DNA from: Bacillota bacterium
Lineage (GTDB): Bacteria > Bacillota > Sulfobacillia > Sulfobacillales > Sulfobacillaceae
Length of the DNA: 49,711 nt
Assembly (NCBI GenBank): GCA_021797675.1
Contig: JAJZZH010000041.1
Location: 1 to 49,711 of the forward strand
Direction of reading: 5' to 3'
Shown here: piece after piece, positions 1-49,711 of the stretch
How positions within the stretch are numbered: position 1 is the first letter of the stretch
Layout: every line of letters begins with the position of its first letter
The notes under the pieces: model-generated
What the model saw: the letters and a program-made list of their open reading frames with translations, nothing else
Told to the model about the DNA's origin: nothing
Database searches by the model: none
Program-made: the position numbers and the translations under genes

Positions 1-126
1 TCGTGGAGAACTGTGTAACTGAGAGCTCGGATGGTGTAGCCGTCTCGCAAGAGGCGGTGAGAGCCGGGAAAAGGTTGCCGGAATTCGCAAACAGAACCCC
101 CCGGCTTTAGCCGTGGGGAGGTTCAG
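1..126 (+). mobile_element. Right end of an IS200/IS605-family (TnpB) element
   Basis: The stretch ends in a C-rich hairpin (about 96-117: CGGC, loop TTTA, GCCG, flanked by CCCC and GGGG) followed by GGTTCAG. This layout is typical of the 3' end of IS605-type elements, where the last part of tnpB also encodes the scaffold of the guide (omega/re) RNA. If so, the element boundary lies near 126 and the bases just after it would supply the RNA guide. Only the terminal ~126 bases are in the window, so the element's size and integrity cannot be judged. Confidence 0.6.
3..110 (+). CDS. tnpB: C-terminal end of TnpB-like RNA-guided nuclease (partial)
   Basis: Of the three plus frames only this one stays open from the window edge; it ends at the TAG at 108-110, inside the terminal hairpin. 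It encodes about 35 residues that are polar and rich in E, R and S, with no zinc-finger or RuvC motif, as expected for the variable tail after the TnpB catalytic core. The assignment rests mainly on position: a stop inside an IS605-type right-end hairpin. The catalytic part lies outside the window. Product identity is an inference from context. Confidence 0.45.
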   Translation: MENCVTESSDGVAVSQEAVRAGKRLPEFANRTPRL

Positions 127-567
127 TATCAGTTGGTGTTCCGACGCTCCTACAGCCTGCATCGACCGAAGTCTCTCACCGGAAGGGGTTCTCGTGAGGA
201 CCTGTTTTATCACGACGTTGGGGTACCACCACCGATAATATTTCAAAAGATGTCGCAAGCGGTGACGGTCACCAGCGATCGGTCAAAAATTGCGGTCCCG
301 ATCAACGGCGTCGAGTTGCAGTGGGTGCCCACGGTTGCGGCGGCCAATGCGTCTCTAGATGCCATCCGTCAAATTGAACTAACCTTACGGCATTCGATGC
401 CGTGGTTCGACCATTACGAGGTAATGATGAACGCTGATCACTGGACGACCCAGGATGCGGTCCTCCAGCTGTCCCTGCAGCCTGGGGAAAATGCTATTAC
501 CGTGCTACCGGTTAACGATTATGGTCGCGTTGGCGAGCAGGCAGTGTTGCGCCTGTGGGTAAATTAG
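127..567 (+). pseudogene. 3' fragment of a gene truncated by the IS605-type end
   Basis: An open frame starts directly at the transposon boundary and runs 144 residues from the first usable start (TTG at 133). No ribosome-binding site precedes it, so it is best read as the 3' end of a longer gene interrupted by the element. The C-terminal ~85 residues look like a beta-rich, Ig-like module: alternating hydrophobic residues and a segment reading SLQPGENAITVLPV, which resembles the strand-loop-strand ends of extracellular add-on domains. I recognise no enzyme motif and cannot name the original protein. Confidence 0.4.
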
Positions 568-568
568 G

Positions 569-720
569 TCGCGGCACGGATTTGCGGAGCGCGTGGGCGT
601 GAAGCAAAGCTTTCTGTCTCGATGGGAAAATGGCGAGCAGAATCTGACGATTGAAACGGTACGGGGAAACCGATGCTGTCCATCTTCTGCTGGGGATCCA
701 TCCGGCAGCCATCTCTTTGC
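569..720 (+). pseudogene. Decayed XRE-family helix-turn-helix regulator
   Basis: Read from 569 the frame gives GFAERVGVKQSFLSRWENGEQ, a clear Cro/C1 (XRE) recognition-helix region with the SxWExG signature. The sequence continues with LTIETV, then the homology moves to another frame (about 660-715) that reads ETDAVHLLLGIHP. The helix-turn-helix is therefore broken by a frameshift and lacks its N-terminal helix. From 720 to 1102 I see no further gene; the open frames there have no ribosome-binding site or recognisable motif. Confidence 0.5.
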
Positions 721-1062
721 CTTGATCAATCCTCTCCAGTCCTCCGGTTCGCGTCGCATGCGGAATCGGTTCGCGACTTCCTTGCGAGAGTTCTCCTGGA
801 AACCGTACTTCTGGCACCGCGCCTAGTACGTCGGGAGTGTCGGCGGAGCATCCTTCAAGGCGGTGAAACGCTAGGTCGAGGCCCAAGGAACGAAAGCAAC
901 ACCCAGCAAGGCGGCCACAGGCCGTCGCCCAGACCCCCTCTTGGCTTGCGCCTAAGAAGGGGAATGGCGGGCATGATGTTCAACAGCCAACGCTAAGACG
1001 CACCGAGGAATTCGTGCGCATGTCACGAAAATCGTGCGTAGAATCTTGACTTGCTATATCAT

Positions 1063-1074
1063 GAAATCAATTTC
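1063..1074 (+). promoter_or_regulatory. Candidate operator upstream of the winged-helix gene
   Basis: GAAAT-ca-ATTTC forms a 12-bp dyad just downstream of a TTGACT box (1046-1051) and 29 bases before the start codon of the small regulator. Its position suits an autoregulatory site. The matching -10 box is weak, so the promoter itself is only tentative. Confidence 0.3.
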
Positions 1075-1102
1075 GTATTAGCAGGGAGGGGAGGCCGTCA
1101 CC

Positions 1103-1387
1103 ATGTCGCAGTGGACGTTTCTCACGAATCACGCGCAGGTTCTTCTGTGCATTGCGCGTAATGGCGGTCGCATGACGGCGCGGGAAATCGCCGGAATCGT
1201 CGGCATTACCGAACGTGCCGTTCAGCGTATTTTGGGTGATCTTGAGGAGGTGGGATATATCAGCCGGTTTCGGGACGGGCGGCAAAACCGATACGAGATT
1301 CACCCGGACCTGCCCATGCGTCACCCCCTGCAACGCGGGCGGGCGATCAAGGACCTGCTGGAATTATTGACGCTACCCGATCGGTAA
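1103..1387 (+). CDS. Small winged-helix transcriptional regulator
   Basis: This 94-residue protein is essentially one winged helix-turn-helix. Residues 10-60 hold two helices around REIAGIVGITERAVQRILGDL, followed by a wing (VGYISRFRDGRQNRYEI), the arrangement of MarR/ArsR-type HTH domains. There is no ligand or metal-binding extension and no Cys pair, so it is not an obvious metal sensor. ATG at 1103 is preceded by a strong GGGAGGGGAGG (1084-1094). The gene stands alone and points towards nusA across a 450-bp gap. It may regulate itself through the dyad just upstream. Its target is unknown. Confidence 0.75.
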   Translation: MSQWTFLTNHAQVLLCIARNGGRMTAREIAGIVGITERAVQRILGDLEEVGYISRFRDGRQNRYEIHPDLPMRHPLQRGRAIKDLLELLTLPDR

Positions 1388-1651
1388 ACCACAGCGCATT
1401 TTGTCTCGGGTGCACCTGAATTAGCGTGTTGGCAATTACAGCGCTCGCTTGCCTCAAATGTGAGACTAGCCGGTCTCGCGGCCAAGCCACGCCCTCGGTA
1501 CACCGGAGCGCGCATCCGCGGGTCGTGCCAGCACTGGGGTTCCAAAGGATGCACAACGCCTGAAGCCGAACACTTCCCAATTTTTAAGAAGGCCCTCTCA
1601 ATAAACATCGTATAGAAGCTTCATGCTTGAGCACGCGGTAAGGTTCGTGCG

Positions 1652-1680
1652 TTGTGAGAGCTGTCGAGATGTGGTAACAT
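1652..1680 (+). promoter_or_regulatory. Likely vegetative promoter of the nusA-infB operon
   Basis: TTGTGA (1652-1657) and TAACAT (1675-1680) are separated by exactly 17 bp, about 165 bp before nusA. No better sigma-A-type pair was seen in the 1388-1843 gap. That gap holds no convincing gene; in particular rimP, the usual first gene of this operon, is absent. Confidence 0.5.
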
Positions 1681-1769
1681 TAAGCCGTTGTCTTTTTCGG
1701 GTTTTGAGCGTGTCATTGGTGTATCGCGACCCGGTCGGTGACCAGGCCTGCCTGCCGCGCTCGGATTCG

Positions 1770-1797
1770 GAGTGGGGGGATTGAGGCCCACTCTTTT
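1770..1797 (+). terminator. Hairpin plus T-run in the nusA leader (candidate attenuator)
   Basis: GAGTGGG (1770-1776) pairs perfectly with CCCACTC (1787-1793) across a 10-nt loop and is followed by TTTT. It lies between the candidate promoter and nusA, 47 nt before the start codon. Because it sits upstream of the operon it looks like an attenuator rather than a true end. NusA itself modulates such sites in other bacteria, so autoregulation is a reasonable inference. Confidence 0.45.
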
Positions 1798-1843
1798 CGC
1801 TTGAGATGGGCAAACGGGCGTTTGGCGACGAGGGGGATCTCGG

Positions 1844-2890
1844 ATGAATGACGATTTGCTGAGCGCACTTGACGACCTGGAACGGGAAAAGGGCATCGAT
1901 CAAGAAACGCTGTTTCAGGCCATTGAGTCGGCGCTAATTTCGGCCTACCGTCGAAATTTTGGGTCGGTCCAAAACGTGCGGGTGGGCATCGATCGGAAGT
2001 CGGGACAGACCCATGTCTATGCTCAAAAGACGGTTGCCGATCCGGTTACCGACCATCGGATTGAAGTTTCTGAGGAGGAAGCGCGAGCCGTGCAGCTTGA
2101 TGCGCGGGTGGGGGACGTGGTGGAATGGGAGGTTACCCCGAAAAACTTTGGCCGCATTGCTGCGCAGACGGCGAAGCAGGTGATCGTACAAAGGATCCGG
2201 GAAGCCGAACGTGGCCTGATCTACGAAGAATATTCGCACTTGGCCGGAGACTTGGTCTCGGGGATCGTGCACCGCGGAGAGCGCGGTATAATTTTCGTCG
2301 ATCTCGGTCGAACGGAAGCCATCATGATGCCCGGTGAACCCACGCCGTCGGAGGGGCTGCGACCTGGGGAACGTGTCAAATTCTATGTCGTAGAGGTGAA
2401 AAAGACCACCAAGGGGCCTCAAATCTACCTATCGCGCAGTCACCCCGGACTGATTAAGCGCTTGTTCGAGTTGGAGGTCCCCGAGATTCACGACGGCGTG
2501 GTAGAAATCAAGGCCGTTGCCCGCGAGGCGGGAGCGCGAACCAAGATCTCGGTGTGGGCGGAGGATGAAAACGTGGATCCCATCGGTGCCTGTGTGGGGC
2601 CTAACGGGTCGCGCGTAAAGTCGATCGTGCAGGAGCTGCGGGGAGAAAAACTCGATATTATCCGTTGGGACCCCGACCCCGTGGTTCTGGTGGCGAATGC
2701 CCTATCTCCGGCACGGGTAACGGACGTGCAAATCGACACGTTGAGCCGCCAGGCGCGGGTGATCGTGCCGGACAACCAATTGTCCTTGGGCATCGGTAAA
2801 GAAGGGCAGAACGCGCGGTTGGCCGCGAAGCTAACGGGATGGAAGGTTGACATCCGCTCGGAGTCGCAGGTTGGGCACGGGAGTTGGTAG
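1844..2890 (+). CDS. nusA: Transcription termination/antitermination factor NusA
   Basis: NusA binds RNA polymerase and the nascent RNA and modulates pausing, termination and antitermination. The 348-residue protein has the standard order: N-terminal polymerase-binding domain (residues 1-125, starting MNDDLLSALDDLEREKGID), an S1 domain (about 135-200) and two KH domains (about 205-345), including GACVGPNGSRV and LGIGKEGQNARLAAKLTGW. The length matches Firmicute NusA, which lacks the C-terminal acidic repeats of enterobacteria. GAGGGGGAT lies 8 bases before ATG 1844. It is the first gene of nusA-ylxR-ylxQ-infB; ylxR follows within 3 bp. The usual upstream partner rimP is missing here. Confidence 0.97.
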   Translation: MNDDLLSALDDLEREKGIDQETLFQAIESALISAYRRNFGSVQNVRVGIDRKSGQTHVYAQKTVADPVTDHRIEVSEEEARAVQLDARVGDVVEWEVTPKNFGRIAAQTAKQVIVQRIREAERGLIYEEYSHLAGDLVSGIVHRGERGIIFVDLGRTEAIMMPGEPTPSEGLRPGERVKFYVVEVKKTTKGPQIYLSRSHPGLIKRLFELEVPEIHDGVVEIKAVAREAGARTKISVWAEDENVDPIGACVGPNGSRVKSIVQELRGEKLDIIRWDPDPVVLVANALSPARVTDVQIDTLSRQARVIVPDNQLSLGIGKEGQNARLAAKLTGWKVDIRSESQVGHGSW

Positions 2891-2893
2891 GTG

Positions 2894-3178
2894 ATGAAGA
2901 CGCGTAAGATCCCCATGCGAACGTGCGTGGCGTGCCAGGCTAAGCGCCCTAAGCGCGAATTGGTTCGAATTGTGCGAACGCCGCAGGGGGACTTGGTCCT
3001 GGACCATAAAGGCAAGGTGTCCGGCCGAGGGGCGTATGTGTGCAATCGCAAATCGTGCGTAGGCGAAGCCATCAAAACCCGCCGGCTAGAACGGGCGTTG
3101 GAGGTCATTCTCACCGACGTCATGGTGGATGCGTTGTACCGTGATGTCGAAGGGGCATCGGATGGAGACATGGCTTAA
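2894..3178 (+). CDS. ylxR: YlxR-family RNA-binding protein (DUF448)
   Basis: This 94-residue protein belongs to the YlxR family found between nusA and infB in many bacteria. Known members bind RNA, associate with RNase P in some species and can affect transcription. Visible signatures are RTCVACQAKRPKRELVRIVR near the N-terminus and SGRGAYVCNRKSCV around residues 38-52, with the conserved Cys residues and the GRGAYVC loop. ATG 2894 is used; the overlapping GTG at 2891 is possible. A GGTAGGTG stretch at the end of nusA acts as ribosome-binding site. The 3' end overlaps ylxQ by 17 bases. Confidence 0.93.
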   Translation: MKTRKIPMRTCVACQAKRPKRELVRIVRTPQGDLVLDHKGKVSGRGAYVCNRKSCVGEAIKTRRLERALEVILTDVMVDALYRDVEGASDGDMA

Positions 3179-3869
3179 TTGGTTGGGGCTCGCCCGCAAG
3201 GCTGGCGCGCTGGCCCCAGGGACGCATCAGGCAGAAATGGCGATCAAAGACGGTCGGGCGCGAGTTCTGATTATCGCCGCTGACGCGGGAGCAGCCGTAT
3301 ATCGCAAGTATCACCTGTGGGCCCAGAACTACGCAGTTCCTGTCGTTCAGGCGGGGACCAAGAGCGACCTGGGCAGAGCAATTGGAATGGGGCCGCATGC
3401 GATTCTTGCGATATCGGACCCCAAGCTGGCGGAAAGAGTACTGGCAGCAGTGCAGCCTCAACAGGGGGGGATGGAATTTGGCGGAAAAGGAAAAAGACAA
3501 GATCCGGGTGTACGAGTTAGCCAAAGAGCTCAAGCTCGACAGCAAACGGCTGATCGACCTGTTGCATCGGCTGAAAGTCGAAAACATCAAGAACCACATG
3601 AGCACGGTGGAGCCCGAGGCCGTACAGACCGTTCGCGACATCATGCAGGGCAAACTGCCGCCGGAGCCGAAACCAGAGGCTCGGATCAGCAGCCCGACGG
3701 CCGTAGCGACGCACACAAGCCCCGATCCGGCAGGAAAGGCGGCCAAGCCCGCGGCACCCGTGGCCCGGCCGGCTCCCTCGCGCCCGGCCGGAGCAAATCC
3801 GCGCCCGGCCGGAGCAAATCCGCGTCCAGCCGGAACAAATCCGCGTCCAGCCGGCGGACGTCCCGCTAG
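3162..3869 (+). CDS. ylxQ: YlxQ (L7Ae family) with a long basic extension overlapping infB
   Basis: Residues 1-105 are a complete L7Ae/L30e RNA-binding domain: LNWLGLARKAGALAPGTHQ, then RARVLIIAADAG and VPVVQAGTKSDLGRAIG. The family binds kink-turn RNA and YlxQ proteins are normally about 100 residues. No stop codon occurs at the end of the domain. The frame stays open to TGA at 3867-3869, adding about 130 residues rich in R, S, Q and H with repeats such as APGRSKSAPGRSKS. That tail is read from the infB sequence in another frame, a ~390-nt overlap. ATG 3162 lies inside the end of ylxR. The tail may be a compositional accident that is nevertheless translated, or a sequence error at the true stop. 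Confidence 0.85.
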   Translation: METWLNWLGLARKAGALAPGTHQAEMAIKDGRARVLIIAADAGAAVYRKYHLWAQNYAVPVVQAGTKSDLGRAIGMGPHAILAISDPKLAERVLAAVQPQQGGMEFGGKGKRQDPGVRVSQRAQARQQTADRPVASAESRKHQEPHEHGGARGRTDRSRHHAGQTAAGAETRGSDQQPDGRSDAHKPRSGRKGGQARGTRGPAGSLAPGRSKSAPGRSKSASSRNKSASSRRTSR

Positions 3870-6126
3870 CGCACCCGCACGACCGGCGGGATATCCCGCC
3901 CGGTCGGCAACCAGCAGCGGCGGGAGTTACGGCGGCCAAGAGCGTAGCCAGCGGCCGCAGCCGCGGCCGGACGCGGCGGGCCGTCCAGCGTCGAAACCCT
4001 ATCGCGGGGGCGATACGTACGGCCATGGGCGGAGTTCGCCAAGAGGTGCGTCGAGTCCGGGAGCGCCGCGCCCTTCTCGGCCGCCGGGACCCCCTGGTGC
4101 CAACCGTGGCCCAGGCTCCGGAAGTCGTCCGGCTTCGTCGTCGTATGCACCGGCGCGCAACCCCGCCCGCCCGCCTGGCGCGGTGGGCGGGGCGCCATCG
4201 GGTGTCAGGCCGGTCAAAGAGTCCAGCCGGCGCAACAATCCCAAGGACCGTCAACGCAACGCTCGCCCCGCCGACCGCGGCTTTCGCGATTGGGACGAGG
4301 GCTTCGGCAATAGACGGAAGTCCAGGCATCGTGCCCATAGGGGACGCAGTGAGACGGCGATGCCGCCGGTTCAGCGCCACGTGGTGATCAGTGGTCCGGT
4401 GCTGGTTAAAGACTTGGCGGACCAGTTGGGGATTAAGAGTACCGAACTGATTAAACGGCTGATCGGCCTTGGGGTGATGGCGACGGTTAACCATGAAATC
4501 GACCGTGAAACGGCCGTTATCGTGGCCACGGAACTCGGAGCCGGAGTGCAAGAGCGTGCGAGCGTCCAAGAGCGCGAGGAAATTTTGATCCAAGGCGTCG
4601 AGGATGCTCCCGAGTCTTTGAAGGAGCGGCCGCCGGTGGTTACGGTGATGGGACACGTCGACCATGGGAAAACCTCGTTGTTGGATAAGATTCGTTCGAG
4701 CCGGGTAACCCAATCGGAAGCGGGCGGCATTACCCAGCATATCGGAGCCTCGGTGATTTCGTGGAACGACCATAAAATCGTTTTTCTGGATACCCCGGGA
4801 CATGAAGCGTTTACGGCGATGCGGGCGCGCGGCGCTCAGGTGACGGATATGGCCGTCTTGGTGGTGGCGGCCGACGACGGCGTGATGCCGCAGACCGTGG
4901 AGGCGATTAACCACACCAAGGCGGCAGGAGTGCCCGTGGTGGTGGCGATTAACAAGGTTGACGTAGAAGGCGCCCAACCGGAACGGGTGAAGACGGAACT
5001 GACCCAGTATGAGCTGGTGGCCGACGACTGGGGCGGAGATATCATGATGGTTCCGGTATCTGCGCGCACCGGGGAGGGACTGGAACACCTGTTGGAGTCG
5101 ATTGTGCTTCAGGCTCAGGTTTTGGAGCTAACCGCCAATCCGGACCGTCCTGCCCAAGGTGCCATTATTGAGGCTAAGCTCGACAAAGGGCGGGGACCGG
5201 TGGCCACCGTGCTGGTAAAACGCGGAACGCTCCGGGTGGGCGACGTCTTCTTGTCGGGAACGGTCTCTGGCCGCGTGCGGGCGCTCCTCGATGACCAGGG
5301 GCAGCGAGTTGACGAGGCAGGGCCGTCGATACCGGTTGAAGTCCTCGGCTTTAACGACCTGCCCAGTGCCGGTGACGATTTTGTTATCTTAAACGACGAG
5401 CGCCAGGCCAAGGCGATCGCCGACGCCCGGGCAGAACGGACGCGCCGGGCGAGCGACCAGGTCGCCCGCGGGGTAACCCTCGACGAATTCTATCAGCGCT
5501 TGAAGGACGAGGAAATTCGGGATCTCAACCTCGTTATCAAGGCGGATGTGCACGGTTCGGCGGAGGCGTTGTCACAATCGTTGACCAAATTGTCGCAAAC
5601 GGAGGCCCGGGTGCGCATTCTGCATACCGGCGTAGGCTCGATTACGGAAACGGATGTGATGTTGGCCCAGGCGTCGGGGGCGATCATTATCGGCTTTGGC
5701 GTGGGACTGGAGTCGAAGGCGCGGCAGACCGCCGAGCGGGAAGGCGTTGACGTACGCACCTATCGCGTCATCTACGAGGTAATCGAAGACGTCGAGCGAG
5801 CCCTCAAGGGCATCTTGGCGCCGAAGTTCCAAGAGCTGGTGCTGGGCCGAGCGGAAGTGCGGGAAGTATTTCGGGTTCCCAAGGTCGGCGCGGTTGGCGG
5901 ATGCTATGTGACGGACGGCAAGGTCCTGCGCACGGCGCGCGTGCGTGTCCTGCGAGATGGCACCGTCGTTCACGAGGGCCCCATCGCCTCGTTGAAACGA
6001 TTCAAAGACGATGTGCGCGAGGTCGTTTCCGGATTTGAATGCGGAATTGGGCTGGAGAAGTTCAACGACATCAAGATTGGCGACGTCATGGAGGTGTTCA
6101 CCGAAGAAGAGGTGAAGGCCAGTTAG
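3478..6126 (+). CDS. infB: Translation initiation factor IF-2
   Basis: IF-2 is the GTPase that places initiator tRNA on the 30S subunit and promotes subunit joining. The 882-residue product has an N-terminal IF2N module (VYELAKELKLDSKRLIDLLH), a ~250-residue P/A/R/G-rich linker, a second IF2N module (about 300-350), then the G domain: GHVDHGKT near 391, DTPGHEAF near 437 and NKVD near 491. Domains II-IV follow to the C-terminus. The frame is open upstream to 3382, but TTG 3478 is chosen because a run of seven G (about 3464-3470) lies 7 bases before it and family homology begins there. The linker contains a 21-bp tandem repeat. The gene overlaps the extended ylxQ frame. Confidence 0.96.
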   Translation: MAEKEKDKIRVYELAKELKLDSKRLIDLLHRLKVENIKNHMSTVEPEAVQTVRDIMQGKLPPEPKPEARISSPTAVATHTSPDPAGKAAKPAAPVARPAPSRPAGANPRPAGANPRPAGTNPRPAGGRPASAPARPAGYPARSATSSGGSYGGQERSQRPQPRPDAAGRPASKPYRGGDTYGHGRSSPRGASSPGAPRPSRPPGPPGANRGPGSGSRPASSSYAPARNPARPPGAVGGAPSGVRPVKESSRRNNPKDRQRNARPADRGFRDWDEGFGNRRKSRHRAHRGRSETAMPPVQRHVVISGPVLVKDLADQLGIKSTELIKRLIGLGVMATVNHEIDRETAVIVATELGAGVQERASVQEREEILIQGVEDAPESLKERPPVVTVMGHVDHGKTSLLDKIRSSRVTQSEAGGITQHIGASVISWNDHKIVFLDTPGHEAFTAMRARGAQVTDMAVLVVAADDGVMPQTVEAINHTKAAGVPVVVAINKVDVEGAQPERVKTELTQYELVADDWGGDIMMVPVSARTGEGLEHLLESIVLQAQVLELTANPDRPAQGAIIEAKLDKGRGPVATVLVKRGTLRVGDVFLSGTVSGRVRALLDDQGQRVDEAGPSIPVEVLGFNDLPSAGDDFVILNDERQAKAIADARAERTRRASDQVARGVTLDEFYQRLKDEEIRDLNLVIKADVHGSAEALSQSLTKLSQTEARVRILHTGVGSITETDVMLAQASGAIIIGFGVGLESKARQTAEREGVDVRTYRVIYEVIEDVERALKGILAPKFQELVLGRAEVREVFRVPKVGAVGGCYVTDGKVLRTARVRVLRDGTVVHEGPIASLKRFKDDVREVVSGFECGIGLEKFNDIKIGDVMEVFTEEEVKAS
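3778..3855 (+). repeat. infB: 21-bp tandem repeat inside infB/ylxQ overlap
   Basis: About 3.5 copies of a 21-nt unit (core CCCGGCCGGAGCAAATCCG, with the later copies reading TCCAGCCGGAACAAATCCG). The period is a multiple of three, so both frames repeat cleanly: RPAGANP in IF-2 and GRSKSAP/SRNKSAS in the YlxQ extension. Copy number could vary between strains without breaking either protein. Confidence 0.85.
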
Positions 6127-6140
6127 GCAGGTGACCGGGA

Positions 6141-6509
6141 ATGCAGTCCACGCGGGCGGAACGCGTCGCGCAAATGATGCAGAAGGAATTGGGCACGATG
6201 ATTCAAAGGGAACTCAAGGATCCGCGGATCGGGTTTGCTAGCGTGACGCGGGTGGAGGTTAGTCGCGACTTGAGCGCGGCCAAGGTATTTATTAGCGTGC
6301 TTGGCTCGGCAGAAAATGCGGAAGACACTATGGCCGGGCTGGAGCACGCCAAGGGATTCCTTCGGGGAGAAGTGGGCCGCCGGCTACAATTGCGCCACGC
6401 ACCTGAGATCAATTTTCGCCGCGACGAGTCGATTGATCGCAGCATGGCTTTGCAGCGGCTGATGCGGCAACTGAAGGAGGACAGGAAGGATTCGGATGAT
6501 CCCTCGTAG
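6141..6509 (+). CDS. rbfA: Ribosome-binding factor A
   Basis: RbfA is a small KH-like protein needed for late 30S maturation (16S 5' end processing, cold adaptation). The 122-residue length is normal. Visible signatures are the N-terminal RAERVAQMMQKELGTMIQREL, then DPRIGFASVTRVEVSRDLSAAKVFISV and the closing PEINFRRDESID. GCAGGTGA precedes ATG 6141, 14 bp after infB. The 3' end overlaps truB by 14 bases, so the two are translationally coupled. The DHH-type nanoRNase gene often found between rbfA and truB in clostridia is absent. Confidence 0.95.
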   Translation: MQSTRAERVAQMMQKELGTMIQRELKDPRIGFASVTRVEVSRDLSAAKVFISVLGSAENAEDTMAGLEHAKGFLRGEVGRRLQLRHAPEINFRRDESIDRSMALQRLMRQLKEDRKDSDDPS

Positions 6510-7425
6510 CGAGGCGCTCAGCGGATGGCTGAATGTCAACAAGCCGTCGGGGATGACGTCGTTCGAGGTCGTGCGCCGAGTCCAACGCGTGGTTGGCCAC
6601 CGCCAAGTGGGGCACGGAGGCACGCTGGACCCCGATGCGCGGGGCGTGTTGCCGGTTGCCGTGGGTTCGGCGACGCGTCTCTTGGAGTGGTGCGATACGT
6701 CTCCGAAACGCTATCGCGCACGGATGCAGATTGGCACCTTGACCGACTCTGGTGACGGCAGCGGACGGGTCACCGCACGGTCTGGACCTCCGTTTCCGAG
6801 TCGCCAGGCGCTGCTTGCGGTAGCCCCGTGGCTCACCGGGTCGGTGGCGCAAATTCCTCCCCAGGTCTCGGCGCTGAAGCAAGGGGGCGTGCGACTCTAT
6901 CACCAGGTGCGCGAGGGACGGTCGGTGTGGCCCGCTCCCCGGCAAGTCGAGGTGCACCGGATCGACGTGTTGGGCGGAGCTGGGAATTGCTGGGACATTG
7001 AAGTGGAGGTCGGCCACGGCACCTACGTACGGGCCTTGGTCCGGGATTGGGCCGGGTTGGTGGGGCAGGCGGCCCACTTAGAAGCCTTGGAGCGCATCCA
7101 AGCTGGGGTGTTTCGACTGCCGGAAGCCATCCCGGTGGCTGACCTGGTGGACGCTTGGCCAGGCGCCCTGTGGCCGACGCCGTGGGCCCTGAATATCCCG
7201 CGGCGTCTCTTGCTGTCTGAGCATCGCCGGGCGGTGGCATCGGGCCGCCTGCTCAAAGAGTGGGCGGAGCTCTCTGGCGTCGTGGGTGAGGTAGCCTTGA
7301 TTGACGGGGGCGAGGTGGCGTGCGTGATGGTTGGCCCCCCCTGGCGTTTTCGCAAGGTGTTGTTGCGCCCGGAGACCGAAGCGAATGCCAAAGACGGGAC
7401 GGAGGCGGTCCATGGAGCGGATTGA
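6496..7425 (+). CDS. truB: tRNA pseudouridine-55 synthase
   Basis: TruB isomerises U55 in the T-loop of all elongator tRNAs. The 309-residue protein starts WLNVNKPSGMTSFEVVRRVQ and carries the catalytic motif GHGGTLDPDARGVLPV, with the catalytic Asp at residue 45. The later motifs KRYRARMQIGTLTDSGDGSG, QIPPQVSALKQGGVRLY and VGHGTYVRALVRD are all present, so the enzyme should be active. A weak PUA-like tail follows. ATG 6496 lies inside rbfA with AGGAGGACAGGAAGG just before it. The end overlaps ribF by 14 bases. Confidence 0.96.
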   Translation: MIPRSEALSGWLNVNKPSGMTSFEVVRRVQRVVGHRQVGHGGTLDPDARGVLPVAVGSATRLLEWCDTSPKRYRARMQIGTLTDSGDGSGRVTARSGPPFPSRQALLAVAPWLTGSVAQIPPQVSALKQGGVRLYHQVREGRSVWPAPRQVEVHRIDVLGGAGNCWDIEVEVGHGTYVRALVRDWAGLVGQAAHLEALERIQAGVFRLPEAIPVADLVDAWPGALWPTPWALNIPRRLLLSEHRRAVASGRLLKEWAELSGVVGEVALIDGGEVACVMVGPPWRFRKVLLRPETEANAKDGTEAVHGAD

Positions 7426-8332
7426 GGAGGGAGTACGGGTTGCGCGCCCGACCGTGGTGACGATCGGAAATTTCGACGGCGTGCATCTGGGACATCGGCA
7501 TTTGATCGCGCGGGCTCAGGCAATGGCCGAGGGGATGGGCCGGGACCTGGTCGTGGTCACCTTTGACCCGCCGCCCCGGACGGTGCTTGAACCGGAGGCG
7601 ACGGGTTACGTGATCACGGCGATCGACATCAAGCTGGAATTGCTGGCTGACCTCGGCGTGCGCTGGGTGAAGGTCCTCCAATTTACCCCCGAGTTTTCCC
7701 GAATACCGGCCAAACGATTTTTGGAAGAGGAGCTGGGCGAAAAGCTTCAGGTCCAGGGTATTGTGGTCGGGCAGGACTTTTCGTTTGGGCATCGGGGACG
7801 CGGTACGCCGGCATTACTTAGGGCCTGGGGAGCCAGCCGCCGGGTGGCCGTCGAGGTGGTGGAGGCTGTCGCCGACGAGGACGGGACGGCCATCTCGAGC
7901 AGTCGCGTTCGGGCGGCGGTGCGCCGGGGTGACTTAGCCGCCGTCGAGGAGCTGCTGGGGCGACCGCTGCAGGTCTGTGGCCATGTGGTTTCCGGAGCGG
8001 GACGAGGGCGGCAAATCGGCGTTCCCACGGCCAACGTGCCGATAGACCGGTACCAGGTGATGCCGCCGTACGGAATCTACGCGGGCGAGGCGCGAGTGGG
8101 GCATAAGCGCAAGGATCCGGCGGTGGCCAGTTGGGGGGTACGGCCCACGTTTGGAGACTTGACCCAGCCGTTGCTGGAAGTGCATTTAATCGACACCGAC
8201 GTGCACTTAAGGGGCGAGCTGTTGACGTTTCAATTCGGATCGTGGCTGCGTGAAGAACGGAATTTTTCGGAGGTCGACGAATTGGTACGCCAAATGCAAG
8301 AGGATATCGTCCAGGCGAAAGCTCGGTATTGA
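7412..8332 (+). CDS. ribF: Bifunctional riboflavin kinase/FMN adenylyltransferase
   Basis: RibF turns riboflavin into FMN and then FAD in the cytoplasm. The N-terminal adenylyltransferase half shows TIGNFDGVHLGHRHLI (residues 15-30), the HxGH-type nucleotidyl-transfer motif, and ISSSRVRAAVRRGD. The C-terminal kinase half shows GRGRQIGVPTANVPI (about 198-212) and the PPYGIYAGEA loop. The 306-residue length fits the family. A longer frame is open upstream, but ATG 7412 has GGGACGGAGG 5-10 bases before it and starts where homology starts. It overlaps truB by 14 bp and ends this operon segment. Confidence 0.95.
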   Translation: MERIEEGVRVARPTVVTIGNFDGVHLGHRHLIARAQAMAEGMGRDLVVVTFDPPPRTVLEPEATGYVITAIDIKLELLADLGVRWVKVLQFTPEFSRIPAKRFLEEELGEKLQVQGIVVGQDFSFGHRGRGTPALLRAWGASRRVAVEVVEAVADEDGTAISSSRVRAAVRRGDLAAVEELLGRPLQVCGHVVSGAGRGRQIGVPTANVPIDRYQVMPPYGIYAGEARVGHKRKDPAVASWGVRPTFGDLTQPLLEVHLIDTDVHLRGELLTFQFGSWLREERNFSEVDELVRQMQEDIVQAKARY

Positions 8333-8397
8333 GGGAAGGCCGAGGCGTTGCGAAGTGGCCTGCCCGGCAAGCAAGCCCAAAGCACGCCGGGGGTTCA

Positions 8398-8427
8398 TTG
8401 CTCGGCGAATTGTGCTTGTGCTACAAT
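8398..8427 (+). promoter_or_regulatory. Promoter before the small 67-aa gene and rpsO
   Basis: TTGCTC (8398-8403), an 18-bp spacer, then an extended -10 element TGC-TACAAT (8419-8427). The start codon of the next gene is 28 bp downstream. It probably drives the small gene and rpsO together. Confidence 0.55.
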
Positions 8428-8454
8428 AATGGCTGCTTGGATTGGGGGCGGAGT

Positions 8455-8658
8455 ATGGAGGTCACCGATTGGCGTGAGGTCGTCGGCAGGATTTCCGGAA
8501 TTTGCGTGACCGGACAGTTTAAGCGTCTTCAAAGCGAACTGGAAGACCTATACCGCCGGGGAGGTTTGGTCGAGCCGGCAGCGCAGGCCTATCGCGATGC
8601 GCTGTTAGCTATCTTGGCGGAAGAAGACGAGGCCACGTCCTCAGCGAAAGTGCATTAG
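8455..8658 (+). CDS. Small conserved-position protein of unknown function
   Basis: A 67-residue acidic, helical protein: MEVTDWREVVGRISGICV, then an amphipathic helix with FKRLQSELEDLYRRGG and an Ala-rich helix QAYRDALLAILAEEDEA. There is no signal peptide, membrane segment or metal site, and I recognise no family. ATG 8455 is preferred over upstream in-frame starts because GGGGGCGGAG lies just before it and a good promoter ends at 8427, which would exclude the longer forms. It sits 37 bp upstream of rpsO and probably shares its transcript, so a link to translation is possible but unproven. Confidence 0.6.
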   Translation: MEVTDWREVVGRISGICVTGQFKRLQSELEDLYRRGGLVEPAAQAYRDALLAILAEEDEATSSAKVH

Positions 8659-8695
8659 TCAGCATGCCATAAGGAAAGGAGGGTGAAAGGAAAGG

Positions 8696-8965
8696 ATGGC
8701 ATTATCGGAGGCAACCAAGCAGCGTATCATTTCCGAACACCGCATTCATGAATCCGACACGGGTTCGCCAGAGGTGCAGATTGCTCTGCTGACCCAACGA
8801 ATTCAGGAATTGACGGAGCACTTGAAAATCCACAGCAAGGACCATCACTCGCGCAGGGGACTGTTGCAGATGGTCGGCCAGCGGCGTGCGCTACTCAATT
8901 ATTTACGGTCGAAAGATGTCGCGCGATATCACCGCATCGTGGCGGAACTCGGACTGAGGCGATAG
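8696..8965 (+). CDS. rpsO: 30S ribosomal protein S15
   Basis: S15 is a primary 16S rRNA binder of the 30S platform. The 89-residue length is exact for the family. Signatures are [19 protein letters not shown] and [19 protein letters not shown] followed by [35 protein letters not shown] immediately precedes ATG 8696. As in most bacteria it lies next to pnp, but a hairpin terminator separates the two here. Confidence 0.98.
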
Positions 8966-8986
8966 AGCGGGGGAGCCCGCTCTTTT
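8965..8986 (+). terminator. Intrinsic terminator after rpsO
   Basis: GAGCGGG (8965-8971), loop GGAG, CCCGCTC (8976-8982), then TTTT. The stem begins within the rpsO stop codon. It may end transcription only partly, with read-through into pnp. Confidence 0.75.
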
Positions 8987-9047
8987 CCGTTGAGGGGAGC
9001 AAAGCCAAGATGGTTAGGGTGTCACGAAAAAATAGGGGAGGTTCTAT

Positions 9048-11255
9048 ATGGTTCAAACCACCGAGCTGGTAGTCGGCGGTCGTACGATGGTGCTGGAAAC
9101 CGGCCGAATGGCGAAGCAAGCCAATGGGGCGGTCTTGGTACGTTATGGGGACACGGCCGTTCTGGTGGCGGCGGTCGCTTCGCACCAGCCGCGCGAAGGC
9201 ATTGATTTCTTTCCGTTAACCGTCGATGTGGAGGAACGGCTATACGCCGTGGGAAAAATTCCCGGCGGATTTATCAAGCGGGAAGGGCGACCCAGCGAAC
9301 GGTCAATTTTGACCGCGCGATTGACCGATCGACCGATTCGCCCACTCTTTCCCGAGGGGTTTCGTCATGACGTCCATGTCGTGGCCACGGTGCTGTCCGT
9401 GGACTACGATCATTCGCCGGAAGTCTGCACCATGATTGGTGCGTCGGCTGCCTTGACGCTGTCCGATATTCCGTTTGACGGTCCGATGGGGGCCGTCGAA
9501 GTTGGACTGATCGACGGTCAACTGGTGATTAACCCCACTTCCGAACAGTCGAAACAGAGCGCGTTGAAGCTCATGATTGCGGGGACCGAGGACGCCGTGT
9601 CGATGATCGAGGCGGGAGCGAATATCATTCCCGAAGATCAGATGTTGGAGGCCATTTTCTATGGCCACCGGGAAATCCAGCGGATTGCGGCCGGTATCCG
9701 GGAGTTTCAGCTCCAGGCGGGTAAACCCAAGATGGATGTGCCGCTATTTCTTCCCGATCCGGAATTCGTGGAAATCGTGCGCGCCCGGGTAGAAGAAGCG
9801 CTCGACGCAGCCATGCGCACGGCGGACAAGTTGGAACGCGAGGCGAATATTGAGCGGGTCAACGAACAAATGGCGGATGAACTCACCGAGCTGTATCCCG
9901 ATCAGGAACCATTTATTCCCACGGTGCTGAAAAAGATTCTTAAGGATGTGGTTCGCCGCGCCATCATCCGCGAAGGGTACCGTCCCGACGGTCGGTCTTT
10001 GGCCGAAATACGGCCGATCACGGTTGAGGTGGGGATTTTGCCCCGCGTGCACGGGACCGGGCTCTTTACCCGGGGACAGACCCAAGCGTTGACGGCGATG
10101 ACGCTGGGACCGCTGAGCGACCAACAGATGCTCGACGGAATCGGGGAAGAAGAGTCCAAACGCTACATGCATCATTACAACATGCCGCCATTCGCCACCG
10201 GAGAAGCGGGACCCATGCGCGGGCCTAACCGTCGGGCGATAGGGCATGGAAATTTGGCCGAACGAGCCTTGGAGCCCGTGATTCCCCCGGTCAGCGAGTT
10301 CCCCTACGCGTTGCGCTTGGTCTCCGATATCCTGGAGTCCAACGGGTCGAGTTCGATGGCGTCCGTCTGCGGCAGCACGTTGGCGCTGATGGACGGGGGG
10401 GTTCCTATCACCGCCCCGGTGGCTGGCATTGCCATGGGGCTGGTGCAAAACGCGGAAGGACACGCCGTGCTGACGGATATTCAAGGCTTAGAGGACGCGC
10501 TGGGCGACATGGACTTCAAAGTGGCCGGCACGCGAACGGGGATTACCGCCATCCAGATGGATATCAAGATTCACGGTCTTGCCCGGGAGATTTTAAAAAC
10601 GGCGCTGGAACAGGCCCGAGAGGCCCGTCTCTTTATCCTGGACAAAATGGCGGAGGCCATTGCGGGACCGCGTCCGGTCCTGTCGGTGCATGCGCCGCGC
10701 ATTATCACCATCAACATCGACCCTGACAAGATCCGCGAGGTGATTGGCCCAGGCGGCAAAACCATCAATAAGATTATCGAGAGCACCCGGATCGGCGACA
10801 AGAAAGTCGATATCGATATCGAAGACGATGGTACCATCTACATTGCGGCGGTGAACGAAGAGATGGCCAAGGCGGCTATCGGCCTGATCGAGGATCTGAC
10901 GCGGACGGTCGAAGTGGGCCAAGTATATCAGGGCCGCGTCACCCGACTCATGAACTTCGGTGCTTTCGTGGAAATCCTGCCGGGTAAGGAAGGTCTGGTG
11001 CATGTTTCTCAACTGGCCTACGAGCGTGTCCAGAGCGTGGAGGACGCGGTCAAGGTCGGCGATCAGTTGACCGTGAAAGTGGTCGAAATTGATCACATGG
11101 GTCGAATCAACCTGTCGCACAAGGATACCTTGCCGCCTCCCCCCGGATATATGGAAAAAACCGCGGTGGCCGGGGGCCGGGATGAACGCGGACCGCGACG
11201 TCCTCGCGACGGCGGTCGTCCGCCGAGCGGAGGCCGGGGCCGCCCGCCGCGGTGA
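9048..11255 (+). CDS. pnp: Polynucleotide phosphorylase
   Basis: PNPase degrades RNA 3' to 5' by phosphorolysis and is a main mRNA-decay exonuclease. The 735-residue protein has two RNase PH domains. The first contains [27 protein letters not shown]-type sequence; the second carries TRGQTQAL and the catalytic region around [17 protein letters not shown] and ITDIQG-like [20 protein letters not shown] domain (about 555-610, [15 protein letters not shown]) and an S1 domain (about 622-690, [15 protein letters not shown]) follow. The last 30 residues are an RG-rich tail ([20 protein letters not shown]) that may aid RNA binding. AGGGGAGG precedes ATG 9048. Confidence 0.97.
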
Positions 11256-11361
11256 CGCGCAACGGCTGACAATCGATCAGGGCGTTGGCTTGACGAGTGG
11301 CTGAAGACGGGGCCGGCCATCCCGGCGTTCAGCCCGAGTCCGGTCGATGAGCGATGTTAGG

Positions 11362-11392
11362 GACTCCCGCTGCTCAGCGAGAGTCTTGTTGT
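11362..11392 (+). terminator. Intrinsic terminator after pnp
   Basis: A two-part stem GACTC..GCTG (11362-11372), loop CT, CAGC..GAGTC (11375-11385), followed by TTGTTGTG. It lies 107 bp after the pnp stop and is the first good terminator after that gene. Confidence 0.6.
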
Positions 11393-11549
11393 GTTTGGCG
11401 GATCCTATCGCGGTGAATGTGACCTGCGAATCGGTTGCGCATCGATGGGATGGGTGGGATGCGCAATCATCAGGACGCGCGAAAATTGCCAGAATATCCC
11501 ATGCTATGCGAGAGACCATTCTCCGGAAAAATACATAGTAGGGAAAGCA

Positions 11550-11860
11550 TGGGGCTAGGATGGTCTCGGCGGCAATGGCGCTCCATGGGTTAACGACGTC
11601 CTGGGCATCCACGTAAAACGGTACGGAGCGTTGCCGTTGATGCACAACAAACCGCGTGGGATCGATGGCCCATTGCATTGCTTCGGCAATCTGCGGATAG
11701 GACTAGACGGCCGAGTCAGGGTGCTGTTGCAATCTCTGCTGGAGTTGTGCGATGGCAGCAGCTTTCGTGTTCTTCGTAGGTTGGGGCCTCGATAAGGTTG
11801 GGGAGGAGGGGGCGGTAGCGCGACCGATAGACACCGCTAGCTGTATGCTACCCTGAACCA
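11550..11860 (-). pseudogene. Broken gene of unknown family
   Basis: On the minus strand a protein-like sequence can be followed through several frames: RYRPLLPNLIEAPTYEEH (from about 11840), a frame change, AAAIAQLQQRLQQHPDSAV, an in-frame TAG at about 11703-11705, then SYPQIAEAMQWAIDPTRFVV and RSVPFYVDAQDVVNPWSAI. The residue composition is that of a real protein, yet at least one frameshift and one stop interrupt it and no start or ribosome-binding site is visible. I do not recognise the family. The rest of the 11256-11872 gap holds only the pnp terminator. Confidence 0.35.
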
Positions 11861-11872
11861 GTCAGAGCGAGA

Positions 11873-12202
11873 TTAGGGTTGAACGGTTGAAACAATGGTC
11901 ACGGTGGCGGCGAAAACCACTACGATGCTGCCCCAGGACCAATATCGCAAGGCGCTCACTTCTTGTCGCATACTGGCCAAGTCTTGCTTAACCTCTTGCC
12001 GCAGATTGGCCAAGTCTTGCTTAACTTCCTGGCGCAGGGCACTCATTTCTTGCCGTAGTCCGTTGATGTCTTGCCGTATCACATCTTGATTATGCTGAAT
12101 GTTATCTAAACGGCTGAGTATCAGTTGGCTAATGCTTACCTTTTCTCCAAAATCCGTCGCAGACGATGAGGATTCTGAAGTGGGTTCGGGCGCCATCACC
12201 AT
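11873..12202 (-). CDS. Coiled-coil protein with C-terminal membrane anchor, built from 11-residue repeats
   Basis: The 109-residue protein has a polar N-terminus (MVMAPEPTSESSSSATDF), a coiled coil from about residue 22 to 87, and one membrane segment near the C-terminus (SIVVVFAATVTIVSTV). The coil contains an 11-residue repeat, LRQEVKQDLAN/LRQEVKQDLAS, encoded by 33-bp DNA repeats. Such hendecad coils usually form long left- or right-handed bundles. The design (coil plus tail anchor, with YWSWG before the membrane) resembles phage XhlA-type proteins, but that is only an analogy. ATG 12202 (or GTG 12205) follows AGGAG at a good distance. A related but frameshifted copy lies at 49337. Confidence 0.6.
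   Translation of the reverse strand: MVMAPEPTSESSSSATDFGEKVSISQLILSRLDNIQHNQDVIRQDINGLRQEMSALRQEVKQDLANLRQEVKQDLASMRQEVSALRYWSWGSIVVVFAATVTIVSTVQP
11974..12040 (-). repeat. 33-bp tandem repeat in the coiled-coil gene
   Basis: Two adjacent units starting TGGCCAAGTCTTGCTTAAC (11974 and 12007, plus strand), with degenerate further copies on both sides. One unit equals one 11-residue coil repeat, so gain or loss of units would lengthen or shorten the coil without changing the frame. Confidence 0.75.
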
Positions 12203-12691
12203 CACGATCCTCTCCTGCTTGCTATTCGCAGTATAACACAGAGCATGGCGTGGATTCTGGTCGACGCGTGCCGAAGGTTCAGAACAACGCTCGCGTCGCG
12301 GAAGTCTTCCCACAAGCCCCCACCTCGGGCCAACGGATCGGATGGGGGTATTACCCGCTATGAAAAGCAGGCACCTCGAACCCCGGTACTTCCGGCGGGC
12401 GCCGTGCAGGCAGCCTAAGTTGCAAGGTGGGAATACCCTTAACGCTCTGGTTGCTTGGGTGAGTTTGGACGACATCGAGATACGGCAATTTGATCAGCAA
12501 ATCCTCTGTACCAGCTGCTGTATCTAATCCGAGCCATGGGTTGCGGACTGAGTGATTGAGAAACCCAGGGTGCGCAAAATGTCCCACAGAACTTCAGATC
12601 CGCCTGGTTAGACACACTTGTCGTAATCTCTTTCGGCCCTTCTCGGCTTCTCACGAGACCCGCTCATATGAGGCGGGCCACCTCAAAGGGG
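12203..12691. other. Non-coding stretch with no supported gene
   Basis: About 490 bp between the coiled-coil gene and the folded region. Open frames on both strands lack ribosome-binding sites and recognisable motifs. I see no RNA gene or repeat here. Confidence 0.5.
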
Positions 12692-12784
12692 TTCCTGAGT
12701 GCAGGTGATGGCCTACTGACGCGCGGTTGAGGGTTCTGCCGCCACCTGTCAGAGGTCCCTCGAACAGAACCGCGTCCTCAGGAA
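12692..12784. ncRNA. Strongly folded region, candidate structured RNA or leader
   Basis: Several inverted repeats are nested in 93 bp: TTCCTGAG (12692-12699) with CTCAGGAA (12777-12784); CAGGTG (12702-12707) with CACCTG (12743-12748), extended by GGC/GCC; CGCGGTT (12722-12728) with AACCGCG (12768-12774); GAGGG (12729-12733) with CCCTC (12757-12761); and GGTTCTG (12732-12738) with CAGAACC (12765-12771). The last pair competes with two others, so alternative folds are possible. It lies 64 bp before ylxY. It does not match the T-box, RNase P, SRP or riboswitch consensus I know. Strand is undetermined. Confidence 0.35.
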
Positions 12785-12847
12785 TTCGTCCTCTTTGCGG
12801 TCTATCCTGGTCGGAACCGGCATAGAAAGGCACGGGAGGGAAGTCCC

Positions 12848-13600
12848 ATGTGGATATGGGTGGTGTCGTTGCGTTCGCTGCAGGCGAAAATGATCTATTT
12901 TTTCCTGCTCATTCTGCTAGCGGCCTCGATCTTGGTGATGCGCATGCCTGCCTCCCGGCCCGTTTCATTGCCTGCGGGGAATCGGACGAGTCCGGTCTAC
13001 CGGGTGGCGACGACGAAACGCGTGGTCGCGCTGACGGTCAACGTTGTCTGGGGAACCCAGTATGTAGACCCGATTCTGCACATCATGCAAGGCGATCGGG
13101 TGCGAGGGACCTTTATGTTGGGCGGTGCTTGGGCGACGGCACATCCGGAGTTGGTGCGAGCGATCCAGAGCGCCGGGATGGAACTCGGCAACCATGGCTA
13201 CGCGCATCGCCATGTCAATCAGCTCTCCTATGAGCAAAACCTGACCGAAATCGAGCGTACCAACACCGCGGTGGCGGGCATTACCGGGGTGCTACCCAAG
13301 GTGTTTGCGCCGCCTTACGGAGAGTATAACGCCACCGTGTTGCGTGCCTCCGCAGCGGCCGACATGCCCTTGATCATGTGGACGATAGACACTGTAGACT
13401 GGCATCCCTCATCATCCCCCTCGCTCATCGTCAATCGCGTGCTGCGTAAGCTCACCCCAGGCGCCATCGTGCTGATGCATCCGACCGAGCGTACGGTAGC
13501 CGCCTTGCCGGAAGTGATTGCGGGGATTAAACGTCGAAACTATCAATTGCTGACGGTGTCGAAGATTCTCGCGACGGGCACTCCGTTGGGGGAAAATTGA
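12848..13600 (+). CDS. ylxY: YlxY-type polysaccharide deacetylase-like protein
   Basis: The 250-residue protein has an N-terminal membrane/signal segment (about 13-33) and a NodB-type deacetylase fold outside the membrane. Visible family motifs are GNHGYAHRHVNQLS (metal-binding His pair), FAPPYGEYN, MWTIDTVDWHPSS and PGAIVLMHPT. In motif 1 the usual catalytic Asp-containing FDDG is replaced by VNVVWG, as in B. subtilis YlxY, so hydrolytic activity is doubtful. GGGAGGGAAG precedes ATG 12848. The position between pnp and mlpA is the same as in Bacillus, where the cluster is tied to sporulation and cell-wall functions. The actual substrate is unknown. Confidence 0.88.
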   Translation: MWIWVVSLRSLQAKMIYFFLLILLAASILVMRMPASRPVSLPAGNRTSPVYRVATTKRVVALTVNVVWGTQYVDPILHIMQGDRVRGTFMLGGAWATAHPELVRAIQSAGMELGNHGYAHRHVNQLSYEQNLTEIERTNTAVAGITGVLPKVFAPPYGEYNATVLRASAAADMPLIMWTIDTVDWHPSSSPSLIVNRVLRKLTPGAIVLMHPTERTVAALPEVIAGIKRRNYQLLTVSKILATGTPLGEN

Positions 13601-13837
13601 CAGCGCGTTTCCGCGAATGTGGCCCGGGGATGGCGGGTCGGTGTTCGGGACAGCGCAGAGTCAAGTGCCGCCAGCTTAGCCGTCGAACACTCCACGAGGC
13701 ACGTTCGGCGTTTCGCACTCCGCTAGCCGTTGTGTCCGGTCAGTGCATTGGGCCGGGCACGACAGGCGTGATAATAACGTGGTATCATCGTCGGAGGCAG
13801 ATGAAAAAGCGTTGGGAGGGGTCTAGACGTAGAAATT

Positions 13838-15064
13838 GTGACCGCAAAGTCCGGCTTGGGTTGGGGTTGGGATAGGTCGCCGACGACCGGGACGTCAGCC
13901 TTCGGTATCTTTGTCGACGTCGGGTCCCGCGATGAAGCTCCCGACCAGTGGGGAGCCGCCCATTTTTTGGAACACGCCGTGTTCAAAGGAGCGGGCGAGT
14001 TGGGCGGACGTCAACTGGCCGAGCGGTTCGATCGCTGGGGAGCGGAGGTCAACGCCTTTACCACCCGGGATTATACGTGTTTTTACGGAAAAGCCATGGA
14101 TGCCAAGCTGGGAGACGTCTATCAATTGGTCCGCAGCATGATCGACCGCCCCTGGTTGACCGACGATGATATCGCCCGGGAACGCCAGGTGATTCTGGCG
14201 GAAATGGCAGATGCCCAAGACAGTGCCGAGGACCGCGTGGAAGAAGGGTTGTTGTATGCCCTTTTTGGCGATGAACGGCTAACCCATGACATCCTGGGCA
14301 CGGCCGAGGGAGTCCAAGCCTTCACCCGTGATGATCTGGTTGCCTTTCACCGCCAGCATTACCGGCCGGAGCGGATGGTGATCGCGCTGGCCGGCGAGGC
14401 GGGTCGGCACCTGGTGCCCAGCGTGGACGGCAGGGAATTTCGTCCCCGGCCTCGCCCCCGGCCCATTCCGCGTGCCGAGGCACGCGAAGTTCTGATAGAG
14501 GAAGACCGCGAGCAGGTGGAAATGCTTCTTGGGGTCCCGGCGCCCGGCTTGAATGCTCCCGAGGCTTATGGGGTGGATGTGCTAACCAGCGTCTTGGGCG
14601 GGCAAACGTCGTCACGGTTGTGGCAGCGCCTTCGGGAGGCGGAGGGGCTGGTGTATTCCATCAGTGCCGACTATCAGGCCGAACTGGACTGGGGCATCAT
14701 GACGGTTAGCCTGGCGGTGCATCCCGGCGGCATCGCCAAAGCGCTGGCCGCGGTCGGCGAGGAGCTCGCGCGAGCCAGAAGCGAGGGATTTGGGACCGAC
14801 GAGTTGGAGCGCGGGCAGATGCAATTGCAAGCCGGTCTGCGATTCGGCTTAGAGACGGTGGATCGGCGGATGTTGCGGCTAGGCCGCCATTTGTTGAGTG
14901 AGCGTCTGCCCCCCGCGCCCGAGGCGATGGATCGCGCGTGGCTGGCGATTACCACCGATGATTTGTCCACCCTGATGCAAAGCCTTTGGGGGCAGCCGGA
15001 GCGGATTGGATTCAGCGCATTTGGTCCGCTTGGCGGACGAAAGAGTTTACGCGCCCTATTATAG
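13838..15064 (+). CDS. mlpA: M16-family zinc peptidase (MlpA-like)
   Basis: An M16 (pitrilysin/processing-peptidase) protein of 408 residues. The inverted zinc motif HFLEH is at residues 42-46 (His42, Glu45, His46) and a downstream acidic helix (EMADAQDSAEDRVEEG, about 118-133) supplies the third ligand. The C-terminal inactive half has GGQTSSRLWQRLREAEGLVYSI-type sequence with the conserved R/Y substrate-binding region. The start is uncertain. GTG 13838 is the first standard start but sits 16 bp from GGGAGGGG (13814-13821). The frame is open back to 13805 without ATG, GTG or TTG. Synteny with ylxY and ymxH supports the name. Confidence 0.9.
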   Translation: MTAKSGLGWGWDRSPTTGTSAFGIFVDVGSRDEAPDQWGAAHFLEHAVFKGAGELGGRQLAERFDRWGAEVNAFTTRDYTCFYGKAMDAKLGDVYQLVRSMIDRPWLTDDDIARERQVILAEMADAQDSAEDRVEEGLLYALFGDERLTHDILGTAEGVQAFTRDDLVAFHRQHYRPERMVIALAGEAGRHLVPSVDGREFRPRPRPRPIPRAEAREVLIEEDREQVEMLLGVPAPGLNAPEAYGVDVLTSVLGGQTSSRLWQRLREAEGLVYSISADYQAELDWGIMTVSLAVHPGGIAKALAAVGEELARARSEGFGTDELERGQMQLQAGLRFGLETVDRRMLRLGRHLLSERLPPAPEAMDRAWLAITTDDLSTLMQSLWGQPERIGFSAFGPLGGRKSLRALL

Positions 15065-15105
15065 CCTCCAGCCCGATCGCATATCCTGAGCCAGGGGGTG
15101 ATCGG

Positions 15106-15363
15106 ATGCGCTTCACCGAGCTCGCCAACAAAGAGATCATCAGTTTGAACGACGGGGCGCGGTTGGGGCCTATTGGTGACGCCGATCTCGCGTTTGACGA
15201 AGCCACTGGGCGAATTCTTACCATTCTGGTGCCTCCTCGGTCGCGATTTGCGCGGGCAGGGCAGATGCGTGAGGTGCCTTGGTCTGCCGTGCGCCGGGTG
15301 GGTCCCGAGGTCATTATCATTGATATGGTGGATATGGATATGCATCCGCGACGGCAAGAGTGA
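15106..15363 (+). CDS. ymxH: YlmC/YmxH-family PRC-barrel protein
   Basis: The 85-residue protein is a single PRC-barrel-like domain: MRFTELANKEIISLNDGARLG-type start, GDADLAFDEATGRILTILVP, and the closing VPWSAVRRVGPEVIIIDM. YlmC/YmxH proteins are sporulation-associated in Firmicutes with no proven enzymatic role. AGGGGGTGATC precedes ATG 15106, 41 bp after the peptidase. As in Bacillus it stands between mlpA and the dipicolinate synthase genes, here separated from them by an aminotransferase. Confidence 0.88.
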   Translation: MRFTELANKEIISLNDGARLGPIGDADLAFDEATGRILTILVPPRSRFARAGQMREVPWSAVRRVGPEVIIIDMVDMDMHPRRQE

Positions 15364-15409
15364 TGTCGTGCGGGTCTTGGTGACTGGATGCCGACAGAAC
15401 CTTTCACGG

Positions 15410-15451
15410 CCAACCTGCGTGGGAAAGGAGACCAATCCGAGCGCAGGTTGG
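15410..15451 (+). promoter_or_regulatory. 10-bp perfect stem in the leader of the aminotransferase gene
   Basis: CCAACCTGCG (15410-15419) and CGCAGGTTGG (15442-15451) form a perfect stem around a 22-nt purine-rich loop containing GGAAAGGAGACC. No T-run follows, so it is not a standard terminator. It lies about 100 bp before the aminotransferase start and may be a regulatory fold. Confidence 0.4.
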
Positions 15452-15505
15452 TCGGTGATGGTGTTCGCGTGAAATGCGCGGCAATCGCGCATACTGTGAG
15501 CAACG

Positions 15506-15531
15506 CCGACGATCGCCGCCGGCGACGTCGG
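15506..15531 (+). promoter_or_regulatory. GC-rich hairpin next to the aminotransferase ribosome-binding site
   Basis: CCGACG-at-CGCC, loop GCC, GGCG-a-CGTCGG form a compact hairpin 10 bp before the ribosome-binding site AGGAGG. It could shield or present that site; no T-run follows. Confidence 0.35.
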
Positions 15532-15553
15532 ACGACGAGACAGGAGGCAGTTT

Positions 15554-16729
15554 ATGCTCACAGCCCATCGTATGCAGGCACTCCCACCGTATATTTTTGC
15601 GAAGATTGACCAAGAGGTTCGGGCATTGGAACGGCAGGGCCGCTCGGTCATCGACCTGGGGATTTCGGATCCCAACCAGCCACCTCGGAATTCGGTTACC
15701 CGTGCCTTGTCCGAGGCATCAACCACCCCTGCCAGTCATCGCTACCCGCCAATCCGCGGTGCCGAGGCGCTGCGCCGCCAGATCGCCGACTGGTATCGTC
15801 GCCGCTTTCAGGTCGACCTCGATCCCGACCGTGAGGTCCTGGTGACCCTGGGTTCCAAGGAAGCCTTAGTGCACTTGAGCTTGGCGGTTGTCGACAGAGA
15901 CGGCGTGGTGCTGGTGCCCGATCCCGGCTATCCCGCCTATTTCATGCCGCATGCGCTGTTCGGCTTCGATCAGGCGACGGTTCCCTTGACCCGCCGACAC
16001 GGGTTCCTGCCGGTGGTGTCTACGGTCCATGCTGGCGATTTGGAACGTGCGCAATTAATGTATGTCAATTATCCCAATAATCCTACCGGAGCCGTGGCCA
16101 GCCGCGAATTTTGGAACGACTTGGTTCGCGAGGCAAGGCGGTGGGATTTCGTGATTTGCTCCGACTTGGCGTATGCCGACCTGATTTACGAAGGGCGCGC
16201 GGTCAGCGTGCTGGAAATCCCCGAGGCGCGTGCGGTGTCGGTAGAGAGCATTACGTTTTCAAAATCCTATAACATGCAAGGCTTTCGCCTGGCGGCGATG
16301 GTCGGCTCGGAAGAAATCCTGGATGCCCTGTGGCGGGTCGAGAGCCAGATTAACAGTGGAGTCTATAGCGCCATTCAATCGGCTGGTGTGCGGGCGATGC
16401 TCGACGGTCCCGATCCGGAGGTGCTGGAAAGTTATCGAGAACGTCGGCAGCTGCTCGGCCAGGGCCTGGCCGAACTAGGCCTGGAATTTGAATGGCCGCG
16501 AGGGGCGGTCTATTTCTGGGTGAAGATTCCCTCCGGATGGCCCGAATCGGAAACGTACGCCAAACGCTTGCTGCAGGAAGCGGGGGTTGCGGTTACCCCG
16601 GGGACGGCATTTGGCCCGTCAGGGGCGGACTATATTCGGGTGTCATATACCCGTCCGCTCAACGATCTCACGCAGGCTTTACGCAAATGGAAAATACTGT
16701 CACAACACACGGCGCTCGATAGGAAATAA
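15554..16729 (+). CDS. dapL: PLP-dependent aminotransferase, probably LL-diaminopimelate aminotransferase
   Basis: A fold-type I class I/II aminotransferase of 391 residues. Pyridoxal-phosphate-binding features are visible: YVNYPNNPTGAVA (Asn contact), CSDLAYADLIYEG (Asp and Tyr) and SKSYNMQGFRLA, with the Schiff-base Lys at residue 237. The SKSYNMQGFR version and overall spacing resemble DapL, which makes LL-diaminopimelate directly from tetrahydrodipicolinate. The location beside dpaA, dpaB, asd and dapG supports that, but related alanine or aspartate aminotransferases cannot be excluded. GACAGGAGGCAG precedes ATG 15554. Bacillus has no gene at this place, so it is an insertion into the conserved order. 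Confidence 0.75.
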   Translation: MLTAHRMQALPPYIFAKIDQEVRALERQGRSVIDLGISDPNQPPRNSVTRALSEASTTPASHRYPPIRGAEALRRQIADWYRRRFQVDLDPDREVLVTLGSKEALVHLSLAVVDRDGVVLVPDPGYPAYFMPHALFGFDQATVPLTRRHGFLPVVSTVHAGDLERAQLMYVNYPNNPTGAVASREFWNDLVREARRWDFVICSDLAYADLIYEGRAVSVLEIPEARAVSVESITFSKSYNMQGFRLAAMVGSEEILDALWRVESQINSGVYSAIQSAGVRAMLDGPDPEVLESYRERRQLLGQGLAELGLEFEWPRGAVYFWVKIPSGWPESETYAKRLLQEAGVAVTPGTAFGPSGADYIRVSYTRPLNDLTQALRKWKILSQHTALDRK

Positions 16730-16817
16730 TTGGATATGGTCAACGCTGGTCGGTGTCGCACCTCGTAGATTTCGCGTCCGTATACTGCTAGCAGCCTAGG
16801 TTAACGAGGTGAGCGCA

Positions 16818-17684
16818 GTGCGGAAATTAGTGGTAGCTGGGGGCGACGCCAGGGACCGTCAGGTGGCAATTCTAGCTCTTAAAGCCGGCTGGGCGGTGTG
16901 GAGCTGGGGATTTGCTCTCGACGCAATGGAAGAACTTACCGCGCCCGATTCCTATCCCGAAGGCGCTGTCCTACTGGGACCGGTGGCGGGTATCGACGAG
17001 GACGGCCACATTGCGACCGCCAACGGATGCCTTCACGTCAGTTGCGACATCTTGCGCCGCATCGGCTCTGGGGGATGGGTGGCGGCGGGAAAACTCTCCG
17101 CCCCGATGGTCGCTTGTGCGCGATCACTAGGCATTCAGACCCTCAGTTATCTCCAAGCCGAAGAGTTCGCCTGGCAAAACGCCGTGCTCACCGCCGAAGG
17201 GGCCATCGGGGAGGCCATCGGCGCTAGCGGATACGGCCTCTATGCACGGCCCATGGTCGTTCTAGGCTACGGCCGGGTGGGTTCGGTGCTCAGTCACCGT
17301 TTGCGGCGGCTTGACGCCGAGGTGCGCGTCTTGGACGCTGATGCAGTTCATCGCGCCCAGGCTCGAAGCTTCGGAATGGCGGTTCACGACATCGACCCGG
17401 CTTGCGCTAGTGGCGCAGACCTGGTCTTCAACACGATTCCCTATCCGGTTATTACCCGGGATTGGGAGCGCGTGCTCATGGACACGGTGGTCTTTGAGCT
17501 AGCCTCCCCACCGGGCGGCGTGGCACCGGAGGTCGATCGGTCCAAAGTCTCGGTCCGGCCCTTGCCGGGAATTCCCGGCCGAGTGGCGCCCAAACGGGCC
17601 GCCCAGATCATCTGGGAGACGGTATGGCCGATAGGCAGTCGCATTGACACCAGAGAGGAGCAGGGAAATGAGCGCCCTGGATAA
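16818..17684 (+). CDS. dpaA: Dipicolinate synthase subunit A
   Basis: DpaA (SpoVFA) with DpaB oxidises dihydrodipicolinate to dipicolinate in the mother cell, which loads the spore core with calcium dipicolinate. The 288-residue protein has a Rossmann fold with GYGRVGSVLSHRL (about residue 150) as NAD(P)-binding loop, an N-terminal GGDARDRQ motif and LASPPGGV near the C-terminus, all family features. The frame is open to GTG 16809, but GTG 16818 is chosen because GAGGTGA (16806-16812) is spaced 5 bp from it. It overlaps dpaB by 17 bp. By analogy it should be sigma-K controlled; I see no exact sigma-K box. Confidence 0.92.
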   Translation: MRKLVVAGGDARDRQVAILALKAGWAVWSWGFALDAMEELTAPDSYPEGAVLLGPVAGIDEDGHIATANGCLHVSCDILRRIGSGGWVAAGKLSAPMVACARSLGIQTLSYLQAEEFAWQNAVLTAEGAIGEAIGASGYGLYARPMVVLGYGRVGSVLSHRLRRLDAEVRVLDADAVHRAQARSFGMAVHDIDPACASGADLVFNTIPYPVITRDWERVLMDTVVFELASPPGGVAPEVDRSKVSVRPLPGIPGRVAPKRAAQIIWETVWPIGSRIDTREEQGNERPG

Positions 17685-18258
17685 CGTTCGGATTGGGGCC
17701 GCGCTGGCGGCATCCCATTGCAACATGGCCCGCGCTGTGGCTACAATGAAAGAACTGGTAGCCAACGGTGCGGACGTGACTCCGATTGTGTCCCAGAGTC
17801 TGATGCAAGAGACGACACGTTTCGGTACGCCGGAACATTGGCGGAACGAAATTTTGGAGACCACCGGTCGGGAACCTTTAACGCGGATTCCTGAAGTGGA
17901 GCCGAGCGGGCCCAAGCATTGGTTTGACGTGGTGCTAGTGATGCCGTGCACGGGTAACACGCTGGCTAAGCTCGCTAACGCGATCAATGACTCGCCGGTG
18001 ACCATGGCCGTGAAGGCGCAGTGGCGCAACGGACGGCCGGTGGTGTTGGCGATTACCTCCAACGATTTGTTGGGGATGAATGCGGTCAATTTGGGTCGGT
18101 TGCTGGCGGTACGCAATTTATATTTCATTCCGTTCGGTCAAGATGATCCGGTCAATAAACCGCGTTCGTTGGACGCGCACGTGGAACTCGCCGTCCCCGC
18201 CGTTCTCGCTGCCTTGCAAGGCGAACAAATTCAGCCCATGCTGGTACCATGGGGTTAA
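17668..18258 (+). CDS. dpaB: Dipicolinate synthase subunit B
   Basis: DpaB (SpoVFB) is the flavoprotein-like partner of DpaA. The 196-residue protein is a flavoprotein-fold (PPC decarboxylase-like) domain. It shows GAALAASHCNMARAVATM near the N-terminus, then VVLVMPCTGNTLAKLANAIND, VTMAVKAQWRNGRPVVLA and NLYFIPFGQDDPVNKP, all typical of SpoVFB. GAGAGGAGCAGGG precedes ATG 17668 inside the end of dpaA, so the two are coupled. asd follows after 18 bp. Presence of both subunits is strong evidence for an endospore former. Confidence 0.95.
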   Translation: MSALDNVRIGAALAASHCNMARAVATMKELVANGADVTPIVSQSLMQETTRFGTPEHWRNEILETTGREPLTRIPEVEPSGPKHWFDVVLVMPCTGNTLAKLANAINDSPVTMAVKAQWRNGRPVVLAITSNDLLGMNAVNLGRLLAVRNLYFIPFGQDDPVNKPRSLDAHVELAVPAVLAALQGEQIQPMLVPWG

Positions 18259-18276
18259 TCGAGCGAGGTGGAGAAC

Positions 18277-19278
18277 GTGCGTGGATTACGAGTAGCGGTA
18301 TTGGGCGCGACAGGACTGGTTGGGCAGACGATTCTGAAAGTGATGGAAGACCGTGAACTTCCCGTGGAACAACTCGTGCTGCTAGCCACGGATGGGAAGG
18401 GCCGGGAAATTTCGTTTGGGGGACGGTCCATTGCCGTAGAATCGGTGGAGTCGATGGATTGGCGACGGGTCGACGTGGCATTTTTTGCCGCGAGCAACCC
18501 GGCCAGTCAGCGATGGGCGCCAGAGGCGGCCCGGCACGGGGTGACGGTTGTCGACAAGTCGAGCTTTTTTCGGATGGACCCGGCGGTGCCTCTGGTGGTG
18601 CCGGAGGTGAACCTAGAGTCGGTTGGTGACGCCCGGATTATCGCTAGTCCCAACTGCTCCACCATTCAGCTGGTGGTAGCCCTGAATCCACTGCGGCAAC
18701 ACTTCGGCATACAGCGCGTGATCGTGTCCACCTATCAGGCGGTCTCCGGAACGGGGCGTGACGCCGTCGACGCCTTGGACCGTGAGAGCCGGGGCTACTT
18801 GGCGGAGGAGGCGGTGGAACCCAGCGTCTATCCGGTACCCATCGCTTTTAACGTGTTGCCGTACTGTGACCGGTTTCTGGACGATGACTACACCGGCGAG
18901 GAGTGGAAGCTCACCCGGGAGACGCAAAAGATATTTGACCAGCCGTTGGCCGTATCCGCCACGGCGGTGCGGGTGCCGGTATTTGTCAGCCATAGCGAGA
19001 GCGTTTACGTGGAGTTGGAGGACAACGTCCGGTTGCCGGAGGTCCGGGACGTGTTGATGAACGCTCCCGGCATTCGCGTGGTCGATGACCCTGGAACCGG
19101 GCTGGTGCCCACGCCACGAGCCGCTGCCGATCAGGATCTGGTCTGGGTCGGGCGAATCCGTCGAGATCTGCATCATCCGCGAGGACTGCATTTGTTTGTG
19201 GTGGCGGACAATCTGCGAAAAGGAGCGGCGACCAACGCGGTTCAGATCGTGGAGGGTCTAGCCCACCGCTGGCGATAG
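18277..19278 (+). CDS. asd: Aspartate-semialdehyde dehydrogenase
   Basis: Asd reduces aspartyl phosphate to aspartate semialdehyde, the branch point to lysine, diaminopimelate, dipicolinate, methionine and threonine. The 333-residue protein starts with an NADP-binding GATGLVGQTILKVM, has the active-site Cys127 in SPNCSTIQLVVAL, and the substrate-binding RVPVFVSHSESVYVE. GTG 18277 is chosen: GAGGTGGAG (18264-18272) lies 4 bp upstream; GTG 18268 in the same frame would bury that site. It is followed 9 bp later by dapG, so aspartate kinase and dehydrogenase are co-transcribed with the dipicolinate genes. Confidence 0.95.
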   Translation: MRGLRVAVLGATGLVGQTILKVMEDRELPVEQLVLLATDGKGREISFGGRSIAVESVESMDWRRVDVAFFAASNPASQRWAPEAARHGVTVVDKSSFFRMDPAVPLVVPEVNLESVGDARIIASPNCSTIQLVVALNPLRQHFGIQRVIVSTYQAVSGTGRDAVDALDRESRGYLAEEAVEPSVYPVPIAFNVLPYCDRFLDDDYTGEEWKLTRETQKIFDQPLAVSATAVRVPVFVSHSESVYVELEDNVRLPEVRDVLMNAPGIRVVDDPGTGLVPTPRAAADQDLVWVGRIRRDLHHPRGLHLFVVADNLRKGAATNAVQIVEGLAHRWR

Positions 19279-19287
19279 GAGGGCGGC

Positions 19288-20511
19288 ATGGGGATCATCG
19301 TACAAAAATTCGGTGGGACCTCTGTCCGGAACATCCATGCGAGGCGCCGCGCGGTGCAGTGGATCGAGCAAGCGGTCGATCAAGGCAATCAGCCGGTGGT
19401 GGTCGTCTCTGCGATTGGCCGTGCCGGAGATCCTTACGCCACCGATACCCTGTTGAGCCTGGTAACTGAATTCGAAAGCCAGTCCCAACAAGAAAACGAC
19501 TTGCTGGCGGCCTCGGGGGAGGTCATCAGCGCGGTGGTTTTGGCGACGATGCTGCGTAGTGCCGGCTTGCCCGCGGCGGCCTTCACCGGCGGCCAAACCG
19601 GCATCATTACGGACGAGAATTTCGGTGATGCGCGGATACTGGAAGTCGACCCCGGGGCGGTGCGTGAATCTCTGCAACGGGGGGTGATTCCTGTCGTGGC
19701 GGGATTTCAGGGGGTCACCCGCCAAGGTGCCGTAGCGACCCTGGGCCGGGGAGGGAGTGATACCACGGCCGTAGCGCTCGGCGCAGCCTTAGAGGCTGAC
19801 CGGGTGGAGATTTATACGGACGTCGACGGAATCAAAACCGCCGATCCCCAAATTGTACCGGAAGCCCGCACGATTGCCCGCTTGGATTACGACGAGGCAT
19901 TTCAGTTGGCCAGCCTAGGGGCTCGCGTCATTCACCCCCGGGCGGTGGAACTCGCCCGGCAATTTCAGATGGCCCTCGCCATCCGATCCACGTTCGAAGA
20001 TTTGCCGGGAACATTGGTCGGCAACCACGACTCCTACTCGGATGACTGGGGCCGGCGGCGAACGGAGTGTTCGGTGACCAGCATTACTCAGCTGAACGGA
20101 TTGGCGCTTTTTGACGTCAAGCAGCCCGCCGCCATGCGGCCGGGATGGCTGAGCGACCTGTTTCAGGAACTGGGTCAGGCGTCGGTGTCGGTGGATTTAA
20201 TAAACCTCTTTCCTCACCAAGGCTATTTCTGTGTCCGCGAACCGTTGACGGCATCGACCGAATCCGTCCTCGACCGGCTCCAGGTCCCGTATCAGCGGTT
20301 TGCCAACCGCTCGAAAGTGTCGGTTATCGGCACCGCGATTCAGGGTTTGCCGGGCATCGTCGGCAGCATGATGGCCGCCTTGGCTGAGGCGGGGGTGGAG
20401 GTCCTGCAATCCGCCGATTCCCACTTAACGGTCAGCCTGGTGGTGCATTCCAAGAGCGCGAATGCAGCCGTTACGGTCCTACACCACCACTTTGGACTGG
20501 ATCACGTCTGA
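19288..20511 (+). CDS. dapG: Aspartate kinase (DapG type)
   Basis: The first enzyme of the aspartate pathway, phosphorylating aspartate. The 407-residue protein starts IVQKFGGTSVRN (ATP-binding KFGGTS at residue 7) and carries GFQGVTRQGAVATLGRGGSD and YTDVDGIKTADP. Two ACT domains occupy about residues 265-405 and would mediate allosteric feedback, as in the diaminopimelate-sensitive DapG isoenzyme of Bacillus. ATAGGAGGGC precedes ATG 19288. In Bacillus dapA follows; here dapG is the last gene, followed by a GC-rich hairpin. Confidence 0.93.
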   Translation: MGIIVQKFGGTSVRNIHARRRAVQWIEQAVDQGNQPVVVVSAIGRAGDPYATDTLLSLVTEFESQSQQENDLLAASGEVISAVVLATMLRSAGLPAAAFTGGQTGIITDENFGDARILEVDPGAVRESLQRGVIPVVAGFQGVTRQGAVATLGRGGSDTTAVALGAALEADRVEIYTDVDGIKTADPQIVPEARTIARLDYDEAFQLASLGARVIHPRAVELARQFQMALAIRSTFEDLPGTLVGNHDSYSDDWGRRRTECSVTSITQLNGLALFDVKQPAAMRPGWLSDLFQELGQASVSVDLINLFPHQGYFCVREPLTASTESVLDRLQVPYQRFANRSKVSVIGTAIQGLPGIVGSMMAALAEAGVEVLQSADSHLTVSLVVHSKSANAAVTVLHHHFGLDHV

Positions 20512-20518
20512 GCCCGCC

Positions 20519-20547
20519 GCGGGGCCGGTAAGCATGACCGGCCCCGC
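20519..20547 (+). terminator. Strong hairpin after dapG
   Basis: GCGGGGCCGGT (20519-20529) and ACCGGCCCCGC (20537-20547) form a perfect 11-bp stem around a 7-nt loop, 8 bp past the dapG stop. There is no T-run, so it may stabilise the mRNA end or terminate with a factor. Confidence 0.55.
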
Positions 20548-20597
20548 AGAGTTCGGTGGAGGCCGACCAAGCCGGCCCTTGTCCGAATTTCCTCCGG

Positions 20598-20627
20598 TTG
20601 CGTAATTTTGTCCCGATAGCGTATAAT
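20598..20627 (+). promoter_or_regulatory. Strong promoter of the RNase J gene
   Basis: TTGCGT (20598-20603), 18-bp spacer, consensus TATAAT (20622-20627). Transcription would begin near 20634 and leave a leader of about 180 nt before ATG 20815. Confidence 0.75.
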
Positions 20628-20721
20628 ATCGTTTAGATACGTATTGCTCGGCGGTGACAATGCACCCTAAGCCGGACGCGGAACGGGTCCTATGGCGTCT
20701 GGAGAGGATGGGTGCTTTAGA

Positions 20722-20759
20722 ATGCCCCGTGGCATGAGGCCCTAGTGGAATACCTAGGG
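20722..20759 (+). promoter_or_regulatory. Two hairpins in the RNase J leader
   Basis: ATGCC/GGCAT (20722-20735, loop CCGT) and CCCTAG/CTAGGG (20740-20759, loop of 8) stand side by side in the ~180-nt leader. No T-run follows. They could be cleavage or control structures for the nuclease message. Confidence 0.4.
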
Positions 20760-20814
20760 TCCATTCATGTGTGGTGTCTGTTTGTAAAAATAAGGCGGAG
20801 GTGCTCTTTAATTT

Positions 20815-22485
20815 ATGGCTAAAGTGGGTCCAGGCAAGGTACAATTTATCCCCTTAGGGGGGCTTGGCGAAATCGGCAAGAACCTTGCCGTGCTGGCGCA
20901 TGGAAACGATATGGTGTTGATTGACTGCGGTCTAGCGTTTCCTGAGGAGGACATGCCGGGGATTGATATCGTCTTACCAGACATTACCTATCTTCTGGAA
21001 AATCGGGAGAAGATTCGGGGGATTTTTCTCACCCATGGGCACGAAGATCACATCGGCGCCGTGCCGTATGTGATCAAGCAACTCAATGTTCCCGTATATG
21101 GCAGCCGGTTGACCATGGGCATGCTGGAAATGAAGCTGCAGGAACATGGAGTGACCCTGCACCCGAAATCGCGGACCGTGCGGGACGGGGAAACGGTGCG
21201 GGCGGCAAGTTTTTCGGTCGAGTTTTTCCGGGTGAATCATTCCATTCCCGATGCGATGGGCTTGATTGTGCGCTCAGCCGTGGGGACCGTGGTGCACACG
21301 GGGGATTTCAAATTTGATCACACGCCCGTCGACGGCGAGGTGGCGAATTTTCATAAGTTGGCCGAACTCGGCAAAGAGGGTGTCCTCTTGCTGTTGGCGG
21401 ACAGCACGAATGCCGAAAAACCCGGCTTTACCCCGTCGGAAAGGACGGTGGGGCAAACCTTGGACCACATCATTGGTCATGCCGAGGGGCGGGTGTTGGT
21501 TGCGTCGTTTGCATCCCAGGTGCATCGCATTCATCAGGTGGTGGCGGCTGCGGTGCACTATGGTCGCCGAGTCGGCGTGGTCGGGCGCAGCATGGAAAAC
21601 GTGGTCGAGAAGGCGAGGGAACTTGGCTATCTGAAGTTTCCTGACGAGACCTGGGTCGATATCGATGCGCTGAACAAATTGCCAGCCAACAAGCTTCTTA
21701 TTTTGACGACCGGCTCGCAGGGTGAACCCATGTCGGCGTTGACCCGCATGTCGACCTCGGACCACAAAAAAGTGGAGATCATCGCGGGAGACACGGTCAT
21801 TATTTCGGCGACGGCGATTCCTGGCAATGAACGGTCGGTTTCGCGCACGATTGACAATCTTTACCGGCGCGGGGCCGCGGTCTTTTACGGCAGCGGGACA
21901 GGAATTCACGTGTCGGGTCATGCGTGTCAGGAAGAGTTGAAGCTGATGCACAATTTGATTCGACCGAAGTTCTTTGTTCCCGTGCATGGAGAGTATCGGC
22001 ATCTCATCCACCATGCCCAAATTGCGCGCTCGCTGGGCATGGATCCGAGTCATGTTTTGGTGGGCGAGAACGGGGAAATTTTTGAATTCGATCGCGATCA
22101 TGGCGCCATCGTGGGCACCGTGACCTCAGGACGCGTGCTGGTGGACGGGGTCGGCGTGGGCGATGTGGGGAACATCGTGCTCCGCGACCGCAAGCAGCTG
22201 TCCAACGATGGCATTCTCATCGTGGTGGTGGGCATGGACGGCCAGTCGGGGCTCATGGTGAGCGGACCCGACATCGTCTCCCGCGGCTTTGTCTATGTGC
22301 GCGAATCGGAGGCCCTGCTGGAGGAAGCGCGGCAGCGGGTGAAGACCGCCTTGACGTCTATGGAGGGCAATCATCTGAGTGAATGGTCGGCGATTAAATC
22401 GATTGTCCGGGACACCTTAGGGCGTTTTCTTTGGGAGCGGACGCGCCGTCGACCGATGATTTTGCCCATCATAATGGAAGTCTAA
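20815..22485 (+). CDS. rnj: Ribonuclease J
   Basis: RNase J is a metallo-beta-lactamase/beta-CASP nuclease with endo- and 5'-3' exonuclease activity that acts in mRNA decay and rRNA maturation. The 556-residue protein has GGLGEIGKN near the N-terminus, the metal motif HGHEDH (residues 74-79), DFKFDHTPVDG, LADSTNAEKPGFTPSE, the beta-CASP segment GSQGEPMSALTRM and VPVHGEYRHLIHHA. The C-terminal domain is complete. Its place after dapG and before tepA corresponds to rnjB (ymfA) of Bacillus. It has its own promoter and a long structured leader. GGCGGAGG precedes ATG 20815. Confidence 0.95.
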   Translation: MAKVGPGKVQFIPLGGLGEIGKNLAVLAHGNDMVLIDCGLAFPEEDMPGIDIVLPDITYLLENREKIRGIFLTHGHEDHIGAVPYVIKQLNVPVYGSRLTMGMLEMKLQEHGVTLHPKSRTVRDGETVRAASFSVEFFRVNHSIPDAMGLIVRSAVGTVVHTGDFKFDHTPVDGEVANFHKLAELGKEGVLLLLADSTNAEKPGFTPSERTVGQTLDHIIGHAEGRVLVASFASQVHRIHQVVAAAVHYGRRVGVVGRSMENVVEKARELGYLKFPDETWVDIDALNKLPANKLLILTTGSQGEPMSALTRMSTSDHKKVEIIAGDTVIISATAIPGNERSVSRTIDNLYRRGAAVFYGSGTGIHVSGHACQEELKLMHNLIRPKFFVPVHGEYRHLIHHAQIARSLGMDPSHVLVGENGEIFEFDRDHGAIVGTVTSGRVLVDGVGVGDVGNIVLRDRKQLSNDGILIVVVGMDGQSGLMVSGPDIVSRGFVYVRESEALLEEARQRVKTALTSMEGNHLSEWSAIKSIVRDTLGRFLWERTRRRPMILPIIMEV

Positions 22486-22559
22486 GCATCCGTCGACGGC
22501 AAGGAATTCCAACGCTACCGGGTGCCCGGCGAGGAACTTTGCGTGCAAACCGAGCGGGT

Positions 22560-23300
22560 CCCGTATCATGATGAACCTTTAGGGCGTGTCTGGCTGGGCA
22601 GCCAGGATCCTGCGTGCAAACGCCGCGAAAGGAGCAGGCCCACGCAGCCCTTCATGCCCTGGCCAGCGCGGGACAGCTGCTCGCCGGTACGCAGGGCAAT
22701 AGGGTACCGATGGCCGACGCCCGCTTGCCGCAAGCCCCAGGCGCATAACGCCGCGCACCCGGAATCTTGCCCCCCGCGGGGGGCAACGTGTGGATCGACG
22801 AGGTCGGTGTGAAAAAGCAAAAACCCCACGGGAAGGTCCCCGGGTGTCCGCTGAACCGCCGGCCACGGGGGCTTGCCAGCCCTGACGGTGTCCCCGCCAA
22901 AAGCCGAGACCCCGGCGAAAAAGCCAGCGAATCGGTGCATAATTCGATCGTTCTTGTCCAAACCACCGCTGTCTGGTATGTTTTGAACGGACTGCGAACG
23001 GTGTCCGCGTGCTGCGCCTGCTGCGTTCTTGCGCCCCAACCGCGTGCTGTCGACCCCGTATTTACAGGGTTTCGTTGACGGGCAGCGCATCCTGCACGCG
23101 GCAATGGTCGAAGGCTCAGCTGGGCTCGGGTCGAAATGCATCATGCTCGATGGATGTCCTCTGACGGAGAAAGATGCCAAGGAACTCCGTACCATCTTGC
23201 AAGGGTCCAAACTTCGCCTTGCGGTGCGCTCGCGCCGCTTCATCGCCCCAACCCTCAACGACCGCCAAGTCGCCCGCGGCCGCCTTAAGCCGGTAAGAAT
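22560..23300 (+). pseudogene. Decayed DDE-type transposase
   Basis: A transposase-like core can be followed over two frames. From about 22767: GGNVWIDEVGVKKQKPHGK, a gap, ESVHNSIVLVQTTAVWYVLNG. From about 23029, in another frame: RVLSTPYLQGFVDGQRILHA, then KCIMLDGCPLTEKDAKELRT and ILQGSK. From memory this order (DDVGVKxQK; NTVxHIQ; FxDGARxL; LDWYHLxKK) fits a DDE transposase family, which I cannot name with confidence. Frameshifts, no start codon and no clear terminal repeats show it is dead. The rest of the 22486-23659 gap holds nothing else I can support. It separates RNase J from tepA, neighbours in Bacillus. Confidence 0.5.
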
Positions 23301-23659
23301 ACCATCGCCTCCGTTAAGCGTCCTCAGGGTCGGCGTATCTTGCAGCGCGGTCGTGCGAATCCTCGTCGCCTGCTTGCTCGGCCAGCAATTGTTCGGGAAT
23401 CATTCGTTGAGCACGGATGCGGCGACCTCCACCACGCGATACGTGACTTGGCGAAGGTATGAGCCAGGCCGTCGGCGGTGACCGCTCGGTCTCGGCCTGC
23501 AAGAGGTGACCGCGGGCTCCGGTCCTTGTCTGCGCGCGATGGTCCACGGTGGGCCGCGCTGCGTTCTAGAATTGGCGGTGCAGTTCAAGCCGGCTGCGGT
23601 ATGAAAACTCCCTCGGTATCGCAACACTAAGCGTGGCCATTCGGTGGAGGAGGAATAGC

Positions 23660-24451
23660 ATGCGTCACCCGCATTTGGGGCAAGACCAATCCGATCAACC
23701 GGAGACGAGCGAAAACGAGACACGGCCACATAAGACGCGTACCGGGGAAACTGTCGTGGAATTCGGCACGACCGAGGTTCCCAAGGCGAAGTCTTCGATT
23801 CACACCCTGATTATTATCGGCCAAATTGAAGGTCATGTTATCCTGCCCTCCCAGAACAAGACCACCAAGTATGAGCATGTCATCCCGCAATTGGTCGCCA
23901 TCGAGGAAAACCGTGACATTGAAGGTCTGCTGGTGATCCTCAATACGGTCGGCGGAGATGTTGAAGCCGGTTTGGCGCTGGCGGAGATGATTGCGAGCTT
24001 GTCCAAACCGACGGTATCCCTGGTTCTTGGCGGAGGGCATTCGATCGGGGGACCCGTTGCGGTGGCGGCTAGGTATAGTTTCATCGCGCCCACGGCTACG
24101 ATGACCATCCATCCGATCCGCATGAGCGGTCTCGTGATCGGAGTGCCGCAGACCTACGAGTATATGGACAAGATGCAAGATCGCGTGGTCAACTTCACGG
24201 TGCAACATTCCCGCATCAGCGAGGAAAAATACCGGGAGCTGATGGTTCGAACCGGGGAATTAGCGCGGGATATCGGAACGGTTTTAGTGGGTCGGGATGC
24301 GGTGGAGGTTGGCCTCATCGACGCGGTTGGGGGCGTCGATGAGGCCCTGCGCAAGTTGGGCGAGATGGTGAAACCACGGCCAACCAAAACACGGCGTGGG
24401 CGCCGGCATCCGGCCCCGGACACGCCCGACCCACCGTCCGATCCGTCCTGA
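23660..24451 (+). CDS. tepA: ClpP-like translocation-enhancing protease TepA
   Basis: A cytoplasmic ClpP/crotonase-fold serine peptidase (family S14, YmfB/TepA) linked in Bacillus to protein export and spore proteins. In this 263-residue protein the oxyanion strand is [18 protein letters not shown], the nucleophile Ser lies in [14 protein letters not shown], and the catalytic His is in TIHPIRMSG. The N-terminal ~45 residues and the C-terminal basic tail ([16 protein letters not shown]) are variable. ATG 23660 is chosen because GGTGGAGGAGGAAT lies just before it; an in-frame start at 23633 lacks such a site. ylzJ follows after 43 bp as in Bacillus. Confidence 0.92.
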
Positions 24452-24494
24452 CCAAGGGCATGCGGCAGGCCACGAAAGGCAAGGAGGCGCACAG

Positions 24495-24707
24495 ATGTTA
24501 TATACCACGGTGCCCTGGTGGGTAATCTTTCCCGCCGGCTGCGACAACGAGCGTGAGCGGGTGTTGATGACGGTCGATGGCAGGCAGTGTCTCGTTCGTC
24601 GCGGCGTGGACGGACGCCCGCGAATTGAGCGCTTACTGTCTACCGATCCGATGGATTTCTTGGATGCACGATTTTTTCCCGAAACTCCCTTGGATTTGCA
24701 GTTCTGA
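24495..24707 (+). CDS. ylzJ: YlzJ-like protein
   Basis: A 70-residue protein matching the YlzJ family by pattern: start MLYTTVPWWVIFP, central MTVDGRQCLVRR and the diagnostic LLSTDPMDFLDARFFP. The family is small, cytoplasmic, of unknown function, and found next to tepA in spore formers. AAGGAGGCGC precedes ATG 24495. It probably shares the tepA transcript. Confidence 0.88.
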   Translation: MLYTTVPWWVIFPAGCDNERERVLMTVDGRQCLVRRGVDGRPRIERLLSTDPMDFLDARFFPETPLDLQF

Positions 24708-24764
24708 GTGCCTGCAGAGCCGGATAACACTCCTAGTAGGCGTTAGGACAAGGGAGGCGATCCG

Positions 24765-25547
24765 GTGGGCACAGTGTGGTGGCTGGGAGTGGTCCAGGGA
24801 CTGACCGAGTTCTTGCCGGTCAGTTCTTCGGGCCACTTAATGGTGCTGCGCGCCCTTTGGGGCTGGGGACCGCCCGGACTCGTCTGGGAGGCGTGGCTGC
24901 ACGGGGGTACCTTGATTGCGGTCATTGCCGGCTATCGACGAGAAATCGGGGAGATGCTGCAGGGACTTGTGCATGGCCGCCGGCGGGACTGGGCGGAAGT
25001 TGAACGGATCGCCGTGGCAACGCTTCCCGCCCTGTTGGTGGGCGGTGGGCTTTCGGCTCAACTCTCGGCACTGTCCCTGCCCGGGGCTGTCGTGGGAGGA
25101 TGGCTGGCGACCACGGTCTTGATCTGGGCGACGCCGGGGGCAGGGGGTCGATCGGGACGTATCGCCGACCTGACCTGGCCCGCCACCCTGATTATCGGGG
25201 GTTTTCAAGCCTTGGCGCTCTGGCCAGGACTATCGCGATCGGGCTCGACCCTGTTTGCTGGCCGTCGTGCGGGGCTGTCGCCCGCGGAGGCAGCCCGGCT
25301 CTCCTTTTGGATGGCGATTCCCACCGTATTGGGGGCCATCTTGCTGACCTTGATCGAAGATCCACTGGGATTTGGTAGAATTTCCGGAATATGGCTGCTG
25401 GGATTGATCGTGGCCGCCGTAAGCGGTATTTTTGCGATAAAATGGGTGCGTAAGCTGTTGGCGAGTCCGCGTGGATATCACGGGTTTGGCTGGTATACGC
25501 TGACTTGTGCGCTGATCCTGGGACTCGCCCTTCCGGTCGGCCGATAG
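24765..25547 (+). CDS. uppP: Undecaprenyl-diphosphatase
   Basis: UppP (BacA) removes a phosphate from undecaprenyl diphosphate at the outer face of the membrane, recycling the cell-wall lipid carrier. The 260-residue protein is almost entirely membrane-embedded and has both signature motifs: [16 protein letters not shown] (residues 12-27, catalytic Glu and Ser/His region) and [11 protein letters not shown] (about 155-165, catalytic Arg). GGGAGGCGAT precedes GTG 24765. In Bacillus no uppP gene lies between ylzJ and spoIIIE, so this is an added member. It ends 23 bp before the translocase gene. Confidence 0.95.
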
Positions 25548-25570
25548 GGGAATCGAGGTGGGCAAATCAC

Positions 25571-27715
25571 ATGCGCAGGGTATGGGAACAAATCGGTCCT
25601 GAAATGCGGCGGGAACTGGGCGGTATTTTCCTGATGGCCCTGGGCTTGGTGGGGTATTTGAGCCTTTTGACGGCTCGGGGCTGGGTTTCCCGGGACCTCC
25701 GGGGCGCCCTGACGGCCATATTTGGCCTGACCGCTTGGATCGTGCCCGGCCTGGTGATTGTCGCCGGCGGTCTTCGCATTTGGGACCGTCCGTCGTTTAC
25801 TGGGCATCGGCGCGGATGGGGCGTACTGATCGCGGCCTGGGCGGTGATGAGTCTAACGGCGATGGTTGACCGACTTCAGGCTGGTTTTCTCGGCGGAGAA
25901 AGCGTGCGCCTGCTCCGTGCGGCGGTCGGGGTGGGTGGCACCGTGGTGATCATCACGGTGGCGTGCGTGGTCGCGGCGCTCCTGATTACGGGCATTCCGT
26001 TTTCGCGGGCGGTGGCGGGTGCGCTCGCCGGCCTCCAAGAGGGCGCTCGGCGGACGGGCCACGTTGTCCGAGCGATCGCCGTCGCCCTGGCCGACTGGTT
26101 GTTCCCGGTTACGGCGAGCCCCGCTGTGGCGCCGCCGATGAAACCACGCAAGACAGCCAAACCCCATCCAAAATCCCTGCCTCTCCAGGTTACCGAGTCG
26201 GCGGCCGTAGTCCGCCCCGCTGAACCTGCCCCGTCGAAGATCGTCGTGCCGCCACCGCCAGCGGGAGGCGGTTATCACCTACCGCCGCTCTCCATTTTGG
26301 CCGGAGGGATCGCGGCACCAAACCGCTCCAGCCGATCCGGCCCAACCGCCGCCGAACGGGCGGAGGTTTTGCGCTCCTCGCTAGAACAATTTGGGATTGA
26401 CGTCAAGATGGGAGAGGTCAGCCAGGGACCAACCATCACCCGATTTGAGATTCAACCGCCACCTGGCGTCAAGGTATCGCGCATCGTCAATTTGGCCGAC
26501 GACATTGCGCTGTCGCTGGCGGCGGCCGGTGTTCGCATCGAAGCGCCCATCCCCGGGAAGTCCGCCATCGGCATCGAGGTGCCGAATGCTGAAGTGACCC
26601 CGGTTCTTTTGCGTGAGGTTTTAGAAGACCGCGCATTCGTCAATGCTCCCTCGCCGCTCACGGTTGGCTTAGGCAAGGACGTGGCGGGCGCCCCGGTGGT
26701 CGCGGCGCTGGATGCGATGCCTCATCTCTTGGTGGCGGGGTCCACCGGCTCTGGGAAAAGCGTCCTCATTAACGTGCTGATTTCCAGTTTACTCTTTCGT
26801 GCCAAGCCGGATCAGGTTCGGCTTTTACTCATCGACCCCAAGGTGGTGGAATTATCGGTATACAACGGCATCCCCCATTTACTCACGCCGGTGGTGACCG
26901 ACCCCAAAAAAGCGGCCATGGCATTGAAATGGGCCGTACACGAGATGGAACGGCGCTACCGCCTCTTCGCCGAGGCCGGGGTGCGGGATGTCCTGCGCTA
27001 CAATCAGGCCGTCGATGGGGAGGAACGCCTCAATTTTCTCGTGGTGGTGATCGATGAACTAGCCGATCTGATGATGGTGGCGTCGACCGAAGTGGAGGAG
27101 GCCATTGCCCGGCTGGCCCAGATGGCTCGGGCGGCGGGAATTCACTTGGTCGTGGCCACACAGCGACCGTCGGTGGACGTTATTACCGGGACCATCAAAG
27201 CCAACATTCCCTCGCGGATCGCCTTCGCCGTTTCCAGCCAAGTCGACTCGCGGACCATCTTGGATACTGCGGGCGCGGAAAAATTGCTGGGGCGGGGGGA
27301 TATGCTCTTTCATCCGGTGGGATCGGCCAAGGCTCAAAGATTACAAGGAGCGTTCATCGGCGAAAAGGAGATTGAAGCAGTGGTCGAGTATCTCCGGAGT
27401 CAGGCTCCGGCCCAACCGGAGGAATCGTTTGAATTCGAGATGGCCGAGGAGGGTGGTGGAGGGCCGCCGCCTGAAACGGATCCATTGTTTGTGCAAGCGG
27501 TGAAACTTGTCGTGGAAAGTCGGCAGGCGTCCACTTCCATGCTGCAGCGGCGGATGCGTGTCGGGTATACTCGGGCGGCGCGGCTGATTGACGCAATGGA
27601 GGAGCGGGGATTCATTGGCCCTCAAGACGGCGCCAAGAGCCGCGAGGTGCGGATTACCCTAGACCAGTTTCAACGGTTGTTCGAAGCCCCCCCGTCTTCG
27701 TCGGCGAACTCTTGA
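25571..27715 (+). CDS. spoIIIE: DNA translocase FtsK/SpoIIIE
   Basis: A septum-anchored hexameric ATPase that pumps chromosome DNA through the closing septum. In spore formers SpoIIIE moves the chromosome into the forespore. The 714-residue protein has four membrane segments (about residues 15-170), a P/K-rich linker, then the motor: [19 protein letters not shown] (Walker A near 390) and [16 protein letters not shown] (Walker B). The C-terminal winged-helix gamma domain ([20 protein letters not shown]) recognises orienting DNA motifs. AGGTGGG precedes ATG 25571. The location after tepA-ylzJ matches spoIIIE of Bacillus; whether it also serves vegetative division cannot be told. Confidence 0.95.
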
Positions 27716-27764
27716 GCGACCGTTCGTGAAGCTCGCCATGGGCCGCACCATCATAGCCAAGCCA

Positions 27765-27890
27765 CTAGGAGCTTGTCCATAAATCCCCATGAGCACGTGC
27801 AAAACTACAATATATTCCGCAGTTTCTGGAAACGGTACCATATATTGTGGATACGGTTGGCATGATTCGAATTAATGGACATGCTCCTAG
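27765..27890. repeat. 126-bp MITE-like inverted-repeat element
   Basis: The ends are 20-bp inverted repeats matching at 18 of 20 positions (CTAGGAGCxTGTCCAT core at 27765-27784 and its complement at 27871-27890). Inside lies a second perfect pair, ACAATATAT (27807-27815) and ATATATTGT (27840-27848), and a central GTTTC-tg-GAAAC. The whole unit can fold into one long hairpin and has no coding capacity. It sits 50 bp after spoIIIE. Confidence 0.6.
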
Positions 27891-27961
27891 GGAGAAGGCC
27901 GAGTCTCATTCACCGCTCTGGCAAGGGGAATCGAGATGCTTCCGGGGTTGGTACCTACAGC

Positions 27962-28435
27962 ATGCGACTCACGGTCGGCTTGGGAACAAGGGAGAGCCGG
28001 TCGGATTCCGCCGCAAGGCGGATAGCAGAGGCCAAGCCTTACAAAGTGAGAATCCTGCGAAGACTGACCGGAAGTCTTACTGGTTGATAGTACTCCGAGG
28101 CCGGGAAAGCCGGCCACATGGGGAAGCGGCCAGCAGTCATAGGCGAGTTCTAAGGCCTCAGGGCCCTCTCTTCAATGGGAGGTTCAGGCCTTCATTCAAT
28201 GGAAGGAGTTCCTTGCCATGCCGGCCCTAGAACTCATAGCTGTGCAAGCGGGTGGGAACATCGCGGTCTTCACGCTTGCCTATCGGTCGCCTCACGGTGT
28301 ACATTCCCGAGGAGGCGCGGTTACCTCATCTAGTCATTCAGTAAATCTATCGCTGAAGAGCCCAGTGCGGGAAATCCGCACGCTGGGTTCCGTGGGGGTC
28401 GGGTTGCCCGAGGAGGGCAGCCCTTCTACCCGGAC
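27962..28435 (+). ncRNA. Group II intron ribozyme without an encoded protein
   Basis: The start (ATGCGACTCACGG) corresponds to the GUGCGAC end of a bacterial group II intron, with A for the usual first G. Familiar domain I-III stretches follow: AAAGTGAGAATCCTGCGAAG, TACTCCGAGGCCGGGAA, CCACATGGGGAAGC and GGGAACATCGCGGTCTTCAC. Domain V is at 28358-28390 (GAGCCCAGTGCGGGAAATCC... ending GCTGGGTTC) with the AGC catalytic triad. Domain VI follows (GTGGGGGTCGG to CTACCCGGACC). Total length is about 474 nt. Domain IV has no room for a reverse transcriptase, so movement or splicing would need a maturase supplied from elsewhere. The changed 5' base may impair splicing. Confidence 0.75.
28358..28390 (+). 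ncRNA. Group II intron domain V (catalytic hairpin)
   Basis: A 33-nt hairpin. The lower stem pairs GAGCCCAG-side bases with CTGGGTTC; the upper stem pairs GTGCGG with CCGCAC around a GAAA-containing loop; a bulge near CG precedes the final strand. The AGC triad is at 28359-28361. This is the most conserved part of any group II intron and the best single proof of the call. Confidence 0.8.
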
Positions 28436-28436
28436 C

Positions 28437-29483
28437 TCAGGGTGCAATCCCCCGGGGCTACTCGCTTACCACCGCTTCTTCACAATCCCGGGGAGCGTCC
28501 CAGGATCAAGAAAAGATCGGCCGGCAGGCGGTGTGGATCACCAAGGAGTTATTCGCCTGCAGATCGATGAGGGTTACGCGCCTACCAATCGCAGGTCGGT
28601 ACCGCCAAGACTCCGGTGGGCATCATCCCGTAGGTGTCGCATCGTCTCCTTGCCGTGCCTGCCTTGATCCATCTTGCCGTCGATGGAGGCCAATGGTGGC
28701 TCTGGCAGAGAATCTGGCCCTCACGCGTCCCGGCAAGGATGCTGACACGGCGACCGCCGAGGATTTGCGGCACATCTGTCCGCTGAGCACTTGGCCGAGG
28801 GCATGCTGGGCCGGGATTGGGGCATCGCCAAGCCTTTGATGACCTCCGACGGTCAAGGCTTTCATCTCCAGCCTGCGCACAAGCCCCGGATTGAGAAACT
28901 CGGCGATCGCAAGACGTGAGAGCCTAAAATGGGCTGAGACGCGTGCAGCGCGCAGTCGTCCAAGAATCGGGATTCGTTGTGGCGCTGGCCGATCATCACG
29001 AAACGGGATCTCGAAAAACTTCTTTCGGGAATTCCGCTTACCCTCATCCACCAAGCGACGTCGAGTCTTTGGAAGCTAGGGCCGGAGCGGTCCGGAGTTT
29101 CGCCCGGGGAAGATCCGCGTGAGCCGTCTGGAGCCAACGGCACAGAGATCCATGAGCCAGAAACGTCCGGGATCGATTCCAGAAACTCCCGCCTCAACCC
29201 GTGAGGGGTCGGCGGGAGAGTTCATTGGTTCCACAAGTGTTTGATCCAACGATGGAAAGCCTTATGGTCAGGGACTGCGTCTCCTTTCCCGCGGAGGGTT
29301 CCCACCGGCGGTCGGAAGGCCTGCCTTCTTGCGTCGCTTTCACCCTTTGCCGAATCGCTGGCAGGTCGTGCGGCGCGGAAATGCGTTGCGTGGGCGGTGC
29401 TGCTAAGACAATCCCGGGGATGTCGCCAAGTGCGATCAGCGCCCCACACATCCCCGCCGGCATCGCGGTCATCCGTTGCGCGC
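28437..29483. other. 1 kb without a supportable gene
   Basis: Plus-strand fragments such as WRPMVALAENLALTRPGKDAD and AEHLAEGMLGRDWGIAKPLM have protein-like composition but change frame repeatedly and lack starts and ribosome-binding sites. They suggest an eroded gene or insertion sequence on the plus strand. I cannot name it and found no terminal repeats. Confidence 0.35.
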
Positions 29484-30206
29484 TTACGGGGTGTGAGTCA
29501 AAAAGCTCACCTTAAGGGAAACCACATTCGAACTGGGGCTTGGACACTGGCATGCGTTCACAGCAGGCGGTTCTTGGCGCACCGCCTCGATCGCGCCCAA
29601 GGTCACGCCCATGCGGTGGGCGATCGCCGTGGCCTCTTGGGTGGCTGCGGCCATGGCTGCATTGATAGCCTCAGCCGGGGCGTTCAGGGAACCATTCGGG
29701 CTGCTCGGATTCAGGGATATGTTGTTGCCATTCCCCTTGGCCCGAGGGAGCTGCGCCAGAAGCTGCGCCAGAGCGGTGAAGATCTTTTCTCCGTCCTGGC
29801 TGGGGACGGTCGCCGACAGGGTCTCATTGGCGTTTTGCCCTGAAGGCACCTTACCCTTGAAGGTTTGGGAGTTCCAATAGAGGTTGAGGTTGGGCTGGCT
29901 GATCGCGGACGACGAAATTCCCGCCTGTTCCATCGCCTTGATTACCGCGTTGGCCTGAGTCTGAAGTTGCGTCATGGCGGACCCCAAGGATCCGTTGCCG
30001 GTTGCTGACAAGTTGATGAAGAGCTGATCCTGCGATGCGCTGATAGGGGTAGGTGCCGCGGCGCTGCCTATCACCGTGATGGTGCGGGTGGAACCAGCGA
30101 CCGTTGTCGCCGCCTTGGGCGCAAACCGTGCCCCGGGCAAAAAGATCGTGGCCGCGACCGCTACGCTCGCGGCCAGGAACCCACCCCATAAAATGCTTCG
30201 TTGCAT
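29484..30206 (-). CDS. Secreted SIMPL-domain (DUF541) protein
   Basis: A 240-residue exported protein. The N-terminus (MQRSILWGGFLAASVAVAATIFLPG) is a signal peptide or membrane anchor without a lipobox Cys. The rest is a SIMPL/DUF541 domain: RTITVIGSAAAPTPISASQDQ, then TQLQTQANAVIKAMEQAGIS and LGAIEAVRQEP. Family members are periplasmic or surface oligomers of uncertain function, sometimes linked to oxidative stress. ATG 30206 follows GGGAGGAT; an earlier in-frame start at 30254 has none. The gene is divergent from the next small exported protein, so the two share a 270-bp control region. Confidence 0.75.
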   Translation of the reverse strand: MQRSILWGGFLAASVAVAATIFLPGARFAPKAATTVAGSTRTITVIGSAAAPTPISASQDQLFINLSATGNGSLGSAMTQLQTQANAVIKAMEQAGISSSAISQPNLNLYWNSQTFKGKVPSGQNANETLSATVPSQDGEKIFTALAQLLAQLPRAKGNGNNISLNPSSPNGSLNAPAEAINAAMAAATQEATAIAHRMGVTLGAIEAVRQEPPAVNACQCPSPSSNVVSLKVSFLTHTP

Positions 30207-30476
30207 ACTGCATCCTCCCTTGAATTCTGGCTGGATTGTAGACGCCTCATCCATCGTTCACCTATAGAACGCCGGCGGCGGGCAAACGGTTTCCTGAACA
30301 GACGGAAAAATGCGCTGAGAGATGAAGTGTCACCGACGAACGTTGAGATCAATGTATGCAATGTCACGGCAGGGGCATGAATGGCCGGTTCTACCCCCGG
30401 TTTGGGAGCGGTGGCGGCGAATCGTGTAACGAGCGTATGACGAAAGATTCACTGAAACGCGAAAAAGGAGGCAAGT

Positions 30477-30974
30477 ATGATGCGTCGACAGTGGGCGGTA
30501 GCGGTCATGGCGGTCGTGGGAGTTGTTATGGCGGCTGGATGGGCCAGAAGTATTGCGAGTTCGGACACCACCCCCCACGCTCCCGCCTGGGTAATGATTC
30601 AAGGTCGAGTGAGCCAGCGGTCTGTGCGGTGGGCCACGGTGGTCACGCCTCCATGGCGGCCATATTGCGCCCCGGGAGCCATGTGCCCCATGGTTATTAT
30701 GGCCGGCCGAGTATACCGGGTACGGTTGATGGGAGCCATCGACGAGACCGCATCGGGGATGCCCAGCGCGGGGACGATGCGCGTGGGGGAGAACGTGGTT
30801 GTGGCGGGAATCCCGATGTCGACGGATCGTCCGTCTGGCACGTCCATCCCACCAATATTCCGGTTACAGGCCAAAGTTTGGGAAGAGATTCAACCGACGA
30901 CCGCCTATCCCGTCCCGTGTCGGCTTTCACCGTGGTGCGGCGGGCCCCCCATGCGTTCACTGCCACAGAGCTGA
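30477..30974 (+). CDS. Small exported protein of unknown function
   Basis: A 165-residue protein with a typical Sec signal peptide (MMRRQWAVAVMAVVGVVMAAGWA) and cleavage likely after residue 22-27. The mature part is Pro/Met/Val-rich and contains short beta-like stretches (AWVMIQGRVSQRSVRWATVV, VYRVRLMGAI, GENVVVAGIPM), suggesting a small barrel of OB or SH3 type. It has two nearby Cys (YCAPGAMCP) in the middle and one near the C-terminus. AAAAAGGAGGC precedes ATG 30477 (or ATG 30480). I do not recognise a family. It may pair with the divergent SIMPL protein, by position only. Confidence 0.55.
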   Translation: MMRRQWAVAVMAVVGVVMAAGWARSIASSDTTPHAPAWVMIQGRVSQRSVRWATVVTPPWRPYCAPGAMCPMVIMAGRVYRVRLMGAIDETASGMPSAGTMRVGENVVVAGIPMSTDRPSGTSIPPIFRLQAKVWEEIQPTTAYPVPCRLSPWCGGPPMRSLPQS

Positions 30975-31207
30975 CCGGCTGCAGGCGCAAATTGGGCTGC
31001 GCGTAGGGGCGTTGGCCTCACGGAACTGGTGTACGATATCGTCCTACGAGCTCCCGTTGAAAGCGGTCCCCGCCCCGGTGACCACGGCTGTCCTCTCTGG
31101 GGGAGTCGGGCAACGTCGAAGGCCAGCAAGGTGCCGGGGTAGGGTATCCATAGTTTCGGTACCGGGGCGGTCGGCAGCTGACGTTGTGCCATCCATCGCG
31201 ACTGTCC

Positions 31208-34200
31208 TTAGGTGTTCTCTTCGCGTGCGGAGCCCAAACACGGCCGCCACGTCCATGGCGCGGCCGAAAAATCATAGGTGCCCGAGCCGACGCGGTACAG
31301 TATCCGGCCTTGTTCGTGCCCTATTTGGCGTATCCCCCTTGCTGTGCCGACCGGTTGGTCGGATTCAAGGACGACGCTATGCTGTCCTGCGGGGATGGCC
31401 ACCGTGGCCCAACAGTTGGGCGGAATGGTCGTCTGCAACCGAAAGCTGTCATCATCAATTTGCCAGGCTGCGGAGATCTGACCATAGAACGAATGATAGG
31501 AGGCTTGCGCGAAGTTCAAGCCCGCCACCGGGTGCGGCCGGATAAGGACATGTTGAAAGCCGGGAGTTTCCGGATCATGGCGAAGTCCTGCGAGGTCCTG
31601 GTACATCCAGGCAACAAGGTTTCCGGCTAGAATGAGGAGATTGGGAGAATTCATGGTGGGCGACCGAGTATCACTGTCCCAATGTTCCCAAATCGTCGTC
31701 GCTCCCTGGCCGACCATATAGCCCCAACTGGGCTGGGTCGACTGGGTCGCCACCCGGTAGGCTACGTCAGGATACCCGTGTTCCACTAAAACCTGCAGAA
31801 CCCATTGCATGCCCACCAATCCCACCGAGAGATGGCCGCGCTCGGCATCGATGGCTCGGACCAGGCTTTGGGCAACCAAGGCCACTTCTTGCGGGGGGAC
31901 CAGGCTAAAGGCCAATGGCACCACCAGTGCACATTGCGTGCCCGTGCCATAGGTGTGATCCTCCGCATTAAAGAAGCGGCGGTGAAACCCTTGTTTAATT
32001 TTTTCTGCCTGAGCCTTGAACCAATCCCGGTCCTCGCACTGCCCCAATACGGCGGCCATTTGGGCGACGAGGACACAATTATGGTAATGGTAGGCCGTAG
32101 AGAGCAAGGGTTTAGACGTGCCTCCGCTATTCGACGCCGTCAGCGCGTCGCACCAGTCGCCGTACACGCCAACGCTTAGGGTATCGTCCGCTTCGACATA
32201 GTGCGCATGGATGAAGCGAACCCACCGGCTGGCCGCTTCGTAGTTGGCTTCGAGCATGCGCACATCCCCGTAAAACCGGTAAGCCCATTCGGGAAGAATC
32301 GTGATCACGCTGGGCCAGATTACGTCGTGCGAATACCAATGCTGGAAATAGGCAGGGGCGACATCCGGCAAAGCGCCGTCTTCCTGTTGTTCCGCTCGGA
32401 TATCGGCCAGCCACTTGCGATAAAAACGGGCCACTTGAAAGTTAAAGGCCTCGCTTTCCGCGTCCTTGGCCGGGTCGCCTAGCCATCCTTGCCGCTCATC
32501 ACGATCCGGGTCCATCGGCACTCCGCGCAGGAAACTGCGCTGCCCCCAGCGCGCGTTGGCGTAGAGGCGGTTTAACAACGGGTTCGTACAACGAAAGTCT
32601 CCCACCGTTTCGACCGCCGAGTGGACCACACAACCCTCGGCGAACAGGAATGACAACGGTCCGGTCGTGGTCACCTCCACATACCGAAATCCCCGTCCGG
32701 AAAAACGCGGTGCCCAGACTTCAAGCCCTTTGCCGGAAAGCGTATATCGATCGCAATTCTGCGCGCTGCGCTGATTGGCGGTGTTGACGCTGCCGTCGGC
32801 CTCGACAACTTGCGCATAACGCAGGCTGACGGTGGCTCCGCGTGGCCCACAGCAGGAAAGCCGTGCCCAGCCATAACAGTTCTGGCCAAAGTCGTACACC
32901 CACTTCCCCGGTTCCCATTCGGTGACCGAAACCGGGGCCAGCACCTCCGTGACACCCATAGGTTCCAACGGTTGCGCTCTGAGCTCCCCGGCCGGCGGGG
33001 ACACCAGGGCGGCGTCCAGCCAGCCGTCGTCATCGAACCCGGAACGATCCCAGCCCGTCAGTTCCATCCGGGCGTCATATTCTTCGCCGTCATATTCATT
33101 GTTGGCTCGAATGGGGCCATCGAGCGAGATGCGCCAGGATCCGTCCGTGCCCCAGAATTCCCGGCTGCCGTCGTCGTAAATCACCTCCACCTGGAGCAAG
33201 ACCTTGGGGTAGCCAAAAGTTCGGGTAGCGGTTGGGGTCAGAATGCGTGGCGCAAAGTACCTGCCGCTCCCCAAGATGACCCCTATCGCATTGTCTCCCG
33301 GTACCACCTGATCCGTAATGTCAAACGGCACATAGTATACCGTCCGATCATAGTTGCTGAGGACGGGATCCATGACATGGTCGCCAATTTTTTTCCCATT
33401 CACGCACAGTTCAAAATACCCGAGCCCCGCCCCATAGACTCGCGCGCTTTGAACCGATCGCCTGAGCCGGATCTCCCTGCGGACCATTACCGCCGGCAAC
33501 CGACGGGCATCCGCCGCCGGTTGCTGGAGCGTCCACGCCGGTCCTGCGCCATAATCGGCAACGGCCCGGGCAGTTGGCCACGCTGGTTGACCCGCCTCCC
33601 TGTCAACACACTTCCAACTCGTGTCAAGGAACAAGGTTCCGACCTTGCCGTCTTCGAATACCACGCCCAACCGTCCAATCACCCCAGGGTCGCCCATCGT
33701 GCCATCGTGGGAGGTTTCGATCGTGAACACATTGGCTCCCGGTCGAAGCAGGGACTTTACGTTCATCGACACCAACCGTTGTCCGCCTTGGCCTCGTCCC
33801 GCCTCCTTCTCATTAATCACCAACCGAAACGGCCCTTTCGCCGCAAGAGCAAATTCGGCACTGTTTATCGCGTCGCTGGGCAAAGTCCATTCACGACCCA
33901 AGCGGCATGACCCCGTTTGGCCCTCGCCTGACCAAACCCACCGCGCTTCGTCGACCCGAACCGCCTCCGCCGCATACAAAACAGGAATCCCTGGATGCAC
34001 GGCGGGGTCAATGCCAATCCAGGACGCGATCCAATCGCGGGCATCCAGGAGCCCCATTTCCCACCAGCTGGGCGCGCTAAATTCCGATGCGCTCCGCGCC
34101 TCATCCCAGACTTTGACTTTCCAGTGGTAGCGCTTCCTCGACTTCAGCAGAGCGCCGGCGTAGACGACGTGGACCGACCGGTCGGACGTTACCTTCCCGG

Positions 34201-34402
34201 TATCCCATAGGTCGCCGTGGTTCACAGCCAGCAACTCCGGGGTCGACGCGACCACGATGCGATAGGCTGATTGCACTAAGCCTCTGGTGTTTTCTCCGGT
34301 CGGCGTCAATTCCCAGAAGAACCGAGGAGCGAGTTCGTCGATGCCGAGCGGGTTTTCGTCATACTCCACCCGCAATCGTCCAGGTCTGAGCGTAGCTTGC
34401 AT
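31208..34402 (-). CDS. Alpha-L-rhamnosidase (GH78 family)
   Basis: A 1064-residue glycoside hydrolase that would release terminal L-rhamnose from glycosides or polysaccharides. Domain order fits GH78: N-terminal Ig-like domain (residues 1-100, LRVEYDENPLGIDELAPRFF), two beta-sandwich modules, then the (alpha/alpha)6 catalytic barrel (about 560-950) with PMDPDRDERQGWLGDPAKD holding the acidic catalytic cluster, VITILPEWAYRFYGD, and WGYMVGQGATTIWEHWDS, plus a C-terminal beta domain. No signal peptide is seen, so it is probably cytoplasmic and acts on imported oligosaccharides. ATG 34402 follows AAAGGAA; upstream open frame is not used. Its first 40 codons and leader are duplicated at 37.2 kb. 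Confidence 0.9.
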   Translation of the reverse strand: MQATLRPGRLRVEYDENPLGIDELAPRFFWELTPTGENTRGLVQSAYRIVVASTPELLAVNHGDLWDTGKVTSDRSVHVVYAGALLKSRKRYHWKVKVWDEARSASEFSAPSWWEMGLLDARDWIASWIGIDPAVHPGIPVLYAAEAVRVDEARWVWSGEGQTGSCRLGREWTLPSDAINSAEFALAAKGPFRLVINEKEAGRGQGGQRLVSMNVKSLLRPGANVFTIETSHDGTMGDPGVIGRLGVVFEDGKVGTLFLDTSWKCVDREAGQPAWPTARAVADYGAGPAWTLQQPAADARRLPAVMVRREIRLRRSVQSARVYGAGLGYFELCVNGKKIGDHVMDPVLSNYDRTVYYVPFDITDQVVPGDNAIGVILGSGRYFAPRILTPTATRTFGYPKVLLQVEVIYDDGSREFWGTDGSWRISLDGPIRANNEYDGEEYDARMELTGWDRSGFDDDGWLDAALVSPPAGELRAQPLEPMGVTEVLAPVSVTEWEPGKWVYDFGQNCYGWARLSCCGPRGATVSLRYAQVVEADGSVNTANQRSAQNCDRYTLSGKGLEVWAPRFSGRGFRYVEVTTTGPLSFLFAEGCVVHSAVETVGDFRCTNPLLNRLYANARWGQRSFLRGVPMDPDRDERQGWLGDPAKDAESEAFNFQVARFYRKWLADIRAEQQEDGALPDVAPAYFQHWYSHDVIWPSVITILPEWAYRFYGDVRMLEANYEAASRWVRFIHAHYVEADDTLSVGVYGDWCDALTASNSGGTSKPLLSTAYHYHNCVLVAQMAAVLGQCEDRDWFKAQAEKIKQGFHRRFFNAEDHTYGTGTQCALVVPLAFSLVPPQEVALVAQSLVRAIDAERGHLSVGLVGMQWVLQVLVEHGYPDVAYRVATQSTQPSWGYMVGQGATTIWEHWDSDTRSPTMNSPNLLILAGNLVAWMYQDLAGLRHDPETPGFQHVLIRPHPVAGLNFAQASYHSFYGQISAAWQIDDDSFRLQTTIPPNCWATVAIPAGQHSVVLESDQPVGTARGIRQIGHEQGRILYRVGSGTYDFSAAPWTWRPCLGSAREENT

Positions 34403-35179
34403 ATCGATGTTCCTTTCTGCTGCCATAAGCACTGTAGAGATCGCCGTGCACCCCCGACAGGATGACGCCCAACATTCGTTCCGGGACCCAGGTGGTATTG
34501 CCAAGGTCTGGCGCAATCACCGGTCTATGGGCTATCTGGCCTTCAAGGATTGGGAACCCACCGTGCTTCCGCCGGTGGGGGACCGGATATCCTATGCGCA
34601 CGGATGATCTCGATTCGCCGGAGTTTGACGGGAAATGCCTAATCTCGTTTGCGAATACGCATTTGCGACCTCATACAGAAAGATTTCGAGATAGCGAAAG
34701 CAAACCGTGCGAGGCGATCTTCTACGACCACCATCCCGACAGGTTCTTGCCGGACCAAGTCGAGGAGTGGATGCAGATCGCGTCGTTTTTCGTTTAATCC
34801 GTTCGCGCCATCGGTAAGTGCGGCCACCCCCGCCCATCGCTGCTCCGCAGCGCGGGTAACCGCCCGCATTGACGATCCAAGTGCCCCGCACCGTGCTGTT
34901 CTTGGGTCGAGACTCGGGCGAAGAGGATACCGCGGGTTCCCTGGCCGCATGGGGCGCATCCTCGTCGTGAGGGTGGGTAAGTCCGCCACGCATTCGCTGA
35001 TTGCTCAAGGTGCGTATCGGGACCAGAATCCCTGCGGATTCCCCTTTGTGCAAGTCCTCAATGCGCATCCCGATCAGCTTGGCCGCTTTGCCGATACGCA
35101 CAAAGTGATCGTCCATACTCTGCTCACCTTACTCATAAGATATCATCAATTGTGATGCTTTACGGGCAATTAATGAAGC
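34284..35179. repeat. Direct repeat copy A (rhamnosidase 5' end plus IS607 relic)
   Basis: This ~0.9 kb stretch recurs in the same orientation at 37173-38270. It begins CTGGTGTTTTCTCCGGTCGG inside the rhamnosidase gene, passes through its leader and an IS607-type tnpA relic, and ends near AATTAATGAAGC. Copy A lacks about 200 bp present in copy B between the leader and the tnpA relic. Long stretches are identical by eye, with scattered substitutions. Confidence 0.8.
34592..35116 (-). pseudogene. tnpA: Frameshifted IS607-type serine recombinase (copy A)
   Basis: The N-terminus MDDHFVRIGKAAKLIGMRIE, followed by ILVPIRTLSNQRM, is the MerR-like DNA-binding helix-turn-helix of IS607 TnpA. The serine-recombinase part is split between frames: GLNEKRRDLHPLLDLVRQEP and GMVVVEDRLARF in one frame, FRYLEIFLYEVANAYSQT in another. 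The catalytic N-terminal strand with YARVSS is not intact. IS607 elements often carry tnpB; none is present here. The gene is inactive. Confidence 0.65.
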
Positions 35180-35324
35180 AGTCAAAACCTCGAGCTTTTT
35201 TCGCTGGGACCGTTTGAATCGGAGGAAAGCCGAACATGCACGAAAATGCATGCGACTCGCGAGAAAGGGAACTTCTCTCTCGACTATCGGCGCTTCCACC
35301 AAACTTTCGGTGTTGGACAGCAGC

Positions 35325-35355
35325 CCAACATCCTCTCGGTCCGAGAGGATGTTGG
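35325..35355. terminator. 31-bp near-perfect palindrome downstream of the binding-protein gene
   Basis: CCAACATCCTCTCGG (35325-35339) and CCGAGAGGATGTTGG (35341-35355) are exact complements around a single T. It lies about 80 bp past the stop of the minus-strand binding-protein gene, where a terminator is expected, although there is no T-run. It could also be a protein-binding or recombination site. Confidence 0.5.
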
Positions 35356-35433
35356 CGGGATATTCTCGTCAATAAGACCTTCGTCCGGACTTCCCGGCGC
35401 GTCCGCACGGTTTTCCGCACCTTTTGGCAGGGG

Positions 35434-36957
35434 CTAATACTTCGAGACCTTGACGTGGTTTGTCGCAATATATTGCTGCACCGCCGTCTGAACCGCGGAT
35501 GCGTATTGTTGCTTCGCAGCGGCGAAACTCAAGTGACCGGAAATGTATTCCTGGAACAGGTTGGTGATCTGCGTGTTGGCTTCCGTGGTGAGGTCCGAAA
35601 AACCAAATACGGGATACCACGGCTGCTTCATCGACCTGACCAGCGGAGCGTTGGCCAAGGTGGGCTTAGACCCTTTAAAGGTAGGCAGCGTCACGCCCCA
35701 GCCGTTGACGACCGCTTGGTCGGCCTTGGGCGTGGAAATGAAGCGCAACCAATCGAGGACAGCCTGAAACTTGCCCGCTTGCTTCATGCTGGCATCCGCC
35801 CGGGGGGTGGAAATCGACCATTGAAATCCGCCGGTGGGACCGCCCACGTTGGTGGCCGTCCTGAGACCCGTCGCGTAGCGACTGGTGTGGGCCACAGAGG
35901 GCAGCGGAAACGACCCCAGGTTGCTGAGCGGGTGGTGTGCGCTCGTCCAAAGGCCTGGCTCCCATGACCCGGTGTAGGTCATGGCGACTTTGGCCGCATC
36001 AAACAAGTCGGTACCGGTGACCGTGCTGGAAGACGCGTTGAGCACCGGCGTGTCGACGATATTTTTGTCCCACAGACTGAAGAGTTGTTTGGCCACCGGC
36101 CACCAGGCCATCATACGGGGGTTTTTGAGTGGATTTAAGATACCTTTCTCATATCCAATGGCTTCATCCAGCGCAGTGACGGTCGGCGTGTGGGGCTGAA
36201 ACGCCTCCAATTTCTTGATGGTTGCCAGTCCCAAGTAGTTGGGCAGGAACAAACGTGCCCACCAGCTCCACAATGGCCGCTCGGCGCCGGCGGTGATGCC
36301 GTGGGCATTAAGCTTTCGGCAGTCGGCCAATAACTGTGCCCACGTGCGGGGAATGCCGACAATGCCGGCCTTTTTGAACAGCGCCTTGTTGTAATAAAAG
36401 GCGGTCGCGATGTAGTCGCCGTTGACTTCATAGTAAGTGCCGCTCGGCGATTTGGTAATCGCCAGCGTGTTCGGGTTCATGTAGTTCATCCAGTGCCGGT
36501 TGTTGGGCACATAGGGATTCGACTGGTGAAAATACGGGGTAAGATTGACGGCGATCCCGCGCGGGATGGCTGCGGAGTTCAAAAACTCGTATTGGGTGTC
36601 CCAGACGTCGGCGAGTAGGCCGCCAGCCGCCTTGGTGGTGATGAACTGGGGATTGTTCCCGTATTGCGAATTAAGAAACTTGATGTGGATTCCGGGGTAC
36701 CAGTGTTCAAATCGCTTGGCTAGGGTGAACAGCGCCGTCTGGCGGGTCAGGCCGGTGGGTACGGGTTTTCCCGGCGGAGTGGGTGTAAAGACCCACGCGC
36801 CCATGGTAATCGTGCCTTTCCAATGCAGTTTCGGCCATCCGGCGGGTAGCCGGGGCGATGTGGGCTTTGAGGCCGCCCAGGACATTCCCGGAAACAATGC
36901 CGCAATCAGCGGCAAGATTCCGGCTGCCACGAGGACGGATTTGCTAAGACGACGCAT
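35434..36957 (-). CDS. ABC-type extracellular sugar-binding protein
   Basis: A 507-residue family 1-type solute-binding protein. The N-terminus (MRRLSKSVLVAAGILPLIAAL, then FPGMSWAASKP) is a Sec signal peptide. It lacks a lipobox Cys, unusual for a Firmicute binding protein, so anchoring to the membrane is unclear. The fold is supported by FEHWYPGIHIKFLNSQYGNN, TKAAGGLLADVWDTQYEF, YYEVNGDYIATAFYYNKALF-type hinge sequence and AAKVAMTYTGSWEPG. No permease or ATPase gene is adjacent. GAGGAGGCGTACG precedes ATG 36957. The neighbouring rhamnosidase suggests an oligosaccharide ligand containing rhamnose, by inference. Confidence 0.85.
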   Translation of the reverse strand: MRRLSKSVLVAAGILPLIAALFPGMSWAASKPTSPRLPAGWPKLHWKGTITMGAWVFTPTPPGKPVPTGLTRQTALFTLAKRFEHWYPGIHIKFLNSQYGNNPQFITTKAAGGLLADVWDTQYEFLNSAAIPRGIAVNLTPYFHQSNPYVPNNRHWMNYMNPNTLAITKSPSGTYYEVNGDYIATAFYYNKALFKKAGIVGIPRTWAQLLADCRKLNAHGITAGAERPLWSWWARLFLPNYLGLATIKKLEAFQPHTPTVTALDEAIGYEKGILNPLKNPRMMAWWPVAKQLFSLWDKNIVDTPVLNASSSTVTGTDLFDAAKVAMTYTGSWEPGLWTSAHHPLSNLGSFPLPSVAHTSRYATGLRTATNVGGPTGGFQWSISTPRADASMKQAGKFQAVLDWLRFISTPKADQAVVNGWGVTLPTFKGSKPTLANAPLVRSMKQPWYPVFGFSDLTTEANTQITNLFQEYISGHLSFAAAKQQYASAVQTAVQQYIATNHVKVSKY

Positions 36958-37018
36958 CGTACGCCTCCTCGATAATTTGTAATAGTTCTCGATGAAGAAA
37001 TATCGTTCATTCGGGTCG

Positions 37019-37027
37019 ATTATATCA
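37019..37027 (-). promoter_or_regulatory. Extended -10 promoter of the binding-protein gene
   Basis: On the minus strand TGA-TATAAT, 62 bp before the start codon. The -35 region is AT-rich but has no good hexamer, which fits an extended -10 promoter. Confidence 0.5.
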
Positions 37028-37172
37028 TAAACGCAATTTTTTCCGATCTGTGCCCATTGTGGGGAATTCTTAATGGTGGACTTTGAGGTTTCTTAGTGGG
37101 TGGCGTCCCCTATCATCCGGATTCCGACAAGATCGGGATAATTTCGATCGTCATTTTCGGGGAAACGGGGTC

Positions 37173-37291
37173 CTGGTGTTTTCTCCGGTCGGCGTCAATT
37201 CCCAGCAGAACCGGGGAGTGAGTTCGTCGATGCCGAGCGGGTCTTCGTCATACTCCACCCGCAATCGTCCAGGTCTGAGCGTAGATTGCAT
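37173..37291 (-). pseudogene. Duplicated 5' fragment of the rhamnosidase gene
   Basis: About 39 codons starting MQSTLRPGRLRVEYDEDPLG and DELTPRFCWELTPTGENT correspond to the N-terminus of the rhamnosidase at 34402, with a few substitutions. The homology stops at the repeat boundary. The leader is also copied, so the fragment may retain start signals. Confidence 0.75.
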
Positions 37292-37749
37292 ATCGCTCTT
37301 CCGTTCTGCTGCCATGAGCACTGTGGAGGTCGCCATGTAAATCGCCGAAGGTGCCATGCCTCTCTGAGCTGTGCTGAGCCTGGTTTGCTCAACCGCTATG
37401 CTGTCCGCTTTCGCTGATCGATGACGTCTGCCACTCAATCCTCGATCGACGGGTTGCTGAATTCGTCGCCAATGATCCTGGACAATTGTGCGCGCAGCTC
37501 TGCTTCTTACATCATTGCCAAGGAGTCGCCGTGCGCCGCCGAGAGGATGATCCCCAACATTCGTTCCGGGACCCAGGTGGTATTGCCAAGGTCTAGCGGT
37601 AATCACCGGTCTATGGGCTATCTGGCCTTGAAGGATTGGGAACCCACCGTGCTTCCTGTCCGGACTTCCGCCGGTGGGGGACCGGATATGCTATGCGCAC
37701 GGATGATCCCGATTCGCCGGAGTTTGACGGGAAATGCCTAATCTCGTTT

Positions 37750-38208
37750 GCGAATACGCATTTGTGACCTCATGCAGAAAGATTTCGAGATCAACAAAAG
37801 CAAACCGTGCGAGGCGAATCTTCTACGATCACCATCCCGACAGGTTCTTGCCGGGCCAAGTCGAGGATAGATGCGGATCGTGTTGGTTTTCGTTTAATCC
37901 GCTCGTGCCATCGATAAGAGCGGCTACCCCCACCCATCGCTGCTCCGTAGCGAAGTCGGGTAACCGCCCCAAGTCCGTCGCGCCTTGCTGTTTTTCGGTC
38001 GAGACTCGGGCGAAGAGGACACCGCGGGTTCCCTGGCCGCATGAAGCGTATCCTCGTCATGAGGGCATGCAAGTCCGCCACGCGATCGCTGATTGCTCAA
38101 GGTGTGGATCGGAATCAGAATCCCTGCGGATTCCCCTTTGCGCAAGCCCTCAATGCGCATCCCGATCAGCTTGGCCGCTTTGCCGAACCGCACAAAGTGA
38201 CCAACCAT
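37750..38208 (-). pseudogene. tnpA: Frameshifted IS607-type serine recombinase (copy B)
   Basis: The start MVGHFVRFGKAAKLIGMRIE and ILIPIHTLSNQRS match copy A. The recombinase part is broken by frameshifts and small deletions; fragments such as LDLARQEPVGMVIVEDSPRT remain. Differences from copy A show the two have been diverging since the duplication. Confidence 0.6.
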
Positions 38209-38281
38209 ACTCTGCTCACCTACAGATAAGCTATGATCCATTATGATGTTTTACGATTAATTAGTGAAGCCGTTGCAACTT

Positions 38282-38866
38282 CCGATAGGCAGTCATGACG
38301 CCAAGTGGGTGGCAACTCCAACGCGGAATCGGGATTCGACCCCAAGGACCGTAATCTGCCGCTGAAAGTATTCGTGAGGACTTGCAGTGAAACCTATCCC
38401 GCGCATCGACCTTTGCAAAACTCTTGCTGGACAGCAAATGGCAGCGCGACGGTGGACATCCGGGGTCGGCAGGTGGACCGATTGGGCCTCGGGCAGCAGT
38501 GTTATGCCGCGAAACCGTTGCTTGGTGCGGTCGCCGACTTACACAGGGCCGTATGGACCGCTCGCCTTGGTGCGAAGCGGGGTCGCGACCCATGTTCCCT
38601 AAAATGGCCACCGAATGAATCCAAATCTTGGCGGAGGCCGGTTGACCCTGCAGGGACGCTGGCAACAAGTCGCAAGGTCCACCGTAGGCCTTCGGCGAAA
38701 AAATCACCGGCTACCACATCTAAAGTTTTGTCTCGGTATGCCGCAGGCCAAATTAAAGGCTTCGTGTCAAGGATATGGCCAAGGCATCGGTTCATATGGC
38801 CGACCACGCCGTTCGCAGATGACCCATAAATGGTATTATAGAGTCAACCTATCTGTCCGATGCATC
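38282..38866. other. Accessory stretch without a supported gene
   Basis: About 580 bp between repeat copy B and the desaturase leader. Open frames on both strands have arginine/proline-rich, high-GC shadow composition and no ribosome-binding sites. A -10-like TATTAT near 38834 may start the desaturase transcript. Confidence 0.4.
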
Positions 38867-38907
38867 AGCCCTTGCCGGAACCAAGATTCGGCAAGGGCTG
38901 GATCTTT
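38867..38907 (+). promoter_or_regulatory. Terminator-like hairpin in the desaturase leader (candidate attenuator)
   Basis: AGCCCTTGCCG (38867-38877) and CGGCAAGGGCT (38889-38899) form a perfect 11-bp stem with an 11-nt loop, followed by GGATCTTTT. It lies 29 bp before the start of the desaturase and downstream of a possible -10 box (TATTAT, about 38834). Either it ends upstream transcription or it attenuates the desaturase message. Confidence 0.5.
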
Positions 38908-38935
38908 TAAGTCACAGACCAAAGGAGCTTGTCTG

Positions 38936-39847
38936 ATGAAATTGTCAGCGACCCTCGACGACCTGTACCAGCGCCATCTAACGCAAACGCAGCGCGGTAA
39001 CTGGAGTTACCAAAGCCTGCTGCCCTGGGAACGGGGCAAGAGTTTCAAAACGCTGCCGTGGGCCGAGGGCCAGGGAAGTCTAACCCCGGAACTCACCGTG
39101 GCCGTGGAGACCGCATTTTTGACCGAGATCAATCTTCCCTGGTTTACGGCTGGTCTTAAGGCGCTATTCGAAACTGGTCCGTTGGCCTTGAAGGAATTCG
39201 TTAAGGTGTGGACCGCAGAGGAAGACCAGCACTCCCGAATTCTCGATGTGTATCTCGCGCTGAGTCGCAATGGGGATCCCGATCGTCGGGCTATGCTGCG
39301 GAAGCAGGTTCTGACCGATGGGTATGAGATCGATGGCAATGGCGGATTTGCCGTGATGGTCTACACCACCCTGCAGGAATTGGCCACCCGGGTCTTTTAT
39401 CAACACGTGGCCAAGGCGGTGGACGTGCTTGACCCAGTACTCGCCCTGATCCTTCGCACCATAGCAAAAGACGAGACGCTGCATTTTGCATTTTATCGCG
39501 ATGCGGTCCGGGCCTATCTCGACGACGATCCGACGAGGATCGCGATGGTCTGCGAGGTGGTGCCCCGATTTCGCATGCCTGGGTCGGAGATGCCCGACTT
39601 TCCATCCCGGATGCGGATCATCGCGCAGAACAGCGGCTATGGGGTTGGGGCATATCTGAACGCGGTCATGGATCCGGTCTTACGATCATGGGACGTGTGG
39701 GAGCGGGATGTGCCAACAGCGGCTTTGGCACCGCGACAGGCGCTGCTCGCCCACCGAGCCAGGCTTGGTCGGATTGCCGACCGCGTTGGCGAGAAGGAGC
39801 ATCCAGCCCAAACTGCCATGTCCTCAACATCCCGGCCTAGTCGTTAG
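38936..39847 (+). CDS. Acyl-ACP desaturase (ferritin-like di-iron family)
   Basis: A 303-residue soluble di-iron oxygenase resembling stearoyl-ACP (delta-9) desaturase, which inserts a double bond into acyl chains using oxygen and ferredoxin. Iron-ligand motifs are visible: an N-terminal Glu in ETAFLTEINLPWF, EEDQHSRILDVYL (EExxH), a Glu in TTLQELATRVFYQH and KDETLHFAFYRDAV (second ExxH). It is typical of actinobacteria and some acidophiles, unusual in Bacillus. It would adjust membrane fluidity. ATG 38936 follows AAAGGAGCTT. A terminator-like hairpin precedes the gene and a good terminator follows it. Confidence 0.85.
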   Translation: MKLSATLDDLYQRHLTQTQRGNWSYQSLLPWERGKSFKTLPWAEGQGSLTPELTVAVETAFLTEINLPWFTAGLKALFETGPLALKEFVKVWTAEEDQHSRILDVYLALSRNGDPDRRAMLRKQVLTDGYEIDGNGGFAVMVYTTLQELATRVFYQHVAKAVDVLDPVLALILRTIAKDETLHFAFYRDAVRAYLDDDPTRIAMVCEVVPRFRMPGSEMPDFPSRMRIIAQNSGYGVGAYLNAVMDPVLRSWDVWERDVPTAALAPRQALLAHRARLGRIADRVGEKEHPAQTAMSSTSRPSR

Positions 39848-39864
39848 GAGGATCATCCTGGCTG

Positions 39865-39896
39865 CGGCCGGCCGGCGGCACCCGACCGGCCGTTTT
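39865..39896 (+). terminator. Terminator after the desaturase gene
   Basis: CGGCCGG (39865-39871) pairs with CCGGCCG (39886-39892) and is followed by TTTT. It lies 18 bp after the stop codon. Confidence 0.65.
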
Positions 39897-39937
39897 CCGT
39901 CCACCGGGTGACGCAGTGAATGTGAACGATTGGGGTC

Positions 39938-40114
39938 ATGGCCAACGGGAAGCTCGACACGGTCATCGTGGGGCAGGTCCTATACGCGCCGTGCATCGCT
40001 TGCTCGGTCGAGCCCGTAATCGATTGTCAGAACTGCAGGAAATGCGCGAAGCGGTCGCATTGGGAAGGGATTGAGCGCTTGGAAAAGAATTCCAGCGTTC
40101 AAACCAGAGCGTGA
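39938..40114 (+). CDS. 58-residue Cys-rich small protein
   Basis: A short frame starting ATG 39938 encodes MANGKLDTVIVGQVLYAPC..., with five Cys in the pattern CxxC-x10-CxxCxxC: PCIACS and DCQNCRKCAKRSHWEG. Such spacing suits a zinc knuckle or an iron-sulfur site. It ends RLEKNSSVQTRA. The upstream site is only TTGGGG, so translation is uncertain. No family is recognised. Its place between the desaturase and a sigma factor gives no clear role. Confidence 0.4.
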   Translation: MANGKLDTVIVGQVLYAPCIACSVEPVIDCQNCRKCAKRSHWEGIERLEKNSSVQTRA

Positions 40115-40518
40115 ATCCCCCGGGGGTTAGAGACGCGGCGCGGGCAGGGCCTCACGGCGTGGGGCGAAGGCCTCCTTGCCGGGGCCGTCCGGTGGCCTGT
40201 TCGATTTAGACGCCGGTTGGCGGAATTCCTTTCGGTCAGTTTACCCCCCTAAACAGCGCAGAACCGAGATGGGCACGGGCTGAACAGACTGCCACCTCCT
40301 TTGGGTCTAAACGGAGAAGCCGCATGCTCCCCCGGGACGATAGCCTGGATTATGGGCTCCCAAGCTATTCTCGCCTTGCATTTGGCCGAGTAAAACGGAG
40401 CCATCGGACCGGTGGTTCGAGGTTTCCCAAAGCCGGTGTTTCATGTTCGTGGACCCAGAGCCATACTCGGGCAAGCCTTGGACAAGATACGGTATTGGAC
40501 TTGGGCATTTGGTGAAAC
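40115..40518. other. Gap with no supported gene
   Basis: About 400 bp between the small Cys-rich frame and the 3' end of the sigma-factor gene. It contains GC-rich stretches but no convincing gene, terminator with T-run, or RNA. Confidence 0.4.
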
Positions 40519-41427
40519 TTAATCACTCCACCAGGTCTCGTGTAACTCGAATAACTGGTCCTGTGACCTTAACTGGCGCAATCCCCGAACTTCCAATTGC
40601 CTCACCCGTTCCCGTTTGATGCCTAGACGACGGCCGACGGCAATGAGAGTATAAGGGACTCCCTCGGGGTTCAGCCCAAAACGCTCGCGAATAACGAATG
40701 CGTCACGCGGCTTCAGTTTCGACAGAGCATCTTCCAAAATATCGCGGAGAACCGCGGTGCACGCAGTTTCTGCAGGATCCGGAATGGTTTCGTCCGCAAT
40801 CAGGTCCTCAAGCCTCATCTCTTCGTAAAAAATCAACGGCTGATCCAGCGAAGCCAGAGGCGCACGGAGTATCATCAGGACCCTCACCACAGATTCCGAT
40901 AGGCCGAGGGCTTCGACCAAGTCCTGGATGCGCACGCCCCCATTCTTCTGCTCCAGGGCTTCCCAAGTCCTGCGAAATATAGTCATGCGTTCGTGAATAT
41001 GATACGGATAGCGAATAGTGCGGCCTTTTTCATGGAGCCCACGGATAATCGCTGCCCGGATCCACCACATTGCGTAGGTGCTGAACTTCACCTCTTGACG
41101 GTAATCGAATCGATCGACAGCCTGAATGAGACCCAAATTGCCCTCCTGAATTACGTCCAAGAAAGGTAGCCCAACGTTGCGATAGCGTTTGGCAACATAA
41201 ATGACCAGTCGCAGGTTACCGTTAATTAAGGTTTCCCGTGCCTCTTTATCGCCTTGTTCAATGCGCTTTGCCAACTGAATCACGGTATCGTGATCGTCGA
41301 TCTTGGGACATGCTTCAATGTCCGTCAGATACTGGCGGAAGGCGTCGATACTATCGCCTTCATCGCGAACCGAAGATGATTTGCCGTGAGCTTCGGAATC
41401 GGTGATGGTCTGATCAAACCACAACAT
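40519..41427 (-). CDS. Sigma-70-family RNA polymerase sigma factor (RpoD/RpoS-like)
   Basis: A 302-residue primary-like (group 2) sigma factor. Region 1.2 includes DAFRQYLTDIEACPKIDD. Region 2 has LINGNLRLVIYVAKRYRNVG, PFLDVIQEGNLGLIQAVDRF and FSTYAMWWIRAAI (-10 recognition and melting). Region 3 follows. Region 4 ends with YTLIAVGRRLGIKRERVRQL (-35 recognition). It lacks the long region 1.1 of the housekeeping factor. ATG 41427 is preferred, preceded by GAAGAAGGG; further in-frame ATGs upstream lack such a site. It stands alone, with a decayed IscB element behind it. The regulon is unknown; a stress or stationary role is only a guess. Confidence 0.9.
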   Translation of the reverse strand: MLWFDQTITDSEAHGKSSSVRDEGDSIDAFRQYLTDIEACPKIDDHDTVIQLAKRIEQGDKEARETLINGNLRLVIYVAKRYRNVGLPFLDVIQEGNLGLIQAVDRFDYRQEVKFSTYAMWWIRAAIIRGLHEKGRTIRYPYHIHERMTIFRRTWEALEQKNGGVRIQDLVEALGLSESVVRVLMILRAPLASLDQPLIFYEEMRLEDLIADETIPDPAETACTAVLRDILEDALSKLKPRDAFVIRERFGLNPEGVPYTLIAVGRRLGIKRERVRQLEVRGLRQLRSQDQLFELHETWWSD

Positions 41428-41661
41428 CGATGACCCTTCTTCCCCAACAATATCCATCGAACCGTGGATCATTATTGCAGATCACTGCAGCGCGGACACC
41501 TACTAGCCTCACTTGTCGAACGGGTTGGTAATGGTCGACAAACGGCAACTCATAAGTCAAGAGGCTGCTTACACAACTCACCAGACGCCCGCGAGAAGCT
41601 CCAGCCTTTCGGCCTGGGGAGGAAAGCGGGCAGCCGTCGTCAGACGGCCCGCGGTTTGTGT

Positions 41662-42775
41662 TCACATTGTCACCCATCCTGACGTTGAAGAATCCGACCA
41701 TGCCATAGGCAATGCCTTGGGCCGCGCGTAATATCGAAGGAACCTGACGCGGGTGGATACCCGGTCTTTCCATACGCCGGCACACTTGCTGACACCTCGC
41801 CCCTTGGCCAGCCCCACCTGCACGATGGTGGGTAGGGCGGTAAACCGTTCCGGGAGCCTTTCCCCGACCCCCAGGGCATCGTCGTAGTGCGGCTTGGGAC
41901 GGCGAGGGCAATCCGCTGCCTGGTCGTGCGGCCGCGTCGCGCAGTGGAGTTTGGGGTTGCTGTTGAACGCGGTCGAGCGGGTGGGTTTCCCATCGCGCCC
42001 GGCCCTTCAGCTTGGCGAGATCCCCGGGGGCATAGGCTTTGGCCTTGCGGGCCGCGCGTTGCCGGCGGCCGCGGTCCCGGGTGAGAAATCCCTCCAGGGC
42101 CCAGGCGTCTTTCCTGTCATTGCACGGACGACAGGCGATGGTCAGATTGGCTATCCGATCGGAACCTCCCCGGATCGTGGCCGTCCTAGGCTCGGCTTCC
42201 ACCGGTACGTCGACGGTGCAGTCATAGGCGCACCGATGCCCCCACGTCGCCAGCAGGAATTCCCGAACTTCGTAGCCGGGCAGTGTGCCCTGCTGGTCCT
42301 GCACCCCGACGATCTCTGGGGTGTCGAGGGTTTGGGTATCAAAGGCCACGTGCTCCACGCTTAGCGCCGTAATCGGGGCCAAGCGGGTGATCCAGGCGAC
42401 CGCACGGAGCGTCGGACCGACCCGGGCAGTCAGGGAAGGCGGCAACCACCCTTGAGGACGTCGGCGATGGGCAAACCGGGCCGGGCGGTACCGGGGGTGG
42501 CGAACACGCCGGCCCCGGCGTCCATGCACCCGGGCCTGGAGCCGCCCTTCAATGTGGGGGTGGTGCGCGAATTCGCCGAAGCAGATCCCTTGGGCACCGA
42601 TTTGGCGGTCCGGGCCGGCGGTCTTGCTGTCGGGATCGGTGCGATCTTGCAGACCTATAGCGAACGGAAATGGCCGGTGCACCACGGCCCGACCGCGTTC
42701 GCGCAGCGGGTGGGCACGCTTTTCGGGGCAAGGTATGAAGGGTTTCTGGTGAGCGTCTAAGACCAAGACCATCAT
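41662..42775 (-). pseudogene. iscB: IscB RNA-guided nuclease, inactivated
   Basis: IscB is the ancestor-type relative of Cas9. The PLMP-type N-terminus is clear (MMVLVLDAHQKPFIPCPEKR, RGRAVVHRPFPFAI), then RuvC-I (DPDSKTAG), a RuvC-II-like Glu (GEFAHH), the Arg-rich bridge helix (RRVRHPRYRPARFAHRRRP), GWLPPSL, and TPEIVGVQDQQGTLPGYEVR. The HNH region keeps RGGSDRIANLTIACRPCNDR, but the key His appears as Pro (VPVEAEPRTA in place of a xxEHxxP pattern). After about 41980 the frame changes; RuvC-III (KPHYDDALGVGE) is in another frame and about 30-40 residues between are missing. It ends at TGA 41662-41664. The gene cannot make an active nuclease. Confidence 0.75.
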
Positions 42776-43050
42776 CCGCCCTCTCCTTTCAGCCCGGTAG
42801 GGGGCTGGCAACGGACCTGCAAATCGCGCTCCTCGCCCAAGATTCCAACGGGTCGCTACCTCCCTCTACACAGCTAGCCCTACCCCGAGCTTGCGTTTAG
42901 CCGAGGCCCAGAGAGCCGGGAACCGGAGAAGCATTGTCGGACCTGCACCGAAGGAACGGACTCGCTCGCCCCCAAGGTCCCGGCGGCTAAGGCTGGTTAC
43001 CGCTTGGGCTGAGAGGTGCCCGCCGTTGGCCGTGGGTTCTATGACGATGT
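42776..43050 (-). ncRNA. HEARO-type omega RNA region upstream of iscB
   Basis: The ~275 bp directly upstream of iscB on the minus strand contain stretches known from HEARO/omega RNAs as I remember them: CTAAACGCAAGCTCGGGG, TTCGGTGCAGGTCCGACA, and a final hairpin CCAGCCCCC-TACC-GGGCTG followed by AAAGGAG just before the start codon. In intact systems this RNA is bound by IscB, and its 5' end carries the guide taken from flanking DNA. The 5' boundary here is an estimate. Confidence 0.55.
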
Positions 43051-43532
43051 CATTGCTTCCTGCACGTCAGTATAGCCTAGGTGCGCTCACCTGTCCATCT
43101 CTCCTCTGAAAAATTCTTGCCGACCACCACATCTAGATGGCTCAATCCCGGCCACCACAATATCCCGATCGCGACCACGCGACCTTCCGAGGTGGCCGTC
43201 CCCATTTTTCATTCCTGTGGGTGCCCCGAAACCCGGGGCATGGGCGTCTCTTGAGGGTTCCGGATCCCAAAATGTTTTCGGGTTGTTTTCAAGGGACCAT
43301 AGATTCGATATCGAGCGCGTGGCTAGGGAGTTTTTGGCCAACCCCTTGCGAGAACGACTCCTGTGAGTGGGGGTCTCGTAAGAATCCCTCGCCTTTGGGC
43401 GTGGGCGATGTCCAGTTCAAGAAAGATTATAGGATTGAGGCATCAACGATACAGGTCGAACCCATCGCCCCTAAGTTCTGTCCGTGGCGCAGGTGCAAGG
43501 GCCTCTATGCTAAGACCGGCACCTGCAGAACG
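43051..43532. other. Gap with an IS605-type right-end remnant
   Basis: CCCTCGCC-TTT-GGGCGTGGG at 43386-43405, followed by CGATGTCCAG, looks like another IS605-type right end. The open frame leading into it on the plus strand (CENDSCEWGSRKNPSPLGVG) may be the tail of a lost tnpB. A GCAGGTGC/GCACCTGC pair (43489-43526) lies just past the 3' end of the dehydrogenase gene and could help terminate it. No intact gene is seen. Confidence 0.4.
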
Positions 43533-44498
43533 CTAGACCGGTGGTTCCGAACGGCGCGACCAGGTCGCGGCGTTGAGGGCGTTTTCCGCCACGCCAAAGA
43601 GCCCTTGGCGCACGTTGTTCAAGGCGTCCTTGGTCATGCGAAAGCGTGTTTCTTCGGTTAGGGTTCCCACGTGCGGGGACAAGATCACGGAGTCGAGTTC
43701 GACCAAACGCGCGTGGATCCGCGGTTCAAATTCGAAAACGTCCAGGGCGGCGCCGGCAATCTGGCCCGAGGCGATGGCCTCGGTCAAGGCGGCCTCGTCG
43801 ATGACCGGACCGCGCCCGATGTTCACAATCTGCGCCGTGGTTTTCATCCGAGCCAGTGCCTCAGGTCCGATTAAGTGACGAGTTGTCTCGGTCAAGGGGA
43901 CAGCCAGGACCACCAGGTCGGATTCGGCCAACAAAGGATCCAGGTCGCGATAACCTGGATGACCCGCCAGGGGACCGCGAGTGCGGGTATAAACCACGCG
44001 AAAACCCACCGCTTTCAACAAGTCAGCGAGATGCTGCCCGATCCTTCCGTATCCTACGATGCCGACGGTTTGGCTCTGGGCATCATGGGCCATCAATGCT
44101 CGGTGAAACAGGGGATGGGGCTTATCGATCTCGTGGTGTCGACGCATCGCTCGATCGTGCAGAACGAGGTGGCGCGACAACGCGAGCACCATGGTTAGGC
44201 CCAGCTCTGCCGTAGCCGCGGTGACCGCAGCGGGCGTGTGCGTTACCAAAATCCCCAGTTCGGATGCGGCCTCGACGTTGATATAATCGTAACCGACACC
44301 GTAGGCTGACACGACCACTAACGCGCGCATCGCCCGAAGTCGTTCCGCCGTCAAAGGAAACACGGGGCTCGCTATCATGCCGACGATTACTGGCAAGCGC
44401 TCCGGACCGGGGACGCCCACCTGCCAGTCTTCGTTATCAGCGTCCACCGTGCTCCATCCAAAGATCGGACTTACCAATTGACAATGGGGTCTTCCCAC
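43533..44498 (-). CDS. D-isomer-specific 2-hydroxyacid dehydrogenase
   Basis: A 321-residue NAD(P)-dependent dehydrogenase of the glyoxylate/hydroxypyruvate/D-lactate group. The nucleotide site is TVGIVGYGRIGQHLADLL. Catalytic residues lie in NIGRGPVIDEAAL (Arg), ALDVFEFEP (Glu) and SPHVGTLTEETR (His). Substrate-domain motifs VVSAYGVGYDYINVEAA and THTPAAVTAATAELGLTM fit glyoxylate or hydroxypyruvate reductases best, but the exact substrate cannot be told. GTG 44498 follows AGGAGG at a slightly long 11 bp spacing. The gene stands alone between mobile-element debris and an empty gap. Confidence 0.88.
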   Translation of the reverse strand: MGRPHCQLVSPIFGWSTVDADNEDWQVGVPGPERLPVIVGMIASPVFPLTAERLRAMRALVVVSAYGVGYDYINVEAASELGILVTHTPAAVTAATAELGLTMVLALSRHLVLHDRAMRRHHEIDKPHPLFHRALMAHDAQSQTVGIVGYGRIGQHLADLLKAVGFRVVYTRTRGPLAGHPGYRDLDPLLAESDLVVLAVPLTETTRHLIGPEALARMKTTAQIVNIGRGPVIDEAALTEAIASGQIAGAALDVFEFEPRIHARLVELDSVILSPHVGTLTEETRFRMTKDALNNVRQGLFGVAENALNAATWSRRSEPPV

Positions 44499-45348
44499 GC
44501 TAAAACCCGCCTCCTAATCCGTGCCTGCGTCTTGCGATCACAATGATCCCTATTTTACCAAATGCTTCGGCCGTCAGTCCGAAGCGTGTTCGGTGCCCTC
44601 GTGTGCAATTGGTCAGGGGAAAGCCATACGGCGCGACCATGCGTGATTCCAATGGCCGCGCTTTCGTCACCAGGCCCACCTCAGCTGGCCGCTCGTTCGG
44701 ATGCAGCGTGAAGAGGCTGGCGGTTATCCATTAGCGTTGGGTAACGAGGTGCATCGGTGCCAGCCAGCAGTTTTTGCAGACATCGATGAGGACGAAAAGA
44801 GCCCGCGCGCCTGGCGGCTCGGCCACGCATCGGTTTCGACGCGGGCTTGTTGATGCTAAGCCCGGTCCGGGATAGGTTGGGTTGGGGATGTTGACCCGCC
44901 GAGCGCGAGCATTTTTTCCTAAAAACTTATGAGATCGTAGTTGTTGACATAAGATAAGTATTTATAGTACGCTGACATCGGTTTCCTGACTTACGATTAG
45001 TAAGCCTGACATGCCGCCGGGGCTCCCGGTTTTGGGGCGACCGGATCCGCGCGTGGGGGGATGGCCCATGGGTGCAGGAGACGGGTCGAACTTTGGTGTC
45101 GGAAGAAGACGGCGAAAAGCGCCAGAGCAGGACGGATGAAGGAATGGACGAGCCTCAAGAAGGGGACCCTGACAGCATTGTCGATGGCCGGGGAAGACTG
45201 GAGAGCTGAAGATGACGATTGATCCGAGATCGCTCAGCATTTTTCGTCATGAGACGCAAGTGCGCCCGTGAGGCTGTGAGCCTGGTGACCCGCCGTCTCA
45301 GTCACGGCAAATCGAACACATATACCGCGATAGGAGGAACTTTCACCG
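44499..45348. other. Gap upstream of wrbA with promoter-like and dyad elements
   Basis: No gene is supported. Two items stand out: an inverted repeat AGCCCGCG (44800-44807)/CGCGGGCT (44840-44847), and an AT-rich patch with TTGTTG (44941-44946) 16 bp from TATAGT (44963-44968), followed by CTTAC-gatta-GTAAG (44990-45004). The patch looks like a regulated promoter, but it lies ~380 bp before wrbA. Confidence 0.35.
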
Positions 45349-45960
45349 ATGGATAAGGTTAAACTTGCCGTCATTTATTACAGCTCTACTGGCACCAACT
45401 ACCGGATGGCGCAGGCGGCTGCTGAAGCGGTACCGGTCTCAGAGGTCGATGTCCGCGTTCGTAAGGTGCGGGAATTGGCTCCCGTGGAAGCGATTGCGAC
45501 CAATCCTGCTTGGCAAGCTCATCTCGACGCGACCAAGCAAATCCCGGTGGCTACTCCCGACGACATCGGTTGGGCCGATGCCATCATTTTTAGCTCGCCC
45601 ACGCGCTTTGGCAACCTAGCCGCCCAAATGAAACAATTTTTGGATACCTTGGGAGGGCTCTGGGCTGAAGGGAAGACGGCCAATAAGGTAGTGAGTGCGA
45701 TGACGAGCGCACAGAATCCTCATGGCGGTCAAGAGGCAACGTTGCTGGCGCTATACACCACCATGTACCACTGGGGAACGATTGTCGTCACCCCGGGATA
45801 CACGGACCCGGTGGTCATTGCAGCAGGCGGCAACCCCTACGGAACCAGCGTGAGTGCTAAAGCCACCGGCGAAATCTCGGATGAGGCCGTGCAGGCGATT
45901 CATCATCAAGCGCGCCGCGTGATTACCGTCGCCAAGTGGATTCGGAAGGGACGGTCGTAA
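45349..45960 (+). CDS. wrbA: NAD(P)H:quinone oxidoreductase WrbA
   Basis: WrbA is a flavodoxin-like FMN enzyme that reduces quinones by two electrons, limiting oxidative damage. The 203-residue protein starts KLAVIYYSSTGTNYRMAQAA (FMN phosphate loop SSTGTNYRMA) and has IIFSSPTRFGNLAAQMKQFL and the flavin-binding SAQNPHGGQEATLLALYTTM, plus GGNPYGTSVSAKATG. The length is normal. GATAGGAGGAACT precedes ATG 45349. Quinone protection is plausible for an acidophilic aerobe, but this is inference. Confidence 0.92.
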   Translation: MDKVKLAVIYYSSTGTNYRMAQAAAEAVPVSEVDVRVRKVRELAPVEAIATNPAWQAHLDATKQIPVATPDDIGWADAIIFSSPTRFGNLAAQMKQFLDTLGGLWAEGKTANKVVSAMTSAQNPHGGQEATLLALYTTMYHWGTIVVTPGYTDPVVIAAGGNPYGTSVSAKATGEISDEAVQAIHHQARRVITVAKWIRKGRS

Positions 45961-46509
45961 GCCCAGTTCTTCGGCAAAGCGTCAGCAGACCCGAGCAACA
46001 ATACGAGATCTTCTGACGTGTTGATGGCATTTCATGCGGAGATGCTGGTTGACGAAGGCCGGCACCTAAACACAATGTCCGCGCATTCCTCCAGTAACCG
46101 GGCATCGCCCTCAGAGCGGATGGCAGGGAAATGGAGCAGCGGCCTCGAAGACCGGCGTAGCCGTGTTTCGACGGCCGCGCTTCAGTTTGGTCGTTAGAGC
46201 CCCCCTGCATAGAACCCACCGGCCTGTGAACGGTTGGGCACCGTGTCACCATTTGCCATCGGGTGGGGATTTTGCGCGGCGTCGCAGATGTTGGCGGGTT
46301 TCCCATCCTATCGTTGCCAAGGTGCCTGCAGGCTGAGTTTTTAAACCTGAAGGTTTCCCGCATTTAACCTACAATGAATGCGCCAAACCGTGATCGGATC
46401 ACGGCCGGGGGAACCACTCAAGGGGTGAATTCGGTTTTTCCGATAGGGATGTCTCGCGCACCCGAACCCGTCAGCTAACCTCGGAGGCAAATTTCGCGAG
46501 GAGGATGTT
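45961..46509. other. Gap with no supported gene
   Basis: About 550 bp. One plus-strand frame of 58 residues starting near 46024 has no ribosome-binding site or recognisable motif. I see no RNA gene or clear repeat. Confidence 0.4.
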
Positions 46510-47325
46510 GTGTTGAGAAATCTATTCCACTGGATAACTTGGGTGGGCCTGATCAGCACCGGCGCCAGCCTGGTGTTAACGGTTCCCGCCTCCGCCTATG
46601 TCACATCCGGCAGGACGCTCACCATGGAGGCCACCGCCTATGGTCCTAGCGCCCAAGACAATTATCCCTACGGGGCCACCGATTATTTTGGCCAACCGCT
46701 GACAGCCGGCGACATCGCCGTGGATCCGAGCGTAATCCCGCTCAGGACCTGCGTTTATGTTACCGGCTACCATTCGCGATCCTTGCCGGCTTCCGGCTTC
46801 GTCGGCGAGGCCGACGACGAAGGCGGCGCCATTCAGGGTATGCACGTCGACCTCTTTATGAACACCTCGCCGTCCCAGGTAAGCAATTTTGGTATCCAGA
46901 CGGTCAAGGTGAGGATTTTGGGCCCGGCAGACAGTACTTCGGCTTCGGGCACGCGAGCCTGCGCCTCGTATCTATCCACGGTGCACAGCAGTCCGCCTGG
47001 TTCGGGGAGAGCGTCCACCGTGGGCTCCGGCCAAACTGTGGGAACCGGCAACAACCTCAGCAAACAGGCCCGCGGCAACGCGCGTGCTGCCACGGGTGAA
47101 GAGACGGCTGAAGGGCGTCGGGACGGTTTGATGGAACGGAGTTTCCGTTCGCACCCCGAGGGATTGGATGTCTCTCGACGCGGAACCGATGCGAAGATGA
47201 AAAGCGCATTGGGGGATCGCCGTTCGTGGTGGTGGCACGAAAAGCGCCAGACATCCCACGAGCCTTCGCCCGTCGCCGCAGGGCGTGCTTTCGCGCCTGG
47301 TCGTCCATCGAGGACGAAAGTCTGA
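46510..47325 (+). CDS. Secreted 3D-domain protein
   Basis: A 271-residue protein with a signal peptide (LFHWITWVGLISTGASLVLT, then VPASAYVTSG) and a 3D domain (about residues 33-140), the double-psi barrel named for three conserved Asp, related to the catalytic part of lytic transglycosylase MltA. Visible are LTMEATAYGPSAQDNYPYGA, AVDPSVIPLRTCVYVTGY, GEADDEGGAIQGMHVDLFM and FGIQTVKVRIL. Such proteins in Firmicutes remodel peptidoglycan, often during sporulation or resuscitation. The last ~110 residues are low-complexity and basic, probably disordered or the product of a frame change. GAGGAGG precedes GTG 46510. Confidence 0.8.
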   Translation: MLRNLFHWITWVGLISTGASLVLTVPASAYVTSGRTLTMEATAYGPSAQDNYPYGATDYFGQPLTAGDIAVDPSVIPLRTCVYVTGYHSRSLPASGFVGEADDEGGAIQGMHVDLFMNTSPSQVSNFGIQTVKVRILGPADSTSASGTRACASYLSTVHSSPPGSGRASTVGSGQTVGTGNNLSKQARGNARAATGEETAEGRRDGLMERSFRSHPEGLDVSRRGTDAKMKSALGDRRSWWWHEKRQTSHEPSPVAAGRAFAPGRPSRTKV

Positions 47326-47353
47326 TAGATGGGTCGATAGCTCGTAATTTCAT

Positions 47354-47377
47354 ACGGTCGCCCCATGGGGCGACCGT
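47354..47377. terminator. 24-bp perfect palindrome after the 3D-domain gene
   Basis: ACGGTCGCCCCA is followed directly by its complement TGGGGCGACCGT, 28 bp past the stop codon. There is no T-run. It may act as a terminator stem or as a DNA-binding site. Confidence 0.45.
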
Positions 47378-48060
47378 CAACACGAAATGTTCGGGTTCTC
47401 CGGTCGCTTTGGGCCACGCTCGCGGGTGGGCAGTCCATGCCGACTCGGGTTGCTCAAAGAGGCGGCCTGTGTGATTATCCACCGGGTTAGGACAGGTGGG
47501 AGAAGTGGCGCAGGCTCTTTGCCTGCGGTCCGGCCGCGACGCTGAAGGCGAGGTTGGGGAGCGTCAGCGGTGATTCAGCGTCATGGTATCCAGGACAGCA
47601 CGACCCGTGCGCTGGCCGTCATCGCATTTTCGGGCAAAGCGGTTCGAGCTTCCTTGGCAATGCCGCCTTGGAACCTATTCGTGCAAGCGGTGGTTGGCCT
47701 GTTTATCGATGACCCAAACTTGCCAAGTCGACGAATGGGATCGGGGAAAGCCCGAACCTCTTGCACGAAAAGGGGTTTGACCGTGTTGAGGTCGGAAACG
47801 GGTTGATGCTCCCCCGCCTAAAGGCGGGGGATTCTTCCGAGAAACCCACTCGTGGGCGTTCCTCGCAAAGGGCGAACCAACCGCCCGCTACCCGGCCGAA
47901 GGTCTCCGGTTACTTGAAATTGATGATTCGTCACACAGATTTAGCATAAACCTCGTCTTGTCCAAAATCCGGTTTCCGGTGTATGATCGGAAGCGTCGGT
48001 GGCTTATGCTGCCGAGCAAGCAGCATTCCTACGATATTCGATGGAAAAGAAGGGATCACC
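47378..48060. other. Gap with an IS605-type end hairpin
   Basis: A perfect hairpin CCCCCGCC-TAAA-GGCGGGGG at 47811-47830, followed by ATTCTTCC, has the form of an IS605/IS1341-type end. The preceding frames (47570-47810) may be eroded tnpB sequence but show no zinc finger or RuvC motif. No intact gene is seen. Confidence 0.4.
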
Positions 48061-48627
48061 GTGCCTGGAGCACTGCGGCCGACCAACGTGGTACGGGAAT
48101 TCACGAGGATTTACGACTACTTGCCCGACATCACCCGAGAAGAAGACCGATTTGCCATCGGATTTGAGTGCCTGGATGCCCAAATTGCCTGGATGGTCAA
48201 GCGAGAAGTCATTCATTCCGACGACGAGATTTTGCAATCCCTAGCGGCAGCGGGTCTTCGGGCGTACGAGAAACTTTCTCAAGAGCGGCCCCGCAGCTGG
48301 GACAATCTGAGTGAGCCTGTGCGTCAATTGGCCCAGCGAATGGTGGACGCCTTCGATCCGGACGCCAATGAGGAAATCCGTGCCACGGCCGAAAGAGCGT
48401 GGCGAACTGCCGAAGATCCGCCATTTCATTTTCGGCAGTGGGGCGGGATTATCCGGCGCTTAATGGTGTCGGTCAAATTCCATGGGAAACACGATCCCCG
48501 CGGCTACTGTCGTTGGATACCAGGGTTTGCCGCCAAATTCTCCCCTGCCCTGATGGACGGTAAGACTCATTGGGTCGTGTGGACCAAAAGCAATCTCGAG
48601 GCGGATATTCCACCTCTCCGCCGCTAG
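48061..48627 (+). CDS. Protein of unknown function
   Basis: A 188-residue, mostly helical, soluble protein without signal peptide or membrane segment. Stretches include NVVREFTRIYDYLPDITREE, CLDAQIAWMVKREVIHSDDE, LAQRMVDAFDPDANEEIRAT and a Trp/His-rich C-terminal third (FHFRQWGGIIRRLM, GKHDPRGYCRWIPGF, THWVVWTKSNLE). I recognise no family. GTG 48061 is chosen because GAAGGGAT lies 5 bp upstream; an in-frame ATG at 47983 has no such site. A VWA-like broken gene follows, and the two may once have been a functional pair. Confidence 0.5.
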   Translation: MPGALRPTNVVREFTRIYDYLPDITREEDRFAIGFECLDAQIAWMVKREVIHSDDEILQSLAAAGLRAYEKLSQERPRSWDNLSEPVRQLAQRMVDAFDPDANEEIRATAERAWRTAEDPPFHFRQWGGIIRRLMVSVKFHGKHDPRGYCRWIPGFAAKFSPALMDGKTHWVVWTKSNLEADIPPLRR

Positions 48628-48892
48628 CCCTGACCTACGCGGGGCCAAATCCGTTGCTCCAGGAGACGCCGGACGCGTTGGCGCTGGCAGGTCATCCGGG
48701 TACATGGAGCATATTCCCGCCATGTTGTCTTCAGCCCCAAGACTGCAGCCAACCGGTCTCATCCGATCCGAATGCGGCTGACGTGTCGGCGCGCCCAGGC
48801 CACATGGTGTTTTGTGGATCTAGGCGTCGACGGCGCCGGGTTGCACTCCCGCGGATTTCACGCCACACGGGTCGAGCAGAACGTTCTTAAAA

Positions 48893-49230
48893 TACCCTCA
48901 AACTTAGGTGGCGATTCCTGGAAGGTCACCTGGCCCCATCCCAATACGATGATGTCAAGCTCATTCGGCGCGAAGGACGCGGACTGGTTCTTTGTGCCAT
49001 CGACGGCGCCATGGGGCATCGCGCCGTAGGTCTAGCGTTGATGGACCCGGCGCCTTGGCAGACTTTGGCGTCGTGTTCTTCACCGACGACCAGCAACCTC
49101 AGGTTATCTTCCCCAAAGCCCAAACCGCTTCCTGGGAGAGCCTTCGGTTTGCGCGGGTCTGCGCGCATGGAGGCACCGCCTTTGAGGTGCCGCTACAGGG
49201 GGCCGTAGAGCACCAGCGACGCAGCGGTGC
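48893..49230 (+). pseudogene. Broken VWA-domain-like gene
   Basis: One frame reads APSQYDDVKLIRREGRGLVL then CAIDGAMGHRAVGLALMD, which resembles a VWA metal site (normally DxSxS) with the Ser residues lost. The next frame continues GALADFGVVFFTDDQQPQVI and later CAHGGTAFEVPLQGAVEHQR, like the later strands of bacterial VWA proteins (GGTDFxPxL). A frameshift joins them near 49045. Upstream, 48628-48892 has protein-like fragments but no usable start. This reading is from memory of the fold and is tentative. Confidence 0.35.
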
Positions 49231-49336
49231 AAGAACGCACCCCATCCACCTCAGACCGGATTGCGAGTCGAGCTACGTTGCGTTCTGCGTGCTATACTGA
49301 CCAAGAAAGGAGCTTCTCGGGGAAGGAGACCGTCCG

Positions 49337-49649
49337 ATGCCGGATCAGCCACCGACCGCCCAAGATTTTCCCGACCATTGGGGATTTTATCTTTTGCAGG
49401 CGATCAATCGCTTGGAGGACGAACACCGCCGTGCAGTCGATGCTCTGCGTCAGGACATGCGTGCGTTGGACGCCACGATCAACCAAGAAATCGATGCGCT
49501 GGATACTCAGTTCGATCAAGAGATTGATACGCTGGATGCTAAATTCGAATCAGAAGCTCACCAACCTTCAATACTGGTACTGGGGCACCCTCGTGGTGAT
49601 TGTCATCGGATTTGTCATAGACCCCACGCCTAAAGGCGGGGGCTTGTAG
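49337..49649 (+). pseudogene. Second coiled-coil/tail-anchor protein, frameshifted and cut by an IS end
   Basis: From ATG 49337 a coiled coil is encoded (GFYLLQAINRLEDEHRRAVD, ALRQDMRALDATINQEIDAL, DTQFDQEIDTLDAKF). Near 49552 the frame changes; in the other frame it continues NLQYWYWGTLVVIVIGFVID, a membrane segment preceded by the same Y-W-x-W-G box as in the protein at 11873-12202. The last codons (DPTPKGGGL, stop about 49647-49649) are supplied by the IS605-type left end that begins near 49622. GGGGAAGGAGA precedes the start. The gene is a relative of the 12-kb gene, now disabled. Confidence 0.6.
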
Positions 49650-49711
49650 GGATCTGTCCCTGCAAGTTCCCGGCTTAAGCGGAAAGCCTCTCTTTGGGGG
49701 GCGCTATGACC
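49622..49711 (+). mobile_element. Left end of an IS605-type element, continuing past the window
   Basis: CCCCACGCC-TAAA-GGCGGGGG (49622-49642) is nearly the same hairpin as at 47811. It is followed by CTTGTAGGGA-tctg-TCCCTGCAAG, a second hairpin, as in IS605-family left ends. No transposase start is visible before the window ends. Confidence 0.5.

What the first reader, a model, noticed from the sequence alone, without database searches (positions are those of the whole stretch)
41600..43050. IscB/HEARO relic: an OMEGA RNA-guided nuclease element with a His-to-Pro change in HNH and a scrambled RuvC-III
The minus strand carries PLMP, RuvC-I, RuvC-II-like, bridge-helix, HNH and (in another frame) RuvC-III segments, with a HEARO-like RNA region directly upstream. 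The expected HNH His is replaced (VEAEP), and 30-40 residues before RuvC-III are missing, yet the N-terminal ~260 codons stay open and the RNA region looks well preserved. A retained RNA plus partial protein might still act as a binding or regulatory module, or the RNA may be used by an intact IscB elsewhere.
Basis: partly seen in the sequence, partly recalled or inferred. Interest (0 to 1): 0.75.

Follow-up and report, generated by a model that had tools for sequence, protein, structure and literature searches.

The report
Decayed IscB–HEARO mobile element copy
A broken, neutrally decaying copy of a common mobile element that once encoded the RNA-guided nuclease IscB and its guide RNA; intact copies sit elsewhere in the same genome, so this one is an ordinary molecular fossil.

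Summary
The minus strand at 43045–41578 is one complete IscB/HEARO insertion of 1,468 bp. Both ends match those of intact copies. It is dead. Against an intact copy in the same genome (contig C193), it has two in-frame deletions around RuvC-I, HNH His changed to Pro, a disturbed HNH zinc site, about 80 nt lost before RuvC-III (frameshift), and about 110 nt lost from the C-terminal part.

The suggestion that a preserved RNA plus partial protein might still work is not supported. Substitutions private to this copy fall evenly over codon positions (10/12/13), and 25 of 35 are non-synonymous against 26.6 expected under neutrality. The chance that the frame stays free of stops is 0.60, so the open frame means little. 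The RNA region has changed as fast as the protein region (7.6% vs 6.9%, P = 0.73). It scores 18.8 bits against the HEARO model (threshold 83); an intact copy scores 98.4.

The genome (Sulfobacillus-related Bacillota) holds at least 23 HEARO copies and 36 IscB pieces. The sister copy C88 is also broken. This is a fossil from an older wave of a known element. In passing, I found an adjacent 152-bp repeat that is probably an IS110-family MITE.

The parts
41578..43045 (-). whole decayed IscB/HEARO (OMEGA) insertion, 1,468 bp
   Evidence: starts GTCATAG and ends ...CTTCTCGCGGGC..GGTGA like the intact copies, with unrelated sequence outside
42821..43045 (-). degenerate HEARO/omega-RNA
   Evidence: RF02033 18.8 bits, below the gathering score 83; 74-80% identical to genuine copies; P1 arms pair at 5 of 7 positions vs 7 of 7 in C193
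43046..43065 (-). host flank that would have served as the guide (GTGCAGGAAGCAATGACATC)
   Evidence: position directly 5' of the HEARO start; its 14-nt proximal part has no second exact match in the genome; guide role inferred from the family
41414..42811 (-). open frame of 465 codons; IscB-like only up to about 41930, non-homologous after the frameshift
42635..42637 (-). RuvC-I Asp codon, kept (DPDSKTAG), between in-frame deletions of 39 and 12 nt
42353..42355 (-). RuvC-II Glu codon, kept (VEHVAF)
42188..42190 (-). HNH catalytic His codon, now Pro
   Evidence: all other aligned copies with this region have His; C88 has lost the region
41878..41889 (-). RuvC-III His..Asp (HYDD), present but out of frame
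41578..41630 (-). right end hairpin (TTTCCTCCCC...GGAGCTTCTCGCGGGC) of IS200/IS605-like type

Best explanation
This is a dead, neutrally decaying copy of an IS200/IS605-type element that carried an IscB nuclease gene and its HEARO/omega-RNA. While active, such elements encode an RNA whose guide is the flanking host DNA. IscB then cuts empty copies of the insertion site, which helps the element persist (inferred from the family, not shown here). This copy and its sister C88 come from an older wave in the genome and now do nothing specific.
For: Complete element boundaries. Profile match to IscB. Several independent disabling lesions relative to the intact C193 copy and to relatives in other genomes. 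Window-private substitutions by codon position are 10/12/13, and 25 are non-synonymous vs 26.6 +/- 2.4 expected under neutrality. Changes shared by window and C88 are 32/20/67, i.e. purifying selection earlier. The RNA core evolves as fast as the ORF, 7.6% vs 6.9%, P = 0.73. Sister copy C88 (support 98/91) is also broken and lacks most of HNH. Many other copies exist, including intact ones.
Against: The frame stays open through 465 codons and the two deletions around RuvC-I are in frame, but the simulation gives a 0.60 chance of no stop from the private substitutions. RuvC-I Asp and RuvC-II Glu are kept. No test of expression was possible. The substitution test rests on 35 changes and on parsimony with one sister sequence.
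Confidence: 0.93

Rival explanations
1. The RNA is still made and is loaded by an intact IscB elsewhere in the genome, so the locus acts as a stand-alone guide RNA.
For: An intact IscB with all catalytic motifs exists (C193). HEARO copies far outnumber intact proteins. The RNA core is 74% identical to that of C193.
Against: Its HEARO score is very weak, 18.8 bits vs 98.4 for the intact copy, and it was not among the 23 HEARO matches found in the genome. The P1 stem is weakened. There is no slower change in the RNA than in the dead ORF. The P1 region is much shorter than that of C193.
Confidence: 0.04
2. A nuclease-dead IscB fragment kept as an RNA-guided DNA-binding regulator, in the manner of the TnpB-derived TldR repressors.
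For: HNH is inactivated while about 280 codons stay open; it lies 106 bp upstream of a sigma-factor gene (41472).
Against: No purifying selection. The C-terminal part is frameshifted and deleted. RuvC residues are kept rather than lost. No conserved context: the sigma gene has only distant (43-46%) relatives elsewhere in the family, and no relative carries this insertion.
Confidence: 0.02
3. The lesions are assembly or sequencing errors in a metagenome assembly and the element is intact.
For: The genome is a fragmented 242-contig assembly whose contigs often break inside these elements.
Against: Deletions of 39, 12, 79 and about 111 nt plus dozens of substitutions cannot be sequencing errors, and the private changes run through RNA and ORF alike.
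Confidence: 0.01

Closest known systems
IscB / HEARO elements (ISC group, IS200/IS605-like; OMEGA systems), NCBIfam NF040563 and Rfam RF02033; described as one family in PMC9755519
   Same: Same gene order (RNA then ORF), same protein motifs, same element ends as the intact copies, insertion end at GTGA
   Different: HNH His lost, frame broken before RuvC-III, C-terminal deletions, RNA far below the Rfam threshold
Intact copy at C193:26141-27803 of the same genome (L061)
   Same: 74% identity in RNA, 53% protein identity up to HNH, same ends
   Different: C193 has all catalytic residues and a longer P1 hairpin
C88:2292-3559 of the same genome (L073)
   Same: Closest relative, 78-85% DNA identity, shares a longer linker after HNH
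   Different: Different lesions: lacks most of HNH and its right end
TldR, TnpB-derived nuclease-dead repressors (PMC13418256)
   Same: Nuclease motif lost in an OMEGA-type protein
   Different: TldRs keep RNA and DNA binding and are tied to new partner genes; here there is neutral decay, and the family is IscB, not TnpB

Membership tests
IscB / HEARO element (by descent) | IscB profile match | tested here: met
   NF040563 211 bits, cut-off 175
IscB / HEARO element (by descent) | HEARO/omega-RNA directly upstream | tested here: inconclusive
   18.8 bits, below threshold 83, but DNA-homologous from the first base to genuine HEARO copies
IscB / HEARO element (by descent) | left and right ends of the element | tested here: met
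active IscB nuclease | HNH catalytic His | tested here: not met
   Pro at 42190-42188
active IscB nuclease | RuvC-I, -II, -III in one frame | tested here: not met
   RuvC-III out of frame after a 79-nt plus 1-nt deletion
active IscB nuclease | intact C-terminal TAM-interacting part | tested here: not met
   about 111 nt deleted, remainder in another frame
TldR-like domesticated repressor | purifying selection on the nuclease-dead protein | tested here: not met
   codon positions 10/12/13, non-synonymous 25 vs 26.6 expected
TldR-like domesticated repressor | conserved association with a partner gene | tested here: not met
   no relative carries this insertion next to the sigma-factor or dehydrogenase gene
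stand-alone omega-RNA locus used in trans | expressed RNA bound by IscB | not testable with these tools
   needs RNA sequencing or pull-down

The most novel reading that the evidence does not exclude
The decayed RNA is still transcribed and guides an intact IscB in trans, as one of many dispersed guide loci in this genome.
Probability: 0.04. Interest if true: 0.5.

Novelty: new member of a known kind. Interest (0 to 1): 0.13.

Why it matters
As a single locus it matters little. The genome as a whole is a useful example of a heavy IscB load: at least 23 HEARO copies and 36 IscB pieces, both intact and decayed, in one Sulfobacillus-related genome. That makes it possible to time waves of spread and decay and to ask whether RNA-only copies stay under selection.

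Tried and rejected
Empty-site search: neither flank has a syntenic relative in the family, so the site before insertion could not be shown. Guide search: the 14 guide bases nearest the element have no second exact match in the genome; two places match with one mismatch and the reversed-pattern control also rings, so no target is claimed. RNA folding alone did not separate dead from intact RNA: neither folds better than shuffles. A covariance model of the genome's own copies was not built, because the length (211 or more) exceeds the calibration limit stated for the tool. Idea that the open frame signals function: rejected by simulation. Idea that the adjacent 152-bp repeat belongs to the IscB element: rejected, it occurs alone at about 25 places. 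Idea that this repeat targets ribosome-binding sites because it is bounded by AGGAG: only 2 of 15 copies precede an ORF, as in background.

Full report
What is there. On the minus strand, 43045-41578 is one insertion of 1,468 bp. Its left end (GTCATAGA...CCACGG) and right end (TTTCCTCCCC hairpin ... CTTCTCGCGGGC...GGTGA) match the ends of intact IscB/HEARO copies in the same genome and in other Bacillota genomes, while the sequences just outside are unrelated from copy to copy. A protein profile for IscB matches at 211 bits, above its cut-off of 175, and Pfam RRXRR at 125 bits. Solved IscB structures also match. The RNA model HEARO gives only 18.8 bits at 43045-42821, against a threshold of 83, and is not reported at the standard threshold. 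The region is nevertheless HEARO by descent: it is 74-80% identical in DNA to genuine HEARO copies, and the homology with its closest copies (C88, C202, C182) begins at the same base.

Anatomy of the damage. I aligned the element with the sister copy C88, with C202, with the intact C193 copy, and with four relatives from other genomes. Relative to these it has: a 39-nt and a 12-nt in-frame deletion on either side of the RuvC-I Asp, which itself is kept (42637-42635); RuvC-II Glu kept (42355-42353); HNH His replaced by Pro (42190-42188) inside a locally changed stretch, with the first HNH cysteine pair disturbed; a 79-nt and a 1-nt deletion before RuvC-III, which shift the frame so that the HYDDA motif (41889 onward) is out of frame; and about 111 nt lost from the C-terminal part. 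A tblastn of intact IscB shows the same two frames. The open frame of 465 codons is IscB-like only up to about 41930; the rest is read in the wrong frame.

Is anything kept by selection? I counted substitutions private to the window copy, taking C88 and the outgroups as reference. In 507 ORF sites there are 35, spread 10/12/13 over codon positions 1/2/3. Non-synonymous are 25, where random placement of the same changes gives 26.6 +/- 2.4. The chance of creating no stop is 0.60. By contrast, changes shared by window and C88 fall 32/20/67, the mark of a working protein on the earlier branch. In the RNA core the private rate is 13 in 171 (7.6%), the same as in the ORF (6.9%, P = 0.73), and the P1/left-end region is faster still, 8 of 51. 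The P1 stem pairs at 5 of 7 positions, including wobble pairs, versus 7 of 7 in C193 and C202. So the RNA is not better preserved than the dead gene. Limits: 35 changes, parsimony, one sister sequence.

Genome context. The window is contig C128 of a 4.06-Mb, 242-contig assembly. Named relatives found with the intact protein are mostly Sulfobacillus and unnamed Bacillota MAGs. The genome holds 36 IscB profile pieces and 23 HEARO matches, both lower bounds because contigs end inside copies. Both ends of this window are themselves fragments of such elements. An intact IscB with all catalytic motifs is at C193, and three full-length Y1 transposases exist in the genome. The tree of the RNA and N-terminal region pairs the window with C88 (98/91); most other forks are unresolved. 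No other genome searched in the family carries this insertion, and no flanking synteny was found, so the empty site could not be shown.

Interpretation. The best-supported reading is a fossil of a known mobile element. That active copies use the flanking host sequence as a guide and cut empty sites is established for the family and inferred here. TldR repressors (PMC13418256) are the nearest precedent for a nuclease-dead survivor; the tests for selection and for a conserved partner gene both fail here. That HEARO and IscB are one family is stated in PMC9755519.

A side finding. Just left of the element lies a 152-bp repeat (43252-43101) present about 25 times in this genome, mostly at 88-94% identity. 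Its first 50 bp and its last 12 or so bases are also the ends of a multi-copy IS110-family transposase element in a related genome (L207-L210; the transposase was named from its sequence by eye, not by a profile search). It is therefore probably a non-autonomous IS110-type element, bounded by AGGAG on both sides. Copies with other middles exist in further genera. Whether the middle encodes a bridge RNA was not tested.

Noticed in passing
window 43101-43257 (minus): 152-bp dispersed repeat, about 25 copies in the genome, mostly 88-94% identical, bounded by AGGAG; shares its first 50 bp and its last bases (TTTTTCA[CG]AGGAG) with a multi-copy IS110-family transposase element in a related genome, so probably an IS110-type MITE, perhaps with a solo bridge-RNA-like region.
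   Followed up: partly
window 43290-43405 (minus) and 47811-47872: A second dispersed repeat of about 116 bp, roughly 71-83% identical to dozens of copies in two other genomes of the family.
   Followed up: no
window 1-121 and 49613-49711: Both ends of the window are fragments of IscB/HEARO element ends; the assembly breaks inside these repeats.
   Followed up: partly
L086 (C196:2411-2826) and L091 (C105:14830-15228): Copies in which the HEARO RNA is followed almost directly by the right end, with no IscB gene: RNA-only derivatives of the C57-type element.
   Followed up: no
window 719-886 (+): Relic of a Y1 (IS200/IS605) transposase with two stops.
   Followed up: no
window 28356-28435 (+): Group II intron match (Rfam RF00029), 49 bits.
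   Followed up: no
window 46371-46505 (+): Strong c-di-AMP riboswitch (ydaO/yuaA leader), 89.7 bits.
   Followed up: no
window 40519-41472 (minus): Divergent sigma-70-family gene; best matches elsewhere, in the family and in this genome's own second copy, are only 43-46% identical. The IscB relic ends 106 bp upstream of it.
   Followed up: partly
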